DNA of 64,000 bases from Sipunculus nudus. Taxonomy: Eukaryota > Annelida > Sipuncula > Golfingiida > Sipunculidae. A program made the position numbers and the translations under genes. This document shows, piece by piece, positions 1-64,000 of the stretch. The stretch lies in the NCBI GenBank assembly GCA_026874595.1, contig CM049313.1, positions 70,548,659-70,612,658 on the forward strand, read 5' to 3'. Each line of letters opens with the position of its first letter. The first letter of the stretch is position 1. The notes beneath the pieces were generated by a model. That model saw only the letters and a program-made list of their open reading frames with translations, was not told where the DNA came from and searched no databases.

Positions 1-86
1 TGCCACTCAATCCATGCCTCACTATACCCGTCCTACTCTGATTTTGGCAGATACATGTAGTCGCTTGCGACTACCTGTATTCTAGT
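1..86 (+). repeat. Dispersed repeat at left edge with 8-bp hairpin; inverted copy at 61695-61775
   Basis: The first 86 bases match the reverse complement of about 61695-61775: CACTCAATCCATGCCTCAC and GTAGTCGCTTG and GTATTCTAG are shared. In the left copy GTAGTCGC-TT-GCGACTAC forms a perfect stem. The copy is cut by the window edge, so the element type is unknown. Confidence 0.7.
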
Positions 87-1002
87 TATATATCATAGTT
101 TACAAAGTACATGATAAATGAGCTTGTTTTGATAGTGTCTGTCTGAAATTTAGCTATGTGATGTCCTGAAACAGACAGTAGAAACCTTTAGAAATTTCTC
201 CTCTCTATGTTACTCAGGAATTTGTATTTTACTTAATCAGTTACAATTTACATCAGTTACAATCATTCAGATTTTTTTATGTACAAATTCCAATCTTTTA
301 TTGTCAATATTTCTGCATATGACAGAGTATTTGACCAAGGTTTTTGATTTTGTGGTGTTTTTCTTGCCTGTGTGATATTTGCAGCATTAATTTTACATAA
401 TGAGCATATGTAACCCCTGACCCCTCTGAATTATTGTTCTTTGTTGAGACCTCTGAAGTGACATACTCAGTTTTTGCTGTATAAGTAAAATACCAGTAAA
501 TCTACATCTATGCATAATATTTAATTATTTAATCATTTGGGCTTCCATAAACTAGTGGTCAAATCATTAGCCAAATCATGCACACTATAATATTATGTTT
601 ATTTATGTAATGCTTCATATAACACCTGTACTTTAAATGCAGCACTGGCAACCTGTGCATAATCAAAACCTTTAATCAAGGTATTTATGGCCACTGATGT
701 TATGAGGGTGTTATCAAGGAATATTTCTAATATCAACTCCATAAATTTTGGTATTGAGGAAGAAAAAAAAAGTGATTAAATTTAGAAATTTCAATGTTGT
801 GACATTTAATTTGGATAATACCAGAATCAACATTTATTTCTTTTATTATATAAATGGTCCCTTAATTTATATAAAAAAATTTCAGTATCAGTTTACAGAG
901 CTTATGGTCATCAGCATTCAGACCAATTGGTTCATAATGACATAATTTTAAAATTTTATTGACATTTTTTACAAATTTGTTGACCAGTTTATTGTTACTG
1001 AG
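87..1002. other. AT-rich sequence, nothing recognised
   Basis: No coding exon, RNA gene or clear repeat was seen. The 65-codon frame at 748 is AT-rich and has no supporting features. Confidence 0.5.
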
Positions 1003-1165
1003 TACAGTGGAACCCTACAAATACAACCACCTTAGGGACAGACCAAAGTGGTTGTAATTTGGGGGTGGTCATATTTGTGATGCTGTAAGTTATGTAAATT
1101 GTATATTTGGGACCAATAAAAGTGGTCGCAATTTTGGGTTTGTCGCAAGGCAGGGTTCCACTGTA
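1003..1165. mobile_element. pogo/mariner-like MITE (TACAGTGGAACC ends)
   Basis: The left end is TACAGTGGAACCCT and the right end is AGGGTTCCACTGTA, an inverted repeat with TA at both edges. Length is 163 bp with no coding potential. TA duplication and CAGTGGAACC ends are typical of short non-autonomous elements of the pogo/Tc1-mariner group. Confidence 0.7.
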
Positions 1166-1577
1166 CATACATGGAGTGCTTTTTTCAGGTTATGACATTC
1201 ATAGATATATTTATGAAATACCTTTCAGAAATATTATTAATAGTCATATTTATACTCAAGCAGTACTGTGTTTTACTGTTATAAATTTATATTACTAAAT
1301 GTCAAGTAATGGCAGCATGGAGTTTTTTTGTTTTTGTTTGTGATTTTGATTCTGTAGGCTTGTCATGAATTTGTGATATTTTTAACATTTGCTTGTTTTA
1401 ACTGGTAATTCCCATATGTAAGGATGTAATAAAAATTTCTATAAATTTAACTGGTTCTGTCGTGGTTGTAAAAAGGGGATTTTGGGAATGGCTAACATAC
1501 AAAGTCTATAAAAAAGACTTTGTCAGTTAGCCTCATGATTACCACATCAAATTTCATGTCTGACTGAGAAAAATATT

Positions 1578-3994
1578 GTTACCACCAGCAACAGGGTTCT
1601 AGTCATACATTATCAGTAGCGCCAGGGCTCCAGATATATATTACCAGCAGGGACAGGGTTCCAGTCATGTATTATAACTTGGGACAGGACTCTAGTCATA
1701 AATTATACCTTGGGGCAGTGTTCCAGTCATATATTATCACCAGGGACAGGGCTCTAGTCATATATACTTTCACCAGGGACAGGGTTCCAGTTGTACATAA
1801 CCACAATGGACCAGCCACAAGTCATACATTACCACCAGTGACATTGCTCTAGTCATACATTACAACCAGGGACAGGACTCAAGTCATTCATTACAACCAG
1901 GGACTGGGTTTATTCATACATTACCAGCAGGGACAGGGCTCTGGTCATACATTATGACCAGGGACAGGGCTCTAGTCATACATTATTACCAGGGACAGGG
2001 CTCTAGTCATACATTATTACCAGGGACAGGGCTCTAGTCATACATTACCATCAGGGACAGGCCTCTTGTCATACATTATGACTAGGGACAGGGCTCTAGT
2101 TATACATCACCAGGGACAGGGTTCTAGTCATACATTACCACCAGGGAATGGCCTCTAGTCATACATTACCACCAGGGACAGGGCTCTAGTCATTCATTAC
2201 CACCAGGGACTGGGTTTAGTGATACATTACCGCCAGGGACTGGCTTTAGTCGTAAATTTCCACCAGGGACCAGGCTCAAGTCATACATTACCACCAGTGA
2301 CAGGGCTCTGGTCATACATTACCATCAGAGACAGGGCTCTTGTCATACATTATGACTAGGGACAGGGCTCTAGTTATACATCACCAGGGAGAGGGTTCTA
2401 GTCATACATGACCACCAGGGACAGGACTCTAGTCATAAATTACCACCAGTGACAGGGCTCTAGTCATACATTACCACCAGAGACAGGGTTCTAGTCTATC
2501 ATTACCACCGGGACAGGGCTGTGGTCATACATTACCATCAGGTCCAGGGCTCTAGTCATACGTTACCACCAGTGACAGGGCTCTAGTCAACATTACCACG
2601 AGGGAAAGGGCTATAGTCATACATTACCACCAGAGACAGGGCTCAAGTCATACATTACCAACAGGGACTGGACTCTAGTCATACATTACCAACAGGGACT
2701 GGACTCTAGTCATACATTACCAACAGGGACTGGACTCTAGTCATACATTAGCACAAGGGACAGGACTCTAGTCATACGTTACCACCAAGTACAGGGTTCA
2801 AGTCATACATGACCACCAGTGACATTGCTCTAGTCTTACATTACCATCAGGGATAGGGCTCCAACCATATACTATACCTAGGGACAGGGCTCTAATCATA
2901 CATTACCACCAGGGACAGGGCTCAAGTCATACATTACCACCAGTGACAGGGCTCTAGTCATACATTACCACCACGTCCTGGACTTCAGTCATACATTACC
3001 ATCAGGGACAGGACTCTAGTTATACATTACCACCAAAGACAGGGCTCAAGTCATACATTATCATCAGTGACATGGCTCTAGTCTTACATTACCATCAGGG
3101 ACAGAGCTCTATATTATCACCATGGACAGGGCTCTTGTCATACATTACCGACAGGAACTGGACTCTAGCCATACATGACCACCAGGGACAGGAATCTAGT
3201 CATAAATTACCACCAGTGACAGAGCTCTAGTCATACATTACATCAGGGATAGGGCTCAAGTCATATATTATCACTTGGGCAGATCTCTCGTCATATATTA
3301 TCACTTAGGGCAGGGCTCTAGTCATATATTATCACCAGGGGCAGGGCTCTATAGTCATACCATTTCACCAGATACAGGTCTCCAGTCATATATCACCAGG
3401 GACAGGGCTCTTGTCATATATTATCACTTGGGGCAGAACTCTTTGTCATATATTATCACTTGGGGCAGGGCTCTAGTCATATATTATCACCAGGGGCAGG
3501 GCTCTATAGTTATACAATACCACTAGATACAGGTCTCCAGTCATATATCACCAAGGACAGGGCTCTAGTCATATATTATCTTCAGGGACAGTGCTGTAGT
3601 CATACATTACCAGGGACAGGGCTCTAGTCATACATTACCACCAGGGAATGGACTTGTCTTACATTTCCACCAGGGACTGGACTAGTCATACATTACCACC
3701 AGGGACTGGACTCTAGTCATACATTACCACCAGGGACAGGACTCTAGTCATACATTACCATCAGGGACAGGGATCTAGTCATACATTACAACCAGGGACA
3801 GGGCTCTAGTCATACATTATTACAAGGGACAGGGCTCTAGTCATAATTTACCATCAGGGACAGGGATCTAGTCATACATTATTACCAGGGACAGGGCTTG
3901 TCATACATTATTACAAGGGACAGGGCTCTAGTCATACATTACCATCAGGGACAGGGATCTAGTCATACATTACAACCAGGGACAGGGCTCAAGT
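1578..3994. repeat. 31-bp minisatellite array, about 78 copies
   Basis: The unit is close to ACCAGGGACAGGGCTCTAGT followed by CATACATTACC. Spacing measured between neighbouring TCTAGTCAT words near 1971-2007 is exactly 31 bp. Copies diverge by substitutions (ACCACC/ATCACC/AACACC, GGGCTCTAG/GGACTCTAG). A subfamily with TATATTATCACTTGGGGCAG occupies about 3255-3560. There are no unique spacers, so this is a plain tandem array. It starts and stops abruptly and lies beyond the probable 3' end of ZC3H3. Confidence 0.95.
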
Positions 3995-4260
3995 AGTGCC
4001 TTGCTTTCAGGAACAGGACTTCATAATATTGCCAATTGATACTGGCCAAGTTCAAAACTGAGTGTTCAGAAGGATATTTAAGGAGGACTTTCTTTAAACC
4101 TGGGAGTAACTGGTATTACTAAAACAAGTAGCATTACTCACATAATAATGAACTGGCAAAACACACAGATACACACATGACCTAAACCACCAACAAGCAC
4201 AGACACACGCACAACATGTTAACCTTGAATGATACAACAACTGCCTGAATGTTTATGATC

Positions 4261-5198
4261 TTTATTGAATGAATAAAATGATCTTACAACATAGACATAT
4301 CACACCTTGGCTCTGAGACCCCTTCAGGGGATCCACTATGTGTATACTTACCTGTAGCCATGGTCCTGCAGTCCTGTGAGGACGACACAAGTTACAGTGT
4401 TAACACATTACCGCAGTCAACACGTTTACCCTATTACCACACAAGGTTCATTGCTACACCCTGCTTCCCATAAACACATAAGAATCAGATATAAATTTAT
4501 CACAAAAAAATTTAATTAGAATCCATCAAATGTATTTCTAGATTTGGGCCAAAAATACAAAAATTAACTACTGAAGCCAAAAGAAAATGTAGGTTTGGTT
4601 CTCAGGCACTTTTTCTCAAAAACAGTGCATGTGGGCGAAATTTTTTATTTTACATTTGTTTGTATGCTTTGAAAAATGTCTTATGATCTGAGAAAAAGCA
4701 TGATAATAACAGAATTTTTTTTATGATCAGGTAAAAGCCCTAAATAACAAAGGAAATTGTAGCAAATTTGTATCATTTTATCTTCTTGAAAGATGAAAAT
4801 CAAAATAAAATTTTTGATGCGCGGGAGGGGGGGGGGGGACCTATCTTTATTTTTTTTTTGCCTGACATATAAATCATAAAGAAATGATTAGCATCTCTTC
4901 AAGTCCACAAGACTTTTCTTCCCAAGATTTCGATGTTTTCCCCCTCAATGGTAGCCATGAACCTTGGTATGCAATATTTCACTCCGGTTTTACAGATGTC
5001 TAGTTGGTTCCCGTTCTTAACTTAATGATTTAAGGTGAAAGAAGCACAAACATAAAACGAAAGTAAATTAACACATCAGAATCATAAAACAATGTAAAGA
5101 AATATTGCTCAGTATATCAATGCAGGTTAAACCATAACACAGCTGCTGAACACATTAAACATCTGAAAGAAGATGAGCAAAAAATTAGAATAAATAAA
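4261..5198 (-). other. Probable ZC3H3 3' UTR with poly(A) signal
   Basis: Downstream of the ZC3H3 stop there is no further open frame. An AATAAA hexamer on the minus strand lies at 4266-4261 (TTTATT on the plus strand), just before the 31-bp repeat block. A MITE copy sits inside this stretch (about 4576-4862). The real cleavage site cannot be read from sequence alone. Confidence 0.4.
4576..4862. mobile_element. MITE copy, TTCTCAGGCAC family
   Basis: Starts with GCCAAAAGAAAATG and GGTTTGGTTCTCAGGCAC. It shares an interior with three other copies in this window (words such as ATTTTATCTTCTTGAAAGATG, split here by variation). The right end is degraded around a poly-G run. It lies in the probable 3' UTR of ZC3H3. 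Confidence 0.7.
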
Positions 5199-8100
5199 TC
5201 AGCTGCCTAGGATGAATCGAGGGTGAATGTGTAAAGTGTCATCCAGGGTTTCTTCTCTTGGAGTCCTCTGTGGTGGCGTCTCCATGACATCACTGTCACC
5301 TAATGCTATGAACGCTGGGAGGACTCGATCTTTCATGGGCAGGTGGCGATCGTCAGGAAGATCATCACTGTGTTGGACATCCTGGCTCCTCTGTGCATCC
5401 TTGGTTGCCGTTGCTTCCTCATCTACACTTTCTTTCCACCTCTTGGTGAGACTGAAACAAAATCACCCAGTTTATCAAATTTGCTGTGCAATATTACAAA
5501 ATTAAATATGTTGCTAAATTTAAATACCTTTGTTACGTTTGCTAATTTCTACAGTTTTTGTCTTTTGCCTAAAATACAATCAAGACTGCCCAATAATGAA
5601 TTATATCAAACATATTTCTGTGCCAATCTTTGCTTTAGAACTGATTTTATATTGTAAAACTGTCCTTAAACTTGTTAAGTAATCATGCCAATCACCTTAT
5701 TTTTTGTACTGTTGCCCAAAATGCTAAACTAATTTGTGGAAAAGCCTGCAATGGTAGGTGAACTTCAGAAAAAAAACCACTTGAAACATGGCAGTCCATG
5801 GCAACAACACTAACATATTCTAAAGATTAGCTCAGAGTACCTTGGGGTGAGATAAAGTGGTTGTACACTACAGTGATTCTATATCTGCTTTGATCAGACA
5901 GCTGCTTTGTTTAGCCAACTTTGCAGGGTTCTGGCACCAGGGCTGGCACAGGGAAAATCAGAATCTGCAGTGTATAACTGCTGCATAGTGAGTGTAATTT
6001 ACCTGGAAATTGAACTTTTCCTAGATGAAGATGATTTCAGTTTTCTTTTTTTCAGCTGTACATGCCTCATGCGACAGTCCTTCCCCTTGGCACAGGACCC
6101 AGATCTGACAAATTCTGGACACACAAGGGTGTGTTTCTTGGTACACTGTCAAACAGAACATTCATGAAAGAGTTGCAAGTTAAGCTGATAATGAAGTTGC
6201 TGCTCACAGCCACTTACACTTAGCTACTAAAAAAGAAAGGATAGAAAGTAAAATTAATAAAATAATATGACCCATTGCACTGACATGTTCCTTGAAACTC
6301 TGGAATAGAATATTCTGCAAAAATTGTTACTTTGTCTTCAAAAAATCTTGATGAAATTTCATTATTATATAAGTCACATTTGTTCTTACACAATAGAAAT
6401 TGAACCACCAGTATGATCTCAGTTATTTGAACATGACAGCTTAAATTCAAAATTCTGCAAAAGAAAAAGAATAATTTGGATTTTGTCTTAATAACATGGT
6501 ATTATTATTGCAAAATTCACATAGTTCTTACACAGGAGAACTTCAATCATTAAGATGATCTTACATATCTGAACATTTATCTGAAAATCAAAACATGGAA
6601 CCAAAAATAACCCAGTTTAACTAAACAGATAAAATCACATGATGATTTATGTGCAATATGTCAGGTTGCTTGTTTTTAATCATATTTACAGTTAATTACA
6701 GAGATTATCGTTTATCTCCACCTGATGACATCAGCAGGCTGTGAGGAGAACTATCATAGTCGCTGATACATGCATCTCCTTGTGAAACAATGTACAAGAT
6801 AAGCATTTCTGTACACTGAATAAACGCAAACATAATGTCTTAAGAGAAGGGAGGAAATGTATATGTAGGCTACTCTGTATAACTGCTTAAATATTGTGAG
6901 AAAGGATACATTAATATATTGTGCACATTCCTGTTTATACTTAGTAATATCCCATAGATGTATCTATGCTATTACATCTGCCATGGATGACTGTAGATTT
7001 CACCATCCATCTAAGACAGCAGTTCACATTTAAATCTCAGTACAGCACAGCTGTTAATGCAATTTTGTCTTAATCTCTGCACATTCAGTGAGGGTGTTGG
7101 TCTTGTAGTTAATGCTTTATGTTAATATAAGGATCAAGATATTTTTTCGAGACTTGCCTTTGTCCCTTTAGGACAGTATCCCTTCAAGAAGTCCTGGCAC
7201 ACTTCTGCATCCTCTCTGACCTTGACGTGGAGGTATGGGCAGTCGTCTCGTACACACAAACCCTTCAGGAAGTAAGTACACACTGGCATTTTGTCTGGTG
7301 ACACCTTGTGGGAAAACGGACAATTATTTCCATGGCAGGTGCCCCTGAGAAATCTGAAACAAATAAAAAATATAAAAGAAGTAATACACATGTAAGTAAT
7401 GACAATCTGATCAAAGCAAGGTTATAGGTTCAAACATATAGGTTCTAATTAATGTTGGGACTGATGATTGATTATAAATCGATGATCGGTCGGCTGAGGG
7501 AGACGATCGGATGATGCATCTTGCATATTTATAATTGTTTATAGAGTTTTTCACAAAGGCTTTAAAATGAGGGATAGTATGGTTTCATAAATAAAATTCA
7601 TGTGGAAAAACTTGAGAACAATATGTGTTTGTTAATAGATTCACGCCTAAGTTTAATATATACACATGAAGGCTATAGAGTTATTACATATATTAGTCAA
7701 TATTAGGCCTATAGATCAATTGATAGCATATACAGGTCTATATTTGATCTGAAAAGTCACACTCCTAGAGGTCCACCAATCTTTACTGATTACTTATCAT
7801 GAAATTAAAACTGATTCCGACACTTCTCAAAAGTGACTAATAACTGATCACACTTGAAGAATGAAAAGGTTTAATAAAGTAGCTTCAAAACCAAAAGTAA
7901 AATGAATACTCCTTAACCTGTCTGACTGTAAATGACTTAATACTCATACAGGTGTCAGGTATACTGGTGGCAAAACGGCAAACTCCTCACCTTGTACATA
8001 CTGCCACCTTGTCTGGATCATGGGTAAAAGGACACTTGTCTCCACGGTTACACTTGCCAAAGCGGTTATAGAACAAGCAGTAGGGTTTATTCTTCTTGGT

Positions 8101-11100
8101 GACATGAGACAGTTTGTGTTTGTTCACAGCTGCTGCCCGTATACTTCTTTGCACAACTCGGCTGTAGTGATTTTTTTTTCATAAAATTATTGAAACACCA
8201 CATCAAATCATGCATAAATTTCCCAAATTCATGATTAAATTCAATGAAACTCAATAATAATCATAGGATTTAATATCCTGCATTGAATTTCAGAGATTAT
8301 GAAGTAAACTACTGGTTCTGAATTTATAGTTTAAAAAAAAAGTTCAATTTTTACAGATAATCTTATATGAATAACTGTCACAATCTCTCAATATATCATG
8401 AGATTTTAGTCATGTATCTCAATGAGACTCTGGTATATTACATAACACTGTTGAAATGGAACCTTTAAAACTGGATATGCCACATACAAGTCTGAAGACA
8501 TTTAAACGACTGACCTTGCTAACATTTGTGTAACAGACTGTGTTGGCCCCTTTTTTGCTTGTGTTGAACTAATTCGTCGGTTGGTATTTCTCTGATCTGT
8601 TAAATAAAGAAAAAGACATAATCAAAAGTAAATAAATAAATACATCTAAATACTTTATAGCTGTATAACTGTGTCATGCTGTCAGAATGACAGGAAGGTT
8701 GTGTAACACTGGAAAATCAGGTGAACCATGGGTCATGTTGCTCAGCTAACGGCCAGCACCACATGCGACACTAAGGATTTATATCAACTGAGAACATTCA
8801 TATATTACCAGTGAATATCTCCAAGATAAACATGCACAGTCAATCCAATCAACCTATACTGATACATTATATCATTTGAATCAATTCTTTACTCAAGTTT
8901 GATGTATTATAATTATACTGTCAGTAACATTTATTTAATGAACTTGTTAGCCAAATATTTCACAAGCATTATACAATGGCAGGATTCATAGGAATATATG
9001 TCTGACTGTAGTATATTGTTCAATTATATGATCTAAAGCAAAACACACGACTGCTGAGCTTTCACTGTGACGTGACTGTCTTGCAGTTGATCTGAAAATG
9101 TATTGAAATTGAAAAGTAAAACGGCACCTGTGTGCAGGGCAATACCTGCTCTGTTCAGGGAGGTCTTGGATCGGTGATATGGGACTCCTCTGATGAAGAC
9201 TGTTTGTCTAAGGCTTCCCCTCCTCGTCATGGTCAGCCTCCTGATAATACACAGGTGTACTTTTATATAATATTGTAACAGTTTTGTGATATGTGATACA
9301 AAAAATACAAGAGATCTATAAAAATAGAGAAAATAAGACTGTTCCATTCTGTAAAAATTTTAATTTCATCACTGAAAATGACAAGCACCTTTCAAGGTAT
9401 ACACTGATAAAAAATGGCCTATAACCTCTGACAGCAACACAAGAAATTTATATAAGTATTTACCAGACTTTCTTTCTTGAAACAATGTTATCACCAACAT
9501 TAACCAGTTGATCAAATCTCTGGATCTAATATCTACATTAATCAACATTTCCAGTTTTAAATGTATAATATGTTAATAGTAAAATTAAATGTTACATAAA
9601 GGGCTTAGAAAAGTAGGAGCAAGGGTATGTGCAGGTCTAGTTTCTGGGGGATAAAATGACACCTGAGCATGGATTGCACACCTATCATACCTGTAATCAC
9701 GTCATGCTCTACCTGTCTGCAGTATCATACTCTACCTTTGTGAACTGTTGTGGTGCATCTTTCTCATGCGACTTTGGTGAGACAAGGAACTTGCACTCTT
9801 TGGTGTAACAAATTTGTACTTGTTCTTGCTAATGTTGATCACCCTTCTGCCTAACAGGCGGTTTATATCCAGAGTTCCATCTGCTAATATAAAACCATGA
9901 TTGAATACAATTTTTTCATAACAAAATAATGCTGTTTTTTTTTCTAAACGTCATTAAAAATCTGTCAATCAGCTCAAAATGTAATATAAATCATTTCAAT
10001 CAATAATTCACAAATGATGAATATTTCTTTCTGGGGAAGTTAACACTATAATGTGTACTGACCATGGGCAAAAGGCAAACATGTCTGACAGCAGCACCAA
10101 AGAGTGAAAACGAAATACAAACAAAATTTACAATGATAAGGGTAAATCTACTACTGTATTATACTGTATATTTATTTTTCTTATTGTTTATGACCAACTG
10201 GAGATGGTACCTTTGAGAGTTCAACTTACCTTTATTACCACGATGGGGCTTGAACCTATTATCAACCTTGTGTGGGCTGTGTGACGCCTTGTACACAGTG
10301 TGTTGTTGAAGGCCAGGTTTGATGAACCCATGTTTCTGTGACAGGATTATCTGTGTATGATACGTCCTTCCTCTCTTACCTCTGCCAGGATTACTATATT
10401 GAGTTGCACCACTCTGGCTTGAATTAAATCTCAAATTAAATCTTGTTGTATTTTGTGACACTTTCAAGGCTTTTTTCACCAACTTGTAACGTGACTTGAG
10501 CTTCACAGAGACTGCAGCTGTGTGGTGCAGAGACTTCAAGACTGCTGCTGCTTTCAACACCGGACTTTTAATAACACTGCTCCCTGATGATGACCTTGAC
10601 CTACGGATGAATGAGTATCTGCTGGAAGGACCATTTCCTGTCCCCTTATTTGCTGATCCATGCACTGGCTTCTTGACTAGTTTATATTTTGAGCACTTGA
10701 CAGTTCGCTGCCCCATTGGGGACTCCATCTGGCCTAGGCGAGTGATGGGAGATTTTCTTTGTGTGATCAGGAGGGAAAGAGCTGCGGGAGCAGTAGAAGA
10801 CCGCCGGAGACCTCTGTTGGAATCTCTGAACACTTCCTGCTGTGCAAGATGACCTGCTCTCCTGAACACTGTGCTATGCTGTGGAGCTAAGAGTCTTGCA
10901 TTTTTATCCATATTATCTAATGTCATTTCGGTACTTGATTTGCTGGGGGATTGTCCTGCAACCCATTTGTACTTTGACCCACTTTTGGGGGACCCATGTG
11001 TTGTGAATGTAAGATTTGATTCTTGCACAGGGTTGGAGCTGTGCTTTGTAAGCTTATAAACAGACCTTGTGATGGTCTTACTGGGAGATCCCTTCTTGAC

Positions 11101-14100
11101 ACTAGAGCCAACAGCCGACACTGTCCTCGCATGATTAATTTTATCATGAGATGGTTTCACAATGATTCTTTTTGATGTACTGCTTGATGAAATGCCTTCA
11201 TTAGTCTTGGATACCACAGTCTTATTAGCTTTATCAGCTGCAGTCAACCTAATTTTTGTGCCTGATATACTGTTTTTAGCTTTGGTCTGATCAGCACCAA
11301 TTACTGTTCTGGCAATATTTGATAAGGAAGTTATGTTGCCAGATTTGTTTGAAGGATTAGCAACACAATTTGATATTTTACCCTGTGATTTAGCAATATT
11401 TGCTTGATGAAATAAGGCATGTTTCATTCCCTTGGCAGCTTTCTTTGCCTCCACAGGGCTGGTCAAACTTAGATCTTGCTGCCCAGTAATGCTAGGGCTC
11501 ATAACGAGCTGTCTGATGACTGGTGTGGTCAAAGTATCAGGAATACCGGCAGAACCTAGAGCTCCGGATTTGTCCCTGATTGATGTTACTGGTGCTGCCC
11601 TCTTGGGAACATCACTGCCAGATGCGACTGGTGGTGCCCTCTTCAGTGTATCAGTGACAGCAAATACTGGTGTCTTTACCACTGTTATTTTCTTGTTGAT
11701 ATCACCACTAGATATCACTGGTGCCATCCTCTTGGGTGTGTCATTAACCTGTTTTCCTGCTTTGACTGATACTTTAATATAGTCAGGATTACTTTTCCCT
11801 AATACTGCATCTTTTTCTGCATCTCCACTGGTTGCCCCAACTCTCGATGGAGATAGTTTGGCTGATGATAATTTTGTAACACTGGCAATCTGACCTGTTT
11901 GGCCAGCCACACTATCACAGAGGTGAACACTCACATCAGGCTTGGCGTTTGATGGTGGCACGACGATCCTGGATGAAACTGTTCCCACTACATACTTGTT
12001 AGGTATATTGATAATTACACTCCTTTTTCCATCTGCTGTTACTGATTTAGCATTCGTAGCTCCAATAAACTCCCCACTACTTTTTGGCAACACCTTGCGC
12101 TTGAGTTCCTGAGAGCTTTGGGTAGCACCTACATTGTTTTTTGCTATTGATGAGGTAGATTTCCTGAAAGATTCTGTTACACTCTGATTTCCTGCAGGGT
12201 TTCTGTGTACAACATGAGCAGAATGGGGACCACCTATTTTCTGGCCGCCTGGCTGAGGTGTCTTGGTCTCAGTATTTGTCAATAAACTGTGTGTGACCCT
12301 AACCTGACTAGCTTTGCCTGGATCACGTACATATCTGTATTTGCTGCTGGTGCCAGCTTGCTGCCTGGGACAACTTTCATAATTCTGTGAGGTAGTTTGA
12401 TGGGTTCTTATGTTTATGTCAGTTAATTTGGTAAAGCTATGAGGATTACCTGAACTGGCCCTATACTTTCCAGGAACACTTGCTGTGGTTTTAGTACCGT
12501 TGTGCACAGAGTTCACTTGTCTGCCACCAGGTGCCACTACAGTACGCTGCTGACTACTTTGGTTTTGAATTACTAATGCATTTGCCCTGGACCTTGGTGG
12601 CTGGATTTTTGTTTTCTTGTGTTGACTGATAAGTGCTGTAAAAATGAAAATAACATACAATAAAAGTTTACAACATCCCAATATCCACACCTCATGGAGT
12701 TTTGTATTTACTGGTCTGATGGTTTATAATGGGTGGTCTGGGTAAAATCATCAGATCTGACCTAAGCCCCCAAATGTCTTAGGATAGAACCCAAGGCTCA
12801 GCATAAACTGAAATATAATAAAAGTGCAGTACTAAACCTGCACAGATGGGACAACTTAAAATAAACTTTATTTATCTTACACGGGTTGTGCCACTAGTTA
12901 TAACAATTTATACAAGGCACTCTCCATGGCATGGATGGTGGCATTTGGAAGTCTGTCGAGGTGGAGAGGACTCTGAGAAAACCACCTCACTCTCACAGCC
13001 ATGCAGGGGATTGAACCCAGGCACCTGCCGAGAGCGCCGATCATTTTACCCCACAACGCTCCAGGCCTCCTTTGATCTGCATGAAAGAGAGTGTGATTGA
13101 TGAAATACATGTTCAGTAACCTCGAATAATATCAGTCACAATGAAAAAAACTGAAACACAGAATACAAACATTTTCTAGGATACTGAATTAATAATTCTT
13201 TTTAAAAATATTGGGGGGGGGGGGTATTTATTCTCTCTTAGATCATTCAGTATTATTTATTTGGCGCCGTCATAAAGTACCTGATGGCTCCACAGAAAAT
13301 TTTTGTAATACCAGAAAGAACTCAAAGAGACCATATTAAATATATATACCTTCCTTTACATTCTGGATCACCATAGATATGTGAAGTTCCAGGCTGTATT
13401 ACAAGGATCCTGACCATACCATGGTATTTGTTAAGTAAGCCCAGAAAATACAATACTGGTGGAACATGTTTATAAACTTAAAGGTGCCCATTCACCTACC
13501 TTTTGAAAAATTATTTATGTGATTTCTGGCTTCCTCTCTGTATATATTAATGATCTAAGGGTAATTTTTATTGTGAAAAGTTTTTATTTATAAGGCCTTC
13601 ATGGAGGATGTATGAGCTTATTTATTAACAACGTTTGTAAAACCAGCAATGTTGACAATTGGAAAAACATGTATCCTCCGGTGGTAGGTTGCATACTATG
13701 CAAAGGTAGAAAGGTCACAACTACTGTGAAAAAAATAACATACACAGGAGCGTGAACCAAGATTATAGTCTGTTCCACTATTGACCACCCCTGTCCACCT
13801 AATTTTGGCAATTATCCCCACAAAAGACAAACTTGTCAAATGAAAATTACACCGATGGCAGGAAGAGGGAAATGCTTAATTTTTGGTACCCTACCAACCT
13901 AGGATATAAAATTTACTTCCTTTACGGCCTGGCTGAATTCTCATGTTTATCTGTGGTTCATGGCTTCCCTAACAAGTGGCCATTGTTTATCCTCCTTAGA
14001 TATGGATATAAGGTTATGTGACGTAACAGTGAAATGCGTGCACCAGGAAAATACAAGTGTCACTGTAAACAGAGGTTGGCAGCTTTTCATTATTGGTCCT

Positions 14101-14637
14101 GTGAATATGGGAGCCTCTTTTGTGTGTTATGTCTATTGTGACTTCATCACTATTCCCTGATAAGCCCAGTTCACAGATTAGTGGCAAGATGTCACTATAG
14201 AACAGACTAGTTACTCATAATATAGTTTTAAACTGTTCACAGGAAAATCACATAAGGTAGGCTATTAATATAATTATTTCCAAAATAGTCAATTAAATGC
14301 ATTTTCCTCTTTCCGCTCAAGGGGCAAAAGGTTTTGGTGGTCCTTGACTGACATAAAAATAATCATGAAAAACAGGTGGACAGAGGCATCAATACAGGGG
14401 GGATGGGGGTATATATCCCGCCACTTTTGGCAAGGGGCAGGATGGTCAATATAATCATCCCCCCCCCACAATTATAATATTTATAATAATATTTATATAT
14501 TGAAAATTAAATATAATAAATAATTAGAATAAGAGAGTTTGGGTCAATATCTGAGTTTTCTATGAAATAAACCTGGTTTAGAATTACCCAACACTTGAAA
14601 CACAATACTTTATTTTATAAAACCTAACCTTAACTGT

Positions 14638-14695
<58 letters not shown>

Positions 14696-17600
14696 TAATG
14701 AAAAGTTAAAGTGTCCTATGTGTATCATCAATTTCAACACCATTACAGACTTTAAGCAATGCTTGGAAATTATTATGAAAGATTGAGCTGGATATTTTCA
14801 TGGCAATGTCATGGTCCCACATAATTAATTTACAAAAAAAATAAGAAAGGCTCACCTGTAGGATGTATTTTATTATAAAAATATATTTTAACCCTGTAAA
14901 ATGCATATTTTTAATTTTATTAGTTACGTTTAAATCCTGAAACAAAATACAACCGCAACCCACAGAAGGTATAATACAAAAAATAGAAGGAAAATATAGC
15001 AATCTACCTCGGTAAATAAAAATTTCAGGAGATAAATGCATTTTCTTATATGTTTCAAGTCATTTTTTTTCTTGAAATTATGTCTTTTTTCAAAATATAA
15101 CGGTATTGATAATGGATAACAGTGCTGTATTACAATAAATGTAATCATTGGTAAAATTATTACTTAAAGCAAGCAGACTTCTCATATAATAACTTTAAGT
15201 TTAATATTTAAAAATACATAACACAGTGATCGTTATAAAAACTATGAAATTCCTGAATAACAATGCCAGTTTGTAGAATTTAGATCTTACATCCATCCTG
15301 CCACCTTTTTCTTTCAACACCGTTTATTGACATTCATCACTGTTAAAAGTGAAAAGTAAAGGTGTTGATGCATAATGGTGTTGAAAACAAGGGACCCATG
15401 GGTCACGGCGCTCAGCTGATCGTGATTGGACTATAAATGTTTCTCCACTGTGATACTATATCGAGTCGATAAAGCTCATGAATATCATGTACATGTTGGG
15501 CTATTATAAAGGAATGTAATGTAACATGTGAGTAAATGATAAATGAAATTACCTGACTGATGGATTAATAGAGTCAAATAGTGGTTTATTTTTTATTTAT
15601 TTAGGAGGGGTTGAAAATTGTGATATATTTGAGCAAATATGAATGCAATGACAGCAGTAATAAGCAGTAGATGATAAGGCTATTTGTTGAAGGATCTAAA
15701 GTGTATGGTAGTCTGCAAGCGTTCAATTTGACAGATATGATGTTATGATTAACTATGCTGATGAAGTGATTTATGAATATGTGACTGTATGACACAATAT
15801 CTCTTTAGTCTTGACAAGGTACATTATTGTGATGCCCACTATGTCTACATATTACACAATATTGACATAATTTCTGGCATGTACATAGGTACCTATGGAC
15901 GAATAGTTATACAAAATATTAAAGTATGAATATATCTGATTCATCTTGTTCTTGCTTACTGAGGCTGACTTTGGGATGGGGTTTGGAGAAGGGAAAAGTG
16001 AGGGCAGCACGAAGGTGGATGTAGAAATATTCTATTGTAATGTTTTTCATTTATATAAGAATATGAAAAGCTAAGAGGAAAGGGGCCCTCCTACTTGGTT
16101 ATAGTAAAGTTCTAAATATATGATTGCAAACTAATACTCTAACAAGACTGTCATGAAGAAAAACAGTAAAAGTTTTGAGATACTGTGTTGCATACAAAAA
16201 TTTACAGATGGACAGGCAAGTGGACAGAATGAACTAATACCTTTATTTCACTTTCAAGAGAATAATGCATTTAAGTTTATATATAATCCTATTTTTTTAA
16301 GCAGATCCACTTTTTCCATTAAGAAGTTTTTATCTGTATCATTTTTTTATTTACAGGTTTATAAATTTTTAATTAAAAAACCTGAAAATATAAGTTAAAA
16401 TATTAGAATTGTTGCAAAAGTTGCAATCATTATATATACAGAGTAAAAAACATTGGGTCATATTATGCATACACATATATTTTATTATTTTTAAATCATA
16501 AATGTTTTAACTGATTTTAAAAGAAAATAATGCCACAACATGGCATCTACAAGAATATTCCTTGAATCACTATTAAAAAGTTTTGCATATTGGAGTTTTT
16601 TTCAGGACATGCTTAATTTTATTCACCAAAATAAAATAAAAGTAAATTTGACAAAATAAAACATCTTTTCAAATAAAGTATACACACTGTTGGTTGAATG
16701 AGGGACAAACAATATCATTGTGCTAATTACTATCCCAGTTTTAATTAATTACTGGAATTAATAGTCAATTTCACACCTGGTGAAGTTTTTACTCTTCTGA
16801 AGTAAGGAATTACTTATCTCATGAACATCCAGACTTTCACAGCAATACACCACTTTGTGGACACAATTAAATGTACACTTTAATCATTGTAACCCTGGTG
16901 GTTCAATACAAAATCTAAAATGTAGCATGTCAAAGAATAAAATAAAATACAGAAAAATTATAACATTCATCTAGTTTATGCACCAGCTGGGGGGATGAGT
17001 GCAGGGCAGAGGGGAAGCCTGCTAGTAGTGGCCAAGCTGGGCCAAGGTAAGCTGCCTGGGGTGGGTTACATAATGCAAGTGAAGGCTGTACTACTAGGTG
17101 GGCTAGATGTAAACAACACCTGACATGGTGTGTGAAAACATGAATAAAAGCTATTCATTCCAATCAATTTCTTTTGAAAGTTCAGATTTTAAAAGATTAA
17201 ATCCTTATGCATATATGCTGGGAAAATTAAATCAACAGTGCCAAAGTTGGACAAAATTTAAGGTATTGTTTTTTATTTATGCTAATAACTTGAAAAATTT
17301 GCAAAATTCAGATCTAATTTTGGGTAAACAATTGAATTTTGATTAAATAAAGTTATATTCCTGAAAAAAGGTCTCTAGGTTCAGCAATTCTCATGTGAGT
17401 AAATATATTTCCTGATTTTTTAAAAAATTGCATTATGTTTTGGCCCATAACTTCAAAATAATACTCAATACTGACCTAATTTTTTGTATGTTCATAGAAA
17501 ATGTATAAAAGAATGTGAATACTAAATACGATCAAAAACAGATCAGGGGTTTTGATATTAGGCAGCCTTGAAGTGTAACAATGGCTTTTTTTTATCGGAA

Positions 17601-20086
17601 AACGGAGTTTTTTTCCTTAATATCTCAAAGGAACAAAGTCCTAATGACCCAATTTTCGGTATGGTAGGAGATTTTGGGGACATCTAAAATTATGTCAACA
17701 GCCTGGGGAGCATAGAGATGTGCACTGAATGACCTACAGTCATCAAAGTGGACTGCTTGACTATGTAAGGGAATACAACAAGAGCCTCCAAAAAAATTCA
17801 ATAACTAGCCTAATTTTGCAGCTTTTATTTTCAAATTTCAGATTTTAACAGATTAAATCCTTATGTATACATGGTGTGAAAATTAAATCCACAGTACTTA
17901 CAGGAAAAAAACGTGCCATGGCCAAAGTTGGGCAAAATTTAAGGTACCAATTTTATATTTTTGCCAATATTTAAAAAAATTTAACAGATTTTGATCTAAT
18001 TTTTGGTATACAATTAAATTTTGATCAATTAAAGTTGCATTACTGGAAAAAAGTCCCTACCTTTAACACTTTGGGTCTTAAGTGACAAAATATCTTCTTG
18101 ATTTTTTTACAAAGTGCATTATGTTTGGGCCAATAACTTTTTTAAATTATATAATACTGACTTAATATCTGGCATGTACATAGGAACTATATAGAGGAAT
18201 ATTTATGGTAAATATGAAGAAAACCAGATGAGTGGTTTTGATATTAGGCAGTCCTGAAGTGTGAAAATAGATTTCTAATAAAAAATTGAGGTTTTTCCTT
18301 AATATCTCAAAGGAACGAAGTCCTATTGACCCAATTTTTGGCATGGAAGGAGATTATGGGGACATCTAACTGTATGCCGAAATTCAGATTCGTAGGTCCA
18401 ACGGTGTCGAAACGTGCCAGTCTTACGGACGGACATCCAGACGGCCAGACGGACGGACAGACGGACGGACGACGGACAATGGACCATGACTATAGCTCAG
18501 ATGACTTATAGTCAGCTGAGCTAAAAAGATATGATATTTATTTAAAGAAAATTAGTTACTCCTTCAACTTATCTAGTACTCAGTATATTTATGTGTTGAC
18601 AGTGTGAGCTATATTCCCAAAATAAGAAAAGCAGAAATATTTTCATTATTTTGGAGAAAAAAGGGAATGGTGTTGAAATCGTCTCTATAAGGGTGTTGAA
18701 AAAAATCTGGGGACACACATTTCATCGCAATAAAAGTGGAAAAATTAGAGGGATGTAAATAAACTTGAAGAAGTTTTTAAGGAATGATTTTATTAAACAC
18801 AAAGAGTGAAAAATTCCTAGCCTATACAATTTTTAATAAAAATAAGAGGATAATCAGATATTTATTATGGCCTGGGGACAGGTACTTTTTAATGACCTTT
18901 GAACCATTAAGTATAGATTTGAAGCATTTTAGGTATTACTTCGCTAAAGAAATAAGCTCAAATTAAGCAGAAAATATAAGATACTAAAATTAAATCCAAA
19001 AAGCATAATGACAGATGATATTTGTATGTACTATGGCACTTTGAATGCTAGGGACATGAATTTTCATGAATTGGGTCGTTTTCTGTAGAATGACCCCTAT
19101 AAATATAAATCACTATAAATGATTAAACTTCTGGTGTAAAGATCTACAACAGACATTGAAACCGGGCTTCAACCTACCGCCGGTAGCTTATGCACAATGG
19201 GTGTCGCATAATAAATTGTTTCCTGAAAAAGGCTGATACATATTATTTTCCTGAGAATTCCCATATTTAATTTTGCTCATAACTGGAGTTTATGATGTTA
19301 CGTTTTTGGTTCAGGTTTGAAGTTGTTTCGTGTTTGGTGTTTCATGGTGTTTCGTCACAGATACCCAAAACACCGGTGTTTTGGGTGTTTAGGGGGACCG
19401 GTTGGGGCCACCTAAAGCTTAATTTCCTGTTCAAATAGTAAATGGTTTCCCATTTTCACGATAGATGGTGCTTCAATGGCATATAAATAAATGAACAAAA
19501 CTCGCTCCTACTCATATCTTGTCTTCACGGTTCACTTAGAAGCGTGTAGGGCTCCTATAGTCTAGAGATCGTAGGTTTGATTCCAGATTCAGGCCAATTC
19601 TGATGCTTAGTAGTTGTTTATGTTAGAAGAGTTGAGTGTAGGAACATCTACAGGGAAAATTAGGAGTTAAAATAGGAAATGAGAGGAGACAGTGTTATTT
19701 ATATTTTCCTCAATAAAAGCGAAGCCCGCGATCTATAGTGGCTCCCAGATATTTATCTGAAAGATCTCCAATCACCATAAATGTAGACCTTACTCTTATA
19801 TAAGGTAAGATCACATATTTGTAGTGATTTTTGGCACCTGTGATCTGACAAGACAGAATGACATATCATATGGATACTGAGGGTCTGGAGATTTAAAAAC
19901 TGAAAAATGGGTCATGGCCTGTCAGATCATGAGCGACATTACATTAATTCTAAATTTATTTAAACAAAAAATGGGGACGTAAAAGTACTTGTTTTCATCT
20001 TAGATAAAGAGTTTTCGGATTATTTACTTACATGTCAGATATTTTATTTGTGCCCGCAATTCGTCAGCATCTACGTCTTCTGCCAT
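5199..20086 (-). CDS. ZC3H3: ZC3H3-type protein with five CCCH zinc fingers (nine coding exons, 1181 aa)
   Basis: Exons in transcript order: 20086-20032, 12635-10230, 9880-9736, 9240-9146, 8596-8515, 8161-7991, 7353-7158, 6145-6003, 5451-5199. Splice phases agree at every junction and the sum is 3546 nt, ending in TGA. Five CCCH fingers lie at residues 956-1078, with the ZC3H3 signatures YCLFYNRFGKCNRG, PVCTYFLKGLC and VCQDFLKGYCPKGTK. The N-terminus (DELRAQIKYLTSLI) and the C-terminal end (LPAFIAL, LHIHPRF) also resemble human ZC3H3. Residues 19-820 are basic, Ser/Thr/Lys-rich and low in predicted order, with recurring SKYKLVKK-like motifs. In animals ZC3H3 (Smicl) is a nuclear factor linked to CPSF and to polyadenylated RNA processing, export and decay. 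Every intron is GT-AG except the one after 7158, which is GC-AG. The protein is longer than human ZC3H3 (about 950 aa), mainly in the disordered part. Transcription runs away from FAN1. Confidence 0.93.
6003..8161 (-). CDS. ZC3H3: ZC3H3 exons 6-8 carrying the five CCCH fingers
   Basis: Exon 6 (8161-7991) holds finger 1, with Cys956, Cys965, Cys971 and His975, and the first Cys of finger 2. Exon 7 (7353-7158) completes finger 2 and holds finger 3 and most of finger 4. Exon 8 (6145-6003) begins with the last Cys of finger 4 (CTKKH) and holds finger 5 (VCPEFVRSGSC). Finger 4 is complete only if exon 7 ends at 7158 with a GC donor, AAG|GCAAGT. Reading on through that donor gives ASLEKIS and a stop, and breaks the finger. 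CCCH fingers of this class bind RNA and contact the 3'-end processing machinery. Confidence 0.92.
10230..12635 (-). CDS. ZC3H3: ZC3H3 giant second exon, low-complexity basic region
   Basis: This exon has 2406 nt, with acceptor TTTTTACAG|CACTT and donor AAAG|GTAAGT. It codes for residues 19-821: rich in Ser, Thr, Lys, Val and Pro, with no folded domain visible. Short motifs of the type [S/N][K/R]YK[L/W/F]V[K/R] recur at residues 117, 572, 667, 690 and 733, with a further copy in the next exon at 841. A second motif, KRxAPV, appears at about 320, 350 and 363. The open frame extends 18 codons upstream of the acceptor, but those codons are intronic. Confidence 0.9.
12890..13085 (-). mobile_element. 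tRNA-derived SINE-like fragment
   Basis: On the minus strand a B-box-like word (GGTTCAATCCC) follows a GGCGCTCTCGG segment, and further on comes GTGGTTTTCTCAGAG, a body often seen in invertebrate tRNA-SINEs. It lies in ZC3H3 intron 1. The assignment is by motif only. Confidence 0.4.
14643..14692. repeat. TA microsatellite in ZC3H3 intron 1
   Basis: A nearly pure (TA)n run of about 25 units in an AT-rich intron. Confidence 0.95.
17174..18528. repeat. Two tandem copies of a 660-680 bp unit with a GGAC-rich end
   Basis: CAGATTTTAA at 17183 recurs at 17839, and TTTTGATATTAGGCAG at 17550 recurs at 18236, giving offsets of 656 and 686 bp. The block closes with a (GGAC)n-rich stretch (about 18425-18478) and the terminal word AGTCAGCTGAGCTAAAAA. 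The same terminal word, reversed, starts the element at 41272. Confidence 0.7.
20032..20086 (-). CDS. ZC3H3: ZC3H3 coding exon 1 (start codon exon)
   Basis: This short exon has ATG at 20086-20084, preceded by AAA, and encodes 18 residues plus one base. It ends at a strong donor (ACAT|GTAAGT). Its leftover base joins the exon at 12635, which needs exactly one base, giving ELRAQIKYLT then SLISQHKK. That pattern parallels the N-terminal Leu-rich segment of human ZC3H3. The exon is missed by an ORF scan. The assignment rests on phase, on the donor and acceptor consensus, and on the family N-terminus. Confidence 0.8.
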
Positions 20087-20106
20087 TTTCCCCCGAGTTA
20101 CTCAAT

Positions 20107-20120
20107 TGATGACGTCATCA
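20107..20120. promoter_or_regulatory. CRE-like palindrome upstream of ZC3H3
   Basis: TGATGACGTCATCA is a perfect 14-bp palindrome containing the full CREB/ATF octamer TGACGTCA. It lies 21 bp upstream of the ZC3H3 start codon, where a promoter or 5' UTR element would be expected. Binding is inferred from the motif only. Confidence 0.5.
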
Positions 20121-20854
20121 CACTGGCATTCAGATAATGCCGTGGCGCCATCTATCGAAAGATAGTCGTATTATTTGGAGCTTTAAGGTTTTGCCATGAA
20201 AAATTCTATTTGATTTTCAGCTTTACTGGGTGGTTGATGTCATGGCCAAGCCCTGCAGTTTAGCTAAAAAACAAAGATGGGATGTCAAGAAAGCTGAAGT
20301 AACAAATATAGTAAAAATGTTTAAAGTTTTCATTCAATTTTTAAACATTTATAATGACTATTTTCTATGATTCATGTTGATGAACATATGTCACAAATAT
20401 TTAACCTATTTAAATTCCTTTTCACCAGCTGGAACGACGGTTATCATTTTCTTTGTAAGGGAAATACAGATTCTAACCGTTATACTCTTATATATAATTT
20501 TTGCATTATTTAAAAAAAGAAATCACCCTTTCATTTGAAAATCAAAAGCTGAAAATCCAAGGAAACTTGGGTAGAATTACGTGTTTTCATACCATGATCA
20601 GGTGTTTTTTAATTTTTTAAGGAATTTCATTGGTAGAGCACATGCATTAACATTCTTTCTTCATGATTTCATAACCAGCACTCCTGCAATTCATGCGGAA
20701 TGTGTCAGCTTCTTATAAATTAAGGCTTTGACATCTTGCTTGTAGATTTTAATGATTAAATATATCAAATTTGAAAAAGAGCCACACCTTAGGAAATCAA
20801 TATTAATTCTTTTTACCCTAACAATAATCTATCATCGTTAGTTAAAATAATAAA

Positions 20855-20856
<2 letters not shown>

Positions 20857-20931
<75 letters not shown>
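20857..20931. repeat. TA microsatellite, about 37 units
   Basis: A pure (TA)n tract ending in ATGCATGCAT. A second run lies at 21161-21217 and shorter ones at about 21914-21943 and 21967-21985. The tracts give spurious Ile/Tyr open frames on both strands. Confidence 0.95.
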
Positions 20932-20935
<4 letters not shown>

Positions 20936-21158
20936 TGCATGGTCTTTGATTTTTTATTTTTTGTAGTAGTGAACACTGAACACTCGCCATAAATAACGTG
21001 TCGCGCGGACGAGAATTGGTGCTGTAGCTGGGAATTCTCAGAGGAGAATCTCTTTTTTTAATTATTTGTTCTCGCTGCTGGTGGAAAAACACACTAACAC
21101 ACAAACAAAAAAGTATTCTATTAATTCTCTTTAATAATACCTACAGCATCGTCCTATG

Positions 21159-21220
<62 letters not shown>

Positions 21221-21577
21221 AGCTTCCTCGACTGTTCTAAATTATCAGTCCAGTGTTTATCAATAGTATATACATGTATATATACATAATTTTCAGTGGA
21301 GTGCTGATCAATATCAGTCTTTATAAAGACTCAATAATGGTCTTTATCAATATGTAGCAGTAGTATAGGGATGCTTTACGTATTTGTGACAAGTTAAAAT
21401 AAAAAGGCGTTTATATATTAAAGTGATCGGTTCTGGTGTCAGGGGGTCTCCTGCTCCCCCATTGCATTTTTTTTTTTTTGCATATTACGTGACGCGATCA
21501 CTTGTTAAATTAGTCTCTTTCTCGTTCTCACTGTTTTTTTGGTGATGTGGACGATTGTGGACGTCGCATAGATTTAA

Positions 21578-21910
21578 TTATTTTGTGACAAGAATAGTAA
21601 AAGTACGGCCGGATACGAGGTCAACCATCTTCTTCTCCCCTCCTGCTTCTTCTTCATGTTCTTCTTCTTCATCCTCTTCTTCTGCTGATAAAACGACGAT
21701 ATGTACTTTCTTCATGCCTTTTCTTAGCCTACAATACATTCTAAGACTGCATGAGTACGATATCTTTGGATTTCGATACCTGTAATATCTGATGAACAGT
21801 ATTTGTATTAAGATTGATTGATAATCTTTATTTCCTCTGAATAATGCAGAGAGCACAATCAACATTAAGATATTTAATATAAAAAATGAATTGAGTGCAT
21901 CAAAACATGT

Positions 21911-21947
<37 letters not shown>

Positions 21948-22774
21948 CGTACACCGACATAGACAAATATATATATATATATATACATACATCGTGAACA
22001 TTTGGTTCTAAGATCACCAACATTGAAACAAAAAAGAACACAAGAAACAAGGAGGCGTGCAAAAATAAACACAACTGAAAATTAATACGATAATATCGAA
22101 ATGCACAAACAGGGTCTATAGGGCAAATATTTATGATCTTTCAAAATTAAAGCAAGGGTATTCCAAGTCATCAATTACAGATTTAACAGAGTGAAAAAAC
22201 AAAGCTGCATTATACAAAAATTGAACTGAAACGTCATATGTCCATCGATACAGTCTGCAGCTATGTCCTTACCTAACATAACAGTGAACAAGTCCCATTC
22301 GTCCATCATATTGAGCGCCATACACAGCGATTGGAAGGTTATCATTAATAAAGTCCCATAATTTCTACCACTGACATATGGCTTTTGGACAGATGGAAGA
22401 AACTTGAAACGCCGGCTTTTCGAGTAAGTGTCCGCAAAAATGACAAAGAATCGATTCACCAATATTAATATATGCCAACAGGGACTCTACATACTGAAAA
22501 TAATATAGTGAATTCGGAATTTCTTTTGCAGCATACCATATAGCATGCAGGGGATAAAGGGATCAACCTGAATCACTTTTATTAGATTAAAAGCGTTCTT
22601 GCTCTGTATTATCCTGTCCTCAACAGTGGTTTTCCCATTCTTTTTACCCCTAAAAGTTCCATTACTAATAAAATTATATAGTTCTCCTGCCAGACAGTAT
22701 TCATTAGCTATATCAATTAAGTCCTTGATAAATCTCCTTTGTGGTGTGCGTCCATAGACACAAGTAATCAATCT
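21578..22774 (-). pseudogene. Broken open frame, unrecognised; possible gene remnant
   Basis: After an acceptor-like site (TTTAATTATAG) one frame runs from 22771 to 22175, interrupted by a single in-frame TAG at 22489-22487. The two halves read as ordinary soluble protein (CVYGRTPQRRFIKDLIDIA; DEWDLFTVMLGKDIAADC). A donor (GTTAG|GTAAGG) at 22273 and an acceptor (ATTACAG at 21780) could join this to a downstream segment rich in Glu and Lys that ends at 21578. Which frame was coding is unclear, and no domain was recognised. It may be a decayed gene or chance. The Glu-rich part is encoded by a CTTCTT-type simple repeat. Confidence 0.25.
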
Positions 22775-23384
22775 ATAATTAAAAATACTACTATGAGTAT
22801 ATAGGCTGTACCAAATAAATATAAAAAAAGAGTCGTTACAAACAAAGTCTGGTACATGATGTGGTATATTCTTTATACTTTTCTACTAATATTAGAAAAG
22901 ACGTAAACTTACGTTAATCTTTAAAACATAATATTAAAATAATAATATATTATAATATTGTCCACAACGTAACACACACACACACATATATATATATTGT
23001 GAAAAAAATAACGGTTTTGCTGATCAGTCAAAAGTCTAAAGGAACGCACCATCCCTTGCCAACGCCCCTGCATTGGTTTAATAACAATTCTTTGCTCCGT
23101 GCCCACCCTGCTCAATGAACCTAGAGAAGTGTGATATAAAAGCATCGGTTATAAGAAAAGAGATCTGGGACGACTGCAGTGCAAAACCGCTGCGTAAGGA
23201 GTGTATGTCATTTTAGACACCTTATTTCCTATAAACAGAATGAATTATTATCCAGCCTCGGATACCTTAGTTTCTTTTACGAACACACGATGGCGCTCGC
23301 ATACCAAACAAGTGCGCACCTCCCGCCAAACAGGTTTGTATAGTCACAATGGCTTTGATAAGACTTAGAAATATACAAATAAAT

Positions 23385-23615
23385 AAATAAAAAGTTCGGT
23401 TCTCAGGCACCGCCCGCGTAAAAAATTTTGATTTTCATGTTTCAAAAGTTAAAATAATACAATTTTGATAAGAAATTCTTTGTTAGGTAGTACTTTTACC
23501 TGTTGAGCAAAAAAAAAAAATGTAATTTTCATGCTTTTCCATGGTCATATGACATTTTTATCAAAAAATACAAAATAAGGGTTAATGTATCGCCCTTCCG
23601 CACAGGTAATTTCCT
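23385..23615. mobile_element. MITE copy, TTCTCAGGCAC family (truncated)
   Basis: The left end carries GTTCGGTTCTCAGGCACCGC, and the interior resembles the full copies at 31834 and 56639. The right terminal repeat is not clear. Confidence 0.55.
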
Positions 23616-24339
23616 AATATGTGTATATAAGTTATATGTTTACCCGTTTAAAAATTAGGTGATGGTGAATTATATTTATCCAGATTTATAGGAAATTTTG
23701 TTGTTGCTTGACTGGATGATATACTAGTATCACGTGCAGGGGTGTCAGAACAGGGGCAATTTGGTGTATATACAGCCCCCCCCCCCCATCTTTTTAAGCA
23801 AAGGGGGGTGGGGGTGGCAATGTAATCATCCCCCTGCTATTCAGAGAATAATATTTATATTAATATATATTGTGTGTGTATATATATGTTTGTATAAAAA
23901 GGTTGCCCAATTACCCTCTCACGCCCGCAATTCCCTCTCCACCAACAAGATAAATTTACGCCAAGTCTAAGAGAGATATATGAGCATAATTATTGTTAAA
24001 CATTATTTTCCCAAAAATCTGTTTACAGGATTCATGAGACCCCTATTTCGTTAGTTTGTAGAGCAAATGAATGTTAAACAGGGATGATGAAACATTAGAT
24101 TAAAGTAAATAGCATCTTCGAATTAATATAGCAATCATTTTGCTGGTTAAGAGCTGTAAAATCTATATAGAACTCCAAGAAAACCTCGGTATAGATAAAC
24201 AATGTGATATAATCTATTAGTTGGGCATTTAAAACGGCTGGTCTTTCCAGGATTCCCGAAAAGGATGCGGTATAAAATATTTAACTAGAAAATGTCCAGA
24301 TGACTGTATCCCCCGGCAAACGGGAATGTGAGAAATGTG

Positions 24340-24366
24340 CACACACACACACACACACACACACAC
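24340..24366. repeat. CA microsatellite
   Basis: A pure (CA)n run of about 13 units in intergenic sequence. Confidence 0.9.
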
Positions 24367-25852
24367 TGTCAAAGAACTTCCTAAAAACACTTTGTGCAGG
24401 CTTAATAAGAAAACTTAATCCGCTGCCAATACGGTAAGCGACTTACACGATGCACCTACTATCATATATAGTTTCAGAAGAAGATCCCGTTAAAGACTGA
24501 GAGAAATAGTGTCGCGTATGAAATGAAAAAAAAATGTATAAGCCAATTCATAACAAAAAAAATACAAACGTGCATATTACGCACCAGTGTATCTGGTGAC
24601 CTCTGACCTCATTAAATACGTGGATTTTGATGAGAATGTAATTCTGGTAAGAAACTCTATCGGTAAATATGTTAATTGAGTGTCATGAAAATCCATAAGG
24701 TTTTTGGTAGATCACCATACATGGTGCAACCAAAGTTTGGCGACATTTGACATTATTCAATATGCGTGGATTATGCTGGAAATTGGAATATGGGATATCG
24801 CTAATGCCAATTCTCTCGTGTGAGGAGGTAGAATATGCCTATCTTCCTGGGTATACTCAATCTGTGTGTTATCATACATATATAAACCTTTAATATTTAA
24901 CTATAATCTTATGGGTAACCGCACTTGTGGACGAGAACATATTAATGTATACTATAGTATATAAACTAGTCTTCCTTAAGCTGGGAACCTTTTCCTATGT
25001 ATTCAAGATATTTATATAATTTCCATGAAAAGCAACACCTGTATATATTGATACAAATATATTTATAGAAATAACAATATATACATTTTTACAATAAAAC
25101 AATATACATGCATTGTATGCTAAAACACTGGATCTTCATTGTGGTGGAGCGTTTTTTTTTTACAAAATCCGATTCTCTTCTATTTTCGCTTATCACTGCT
25201 CTCCATTTGGTTGTCATATTAAAAATATTGTATTATTATCTCCGAGGAGGTTAAAATAAGACTAATTTAACCCATTGATATCTCGAATCAATGTCCAGAA
25301 TGGTCATAATAAAACCAAAGTTATATTATTCAATTTTTAACCTCTTGAAACTAAGAAACGAAGTTGGACACACATATATCATCCTGTACAGTACTGTGAA
25401 ACATACACGTAACCCTTAATTCCTACTGTTACGTTGCGTGACCACATCATATACCTGTACTGGGCTTCAAAAGTTTTGGCAACTTCATTATATTCTGCGA
25501 AGCCTCAACCAACATTGGTAAAAAAAATTAGGCTATACATTTTCTTATTCAATAAAACAAAGTGATATCAGATTAAGAGTTCGTTTGTATATTTGTTGAA
25601 ACTCACTCATTCTCCTCTCTTCAAGATGTTTTGCAATTAAGGAGTTCTTTTGAAAGTTAAACATGCAGGGTAGACTGGATTTCATTAAATGTAACATCAT
25701 CTCTGCAAAATGAAAACATGATGTCGAATATAGTGTTTTCTTGTAATTTCAGCTAGACTTCAGACATTGAATGGCTGGGTGATTTTTAAGGTTGGCATAT
25801 GGATTATTTTAATGATTGACGGACGTTCTGTCTTGTATGTAGGCCTTCACGT

Positions 25853-26181
25853 TTATTGTACGTATCTCACACCGGGGTACCTGGGATCCCAAGCCTCGTT
25901 GTCATACCCGCCAATCTCTTGATCACGTTTGGGTCGGTACTCCCAGTGTGCCGGGGGTTTCTTCACTTTGGTGCTACAATTGTCCGTACAAAACCAGCAG
26001 AACCCAAGTATTGCTAAGGCACCAGCTGAAATCAGGATGCCGAGAGCGATAAATATGTGTTTAAATGTCTCTGCTGTGGCCGCTGAATCGACGGAAAAAA
26101 ATTCCGTGTAGCGGTTAGCCGCCGCCTGCACGAAGGCCGACAGAAGGACGAGCAGATTCAGTGGCGCCATCTTGGTGTCAC
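25853..26181 (-). CDS. Small single-pass membrane protein, 105 aa, family not recognised
   Basis: The ATG at 26170 has a good context (CCAAGATGG) and lies 11 bp after a splice acceptor (TTTTTTCAG|G at 26181), so the 5' UTR is spliced. A likely noncoding first exon ends at 28025 (CTCAG|GTAGGT). The protein has a signal-peptide-like start (MAPLNLLVLLSAFVQAAA) and about 18 exposed residues. A transmembrane helix follows at about 38-60 (HIFIALGILISAGALAILG) and then a Cys-containing boundary (CWFCTDNC). The 45-residue cytosolic tail is rich in Pro, Tyr and Trp (PPAHWEYRP, GGYDNEAWDPRYPG). The tail Tyr/Pro motifs could be SH2 or WW ligands, which is inference only. Codon use and topology look like a real gene, but I do not recognise the family. 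The TAA stop overlaps an AATAAA hexamer. Confidence 0.65.
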
Positions 26182-26389
26182 CTGAAAAAAATCAAATGAA
26201 ATTAAAATTCATGCCCAAATAACCTTTAGATTGCTGTGGTTTAAGAGATTAAACACACAAAACCACCAGGTCCTGCAAAAATATTAAGTCTATTGGGCAT
26301 TAAGAATTTTAAATAACCAAATTAAATAACACGATGATCTAAGTCGTACACGTACTTTCATACGTAAAACAACTTGTAGATGGTTAATA

Positions 26390-26390
26390 T

Positions 26391-26421
<31 letters not shown>

Positions 26422-26430
26422 GGGAGGGGG
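26390..26430. repeat. GA tract followed by poly-G
   Basis: (GA)n then a G-run with one A. It lies about 200 bp upstream of the coding exon of the small membrane-protein gene, within its probable intron. Confidence 0.85.
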
Positions 26431-27150
26431 GCTACTGAGATCCCTCAGGTCGGTAAAGTTTATTATTATTGTGAAATGCAAGTACTGGCAGCAAAATCAA
26501 CATCACTTCTAACAAATATTTCTATGTATCTTCTTGTTGCCATAACTGTGACAGAGATAGCAGTCGAAAGGAAGTCAATTATTCTAATTATATGACACAT
26601 AATCTTGGCAAATGTGGTGCTGGTTCGTCTAAATAACATATACTAGACTGTCAATAACAATTAGAACTGTCAATCAGAACTGTGGTTCTGATTAACAATT
26701 CAACAAGCGATGTTAATTTTATTATGCAAAATATTCTTTAATAAGCATGATTCCGACAATAGAAATTCCCTTAATAGTCTTCACCATTCACAATACATCA
26801 TGCTGATTAACACAGATTGAAGCAGGTATTCAATCAGATCATTTCAAATTAGTGCGCTCATGGTCTTTGCCGAGAGCGTTGGAGAAAAAATACCTCTTTG
26901 TTCCACTGGGGAAGACGCATAATTACTATATAGCGAGATATAATAAGATAATTTTGTTTTTCAGTTACCATATCTTCATATTTTCTCAGTTACTGACTAA
27001 ATGCATCTCAATTTTAGAAATTGTAGGATAAGATATGCGTCAATTATCTCATTGAATCGTCATAAATATTTACTTACAGTATATTGATGGCAACTTGTAA
27101 ATGGTTAAATAGAGATTATTTAAATCAAATCTCAATCATGAAAGAAAGTG

Positions 27151-27153
<3 letters not shown>

Positions 27154-27211
<58 letters not shown>
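27154..27211. repeat. TA microsatellite
   Basis: A pure (TA)n run of about 28 units in the probable intron of the small membrane-protein gene. Confidence 0.95.
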
Positions 27212-27212
<1 letters not shown>

Positions 27213-29945
27213 CAATTATAGTGAAATCTGACAGGAGAACATTTGTCCTATAGCTCTTTGTCTTATAGAGTTAGGTAGTGGGAGTTTTTTTTTCCAGGAG
27301 GTGGGGAGTGAACGAGTGACAATCCCATGAACATTTTCCCTTCACACAAGGCCCGTTAATTTTCAATGTATTCATAACCGTACTTTTCTGCAATATTTAC
27401 CTGCATGGCCTAAAATATCTGTTCTCTGTTCGTGGTATTTGGCTTCTTTCTATGTCAATCGGACAGTTAATTATTTATAGTTTAACATTTGATAATATTT
27501 CAAGTTAAGCCCTATTGCTTAACCAACATGCAGTGCCAAAACTCTTTTCATGCAGTATATATGTATGTACTATAGGTACAGATCTGAAAAGAAGATTAGA
27601 ATTCCATGTATCCACGGTATTTATGCTGTAAAGCTCCATTACAACACTGGGTCAATCAGTACCTTTAAGGATTCTTAATTTCTTATAAAATCAGGAATAT
27701 ATTTTTTCAACAAACTCCTTTATTTATTGTAAAATTTTAAAGTTAAACCTGCCCAGACAAATTTATTCTTGAGAATGTAATTTAATGATTGCTAGAGGCG
27801 AATGAAAATCTTTGTGTAAACACGCGGGCTGCATATGGTGTGAATAACAAACTCAAAAATAGGGCAACCTGGCCATTGCAGTTGTTCAAATTTCAAAGTC
27901 TTCGTCAGTGTTCACAGCTAAACCTAATTATGTGGGAAATCTGGGAACGAATGAAATACACATTCGAAAATACAAACAAAGGAATATACTGGTTCTGTAA
28001 GTAGTCAAGGTAACAGAAACCTACCTGAGACGGGCTGAATGGCTGATAGCTTCAGCAACCGGAAGTGCTACCTGAGTATGTTCTGGTAAATGGGTCAGCG
28101 CGTATATAAGTATATTAAACCTGCAGACTGCGGGCGCAACGAACTGTGACCAATGAATTCAAGCTAGACCAGGCGTTAGTCATGTGACCTAATTATTCTT
28201 CAGGTCAGGTGAACGTGAAGTATTCAGGTAACAACACGCAGATCGATATGGTGAAGGGTGGAACGATAAGACTTCATGGAATTCCGAGGAGGAATAATAA
28301 ATCGATGGTCAATTGTCTTATATAAAATGCTAACGGGGATGTGGCAAACCCTTTGCACTTAAAAAGTCATGATTTAGGGTAGATACCTTTGAAATATATG
28401 CGGATTTTCATGCGCATGCGTGAACACCTGAAAAGAAAGGCTTAACGTAACGATGAATATTCATATTCATCAACAATGAAAGTCCCAAAACCTACATGTG
28501 TATATCTTATGGGGTCGCTGCATCATTTACAATCATTAAAGCAGAATGCAATATATTTTAATCTTATAACTAATTTATGCATTTATATTGGGAAACATAT
28601 AAATAAATATATATGATATTGTGAAAAAACATTTCAAATATAAGACTATGCATTAAGATAAGCATATTTGAACACCTATGTTTATTTATTTAAATAGCTA
28701 ACACATTTATAGGAAATTACACGAAGAAAACCATTAATTTCCGTTGTGTTTTCTTTTCCAGAACATGTGTTTGGAAACAAGTAAAGTTGTCTTGTAAATA
28801 CAGCCACTACGTCTGTATTCTTATTTCAGATGAATCATTTAATCCTATCGTTTCCTCCAGTATTCTTGTGTCTGATGCACACAAAAGACTCAGACATCGA
28901 TTGGTGTATTTCCACCATTATTCTTGAAAATTCAAATGTGTATTTCATTTTAGTTTCCTGAACTTGAGCATTTCTTAACGAATTGGTATGGACTTTATTT
29001 CTCTGTTGACCTTTACCATCTGTTGAATGCCATCCTTGTGGTTTATTTTTTCTGTATATTCGTTTCTTTCCAGTTATTGTTAGAAATATTATAAATTCTG
29101 TTGAAAATCAAAATTTTTGATGAATATGATGTCTCTATAGAAGAAGTTGAATGTTGAAAAAGTGACCGAGTGGTAAACTAGTTTTCTAAAAGATAATTTA
29201 AGGCTTCCAAAAAAAGATTTATGATATAAGTTATCTCGAATTTTTCGTTGCTGTCTTGCTAATATTGTTTTATCGAATTTATTGAACGTATTCAAGCTAA
29301 AGAAAGGTACACTGGCCAGTGTGGTCTATATATTTGACTGAAGAACCTCTATAATTACAATTTAGATCTTCATGCAATGGGTCTTCGTTAGGACGTTCGT
29401 ATGAACAAATTAATAGCCAAATAGTAAGCATGTGTCAGCAGAAAAACAAATGAGTTACGGTAGTTTTTATGTGTAGAAAACCATTAAATGTGATATATTT
29501 TAATAGCACACATAAATAATGACGGCCTTGCAAGTCTAATTCAACATGGGCTTGATAAATTTAAGTAGAGCTGTCCACAACCATCCGACCACTAAGTATA
29601 AAGACCGAGTCTTACTTTATAACTAATTTTATGCTCTGCACAACACATCAATAGAATTGGAATTTGATATCAGTTGACAAATGACTACACGTGTATCAGC
29701 CTTATCACGGGATATGGGCTATGTTATGCTTTTCCACAGCACATTATCTATACCACCTATATCAAATAAAAATCGGAGCTTATATATAGAAGCATTAAAG
29801 TTCCGCTATCTCGAGAGGCCAAGTGAGACATGGAAATCTTCTGACGCGAAAGCCTAAGTAATTGCTGACATCAGAGATGCCAAACTTTCCCGGATTTGGT
29901 AATTCGACCAGTAAAATTAATTTAAGTTTAATATGTTTTGTATCG

Positions 29946-30320
29946 TGAACCCTATCTATCTTAGACAGCTTAATACTGCCAAAACCATTTTTACCATGTA
30001 TTATAATTCTGTTATTTCCAGTGTCCTAACTTATGCACTCGAGTACTGGTTAACAAATATATCTGGTAGTTAAAGAAACAGCTAAATAATACAGGAATAG
30101 TATTATAAGGAAGTTATAACATAACTAGTACTTCTCTTGCCACGCGCCAGGAAATCTGTGAAACCAAATCAATGGCCTTCATATATTAATTGTCATGAAC
30201 GACACACTACATCCCCTACATTCAAAATTCAGAATTTTACCTTCAGGTGACCGCTTAGATTTAACATTCTGCAGAACTACTCGCTTAAAAAATTATTTTG
30301 TCATATATTATAAAACTTTT
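29946..30320 (+). mobile_element. Decayed LINE reverse-transcriptase C-terminal fragment
   Basis: Conceptual translation across stops and frameshifts reads YYNSVISSVLTYALEYW and TSTSLATRQEICETKSMAF. These are the pattern seen after the reverse-transcriptase core in CR1/RTE-like non-LTR retrotransposons. Many stops show it is a dead copy. Confidence 0.55.
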
Positions 30321-31053
30321 TAACTCACAACTTTTTACATATTTAATGTTTTGAATAATGTGTTTTACCTGCAGAATTATCTGTTTTATCATTTTTACAT
30401 GCAGAGCCAAATACGTTCGATGTTATTTTTATGTACTTATTAATTTTTATGTAATGAATTGCAAGTTAACAACAGCAAATTCCTGGAACTGGAGGCTAAT
30501 TAATCTTATGTTGTCTTAGCTTATCTTATATAGCTTGGCTTATCTTATCTTAGCTCCGATTTGCTTCGCTTCACTTCGCTTCGTTATGCTTATTTGAGCT
30601 TAGCTTTGCCATGCTTAGCTTAGCTTCGCTTATCTCAGAATAATTCCTGTCGAACGGTTAGATGCCGATTGTAATTGGCATCACCAATCTTGTGTACGAG
30701 ATAAGGTTATAAATGGTCTATGAACTTAAACAATCAGACAAATACAACAAACTAATCTTGAGAAACGTTCATGGAAGGCCACGCAAAAGGACACTTAGAG
30801 TAGCGCCACTGCTCTTGAGTACGACGTAAAGGTTTATATTTTCGACCCCGGGCATGCGAACATTAAGGATAATACATCAACCACTGCTGAGATATGTGTG
30901 ATTTTCACAAGGTTTACATTAAAGCATAGTAGGCATCCCTACGTATGGACCGCGCAAAAATTATTATAGGTGGCGCCACCAGTTTCGACACGTTATTAAG
31001 CCATTTATCATCTATCCAACATTTCAGGCCAATACATCAAACAACTCCTTGAC

Positions 31054-31246
31054 AGAAGCGGATCCAGAGGAGGGGGTCCAAGGGGTCCGGACCTCCCTTT
31101 TTTTCATTTTTAAAGAGTGCCATACAGAATTTCGCGGCCTGGACTCCCTTTTACGGACTTGGGGACTTTTCTTTCAGGGTTTTCATCAGTCATCCTTAGC
31201 TGGACCCAACCACCCCCTTTTCCTAAATCCTGGATCCACCCCTGTT
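31054..31246. mobile_element. Short hAT-like MITE with GGATCC-containing ends
   Basis: The left end CAGAAGCGGATCCAG and the right end CTGGATCCACCCCTG form imperfect terminal inverted repeats. It is about 190 bp long, with no coding potential and no clear 8-bp duplication. Confidence 0.45.
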
Positions 31247-31833
31247 TGATATGTGTGATTTCTCCCTACATAGACGCGCGATGGGATAGAGTTCAACACA
31301 AAACATTAGGCAACTGGCTCATATGTGACCCTGAATCGAATAATAACTGCAGTTTATCAATCAGCATGTAGTTTTTTTTAGAAGTACCCCAGAATAAATG
31401 AAACCCGGACGAAATCACAGTATTCGCGATGCTTCGTTTGCCATTCCTAATTATATATAATAAGCTTTCGTCGTTTTGTTTTAGTTGCAGCACACATTCA
31501 ATCAGCCAGCGATGTTTGGAGTTTATAATGACTTTAAATGAAAAGAAAACAATTAAATGTACACGATCGATGCTCAGAGACTGCATTAAGATGCAGATAA
31601 AAGTTTTAAAACACTGCTTTGGTATTTCTTGCATTGCAGCAGGATTTGATAATAAATAAAGCTGCTTTGAAAAACTAAAATCTATAATAATGACCAACAC
31701 AATATAAAATGAATTAGCTTACTCGTGTTTAACCTTTTTACCACTGAGTATATAATGTTCATTATAAGCAACACATCTGGTTGCATACGTCCCACGATAT
31801 GAACTGTTCTAAAATTGTAATCTAAAATTTTAC

Positions 31834-32143
31834 GCCAAAAAATATGAAAGTTATGGTTCTTAGGCACCGCCGGCGTCAATTTTAATACCCCGCATCAAAC
31901 ATTTTTATTTTTATTTGTCATCTTTCAAGAAGATAAAATAATACAATTTTGATAAGATTTCCTTTGTTATGTAGTGCTTTTACCTGTTTAGCAGACAAAT
32001 TATGTTATTTTCAAGCTTTTCCCTGATCATATGACACATGATTATATCGAAACATACAAAAAAGGTCAAAAGTAAAATACCACCCGCCCGCAGTGATTTC
32101 TTAAAAAAGTGCCTGAGAACTATACCTTTATATTTTTTTGGCC
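31834..32143. mobile_element. MITE copy, TTCTCAGGCAC family (complete)
   Basis: Left end GCCAAAAAATATGAAAG then GGTTCTTAGGCAC. Right end GTGCCTGAGAACTATACC then TATTTTTTTGGCC. The roughly 35-bp terminal inverted repeat starts with GGCC. It is about 310 bp long with no ORF. This is the best-preserved copy for defining the family. Confidence 0.75.
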
Positions 32144-32975
32144 TTAACCTTTTTCGCATGCGTGTATAATACAGTAATTGTAAAAAAAAAGGGGGGGGGG
32201 GGAGGGGGGGGGTAGGCTTTCCATGATAGAGAACGTAAATTAACATTTTTACCTGTACATGTCTACCCCCGACCCCAAAAGTGTTTTTGTTTGTTGAGAT
32301 GGCGGGCTTCAGTCACTGATCTTACTTCAATTTAAATTCGAATCTTTAAGAGAGACAATTGTTGAATAAATTTTGATTTTTTTTTAATTATGTTATCTTA
32401 TTTATTTGAAATTAATAAAAATAAATTAAACAGTTATCGTCTCTAGAAAATCAGAGTTTATTTGCAAGATGTGCTGAAGCCTCTTTACGAGATGCACTTA
32501 TCATAACATGTATAACCTAATGTAAAAGTCATGTTTTTTTTCTATGGGAATCCCACAAAATATTTTTGTATCGAGAAACATGCCGGAAAGGGGTCACTTT
32601 GTCCCTGCATATTTTGATATGGACTACACGGCCCGCGACACCGGAAACTTCAGCAGACGACCCGCCTCGCCGTGGATGAACTGTCATGTCAACACAGTTG
32701 AACACAAACTGATTTCTGCTTAACTCAACAGTGACAACTATCAGTATGTATACAGCCAAAAGATTTGCGTCATCACCTTCCTAAAATCAGTTACCGATTT
32801 TGTCTCTTTGTCTGCAATGAATTGTCAAATGCTGAAATCCTGCGTCCTTTTTTTTTTTTTTTTTTTGCCAAAAATTTTGGTTTAAATTTTTACTTCAAGT
32901 TAAATTTAAGGTGTCATCTAAACAATGGTGAATGTATTATTCAGCCAGTCTTACACATTCAGGCATACACTATAA

Positions 32976-34912
32976 CACGTAACTGCTGTGCTGTTGTGTG
33001 AATGATTAGAAATATTAAACTACAGTGATATAATAAGTACCTGTACTAAACTTTATAATATATATGTGATACATATAACATAATCATAAAAAATAGAATG
33101 TTATGATAGAATAACATGTACTGAGTACAGTTCAGAAATGTAGCTAGCCCTATTCAATCGGACTTAATATTATTAGGCCCTGCCATATATTGAGTCCAAT
33201 AGCCATACAATGAGAGTTTCTACAATATAAGATTCAAACTACACACCACCCAACGCCCTTGTAACCAGTGTGAACTGGTGTTTATTACCCTGTGCAAGCA
33301 GTCACTTTTCATAGCTGGGCGCATTGATACAAAATGTAACAACATTTTAAGCTGTCAATCACTAAAGTCAGCGAGGCTGTCAGTGAGGTCATCAAGTTCG
33401 ACTGTTCTTCTTTGTCCCTACTAAACTTGCTGACATGCCTCTGGTAAAAAGGTCAGTAAATGTTTAAAAATGATGATCCAAGTTTAATTTTAGTTGCTAT
33501 TAGAACCATGAAACACATACTTTTTTGTGTTAAAATGGTATAATCCTATGTTTTGTTGTTTGACATAAACAGGTAGTCAAAGAAGATGCAACGGATCCGT
33601 AGCATATATTGTGTATACCTTGGCTTATATTGCAGAAACTCTCTCTGTGTGGCTATCGGACTCAATATATTGCAGGGCCTAATAATATTGAGTCCGATTA
33701 AAACGGGCTATTTAGGGCCCTGCCATATATTGAGTCTGATTACAATATAGTGAGTTTCTACAATATAAGCCTCAAACTACACCACAGGCACTCTTTTCAT
33801 GCACTAAATATAAAATGGCTTAGAAACTGTAAACACCTTGAGTATGGGCGATATACCAGTAATCTTTTATTACTGGTATATCCCCCATACTCAATTATCT
33901 GTTTACAGTTTCTAAGCAATTTTATATTTAGTGCATGAAACGAGTGCCTGTGTATACAACTATGTTCTTCATTGTCCAGCCCTACTGAACTGGCTGATAT
34001 GCCTCTGGTAAAAAGGTCCGTAAATGTTTAAAAATGAGGTAGTGATGATCCACATGACCGTGGTGCAGATTAGCTCTCTTATCCGCAAGATAGTAAGACG
34101 TTCCCAGATATATCTTACACTAAATACTGGTATTGTAATTGTTCATAATATAATTACTTTAAGGATCAGAGAAATGATAATTGTTGCGATATTAACACAA
34201 AACAAAAGAAAACTCATTTGATGAACAGAAATAAACATACCACCAAATTGGAAAAGAAACTAGCCATGACAGCTGGCCAAGGAACATTCGTGTATTTGGC
34301 CCTGGCCTTTCCAGGTTTATACGCTGATTGTGTTTTAATTGTAAATCAACCAGCATCTACAACTTTCAAATAGTTAAGTTGTTCCAAGAACCCAGTCACC
34401 AACCATATTGTTAGGTTTATATTTATAAATTAGGAGAGGCTGTTCTGCAGATTGTACTTTGTCATGCCGATAGTCTTTGCCTAAAAATGAGGATACAAGT
34501 TTAATTTTAGGTGCTATCAAAACCATGAAACACATTCCTATTTGTGTCAAAATGGTGTAATCCTGTGTCTTGTTAGGCAGTAAAAATGCAGTCAAAGAAG
34601 ATGCAACAGATCTGTAGTATATGTTGCGTATACCTTGGCTTATATTGTAGAAACTCTCACTGAATTGCCATTGGACTCAATATATGGCAGGGCCTAATTA
34701 TATTGAGTCCAATTAAATAGGGCTAATAATACATATATAGGCATATACGATTACAGGTACTTGCTCTGCTGTTGTCTGTATAATAAGAAATTATAAATTA
34801 CTGTTATATTACCTTTTAGTAATACATTATAATATGTGATAAGTAATCATAAAAAATAGAATGTAATGATAGCATGAAATGCACTGAGAATGAGTACAAT
34901 TCTGAAATGTAG
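32976..34912. repeat. Complex duplicated and inverted repeat block upstream of FAN1
   Basis: A module around CTGCCATATATTGAGTC alternates in orientation four times: plus at about 33172, minus at about 33626-33700, plus at about 33716 and minus at about 34636-34700. A second module (CCTCTGGTAAAAAGGTC to GTATACCTTGGC) occurs at 33440-33625 and again, split by an insertion, at 33990-34050 and 34480-34635. Flanking modules ending in GAAATGTAGC occur at 32976-33142 and 34752-34912. The block ends about 420 bp before the FAN1 start codon. Confidence 0.75.
33783..33952. repeat. 170-bp near-perfect foldback (inverted repeat)
   Basis: Arms of about 80 bp run from CACAGGCACTC (33783) inward to ATACCAGTAAT, then a CTTTT loop (33864-33868), then ATTACTGGTAT outward to GAGTGCCTGTG (33952). 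Only a few mismatches and small indels separate the arms. A transcript of either strand would form one long hairpin. It lies inside the block upstream of FAN1. Confidence 0.9.
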
Positions 34913-35334
34913 CACGCTGAACCTTCTGGCAGCAATATAATGCTTGTCTCCCCCATAATTTTGCTTACACTACTGCTCTTTAAATGTATTGTCATGCTGT
35001 TCATCTTCAATTCTGGTGATAATTAGATATTGTGTTGAGGGACAAGCATTATAATATATATTGATGTCGAAAGGTAAAAAAATGCTTTATTTCATAATTC
35101 TGACAAAACATTCCATTATCAAATCTGCAATACAAGCATAAGGCCAGGATAGGCCTACTGGCCTGACCTGATGGCTGGTAGAACATAGTTAACTGTAACC
35201 TGAAGTATCACTTTCATGCAGGACACTGAATGGCTCGAAGCTGTCAGTGTCTGGTTCTGGACAATTGCAGCAGGTTAAACCATCAGATTCATTTGATTTT
35301 GCACCCTATCTTATATTGCTTTTATTTTCATAGA

Positions 35335-36481
35335 ATGAGTGCAAAGAAGACAAAGAAACCAAAGAATGTTAAAGATGAAGGGGTCAAGTGTCATTCTATT
35401 GTGGCTCTGTTTAAGAAGCAAACACAAACACAGGCTTCTGGAAGAACACACAAACATCAGAATAGTGATGATGAAGTCCAGATAATCAAGCAAGAGAAAT
35501 CTAAGTACTTCAGCCCTGATAAAAACATTGCAGGAAATTCAGGTAACACCACAAGCACAGAAACAGTTACAAGAGTTACACGGCTGAGGTTAAAACGAAG
35601 CCACAAGAGTTCTGGAAGTGAAGAATTGACAGTTAAAAAACCTGCTCTTGAGAAAAGCAGATCTCTACCTGCTTTGTTGCAGAAGCAAGACTTTGGTGAA
35701 GAAAAAACTGCTATAAGTGTGTCATCAGTTTCAGACACTCCACATGGTTGTACCAGTAATGCTGGTAAAGCAAAACCATCTTTAGGTAAGTCAAGTAAGC
35801 GCTTATCATTAAAAAACAGAAAACAAGTGTCACAGAACAAAGGTAACAACCAGGAAGTGTCAAGTAACAAGAATGGTGTCACGGAGACAAATGTGTCGTG
35901 GGAGGCTGGGGAAGTCAGTGATGCAGTTGCAAGAAATTGTGAAGATTCTAAAGTATTGGACAAGTTGGGTACCTGTGAAGACAGTTTAGTGGATGATTCA
36001 TGTCAGGGTGAGGTATTCCAGTTGGTAAAGAGTGTGAATGAAAATGGCCTGAGACATGCTGTAGTGAATGAACAAACTGCTGAAAAAGATGAGGGAAGCA
36101 ATAAAATCGCTTCTACTCAAAAGGCACCAGAACATCTAACAAGAACTGCTGAAAAGGTTGATAATAAACCTCCAGTTCACAAAGATTTCACAGATCTGAG
36201 CATAACCACTGCCAGCTCATTAGGAACTGAGTCAGAACAAAATGAAAAGAACAAACAAGTTGAAAATATTCAAGATGCAGACAATTCTACGAGTGTTGAA
36301 GAGACAGATGCAGCAGATGGTGATGGGAAAAAGGAAGATGGAGAGGAAGTTACCTATAGAATACCTTATTACCTGGAGAATTTTCTGTTGATTCTGAACT
36401 CTGTTTTGGAGGATGATTTCTACAAGGATCTCTTCAATGAATCTGATATGTCCTGGGTGAAAAAGTTTCATAATTTAACAG
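35335..36481 (+). CDS. FAN1: FAN1 first coding exon, disordered N-terminal region
   Basis: This exon codes for 382 residues plus one base and ends at the donor ACAG|GTAAG. It is Lys/Ser/Glu-rich. A basic stretch ([12 protein letters not shown]) near residue 5 could be a nuclear localisation signal. It is followed by [11 protein letters not shown] and SKYFSPDKN, the kind of short hydrophobic motifs seen near the start of repair nucleases. Only five scattered Cys occur and none forms a C2HC zinc finger. The last 25 residues ([12 protein letters not shown]) begin the folded part of the protein. Confidence 0.9.
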
Positions 36482-39400
36482 GTAAGATTGATTAGAAAAA
36501 ACAGTTTTTGACCTAACAGATGTAGGTTTTCAGTCAAGACAGTGTTTTATGTATTCTCTCTTGGTAACTTTAAATTGATCATTCATGCTACATACCTATT
36601 TGTTAGGTAAGAAAAATATCTTGTTTGATATGTCTAAAGCTACCTTGTGATATGGTAGCCTCTTTATTTATATGCCTGCATTTATGATGTCAGATGAGCA
36701 GGGATTGTATTAATAAGGGTCTGTTACTTTGTATTGGCCTGACTTTTCCTGAGGCTTCTACACCAGCAGATGTATGATAATATGATAATGAGAAATATCC
36801 CCTTGTTATTTCTTTATTTTTCCTGATTTATGACATTTAAAACTGAACTGGGTATATTGGTATTTTTTTGTTCCTGACAGGACAATTATAATAGCAGTTG
36901 CAAGTTGTAGTGCTGATAATTTTCTGTCTGCAGAGTCTGCTCAGAAGTTGTACATCAGGTTGTTTGGGAGGCAGTACAGGTGGATCAGGTGGGACAGGAT
37001 AAAATACCCAAAAATCTCAGAAGATCTGACAGATATATTTAAGGAGCTTGTTAGAGATAGTTTATTACTTAATGGTAAGTGCGCTATATTATGATCTACA
37101 ATTATAATATGTATATCATAATGTATATTATAATTGACGGTGATGGCACTCTTAACTTTGTCACACAATTCCTCTTTGGCCATGCCTAAGAAATGCCTGT
37201 TTTTGGTCTTGAAGTGTTAGGAAAGATGCTGTGTCCATCTGTTTTCCATATTTGCTTATAAATTCTGAGAATTTTACATTTGAGAAGGGGCTATGGCAGC
37301 CTCATCTGTGAGAAACTCTTCCAGTGAACTCATGCCAATAAAAAACCCAGGTAATATTTTAGCTTAAAATAATAAACCATGGGCCAAAAGTAATGATAGG
37401 AAATCAGAAAAAAATGTGAAAGGTTTAAAGTAAAGTTTAGTATATATGACTACATAAAAAAAAGAAACACAAAAGATTAAATGGAATGACCTATCAGATA
37501 CAGCTATTATAAATTGGATTCTGTGTAAAAAAGCATTATGGATTATCTAATGTCCGAACTAATATTATGTTATACTCTGAGATTTTTAATGTTTTATAAT
37601 ACTGAATGAAAGTTATCCTTGCATGTAATTGTATTGCCAGACAAAGTCTGGAGATACTATGGTTTAGGCATGGTTGTGCCACCGCCGTCGCCGCAGAGAT
37701 TTCATTTTGACGTGATAACTCAAAAAATATTTTACAGATCTTTACCAAACTTGACATGTGCATGGATACGGGTGAGAGGACGAAGCCTATTTCAAATGGG
37801 GTCATGATCTTTATTAGGAGAGTGACCTTGACCTTGAATAGGTCAGGCCTCCCACACTGGCATAAAATCATAAAGTGCATAAAATTTTCCAAATTGGCAT
37901 AAAATAGCATAAAAATAAGGAACAAAATCATAAAATCATAAAATTTTGTTGTAATTACCCGGTGACAATTGTTTCAACTTCAAAGTCTATGGGTTTTTTG
38001 CATAGTGCCCAAAACACCATGTGTATAATTTGCATTGCATTTTACATGAGTGGTGTGTAGGCTCGAGTAAAAAGTAGTTTTATGTAAAGCATGAAAACAT
38101 CAGATGCAAAATCCCTAACATCTGTTGAGATATTGATGACCTAAACTGCTGTAAATTATGTATATGTCATAGTGTAGATGGGAATCCAGTTGATTTTGGA
38201 ACTCAACCAGTTGAGATGGGAATTCCAAAGTCAACTAATTGAGATGGGAATTCCCATCTCAACTGGCTAACATCCAGTTGAGATGAGAATTCCCATATAA
38301 AAGGTAGAGGTGGGAATAGTCACTGTTATTCCAGTCTCAACTAGTTGACATTGGAATGTTCCAAGGTAAACTGGTTAAGATTGGGATTGCCAGAAGTGAA
38401 TCCTTTGACTTTGGGATATCCCGAAATACACTAGTTCACTTTGGAAAATATAGATCAGTCGTCTGTTTTATTGTTTAACACTTTATAACAAATGTTTTTA
38501 AATGAAGTTTCACCCAATTCATTTATTTGCCACAAGATTTAACATTATTCATGAAATTGTTTATTTATATAAAGTTATTCCTCACTGTGACAAAGAGGAC
38601 TGACTCAAACAGTAAATGTCCTCTCAGTATTAACATCATATATAGTAGGTTATTTGGTGCACTGTGCAATTAGAAAACTAAAATTCCAGAGAGAACAAAC
38701 TATAAATAAACATTTGATTATGAAAATGAAGTAAAATATAATTAATATGATTCTTAAAGATGAGGAAAAGTATTCTTCTGGACAACATTTAAATGTTAAT
38801 TTTGTACAACAAGGATCAATATCTTTAATAATATTGTTCCAAACTCCAGCCCCTTTGAATTGTAAAGTTTTACTGGAGGCTGCAGTTTTACATACTGGCA
38901 CATGGAAAAAATGTATTCTTCTTGTTTTGTTATGATATACACCTAAGTAATGCAGAATAATTCAAATACAGTTAAAGGTAACATTTCATAATAAATCTTA
39001 TATATAAATAAACCAACACTATAATTGTAATTATATAGGGGACTGCATCGTGACGTCACAGACCACGTGATTTAGCAGCACGTGCAGTGCTGGTAGGCAA
39101 AACACTTAGGGATGTTGACTGTCTCAGTTGCACTCCTTCCCCAGTGGGCTTGTTCTGTGTTCTATATTGTTTGTATTTAACATTAAATATGTCAGTCTTT
39201 TAAAATTGTTTGCAAGATAATTAACCAGTGAGCTGTACAGCTGTTGGATTTGCCAATCCCCAGCAAAAGGGACTTTGTCAAAGCTTCTTAAGGGTGCCTG
39301 CTGGGTCTATATATACAAAGGGCTGCATAGATCCACTTGCAGACACCCACTTAGTAAAGCCTCAATTTTCTTAATTGACCCTAAACATGCTTCATCAGAG

Positions 39401-40172
39401 AATCACTAGTTTATTGCCTCATATCCTGTAACTGATATCTTTATGCTTCACCACATGGAGTATGATAAAGCCTGATACAGGTGCTGTAATGACAGTCCTA
39501 TATTTTCACCTCTGTGTAGCCACATTGTCAGAATTCAGTCAAAAGTTTCAGAGTGCCCCTGCATAACTCTTAATATAGTACCAATGATAGTTAATGTGTT
39601 AATATATATATTTAGTTATATTCATTAATGATAATATTTTGTGAATTTTTACTTAACTACATGAACCACCCTCCTATATACGCATACTCTAAGAGCTTAT
39701 AATACGTACATTCACAAAGCACATTTTAATGTTAATACTTTAATATTTGCAATCAAAGCCTTCTAATACTTGCACTGATTACAACAAATCATTTCAGTTA
39801 TCTGTTTTATTTTAAGGAATTATATGAAGCAAATTATTCTTAAATCTATTATATATTTTTTAAAATTTTATTGATAACTTATACTTCTTTTTACATGTCA
39901 TATTAAAATATAAAAAATTCATAATTATAAAAGTTATAATTACGATCCCAGTACAAATACTGGGGTGGGGCGTGTTTGACCTAGATTTTTCACATTTCAA
40001 ATTCAAACTAAATATTTTTGTTTCATATTTAAATATTACTACTTTTATTTATTTTTTTTTATTGATTACTTATAATTCGTTTCACATCTGATATTTTAAT
40101 GAGATAGAAAACTGTAATTTAGAAAGCCAACACCTGTTTAAAAAGTCTGTCACCTATTGGTTTATATTTATT

Positions 40173-40247
<75 letters not shown>

Positions 40248-43200
40248 GGAATTATATGAAACAAATTATCCTTTAATCTAGATAACGTCAACCTTTAAAA
40301 TCAATAATGAAATATGAGAAAATGGTAGACAAAACTTCTGAAACCTAAGACAGGAGATTGTGCATAAAACAAACGATCTGCTACATTTCTCTATCGGGTG
40401 GTACCATAGAGCCTGCATATTCAGATTTAAAATAATTGCAGCCCACCAGCGGCTCACCAGTAAGCTGTCTTTGGTTGATGCATTTTATACGCTTATGAAA
40501 CAGATGAGGGGCAAATGATATGGTCTTTGTTGGTGTCTAGCTATACTTTTACATCATCTGTTCAACCACTTGTCATGCTGTTAAGGTCCGGAAAGGGAAG
40601 CTGACCACTATATAATCACTAACATTGAGTAAATATACTTTATTGCTTCAACTTATTTGCAAACAAATTGATTTGGGCATAAATTACTTGAACAAGTGTG
40701 AATGGAGAGACACTGGTAGCACATGTAACAGCTAGTACACACTGGATGACCTACTTATATGGGGTATAGGCTTTTGCCTACCAGCCTCTGACCAGGCCAG
40801 CAGTAGCCCGGATATAAACAACAACGATGCAGTCCCCTATTCGGGATAAGTTATTAAAAATATTATTTTGTTATAAATTATAATAATAATAAATATGTAA
40901 ATTTATGATATTGTGGCAGTGATATAAAAATGTTTTATTCCTTTATACCATTATCGAGTCTAGTTTGAAATAAAACTGCAGCTAGATTTCATTGTACATT
41001 GTTGTTTATGAGCTGTGGTCTCGATTCTCCAGCTGATGTTCTTAAATCCAGGTTAACATAGAAGAAAACTGTATGACCTTTCAGGTCATGTGTTACTTTA
41101 TTGAAACAATTCATCCCTATAGGAATGGCCTCTGTAGCTGTAGAGGATACTGTTTCAATGAATGCCATATTTTAGTAAAACAAAAACAAATTTATTTTGA
41201 TATGGTTACAGCTTCAAACCAGTAGTGGATGTTGTTTCACCATGTGCTGTATTTAGAAGGAAAGTCAATTTTTTAGCTCAGCTGACTGTAAGTTGTCTGA
41301 GCTTTAGCAATTACTCTTTGTCTGCCCCCCATCCGGCCGTCTGGTCGTCTGTCCATTAACAGGGCTCAAATTGTAACCACTAGCCCTGGAATCTTCTTAC
41401 TTGACATCCAGAGATGTCCATGAAAAATCTCCTTGGATGTCTGGAATTAGGTCTCTGTTACCCATATTCTTTGAGCAATAGGACTCCTATGTACCCTCTA
41501 GAATAATGGTAAATTTGATACAAAAGCTTAAGTATCAGAACAACTAATGCATTGATCACCATGATTTTTTCCATGCATCTTGATCAAGGAGTGTTTCATC
41601 AGTTCCTACAGACTGGTTGTGCCACCTTGATTTTTTTTCACATTTTAACATTTTTCCCCTCTATTTTTGAGACATGTTAACATGACACAATTCATGACCA
41701 TCAGTCCTAGAATATTCTCACTTAACATCCAGGGAGGTCCATGTAAAAAAATATCCCTGGAAACCTGAAATTAGGTCTGTGTTACCCATATTTTCTGATC
41801 TATGGGGCTTAAAAGCACCCTGCAGCATAATTGAAAATTTGATACCAAACAATGCACAAATCTTAACCATATTGGACCTAGATTCTTCTAACTTAAAATC
41901 CAGGAAGTTCCATGAAAAAAGTGAAATTATGTCTCTGTTACCCATATTCTCTTAGCTGTGGGGCTGATAAGCAACCCGAGAATAATTAAAAATTTGATAC
42001 CAGACAGGGCACAAATCATTACCATTGGACCAAGAATCTTCTAACTTGACATCCTGAGAGTTCCTCAAATGTTCTCCCCAGAAACATGAAACTAGGTCAC
42101 TTTGACCTATATTCTCAGAGTTTTTTGGGTATGTTTGAGCACCCAGGAAATAATGCAAAATACACACACATTGCCAGAATACTCAGGAAATGCTGGTTGG
42201 ATTGTCATCAAATTTGGTGTGCTTATGGGTCTTGATGAACTTAAGCAAATATGCATCAAAGATTATGCCACCTACATTTTCTTAATTAGTTGCCTGTGCA
42301 AGGACACATTGTCAACATGTCAGTTGGCTGAGCGTCATGACCCATGGATCACTTGTGATTACATGCATGGAAGCTTTTATAACTTCAGAATTATCAATAA
42401 ACATGTAAAACTGACAAATTAACTCTTTAAACTTTATTTCTACATTTGATGTGCTTATCAGTATTAAAAAAGATCCTTGAGTGTTTAAATTATTTATTGT
42501 AAATGCTGCATGATGCACAGTTTAATTTGTAATTGAAATTTTTTCATGGAATTGCTACATATGAATTCCTAATCTGTTTCGTTCCCTCAAATCTGTATAT
42601 ATTAATTTTTATATCTGTGCTTTACTCAGCTGACCAGTCAGTGTTCTAAGGTGGGCACTGTATTGTCACCCCAGCATTAAATTCACAGATAATGAGATGT
42701 TCTTGTGCGCACTTAACAGAAATTGAAATTTAAAATAAATCGTAACAACAAGGGTAAGATATTCTACTGTAGATTAGTGTATTTCAGGATATTCCAAAAT
42801 AGACATTTCACCTAGTTACATCTAAGCTATAATAATCAGAAATTCTAAAGAAAACTAGTGTATTTCAGGATATCCCAAAGTAAAATGGGTCACGCCTGAA
42901 TATCCGAATGTGAACCAGAGTTCATTGGAATACTAATGTCAACTAGTTGTGATTAGAATAACAGTGATTATTACCATCTCAACCATTTAGATGGGAATTC
43001 AGTTATGTTATAATCATGTACAAATGCTATGAATAATATAGGGACCTAGTCTGAACAGCATAAACTAACATATAAAAGGTGCTTGTAAGGAGCATAAAAA
43101 TAGCATAAAATTTTACCAAAAATGTCATAAATTCATAAAAAAAAAATATTCTCAAAAGTGACTTGGAGGCCTGATAGGTCCATTTTGGGGGAAAATCACA

Positions 43201-46200
43201 CAAATTCTGATATATCTCAAGAAATCTTGCATGGATTGATCCAAAAATCAACTTGACTGAAGATCTTAGATAGTGTTGTTAATGTATGGTGCCACCTGTT
43301 ATCCTTTTCTTGTTTTCGTGATATTTAATACCCCCATTATTGCCACATAACAGTACTGTGAGCAGTATAAGTCAAAAACTAATATACAGATGTCTTTCAT
43401 ATTATATAATACAATAGACATGGGTTATGGGATGATGTACATTTAATTTGGGGTCATGACCTTTCCTTTGAGAGTGACCTTGACCTTGAATATTGCCATA
43501 TGTGGTGAAAATCACACTAAATCATGAATATCTCAATAAGGGATGCATGCATTGGGCCAAAAATTAAATTGACCAAAGATTTTGGAAGCATTGTCTTTTG
43601 CAGATGACAGGTGGCGCTACCTTCTGTCTTTCTCTTGTTTTCATGCCTTTTAATACCCCATCATTGCCACTTGACAGTACTGTGAGCATTATAAGTCAAA
43701 ACTTATTGACAGATTGGGCTGAAATTGTGCATGTACATTGATCTTGGATACCTCCATCTAGTATTCAAGACTGGTGGTGCCATCTGCAGACGTTTGCCGT
43801 AGCATCCATCTGTACATGTGCTTTGGGTGGAAATTGCTCATATCTCCAGAGTAGTGCAAGGTATTGGTCTGAAATTTTACATGTCCATCCATCACAGAAA
43901 TTTTCTCGTAAAGCAGACAGGTGGCGCCACCTACCTTCCCATTTTTGTAGAATAAATTAATGCCCTTTTCTGAGGAGTGATTTGCACTATTGGCCTGAAA
44001 TTGTGCATATTTATAGATCTTTCAATCCTCCATCTTTTACTTAAGACAGGTGGCGCCATCTGCAATCGTTTTGCTGTGGCGTCCATCTGTACATGTGCTT
44101 TCGGTGAAAATTGTTTCTATCCCTGGAGTGGTTTAAGGTATTTGTCTGAAATTTGGCATGTCCGTCCATCTTTGAAAGGTTTCTCATAAAACAGACAGGT
44201 GGCACCACCTACCTTCCCTTTCTTGTAGAATAAATTAATGCCCTTTTCTCAGGAAAGATTTGGCCTATTGGCCCAAAATTGTGCATATCTATAGATCTTG
44301 GACTCCTCCATCTTGTACGCAAGACTGGTGGCGCCATCTGCTATCGTTTTGCCATAATGTCCACCTGTATATTTGTTTAGATGAAGATTTATCATATCTG
44401 ACGAGTCCTTCAATGTGTTGGTCTCCAATTTGGCATGTACATTCATCTTTGAGAGTTTTCACGTCAACCAGACAGGTGGCGCCACCTTCCTTACCATTTT
44501 TATAGTATAAATTCATCCCCTTTTAATAAGAGTGATTCTCTTTATTGGCCCCAATATTTGATGAAAATTATTGTTTCACAAGTTGATAGATGGAAGAAAC
44601 AATAGTCGCTTGCCAAATGTCATTATTTGCTGCTGAAGATGGGGGGACTGTTCTTAAAGGGGGGGGGGATTAATTTTCTGGCGATACTATGGCACCCGCA
44701 GATGCCAAGAAATATCTAGTTTTAATATTATAGTATGGACTGGTCCCTGATTGAAGAGTGCCTGGTGTTTATCTGTATTCCATCTTCTTGATTAGAGGTT
44801 CTTTCATTTACAGAGAGCTCCATGTCTGATATAAATGAGGTTCTCCAGGCTTTGCCTTCTCCTGAGTTGAAGACGCTGGCCAAATCGTTACGACTTCAGA
44901 CACAGGGTCAGCGTGCAGAAATCATTGAAGCTGTGCTCCAACACTCCAAACAGAATAACATCACGTCATTCTTCTCATCAAAAGGCAGTGGAATGGAGGC
45001 AGCTGTGTTAAAACGGTATATGGTGTCCTGGCCAGACAGTATTTAAAGACAAATATTTTATACGTTCTTAAATATACCAAGATTTATAACTCATACCAAT
45101 CATTAAAGATCACATAGTATTTCCCACTGCTGCAAAAAAAAATCAATGTTTGACTTACAGTAGACAGGCAAGTTGCATTAAACTTTTTCATGGTCAAGTC
45201 ATAGTGTACCAAAGCTTTTAAGTTATAAAACTGGGTTCTCAAAATGATTTGAATGTATACAAAGGCAGTATCTACACTAACAAATAATTGTGAATTAGTT
45301 TATTCTTGTCTCCACTAGGCAACTAATCCACATCAGTTCAGTTTACTGTAGTCTTCTTGAAAGGTGGTCTACAGTTGTTCTGTTCACCTTAGTCTGGTTC
45401 AAAGTAAACTGGTTCCTAGTGCTTACTGTATGCCTTACAGGTAAATCCATGTCTAGTCAGCATGAGGCCTATTTAGCTTCCATTTTGCCTACTAGTAATT
45501 CTTCCCCTGAAATGTCACCTTTGGCAGCACTATGAATTGTATTAATGACGAAGTGCCAAAAGAAACTCACATTTTATGAAATGAACGGAAGTAGGCTTTA
45601 GTAAAGCAAATTACACTGCAGTTGTAAAGCTGAGCTACTTTGAGGCTTGAATAAACTGGTTCAGTATAATCTAATTTACATGCAAACCAGGTGCAGATAC
45701 AGTCAAATACATCAACGTTATTACAGCTACCAAGTAATATAATATACTAAAGCATACACAACCAAGTAAAAAAAATTACTGAATGGCTTATACAGTAAAT
45801 GGAACTAATGTGAAACAAGTGAAACACAAGTTTTCTGACATGCCAGAAACCTTACAATCATTTGCTAGGTCTGCTCACTCACATATTCACATGTAATTAT
45901 AATCAACGACCAGTTGCAGATCCCTTGCGATTTTAGTTGCATCGTGTCACAGCCAAATGGGCAGTGAGCGGCATGCTTAAGTGACCAGCTTTAGTGACGG
46001 TGACTTGCATCGTTACAGTGGGTGCCCAAAACTTTCTTTTTGGTGCGTCTTTGCACTTAGACACCCAGTATTTTGGACACTTGGCCAGGGCGCTTCTTAG
46101 TCAAAAAGACTTCAAGACTGACAGAATTGCTATTTATTTTGATTGTTTTGCCACAAAATATTCAATATGACTGTGCAAACTTGAGTTATACATCAATTAA

Positions 46201-49200
46201 CAACATTATATCATGCCATCTGCAGGCTTAGTGATGGGTACAGTATTTGTAAGTTCATGCCTGATTATTTTATCAGAGCTAAAAGTCTGCTGGGATCCTG
46301 CTACAAGCTGGTCCAGGAGGGACGTGCCGTGTTCATCCGGATTGTCATGCTGTTCTCAGTCCATCAAGTTACAGGCGAGGAAGATGAGCAGGGAGGAGGG
46401 CAGCAGCAGCTGTAAGTTAGCCATAATGAATACAGGTGGTGGGCAGCAGCTGTTAGTTAGCCAAAATGAACACAGGTGGTGGGCAGTAGCTTTTGGTTAG
46501 TCATAATGAACACAGCGGTGGGCAGCAGTGGTAAGTTGCTGTATTGAACACAGGTGGTGGGCAATAATTGTAAGTGAGTTATAAAGTCCCAGCATAAAGC
46601 TATCCTATTCCATTTTACCAAAACTGACTTACTGGTCTTTTTAATCCATAATGAAGTCAACAGTTATAATGAAGACAGGTGGTGGGCAGTAGTTGTAAAT
46701 TTGTCATAATGAACCTAGGTGGTGGGCAGCAGCTGTAAGTTAGTCCTAATGAACACAGGTGGTCACAGCAGCTGTAAGTTAGCCATAATGAACACAAGTG
46801 GTGGGCAGTGATATAAAGTTAGCCATAATGAACAGGGGGGCCAGTATTTGTAAGTTAGTCATTATTAACACAGGTGTCAGTAGCAGGAGCTGTAATTTAG
46901 AGTTGAACACCTGGGGCAAGCAGTTGCACCAGTAAATTAGTCGTAACAAACTGAGGATGTTTCTAGGGGGAGCTGTAATTTATCCAAAATGAAACAGGAG
47001 GTTAAAAGCAGCTGTGCTTTAGTCATAATGGACACAGGAGATTGACACCAGCTGTAAGTGAGTCAAAATGAAACAGGAGGTTAAAAGCAGCTGTATGTTA
47101 GTAAAGAATGGACACGGGAGATTGACATTTGTAGGTTGAGGTTTATAATGAACACAAATGGTTGACAGAAGCACCTATAAGTTAGTCATAATGAACTCAG
47201 GATGTTGCTGATGGGAGCTGTATGTTAGTCATTATTGACACAGGAGATTTACACCACCTTTAAGTTAGTTACAAGGAAACAGGAGGTTAAAAGCAGCAGC
47301 TAATTTATGTAAAATATACTTTCTTCTAATATTAATTTTCTATTACAACAGGTTCCAGATTTTGATGTCAAACATTGGAAAGATGGTCTACCCAGCTTAC
47401 ACTGTCAACCGCCACACCAAAATTTTTTCATGTCGACAGGACTTGCTTAGGTAACTTTTAAGTTGTCTCATCCAAGATTACTTCACATTTTGTAAACAAG
47501 ATGTGTATTCAGACCTTTCCACATCCCATAAATGTTCTCCTTCACACAAAACCCTTATGTTGAATATCAGAATATATGATGAAGAAGTAACAGTGCTGTG
47601 GAGACACAGACTGTTTGTCTATGGTTCTCACTGAAATGTTAACATTCTTTGGTTAAGCCTGCACTCCAGTGTCTTGTAAAGTAGTAATGGAATAGTACAT
47701 GGACTACCTGAAGTACAGGAGATCATTTATGCAGTTGTAAACCTGGGTATATGTGAAGTCTTTGTATCCTGGTGCAGTTAGTATACATTTAGTTTTCAAT
47801 GTAGGTTTGAGACAGCCCTGCTAGTAGAGTCTGACATTCGGGAAGCCATGGAGAGAAATGACTTTGAGACAAGCCTACAACTGTATGAGTCCACTAAACC
47901 CATAGCAGAACAAATTCTCCGGGATCCAGACACCATCAAGTAAATATCTGAATTGTTTTCAAATCAGTATTTATGTGACCGTATGTAATTGGGTATTTCA
48001 GTGCCGCAGCATATTCTATGTAAAACATGTTGTTGCTGTTTGCAACCTGGTGTTCAAGTTTGATTAATTTTAAACTTTATTTTTGTTCAGGATCTTAAAG
48101 TGAAATACGTAGTAAATAATTTAGTTGAACTGCTGTACATGCACATCTTCCTACTTTTTCAGTGAAACATTTTAATATAGCATTCATTAATGTTCATTTG
48201 TTATCTCCAGTCAGACCTGAAATAATGTTACAAGGACCTTAGTTTCCTCAGGTTACAGTATATGTTAAACCTTGAACATTGTCCTGGATACACAGTTACA
48301 CATGTCAACTCAACTAAAATAAAACATGAAAATACTTTAAGAAATGATAAAAAATAAACAAATTACTTCATTATTAGGGCCCTTCTTGACAAGTGGTGCC
48401 CTACAGTGATCACTGTGTCAGTCCGTCCTTCCATCTTTCCGTCCTTCTGTCAGTGACACTTTCTTTCGCGCGCTATAACTTAACAACAGCATACTTAAGC
48501 TTTCCCACATTTACAGGGATGATTGGTACATATGAGGGCTCCAGACCTATCAATTTGCAGACCTGTCTCAATTCCAATATGGCCACCACAACCCAATTGC
48601 TGATTTTTTTTCACCCGTGATAACTCAACAACAACATACTTCAACTTTCCCAGATTCGCAGGGATGATTGGTACTTTACAGACCTGTCAGAATTCCAGTA
48701 TGGCTGCCACAGCCCAGTTGCTAATTTTTTTTCGCCTATGATATCTCAGTAGTAACATATTTCAGCTTTCCCAAACTCACAGGCATGATTGGTACATATG
48801 AGTGCTCCAGACCTATTGAATTACACACCTGTCGGAATTACAATATGGCCACCACAGCCCAATCACTGATTTTCTTTCTTTTTTCTTTGATATTATTTGA
48901 ACAAGTAGAACTTTTTCCCTCATGGATATGGATAAATACCTAATTCTGTTTGTCACATTTTTCAACTTAAACCTAAACTTTTCACCCATATGTAAACTAG
49001 TCCAGCACTACCAGAAATGTGGGGCCCTCTGAGGACCATTGTCCGACATCTAGTTTTGTAATTAAGATCTTTCAGAAATGTTGCTGGTTTGGAGAATGAT
49101 GGTTACAAATACAAGATTTATGGGTGGTCGGCTAACTGCTGAAGTGGTAGTAATATTTGTTAACAGACATGTATCAAGTCTACCAAAGCACCTGAAGTCA

Positions 49201-52200
49201 TACACAGCAGGTGCTAGCTATGTGAGGCTGCTTAACCAGGGTGTGGAGGTTCTTCAGAAGCTGCGACGTTATAAAGATGCTGTAAACCTGCTGGAGGAAC
49301 TGCTCGCCCAAAAGTTGTATCATCCTGACTACAGGGGGCGCTGGTATGACAGGCTCGCACTGAATACACACCAGCACCTCAAACAGCCTGAAACTGTGAG
49401 TCTTTCCTCTTGGCCAAGTCACTGCTCCCTGTAGCTAGGAACCCATCCGTATGTCTGTCTCCTTCAAATGCCACTGTGAATGTTATATGGCATATACTGT
49501 GGTTGGCTTTATATAAGTGAGGCTAATTTTTGTGATTTTCAGTTTTTCATTGTTTCATGAGGGGTCCATTCTTGCAATGTCACCTTTTAGTAACCTACAC
49601 AGAGTGTATCCAGTTTTACATTCCTTAATATGAGCTGTGAGATACCTGATGTTATTATTTTGTCAATCTTTGATTTTCAGGTAACACAACATAAATGTTA
49701 TAATTTATAATATCAATACCCTTTGACTTTTTAAGGTACAGGTGTGGTCGTCTGGATAACATATATAAAGTGCCAATGAGGCTAGATCATGTATGTATGA
49801 CGGGTGTTGATGACATGTCTCAATCACAAAGGTTTCTTTTTTTGTGATAATTCCCCATTTGAGAATATTGCAAAATTGAAACCCTCACAAACAAAAAGCC
49901 AACGACAGTAGGTTACAAAACTGTTACAAACATCTACACCATTTCTCCTCATGCTCTGTGCTCTGCTTGTTAGATGTGCCTTAGGCTGCAGATATAAATA
50001 TAAGCTATTTAAGCATCAATAATGTTCTTTTATCCCATTTTATGACCCACCCTTAATATAGTCTGGTCATGACCAATTCTGTCAGGAATCATTACTGTCT
50101 TCATGTAGGGTTCATGATTAGAAATGTAATGTTACTGAAATGTTAATTAAAGAGCATTTTCAAGGGTTACAGTGTCATATAATGGATCTGATGGTGTACT
50201 TCTCAAGTAATGGGTCCCCAGTTCACCTTTTTGAATTTGATCACAGTTATTTAATTTTCCTCTTAAATGTATGTTTATCATAATTTGTAAACCACAACGC
50301 TTTAACCTATCTATCTATTTCACAGGCCTTGAACGTTTGTAAACGTGCACTGAAAGACCCATGTGTGAGAACTGGTCATCGATATGCCATTCTACAGCGG
50401 GCACATCGTATATGTCATACTCCTAGTCTTAAGAAGCTGCTGAAAAGGTGGAACGAATTCTCTAAGGATCCAATGAATAAGGTGCAGGAATCACCAAAAG
50501 TGAGTTAAAAGATATTAAAATGACATTCATGTATGAAAGCAGCAGTCTGACATACCTAAATATGTCACCAGATATGTCACTGATAAGTCACCAGAAGTTT
50601 CAGAGAGATATTTTATTCAAAATAATTAACGAAATGAAGAGACTCAGCTGTTTGATCCAGGTTATATAATATAAAATAAGACATACTGAAATTAGATGAT
50701 GGGAGAACAAGGATTTTACATATATTGTGAATTCTACAGAACACATCTTCTGTGGCAACATTGAGGTGAAGTTTGGTCAGCTGGCTTTTGCAAATGACTG
50801 GCTATTACCTTTTTAAGGCTTATATAGTAAGACTAAAGCAGTTAGCTGTGATATATTGTGTTACCAGGTGACAATCCAGGGCAGGAAGCTGCACGATGTA
50901 TACATCAGTGAGGAATCAATCAACGACCCTGACAATGTGACAGTGATAAAACATGTAGAAGATGTGGCTCTGAGGCATTACCATGACAACGGGTATCCAG
51001 AAGGTATGTCAGATAATATCTAAAAACACAGGCAGGGCTCTACATTAATTTTTGAAAGTACTTGCCCAGTTGGGTAAGTAACATCTGGCTTTTACTTGCC
51101 CATCAGGAATTTTTATTTGCCCTGTAAAATCATCTATTGTATTTAAGAACACGAACATCCTTTTTCAGGCCTTTGGATAAAGGTTTATGTTGGACCCTAA
51201 GCAAGTAGGAGGTGACTTTTAGTTGCCCATCCACTATTTTCTTGAACTTTCACTTGCCCCGGGCAAGCAGTTAACCCTTAATGTCGAGCCCTTAAAGGTC
51301 AAATCAGACAGTGTATGACTCTGCAGCAGAGTTCTCATTGTTTGAAATACTTTTCAATGGTTAGACCATGCACACAAGCTTATACAACAGGGTGCACAAA
51401 ATAATTATAAGGTGCCAAGATATAATTATGTCATAACAGCTTGCAAATTATTCACCTTTTCCAAGGTAAACATAAGTTTGGGCCAATATAACCTGCCATG
51501 AATGGGACCCTTAATAATATCCTTAAACTCTTACCACTAGATCCTCATTGGTTACTGTGACATCATGTATTAAGTGTTTATGTTTCTGTTTGATCATTAT
51601 AATTTTTCATTCATCAGCTCTAAACATTTGAAGTACAGTTTTGAGGAATCCAGTTTACTGTATTATGATAATATGAATGCTATTGTACCTTTCCATTATT
51701 TAAACAATAGTTTAATTCAAACAAATCATATTTTCTCAAATGGACAGATATCAGTCTCTATCTTACTTAAACTTATATACTTCCATTGATCACACATTGA
51801 GTTTATGCTGCAGGTATTCATGGTGAGGGGGGCACCCTGCGCTGCCTCCTGTCCCTCTTCCTTTGGGATATCATATTCATGGATGTTCCCGACGTCTTCC
51901 ACAATAAATACCAGGCATATCCACTGGACATCAGCTCTGATAGTTTCTACTTAAATCGCCAGGAGGCGATAGACAGCAGACTGGCAGAAATCAGGAGTAA
52001 AAGTCCAGAGGTCAGTCAAGTCATCTGGGATGTTATTAGCAGATATTTTAATATTGACACTGATGATGGTATGAACTAGGGCTGTAGTGATTATCTAGTG
52101 CACTAATACATAGTGATACAGAGTAAAACTCTACTTCTGTAACAATCATGGAGCTCCGCCTAACCCCCCCACCCCCCCCCCCCCCCCCCAACTCCCACCC

Positions 52201-54729
52201 CCCTATCCTTATCACCTAATCTTCAAGTGATCTTTTATTGACCTCTAACAGTTTAGGAACAACTATAGTTTTGTAAAACAAATAAAATTTGGCTGTTGTT
52301 TCTTGTGTTTTCAGAGATCAGCTGAAAATGCTGACGTCACATTTTCGTAATTTGCATATGGATAGGTGGAGATAATTCTGACAGCTGTCCGTGAATAGAT
52401 ATACGTATAAACTATCTGACCATCCTCCAGAAAGTCCTAAAATTAACTACAGTGAAACTTGTGTAAACAACACCACACATCAGACTTGCCAAAAGTTTCT
52501 TTATTTGCAGGGAGGTCACTTAAGACAGGTCAGTTATAATGAATATGAACGATTTCAGTTCAATAGAAAGTCGGTGTTATACGACAGGTCGTCTTTCAGA
52601 CAGGTTCCACTGTACAAACCTCTGCTATTTAATAATAGTTAGCAGAGCAGCATGTGTAAGACAAAAAGTCATTTGCCAAAAATCAATTAACTGGCATTTG
52701 ATTGGCTATATGCTGCATAATCAAATCTAATTGATATAACTAATATATCTGTCTTACAGGAGCTTGGTGATGAGGTGGTCAGGAGTTGGGAGGCACATTT
52801 TGGGGTGCTGTGTGTGGGGCTGAACTGGGAGAGGTTTGACAGTGCTGATCATGTCCGAGGCCTTGTGGAGTGTCTGGGAGGACACATCCTCGCAGGCATC
52901 ATCGAGAGACTCGTCAAGGACATGAGACATACATCAGGTGGAGGGCCTGACCTGACAGTGTGGAACGTCCAAACCAAACAATTCAGGGTGAGGGCATCAT
53001 GGATTATATGCGGGTCAATATTGTGGCGACCAATCTTTCCATATGGTCATTAGTTATTTTTGAATTTCGGGTTAATTAAGTCACAGTGAGCCACAAGGCT
53101 AATTTGTAAAAATGTATCATGTAAATAAAATAAGATGTACCTATACGTTCAAATATTAACCCTCAGCTCCTTTTGTTGTTGACATGGGTCCCATTCCTGA
53201 TGTGGCAATGAGAGTGGTTTGTAGTGACCTGTCCAAGGTCAGTGGTTTCATGGGGTGCTCTTGTTTCCTCCACCCGTACACACAACCAAATGCCATAACC
53301 TAAGTCATGGAGAGTACCTCACATTAGTTATAATTACAATTTAAGTGAAATAAATAAAGTTAACATCCCAACAATTACAGGTAAGTAATTACTAGTCCAG
53401 AAAAGTTTGGTCGAATTATCAAAGAAACGATAGAATACTTAAGTGTTTTTCTAAAGGTGATGCCTTTAAATATTGTTTGCTTTAAAGTTTAATTAAAACA
53501 GAAGTGTTGAGATTGTTCAGTGTACAGTGTAATTGGTAGCTGTGTTTGTAAAATTACCAGATGGTTGAGGTTAAGGGGCCGGGAGATCGACTGTCCACAA
53601 AACAGATCCTGTGGCTTGACTACCTGAAGAACCTGGGAGTAGAGGCTGAAGTCTGTCATGTTGAAGGTGAGAGGTACACAGTCCATGTGTTCAGAATCAC
53701 CAGATATACAGTATTAGATCTGTTGCAACAACTGGCCAGAGATTCACTCTTTAACATTAAAATTTCATCTGCTTTGCATTCCAAAGATTTCTTGAAAATG
53801 AAGTATTCAAAAGACAATATTCTTGTTAACTAGGGACATGTAGTCGTTTAAGATGTGAAACAAATTTCCTCAGCTATTTCCCACATGGCTGTATGGGTGG
53901 TTGGAATAGAATTCACTCTTTTTATTATTTCTTTCATAGTTAAACATGTGATATGTGTAAATGCTACTGATGAATGAAACATTTTTAAAAAATTTTTTTC
54001 AGTGTTGGAAAATTAGTGATGAAAAAATTGTACACTGTTGGCTTTACATTGATAGAAAAATGTGATGAAAAATGTCATCTATTATACCTGAACTTTTATT
54101 ATGTTGATAACTCTTGTAAGAAAGATTAATGGACAATTGGAATGTCATGCTAGAAGTAAATTGTAAAAAGATTATATATAGAACAGTATTTCAAGCTGGT
54201 GATTGAAAAATTCACCATTACTTGTACAGAAGTTACTTTTATTTCTTATTTCAACAGAACTATTAATAAATACCTTTTTTTGCATTAACCTAGAGCTAAA
54301 CTGTCAACATATGGAGGCATAGCTATCAGCTTATGTGCTCCAACTTTGTGGCATAAGTTACCAGAATATATTAAAATATGCGACTCCATAGACAAATTAA
54401 AGGGTGCATTAAAAACCTTTTTTATGCAAGTATACAGTGATATTTGATAATCCTCTTGTGACGTTCAGGTCTTTATATTTCTCTTATTTAGGTAAATTTT
54501 AAAGTTATAGTAATAATTTTAGGATATATGATATTAAGATTTTATGTGGAGTTTTATGCCTGTGCATATATTTTTATTCATGTGTGCATGTTTTGTCAGG
54601 CACTTTGAGCAGAATATTTAAAGTCTGGATACAGGTACATTATAAGTATAAATTATTATTATTATTTCAGCTGTTGGTGCAAAGAAATTACAGTACAGAG
54701 CAGAGTCAGTAGAGGGATCAGCCAAGTGA
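35335..54729 (+). CDS. FAN1: FANCD2/FANCI-associated nuclease 1 (13 coding exons, 995 aa)
   Basis: Exons: 35335-36481, 36934-37074, 44814-45015, 46277-46411, 47352-47450, 47805-47939, 49167-49395, 50326-50499, 50868-51003, 51814-52010, 52760-52987, 53561-53666, 54671-54729. All introns are GT-AG, phases agree, and the total is 2988 nt ending in TGA. The protein has a disordered N-terminus (1-382), a SAP-like region (about 440-472, [15 protein letters not shown]), TPR-like helices (about 540-760, [17 protein letters not shown]) and a C-terminal VRR-NUC nuclease domain. Catalytic residues are E804 (IHGEG), D929 (GGPDLTVWN), E944 and K946 ([11 protein letters not shown]), spaced as in human FAN1. 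FAN1 is a 5' flap and exonuclease in interstrand crosslink repair that works with FANCD2/FANCI and MLH1. Length is close to human (1017 aa). The N-terminal UBZ finger is not visible. The start is taken at the ATG just after a TTTTCATAG acceptor; an in-frame ATG at 35230 is less likely. Confidence 0.95.
39038..40837. mobile_element. 1.8-kb element nested in the 5.3-kb insertion (TA duplication)
   Basis: The ends GGGGACTGCATCGT and ACGATGCAGTCCCC are perfect inverted repeats flanked by TA. A subterminal inverted repeat (CTGGTAGGCAAAA / TTTTGCCTACCAG) lies about 60 bp inside. The middle holds a TA microsatellite (40179-40244) flanked by direct repeats (AAGGAATTATATGAA at about 39815 and 40246). 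No ORF, so it is non-autonomous; TA duplication fits a Tc1/mariner-like system. Confidence 0.65.
41272..42350. repeat. GCTCAGCTGAC-ended element with internal tandem units
   Basis: Begins TTTTTAGCTCAGCTGACTG and ends near GCTGAGCGTCATGACCCATG. Inside, a unit containing TCTCTGTTACCCATATTCT repeats at about 41450, 41777 and 41930. The same end sequences, reversed, bound a longer block in ZC3H3 intron 1 (15395-18528). It lies within the 5.3-kb insertion. Confidence 0.55.
43174..44560. repeat. Tandem array of roughly 275-330 bp units with GGTGGCGCCACC
   Basis: AGGTGGCGCCACCT-like words occur at about 43608, 43919, 44048, 44198, 44328 and 44474, with GACCTTGACCTTGAAT at 37826 and about 43489. Unit spacing near the right end is about 275-280 bp. 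The array fills much of FAN1 intron 2 and was split by the 5.3-kb insertion. Confidence 0.75.
46398..47300 (+). repeat. Minisatellite in FAN1 intron 4 built from the exon 4 splice donor
   Basis: The unit of about 40 bp reads GGGCAGCAGCTGTAAGTTAG then CCATAATGAACACAGGTGGT. The first unit overlaps the end of exon 4 (46411) and contains the authentic donor CAGCT|GTAAGT. Later units keep GTAAGT at about 46530, 46569, 46736, 46773, 46850 and 47055. Others have decayed to GTTAGT, GTAATT or GTATGT. The array runs to about 50 bp before exon 5. Confidence 0.9.
48378..49055. repeat. GGGCCC-ended repeat with tandem units in FAN1 intron 6
   Basis: Starts AGGGCCCTTCTTGACAAG and ends near GTGGGGCCCTCTGAGGAC. 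Inside, three diverged units contain CAGGGATGATTGGTAC and AATATGGCCACCACA, spaced about 120-140 bp. There is no coding potential. Confidence 0.6.
51033..51293. mobile_element. hAT-like MITE in FAN1 intron 9
   Basis: Left end CAGGGCTCTACATTAA and right end TTAATGTCGAGCCCTT form an imperfect inverted repeat with TTGCCC/GGGCAA subterminal words. It is 261 bp long. CAGGGCTCGA-type ends are common in hAT-related MITEs. No target duplication is obvious. Confidence 0.6.
51814..54729 (+). CDS. FAN1: FAN1 exons 10-13, VRR-NUC nuclease domain
   Basis: Exon 10 begins the nuclease core with [16 protein letters not shown] and [13 protein letters not shown]. Exon 11 ends with the PD motif, and exon 12 supplies EVKGP. 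Exon 13 (54671-54729) encodes only the last 19 residues, including AVGAK, which is also near the end of human FAN1. The catalytic spacing D-x14-E-x-K is that of the PD-(D/E)XK/VRR-NUC fold. Exon 13 is absent from a plain ORF scan; it was found by phase (one base carried over) and by the C-terminal match. Confidence 0.9.
52163..52202. repeat. Poly-C tract in FAN1 intron 10
   Basis: A run of Cs broken by a few As, about 150 bp after exon 10. Confidence 0.9.
52448..52614. mobile_element. Second pogo/mariner-like MITE, in FAN1 intron 10
   Basis: The left end TACAGTGAAACTT pairs with the right end GTTCCACTGTA; length is 167 bp, the same type as the copy at 1003. It lies between FAN1 exons 10 and 11. 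Confidence 0.6.
54292..54667 (+). mobile_element. LINE 3' end in the last FAN1 intron
   Basis: A 51-codon open frame (54292-54447) reads [20 protein letters not shown], then [10 protein letters not shown] and stop. This is the C-terminal pattern of CR1/L2-like reverse-transcriptase ORFs. About 200 bp of 3' UTR follow, then an ATTATTATT tail. The tail runs directly into the acceptor of FAN1 exon 13 at 54670. Confidence 0.65.
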
Positions 54730-55711
54730 GACCATAAAGCTACCGAGTGAAGCTGAAGGAAAACACAATACCCCAACAGTGTGCATAGTGGTGGTCTGCC
54801 TATGGCCGTGAAGTTGTTGTGAAGGGTATCAGAAGGGAACAAGATGGACAGAGACTGCAAACCTTCACCGTGCTGCCATCTGGGGAGTGAAGAGTGAACA
54901 ACAGTTTAATATATTTATACATTTTTTAATCTGGAATATGGATTCTTATTCTAGAATATGGATTCTAGATCTCATCATCTGTATTGTAATCTAACTTGCA
55001 TACAATTTTCAAGTGGGTATGTGCTGTGGTTTCTAGTTTACAGGTACAGACCAACATACCATTACACACAGACAGATCTGATTGCAATAGTGCTCAGAGG
55101 CTCGACTGTGCAAGCCATGACTAATTAATGCTCACATATCTTTACACTAGAGAACATCTAGATCTACTTAGGATGCCAATGTAATGCACAGGTTGCAAAA
55201 GATGTTTGTGATTTATTTGGGGAATACATACATGGTATGTTATGAATTTCTTGTAATGGTGCAAGGGATTGTACTGTTTTTTACAGGCATTGTGATTTGG
55301 GATGGAAATTTAAATATGAAGTTGACTGAAACTAAGTAGTTTACCAGATGTGGATTTTTTGAGAATTTGCTTATGTAAATCAATTCTCTTTGATGCAATG
55401 CATTAAGAAGCTTTTTTGCTTGTCCTTAGTGATCAGGACTTAAATCATGTTTTCAGCTTGTATCATAATTTTAACTGCTTTTTGAGTACAAAGCATCTGT
55501 TGTAATACTTGATAAAAGGTCCTCATCATGAATATTAAAGATGAATTTATGTTCAGTTCTGTCAGATATTCAACAGATTCTGAGCAGATTGCACGGGCAT
55601 TTGTTTATAGAACAATATGAGGCATCCTAGAATTCTGTCATCTTAAAATTCTGTTATCCCACTTAAGCTTATTTATGTATGCAGGAATGAATCTTGATGG
55701 GCATGGACAGC

Positions 55712-55717
55712 AATAAA
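55712..55717 (+). terminator. Candidate FAN1 poly(A) signal
   Basis: AATAAA lies about 980 bp after the FAN1 stop. An ATTAAA near 55535 is an alternative. Neither can be confirmed without transcript data. Confidence 0.3.
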
Positions 55718-56638
55718 TTTTCATGGACATTCACATTTTGTAATCCTAGTAAGAGATGGTGATAAATTAAAATTGTTATTTATTACAAAATATTGATATA
55801 CATTTTATGAATATAAACTTTTTCTATTTGTCTTTATCATTGTGAGATATGATTATTTACTGTAGTTGTGTAATGAGTAAGCTGCATAAATCATGTTCTT
55901 CTGCCACCACATGCATCCACCAGCCATGAATCATAGTAACCATACTCGATTCACCATGTTGGGCTTGGTATGGTTTCAATACAGACGACCTTGACACATT
56001 TCAAGGTCACAGAGGCAATCCTACTCAAATGATGACGGAGCAGTACCTTGCTGAAAGATAAAATGAGGCACAGTCAATTACCCACGCCACTGATGCATCT
56101 TATGAGTGGATAGGTCATAAATGACCTTGTCTGATTTCAAGGTCACTCAATGGTCGCTGCTTGTTACTAATCAGTCCTTTTAAGATTGGTCTCATTTCCC
56201 ACAGGTATTTGAAACAGCTACAAACATGAGAGTTTGGGGCAGACCAGATCTATTCCACAGATCAACTTTTCTTTTCCATTATGCTACATAAAAACAAAAC
56301 AACAGATGATAACAAAATGAGTTTATCACACCTTTCTTTATCAGTCCATATATTTTAAACAAAATTGTTTTATTATCAAATACAGGGTGTCAACATTTGC
56401 ATAAAACAATATAACTATACAGTGACTCACAGCATGCCACTGTTAAAGCCAACTATAAAGAGGATCTTACAGATATATCAATGATCTGTGATTATTAATA
56501 CACTCTTAAACATTGTGATGAAAAGGCAATAATGAGACCAGTATCATCATACCCCCAAAGACTATATAACCTGGTTACATACTCGTTATAAAAGACAAAA
56601 CTAAGCAGGTGGGTTGTGAACTATTGTAACGGATGTAA

Positions 56639-56942
56639 GGCCAACAAAAAAAAAGGTTTGGTTCTCAGGCACTTTTTTTTTAATCTGGGCGGGCGGGTGA
56701 TATTTTATTTTTTTACTATTTTTGTATGTTTCGATAAAATGGCATATGATCAGGGAAAAACATGAAAATAACAATTTGATTTTGTTAAATAGGTATAGCA
56801 CTACATAACAAAAGAAATCTGATCAAAATTGTATTATTTTATCTTCTTTAAAGATGAAAATCAAAATAAAAATTTTTAATGCCGGGGGTAAAAATTTACA
56901 TGGGCAGTGTCTGAGAACTATACCTTTTATTTTTTTTTGACC
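56639..56942. mobile_element. MITE copy, TTCTCAGGCAC family (complete)
   Basis: Left end GGCCAACAAAAAAAAAGG then TTTGGTTCTCAGGCAC. Right end GTGTCTGAGAACTATACC, ending in TTTGACC. Its length matches the copy at 31834. It lies between FAN1 and the RING ligase gene. Confidence 0.75.
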
Positions 56943-59900
56943 TTATGACTCCTCTCATAAGTCTATTTACAAGACATGCATGATCTTTATAATTTCATCA
57001 GTAACTGCAAAAAACAAATTTCTTATATATAGTTTATTTCATCAGTAACTGCAGAAAACAAATTTCTTATAAATAGTTTAAGTGTTCATGTTGAAGAATG
57101 CTGTCTTCATATATTTAAAAATAGCCTGTTTCTGCAGAATCTGACAATCTGAAAATATTTGTCACAAGCATCTGTCAAGATCTTGGTCACTGTTAATCAA
57201 TCCCAGTAGAAAAAAAGTGTTTGACTGACTATCCAACACACTAAAAGACTATATGCAACCAATGTTTCTGAATATTTGACAATGAAAAACTTATTGATTT
57301 GAATACATTTTTTAGGAATGATGACTCATACATGACACCACTTTTGGTTTAATAAAGACAAATTAATATCACATACCAGCATAAAACTATCATACATTTC
57401 CAGCTAAATCTGACATGCTGCTAGTGGCCAGTCTCGGACACAACTGCTAGAAATGAAGCACGCTAGCTGCATGATGTATATATAAAAGGTAGTATGATTT
57501 TGACTGGTTTAAAATTATTCTTATCAATTTGAATTACAATCTTGGGTGAAAAAAAGTCCTGACGTGAACATCAACAATATGCATACTCAGCTATTGTCCC
57601 AGTTGACAACTTGGCATAGTAGGGCTGCTAAGGATACTCAAGTACGCAAATCCAGGTACTACTTGTAGAGTAATAAAGTCCAAAATATGGATCTGAGTAC
57701 TTGTGTGTCCCTTGCCCTGTTTACTTGCAGAAGAAGACGTGTGTGTGTGTGTACGAGCACATCTGAATTTTACAGCAAACTAACGGTCTATATTTAATGA
57801 TTACCACAGAGCTTTATACCAGTGCTAGTCACTTTAATCATAATATTATTATCATAAACTTCTCAACAGAATACGCACCCTAAATATTATACGCACCCAT
57901 TTTTTGCTCAGAGTGCTTCATCATCAATGCACACATATTACTTCTGCTAAAGTACATAATAGAATATATACCCAAATTTTGAACAGACTCCCACTCCAAC
58001 TGCTACCTACAAGAAGATTCATCCTCTAATCTGTGGAATATGCACATAAAATGCACGTTTTGCGAACTGCCAATGTAGTGTTATATTTTCCTCCTTCTGT
58101 GGTTATATTAAGAAACATCACAAACTTGTTTGTGTTTTTACATAGATCCTCATAAATAAATCACATATAGAAGTAGAAATTTATGACTCAAGTTTTACAA
58201 TAAGGCTGACATGTCATTTAACTATTCAAGACCATTTTTCTCCAAAATTTTCTTCATGTAAACTTCCCGACTTTGTTAAAACAATATCCTAAAATAATAC
58301 ATGTTTTCTATTTAGAACTTTACAGAATACCTTATTTGTAAAGGACTTGGATTAATGAGTTTTATGCTCTGGTATGATTTTCCACTCTATCTCTGACAAT
58401 TCATTTATTATATGAAAGTTTTCAAGTCAAATTTATTCATATTTTGCATCAGTAAGCAGTGTTGCCATGGCAATGAGTATAGGCAATGAGTACTCAAGTA
58501 TAAGTCAAATAATACCTATCGAGTGCTCCAGTCCAAAATTGTGTCGCCGTTTTAACCCTTATGAATGCCCAGTTAATTTACCAGCAAATAACTGGTCAAT
58601 CACTAGAAAAAATGAATATTTGAGGGTCATTACCACCATAGAACAGTGACTATAGGGTCACTATAATACCCCTGTTGTGTTTATCTAAATTTAAAATGTC
58701 AACCAATGTAATATCAGACCTGATCAATACAGAAAACATGATGTGGGAGACTTCTACTAGGTCAGTATGAGATGATCCTCAAGATCCTAAAATATGTGAG
58801 TGAGCCAGCAAGTCCTTGCTTAGCAGTAGGAACTGTTACACTAAAACTAGCCCAAAACAAGCAAATTTGTGGAATTTAAGTCCCCTGCTTGTGCTTCTCT
58901 TTGTCTATCATGCTAACCTAATCAATATGTTTTGGTTTTTATGTTTCCCTGAAGATGTCTCCACATGTCATAGTAGCCGTGTATATTTTCATGATGCCCT
59001 GAAGATGTCACCGCATCATAATTTTGAATGTGAAATAAGAACAAAATTTAAAAATTTTGTTTTGGAGCTGGAGAGAATAAATTTTGTTTTGGAGCTGGAG
59101 AGAATAAATTTTCAGACAGACGCTCCAAAACCATTGTAAACCTAGGTATGCATGAGAGCTATTACTGACCCAAATTTGGATAATATTTCAGAAAGTCATC
59201 GCATGGAAACAAAAACCTAAAGGACGGACAAACAAACCCAAATCAATGTCCCCCATTTCGGGAAACTGGTGACAATTAGGATCAAGACAGCTAAAAATAA
59301 ATCAAAGACAGCAAGGGATGTTTGGTCCTTGTCTAATTTCCTGTCCTCTAATAAATCAGGAATCTGCTAGGATTTTCAGGAACCTTGTTATTTGAACACT
59401 TGAGTCCAGTACCTTTATATTAACTGAAGTTCTCATGGCATTTTTATAACTAGAAGATGAGTTATTTTGTTAAATATCAAGAAGTGACCCAATGGCTAAA
59501 GTGCTTAGCTGCTGACCAGCTATATATATGAAAATGAAAAGTAAAATGTTCATCACCAGGGATTCAATTTTACTTGTTCCAACTGTTCATACTGTCAATA
59601 TTCAAGCCACAAATCATATTTAGTAGTTAAAATTTCAAACTCTCTGAAAATAGTGTTAAAGGACTGAAGCCTGTTACAAACTTCTCATATGTCAAATGAG
59701 ATATATCTGAGCTGCAGTTACATAAAGTCATGAAAACATTAAATGCACAACTGATAGTCTTTGTTGAAATTTACCAGACATTTTCTAATGATAAACTTTT
59801 ATCCATGCTACAACAATGAAATGGTTTTAATAAGTTAAAGAAGAACTTATCTGGGCTCATTCAATTTCTACAAACCACTGTACAATTTGGTGTTAAATAC

Positions 59901-61499
59901 ATGTACAAAATCTTGTACTTTTTCTTTTCAGCCCTGTTAGCTGGGTTCCTCTGCTATAAGAACTGACCACTGGCTATTTTACTTGAACAATTTCTCATAA
60001 GACTGAACAAAATGAAAACATGACTGTTCTAACATTCTCTATTTTACGAGAGATGTGTATAAATTGAAAAGACTGAAACACATTAAAAACTACCAATAAA
60101 ATACCAGCAACCAACCAAGGCATAAACTTAGAATATACTAAGCTATACTTGCTACTTAACTAGCAGGCTGCTTAACTGGGTTATAGTTACAGATGTGTTT
60201 GTGGAACTGCATGAACATGTCTTTAATGACAGAAAGTCTATTAACAGATGACTGTTAGTTGCTTTGAAACAAAAGATCTACAGACAGTAACTGATATAAG
60301 ATACCATGCATTGAAATACAAAATTTTTCACCAATGTAACTGAAAATAATGTCTTTAAATGTACTGCAAATGTTGAATTCTGTGACTGTGGGCTGACTGA
60401 AAACAAATATATTCTAAGAAGTCAAAAGAGCTTTGAGGCTGAGTTTTGTATGGAACAAATGCATTTACTATTATCATTAGGCAAATGATATGGAGGAACA
60501 TTTCTGTAAATCTACAATACCCTAAGCAACTTCTCTCCCCTCATATGCAAGATAACTAATTTGCTCATTTTTATTGAATATTTAAATCTTTTGGTGTTCA
60601 ATTATAAATAGAGCTAGAAAACTTTTAATTATTATTTGCTTGGTAATTTTGATGGGTTCATAAACATGTTTTATACATAAGTACATAATTAAAACAGTGA
60701 TTATTTTATACAGTACATATTGTTTCAATTATTTAATATGTTTAAATAAATATGAGAGGAGGAAAGCAGGGTGCAGAAAGTAAAAGCTTATTTCTTAGCT
60801 TATTTGAACAGAAAAACTTTGAATAAATGTTAAAATATGACTGTTACATAATAATGCACACTGAAATAAATTTGGATTTTTTTCACCATGATCACAGCAC
60901 CATTTCTTAGGAAGAAATGTTTTTCCCTTTCACACAAATCAATTTCAGGCGATTTTGAGCAAGGAGATACAAATCAAAACTGTTTCAATACACTTTAAGC
61001 ATTTACAAGGACATTAAGCCAACATAAGCTGGCCATATGCCATTGCTGTGTGATGTCATAATACAACAAATACTGGACAGTTTTACTTGTTGATGAGTGT
61101 ATCTGGAGTAATGCCAAAACATTTTGGAATGTAATAAATTTTTAACATCCTCCAGAGCTGGATTTGAAATGTGGTTTATTTTAACTGAAAATGCCTGTCA
61201 TGTTCATTGTACACTTAATTCGCATGGGGAGCATTTTCCATCCATTTCAGATTTTACTGTGTGAAAGTATGCCATGTTCACTGTAACCTGTCTCTTGTGT
61301 ACTGCAGTTATAATGTGTCATAAATAGATCATTGCAAATTATTAACCTCAAGCTCGCACCGTATTAAGAACAGATTCCGTAAAGCAGAATCGCTGAACCG
61401 TCTGATGGGTGAAGGGCTTGAGAACGTTATGTACAGCACATAATGTTTGGTATTATGTAAATTAATCCGAGCCTGCATGATTCAGCATGATTCCTTGTG

Positions 61500-61640
61500 T
61501 CATTGTGATGATGTTGACGGTGATGAATGATTACTCCTATCATCACTGCTACTACTGCTGCCACCTGGGGGCATGCCCATAGGATCTTCTGTATATATTT
61601 TGCCTTCTAATGTTTTTCTACAAACCGGACAGGTACCGTG
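61500..61640 (-). CDS. RNF115/RNF126-type RING-H2 ubiquitin ligase, last coding exon (partial)
   Basis: The exon begins after TTATTTACAG|CAC at 61640 in phase 0 and encodes HGTCPVCRKTLEGK followed by a Ser-rich tail, ending in TGA at 61500. CPVCRK is the end of a RING-H2 domain (the last zinc-binding Cys pair). The exon break just before HxTCPVCRK and a short Ser-rich C-terminus are features of RNF115/RNF126. These cytosolic E3 ligases act with BAG6 in protein quality control and in endosomal sorting. Earlier exons (N-terminal zinc finger and the start of the RING) are not recognisable between 61641 and 64000 and probably lie beyond the window. The gene is convergent with FAN1, so 55.8-61.5 kb contains its 3' UTR and the intergenic spacer. 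Which of the two paralogues it represents cannot be decided. Confidence 0.8.
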   Translation of the reverse strand, partial: HGTCPVCRKTLEGKIYTEDPMGMPPGGSSSSSDDRSNHSSPSTSSQ

Positions 61641-61829
61641 CTGTAAATAAAAGATAATACAGAATATCATATATAAAACTACTGTAAGAACTAGAATACG
61701 GGTAGTCAACAAGCGACTACGTGTATCCGCCGAAATCAGAATGGAACAAGTGAAGTGAGGCATGGATTGAGTGGCAAGGGAAAATAGAGTGAGGTGTGTT
61801 GCATATTAGCATGGATGTCTGCAACCGAA

Positions 61830-62540
61830 ATGTATATGTAGGTTGTGCCACCTACCACAAATGCAGAAAGCTGTCACATAAATTTAGGTGGCACTACCTG
61901 CCAAAAAAATTGAGAAAGCAATCCAAGATGTATAAACATGCAAAATCTTTAGGCAGATAAGTCAAACCACTACAGAGATATGAGTGATTTTAGCCCATGA
62001 CAGACAAACTGACAGACACTGTGCATAAATGGTTGCAGGTGGCCCCTCCAGTTTTGTGTGATAAAGACCTATGTGATATCTATACACATGCAAAATTTAG
62101 GCCCAATCGGTCAAACTGTTCCTGAGATATGAGCTTGGATGTCTGCAACATAAACTAGAATGTAGGTGGCGCCACCTGTCACAAAATCAAGAAAGCTATC
62201 CATGATGTATAAACCTGCAAAATTTAAGGTGGATATGTCAAATACTGCCGAGATATGAGTGATTTTATCCCACGGCAGACAAACAGACAGACCCTGTGCT
62301 AAAATGGTTGCAGGTGGCGCCACCAGTTTTGTATATGATGAAGAGCTATGTGAGATCTATAAACATGCAAAATTTTGGCCCAATCTGTCAGACAGTTCCC
62401 GAGATATGAGCTTGGATGTCTTTAGCGTAAACGTGAAAGTAGGTGGCGCCATCTGTCATAAAATCCAGAAAGCTGTCCATGATGTATAAACCTGCAAGAT
62501 TTTAGGTAGTTATGTCAAACCACTACAGACATAAGAGTGA
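61830..62540 (-). repeat. GGTGGCGCCACC array, second locus, inverted
   Basis: The palindromic word occurs at about 62164, 62313 and 62442 and a decayed form at about 61838; equivalent positions are about 280 bp apart. On the minus strand the units align with those in FAN1 intron 2, through shared words such as GCATGTTTATAGATCT and ATTGGGCC. It lies in the last intron of the RING-ligase gene. Confidence 0.7.
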
Positions 62541-62558
62541 TTTTAGCGGTAACGGGAA

Positions 62559-62729
62559 CTCTCGGCCCCAGAGACACTCGTCCCAGAGACACTCGGCCCC
62601 AGCGACTCTCGGCCCCAGAGACACTCGGCCCCTGAGACGCTCGGCCCCAGAGACACTCGGCCCCTAGTCAGCAGGACCCAGCGACACTCGGCCCCGTCCA
62701 GTCGCCGCCCCCAGAGACACTCGGCCCAG
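62559..62729. repeat. GC-rich 16-bp minisatellite (CTCGGCCCCAGAGACA)
   Basis: About ten copies of a 16-bp unit with point changes (GAGACA/GCGACT/GAGACG), the last ones broken by insertions. It stands out as a sharp GC island in AT-rich DNA. A related pair of segments with AACCCCTC and CCGTAG words follows (62755-62870). Confidence 0.85.
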
Positions 62730-63449
62730 GGGTCTAGCCTCGGGAAACCCCTCAGAAAACTTTTCCGTAGTTATCCCTTCCGGGCCAGAGGTCTGATACT
62801 AGCTCCCCGTCTTATACTAGCTTAGAAAAACCCCTCAAAAAACAACCTTCCCGTAGATATACTGAGTCGGAAGTCGGAGAATGGAAGCCCGTTTGTTTAC
62901 CGTCTTAGGTTCATTAGGGAAGGGTTTAATGAGTCAAAACAAAAACGAGAGAAAGTGAAAGTAAAACGTATTTATTAATTGAAAAGAGTGTTTAATGTTA
63001 AATATGTAGTTCCTGATTATGATAATACCCAATATATACACAAACCGAAATAGAAAACGTTCCAAATATCACAGTATGAATGAAGTATATATAAAAGTTA
63101 CCCGTAAAGTCACCAAATTACAAATTAAAAAGTAGGCTTATATACAAGTTTACTGTCAATTTACACACATATATAAAACAAATCAAAGTAGAAAGTGTTT
63201 TCTACTTCGTGTTTTCTACTTCTAATTTCTAACTAATGTTGACTAACGTTAATGTTCTAACTAATGACAGAGCGTACATGAAGAAGCAAGAATACACACA
63301 CAATGCCAAAATCTTAAAGAAACGGTAAATTATGACTATTTCCACATATACACATCAAATATCATTAATGTTTTAACTAATGACAGAGCGTACGTAAAAA
63401 AGCAATGGTATAAGAACTCTTCTCTAATGGGATTAATATGTATACAAAA

Positions 63450-63452
<3 letters not shown>

Positions 63453-63501
<49 letters not shown>
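63453..63501. repeat. TA microsatellite
   Basis: A pure (TA)n run of about 24 units near the right edge. Confidence 0.95.
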
Positions 63502-63506
<5 letters not shown>

Positions 63507-64000
63507 GTTCTGATTTCTCCCTCTTCTTTTCTTTCGTTCATTCAGCCATTCTGTCCACCTGGCTTGTTAATGACTTCATGGTTAGTTGATTATGGATATG
63601 CTCAATCAGGGGTTTACCGAACTTACTATGCAATCAAAGGTCATTGTTATGACGGCAGTAATCACAGCCAACAAGATCACAAAGACGGCAATTAGACTTT
63701 GATCAATACCGAGACAAACGGATCAATACCGAGGTAAATTTAACGGTGACAATTTCTCATTTTATATCAGTTATTTCTTGATTCATTTATATAAATACTA
63801 CAGCATATTATAAAAAAAAATATGAACACCGATTATATTTGGCTCCTACAACGTTTATTGCATCCATTTATTTGGCGTGACCACCACAGAATAATGGTTC
63901 AGCACCTTTTATTTAACCATCTATAAATTTTTTATAAGTCATATACAAAGATAATTTTATGATATCAGGGCTACACGAAGATATGTTTCACAAGAAAGGA

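Follow-up and report, generated by a model that had tools for sequence, protein, structure and literature searches.

Tandem repeats that span an exon/intron boundary were named mirages in the lancelet gene Adh3 and then found in globin genes (PMC3087553), with PGBD5 and troponin C as further lancelet genes of this kind (PMC3902484); in the parts of these reports at hand, mirages are described from cephalochordates (PMC3087553, PMC3902484). The same parts indicate that Adh3 data and RT-PCR of globin genes suggest regular splicing to be undisturbed, and that mirages show instability in length as well as somatic instability (PMC3087553). A human array in a similar position is the VNTR in intron 18 of ABCA7, for which splicing, polymorphism and disease association have been measured: its 25-bp unit opens on the exon-18 donor GT, alleles span ~12 to 427 units, and splicing does take place at a decoy located one unit downstream, resulting in an out-of-frame product (PMC5954066). 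In addition, minisatellite expansion at exon edges has been described in human segmental-duplication genes, where it can alter gene structure and activate cryptic splice sites (PMC2812944). As lancelet mirages appear to be silent while the ABCA7 decoy is used, both silent and functional outcomes have precedents.

We describe here an array of this type in FAN1, within a 64-kb stretch of DNA that was analyzed as a whole (hereafter the window). Similar to the mirages of Adh3, BflGb6, BflGb9, PGBD5 and troponin C, the FAN1 array is built of a tandem unit that spans the exon/intron boundary, with many units carrying splice signals (in FAN1, six GTAAGT beyond the real one), and its unit of ~40 bp overlaps with the 10-72 bp reported for Adh3. 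The array lies on the donor side, as in BflGb9, whereas BflGb6 repeats its acceptor side, and the FAN1 units are more diverged than those of BflGb6 (81-100%). As in the ABCA7 VNTR, the units are found at the 5' end of the intron, with the real donor GT residing in the first unit and being repeated downstream; however, the FAN1 unit of 40 bp includes 16-24 nt of exon, whereas the ABCA7 VNTR starts at the donor GT, with an exonic part unmentioned in the available portion of that report. Splicing and instability of mirages have been observed in lancelets, and the segmental-duplication cases are recent primate paralogues with transcript support, whereas the FAN1 array is described here from the sequence of one assembly. 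At 1.43 Gb, the genome with the FAN1 array exceeds the ~0.5 Gb of lancelet genomes, and it therefore probably belongs to a different group of animals. In a literature search for FAN1 together with intron 4 and tandem repeat, no such array appeared in titles or in the opening lines of abstracts, and the phrase 'mirage minisatellite' retrieved no publications. Lancelet mirages and ABCA7 are earlier instances of such arrays, to which FAN1 adds a further one. With good confidence, we regard it as a mirage-type intronic minisatellite that grew from the end of exon 4 and is now decaying, being tolerated rather than selected as a regulator. As such, it would represent a clear, diverged example, probably from outside lancelets, of an array that arose from the splice donor of its host gene, and would provide a natural test of how, among many near-identical donors, the spliceosome keeps selecting the first; if the decoys are used, it would be a parallel to ABCA7 in a DNA-repair gene.

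Gene model and anatomy of the array

FAN1 is encoded on the + strand of the window. A hand-joined peptide of exons 4-7, from 46277 on, matched human FAN1 PDB chains with E = 4.2e-43, and an ORF further downstream contains a VRR-NUC domain match (Pfam, E = 8e-12); exon 4 refers to the numbering used in this analysis. The features of the exon and of the intron that follows it are:

46277..46411, + strand: FAN1 coding exon 4 (exon model; 135 nt; translation AKSLLG...GGGQQQL)
last ~16-24 nt of 46277..46411, + strand: exon-derived portion of repeat unit 1
46412..46417, + strand: real 5' splice site GCT|GTAAGT, spliced in phase to 47352, the first base of exon 5
46396..46580, + strand: proximal units 1-5, with donor positions 46412, 46452, 46492, 46531 and 46570 (TRF, nhmmer, unit placement)
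46670..46950, + strand: units 6-12, with donor positions 46695, 46735, 46774, 46814, 46850, 46892 and 46933 (TRF, nhmmer, unit placement)
46951..47297, + strand: distal units 13-20, with donor positions from 46975 to 47260 (TRF, unit placement, alignment to unit 46735)
47311..47351, + strand: 3' end of the intron, no units detected by profile search, acceptor ...ACAACAG

Because exon 4 comprises 46277-46411, the GT of the real donor begins at 46412; the intron after exon 4 thus defined, 46412-47351, has a length of 940 bp, and exon 5, from 47352 on, continues the phase of exon 4. Given the exon length of 135 nt, skipping of exon 4 would preserve the reading frame.

Tandem repeat analysis with TRF divided the intron into an array of 40-bp period at 46403-46876 and another of 39-bp period at 46971-47297, with the 40-bp row reaching a score of 239, whereas 66 was the highest score among 200 resamples of 46403-47351 under a first-order Markov model. 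An nhmmer profile made from the array yielded 17 matches with E < 0.01 in a search of both strands of the window, all of them on the + strand between 46404 and 47284; outside the intron, the best match in the window had E = 2.3, and the minus strand gave none below E = 1. We placed 21 unit positions, the donor-homologous base of which runs from 46412 to 47300, at a spacing of 36-46 bp except for one gap of 125. In alignments to unit 46735, all but two of the 20 other units (18) beat the best of 500 background 45-mers; units 47131 and 47300, the latter being the 21st, did not exceed that best and are doubtful. Distal units displayed in part a 79-bp, two-unit periodicity. The array consensus is GTGGTGGGCAGCAGCT|GTAAGTTAGTCATAATGAACACAGG, with the bar marking the donor position; this consensus and the unit positions therefore place the beginning of the array within the exon, its first donor inside the unit and its end ~50 bp before the acceptor, with ~20 diverged copies of ~40 bp occupying most of the intron. 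The first-pass annotation, which had the 40-bp unit start in the last codons of exon 4 and take in the donor, is borne out by TRF, nhmmer and unit placement alike. Mean pairwise identity between units is ~0.62, and neighboring units are hardly closer at 0.645, a divergence that does not suggest rapid recent turnover. As a separate observation, a 20-nt unit-like piece in intron 3 (46236-46255) is absent from the profile matches listed and was taken as chance.

Source of the copies and the 77-bp insert

The end of the exon that falls within the unit, GGQQQL, aligned ungapped to GGQGQL of human FAN1, a match that is short and glycine/glutamine-rich. Since the alignment is ungapped on both sides, we surmise that the exon end probably goes back to ancestral coding sequence, from which the copies derive. 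Among 21 boundary 60-mers from a subset of the FAN1 exon edges (11 donors and 10 acceptors), adjacent copies were found solely at the exon-4 donor, the 60-mer of which had 13 matches, with the nearest copy removed by the self filter; the exon-1 donor and exon-2 acceptor 60-mers had one distant minus-strand match each, in a comparison where the random control was noisy (a non-self match in 86 of 200 60-mers) and where the exon-7 acceptor 60-mer was positioned ~22 nt too far downstream, with the true site likely still within the query.

We also searched the organism's own genome (G000; 1.43 Gb in 153 contigs) with 46398-46900, the first 503 bp of the array, using a method that skips very common words and for which counts are lower bounds. 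At least 4 matches were obtained, comprising 3 within the array and one 77-bp match on contig C5 that covers the insert described below; with this query, the unit was not found elsewhere in the 1.43 Gb. The minisatellite background was sampled in 23 fetched loci (L005-L027; 228,902 bp) and the window, with L001-L004 excluded; L005 is the C5 locus, whereas L006 and L007 flank the window. At a period of 15-300 and at least 2.5 copies, TRF reported 42 rows, some of them overlapping, and GTRAGT was present in the unit of 3 of these, all three in the FAN1 intron; among the 39 other rows, there was no second array with a GTRAGT donor core.

These results bear on the notion that an ordinary dispersed minisatellite spread into the FAN1 intron by chance, which we consider highly improbable. 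Such repeats are common, as 35 of the TRF rows, in part overlapping, come from the 228.9 kb of fetched loci, and look-alike units, as judged from unaligned consensus units, exist at two distant loci (L017 and L020); against this, the FAN1 unit holds FAN1 coding sequence that can be aligned to human FAN1, a genome query with the initial 503 bp of the array uncovered no other copy of it, and its GTRAGT core sets it apart from all other rows. The same array in unrelated places had been named in advance as the outcome that would speak for a dispersed repeat, and the genome search with the 503-bp query did not reveal one. The array was most likely seeded from FAN1's own exon edge, as the shared coding sequence suggests.

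We infer the mechanism of amplification and its history to be as follows: 1) slippage or unequal exchange would have duplicated a stretch of ~40 bp, made up of the end of exon 4 and its donor, in tandem into the intron; 2) duplications of one unit and of several units would have led to growth to ~20 copies; 3) a single 77-bp insertion would have been taken up by the array, with decay presumably ongoing. The lack of a profile match in the last ~40 bp of the intron fits with addition of units at the donor side. This same stretch also weighs on the alternative that the mirage route gave rise to the whole intron, whereby an exon edge with AG|GT signals is duplicated in tandem, a model that has been proposed for the lancelet globin BflGb13 in the part of the report at hand (PMC3087553). 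While the array does make up most of the intron, there is no detectable unit at the acceptor end, and we deem intron gain very unlikely. Growth of the array from the end of exon 4 into the intron is the reading that we follow below.

The insertion and its flanks are:

46577..46584, + strand: 8-bp target-site duplication AGTTATAA, left copy
46585..46661, + strand: 77-bp insert, interrupting unit 5
46662..46669, + strand: 8-bp duplication AGTTATAA, right copy

When the flanks are joined without the insert, a whole unit is restored, and that stretch of the array therefore predates the insert. An insert-like piece of 74 bp with 84% identity is found on contig C5 (L003 1504-1577), and the 77-bp insert is likely a short mobile element. 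Duplications of 8 bp are typical of hAT-type elements; by eye, no terminal inverted repeat was apparent in the 77-bp insert.

Decoy donors: regulator or tolerated passenger

Exact GTAAGT occurs 7 times in the intron, at the real donor and at 46531, 46570, 46735, 46774, 46850 and 47054, as compared with a mean of 0.9 upon resampling, in which 7 was reached in 0 of 2000 trials. Coordinates and scores of individual decoys are:

46531..46536, + strand: strongest exact-GTAAGT decoy, GTG|GTAAGT (PWM 5.41; U1 duplex -9.1 kcal/mol)
46735..46740, + strand: decoy matching the real donor across 9 nt, as do 46774 and 47054

With an approximate donor PWM, the real donor scored 1.88 (U1 duplex -5.4 kcal/mol), with 46531 and 46570 above and 46850 below this value; the GTGAGT sites at 46574 and 47058 also exceeded the real donor. 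For 26 intronic GT sites (28 at a looser cut), the calculated U1 duplex equaled or exceeded that of the real donor in stability; these include GTGGTG sites and some out-of-register duplexes. Across nine other introns or stretches of FAN1, the corresponding density was ~4.2 sites per 940 nt. With respect to RNA folding, the first five units showed no gain in stability over shuffled sequences (z = -1.21; 22 of 200 shuffles equaled or surpassed them), and the whole of 46381-47351 was less stable than its shuffles (z = +1.10; equaled or surpassed by 18 of 20), and hence a structure that hides the decoys is not indicated. Predicted accessibility was 0.35 for the real donor vs. 0.45 for background, and 0.84 and 0.85 for the decoys at 46531 and 46570, respectively. 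Recognizing that decoys equal or surpass the real donor by two simple scores and that the real donor is not more accessible, silent tolerance is not obvious, and the decoys, going by these motif-based scores, are potentially competent as donors.

Translation past the real donor reads ...GGGQQQL*, with CT|GTAA being read as CTG TAA. As the TAA is met at once, every decoy product would be truncated, whatever the copy number. Two earlier claims, namely that at least six downstream units keep a GTAAGT core and that decoy use adds in-frame stops, have thus held up, the former by six exact copies and a total that no resample matched, the latter by the immediate TAA.

These features raise the question of whether the decoy ladder is a working regulator, in which competing donors would give rise to premature-stop products and copy number would set the level of FAN1. 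Several points speak for it: 1) of the six exact GTAAGT decoys, three share the 9-mer of the real donor and two have a higher score; 2) reading past the donor leads to an immediate stop; 3) in ABCA7, a donor within a VNTR unit is used, and VNTR length is tied to splicing and expression in the available part of the report (PMC5954066). However, the match to the consensus in the 20 non-authentic units was 0.83 for the six columns of the donor core vs. 0.82 for the other intronic columns (permutation p = 0.45), a comparison that counts gaps as mismatches and is confined to the intronic part, which was aligned with gaps and is not comparable with the ungapped exonic part; the donor core accordingly displays no excess conservation. 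The +1 G was kept in just 14 of the 20 units, and the +5 G likewise in 14 of 20; in addition, the units are diverged, with recent homogenization not apparent. As for ABCA7, the same available part reports VNTR length to be without effect on nonsense-mediated decay, and lower expression was not ascribed to those isoforms (PMC5954066). The array is decaying and its decoys are without visible maintenance. We thus view a working regulator as unlikely; tuning of FAN1 by copy number, which the first-pass annotation had put forward, is conceivable but finds no support in a donor core that has eroded to the same degree as the other intronic columns and in an array this diverged. A live length-dependent switch, whereby a longer array would allow decoys to lower FAN1 and thereby render repeats, its own array included, less stable, strikes us as extremely unlikely, even though, if true, it would couple a repeat-stability nuclease to a repeat within its own gene.

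For an array that grew from the end of exon 4 and is now tolerated, we postulate that the real donor is most likely used in most transcripts and the decoys at most occasionally, with each decoy use leading to a premature stop and probably to removal of the transcript through nonsense-mediated decay; the array would persist because it is tolerated, rather than because it is selected as a regulator. Considering that minisatellites are very common in our sample, some would land on exon edges by chance, and the FAN1 case needs no special reason. As for the role of FAN1 in CAG-repeat stability, to which the first-pass annotation drew attention, no special link is needed, with similar arrays occurring in unrelated genes and minisatellites being common in the sampled genome; on present evidence, the connection is a coincidence.

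Other repeats and features of the window

Scans of the 64-kb window with Rfam and for tRNA genes returned 0 matches each. A CCCH zinc-finger gene lies on the - strand at 7134-12723, with Pfam CCCH fingers at 7134-7421; an 854-aa ORF upstream of these fingers had no Pfam match, and we take it to suggest a ZC3H3-like protein. Additional repeats in the window include a large 31-bp minisatellite at 1579-3994 (~79 copies with 78% matches by TRF) and two arrays of 277-bp period by TRF, one at 43713-44524 in the FAN1 intron before exon 3 and the other at 61881-62547, the consensus units of which have GGCGCCA-like stretches in common, as judged by eye from unaligned units. A 16-bp array (CTCGGCCCCAGAGACA) occupies 62561-62727, and about 0.5 kb past the window end (L007 539-705) there is an array whose unit, by eye, is the reverse complement of CTCGGCCCCAGAGACA. 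Lastly, the two distant look-alike arrays mentioned above have 22-bp units (L017 6436-6519 and L020 5109-5223, on contigs C4 and C6), and their consensus units resemble mutual reverse complements; they probably belong to a dispersed minisatellite family.
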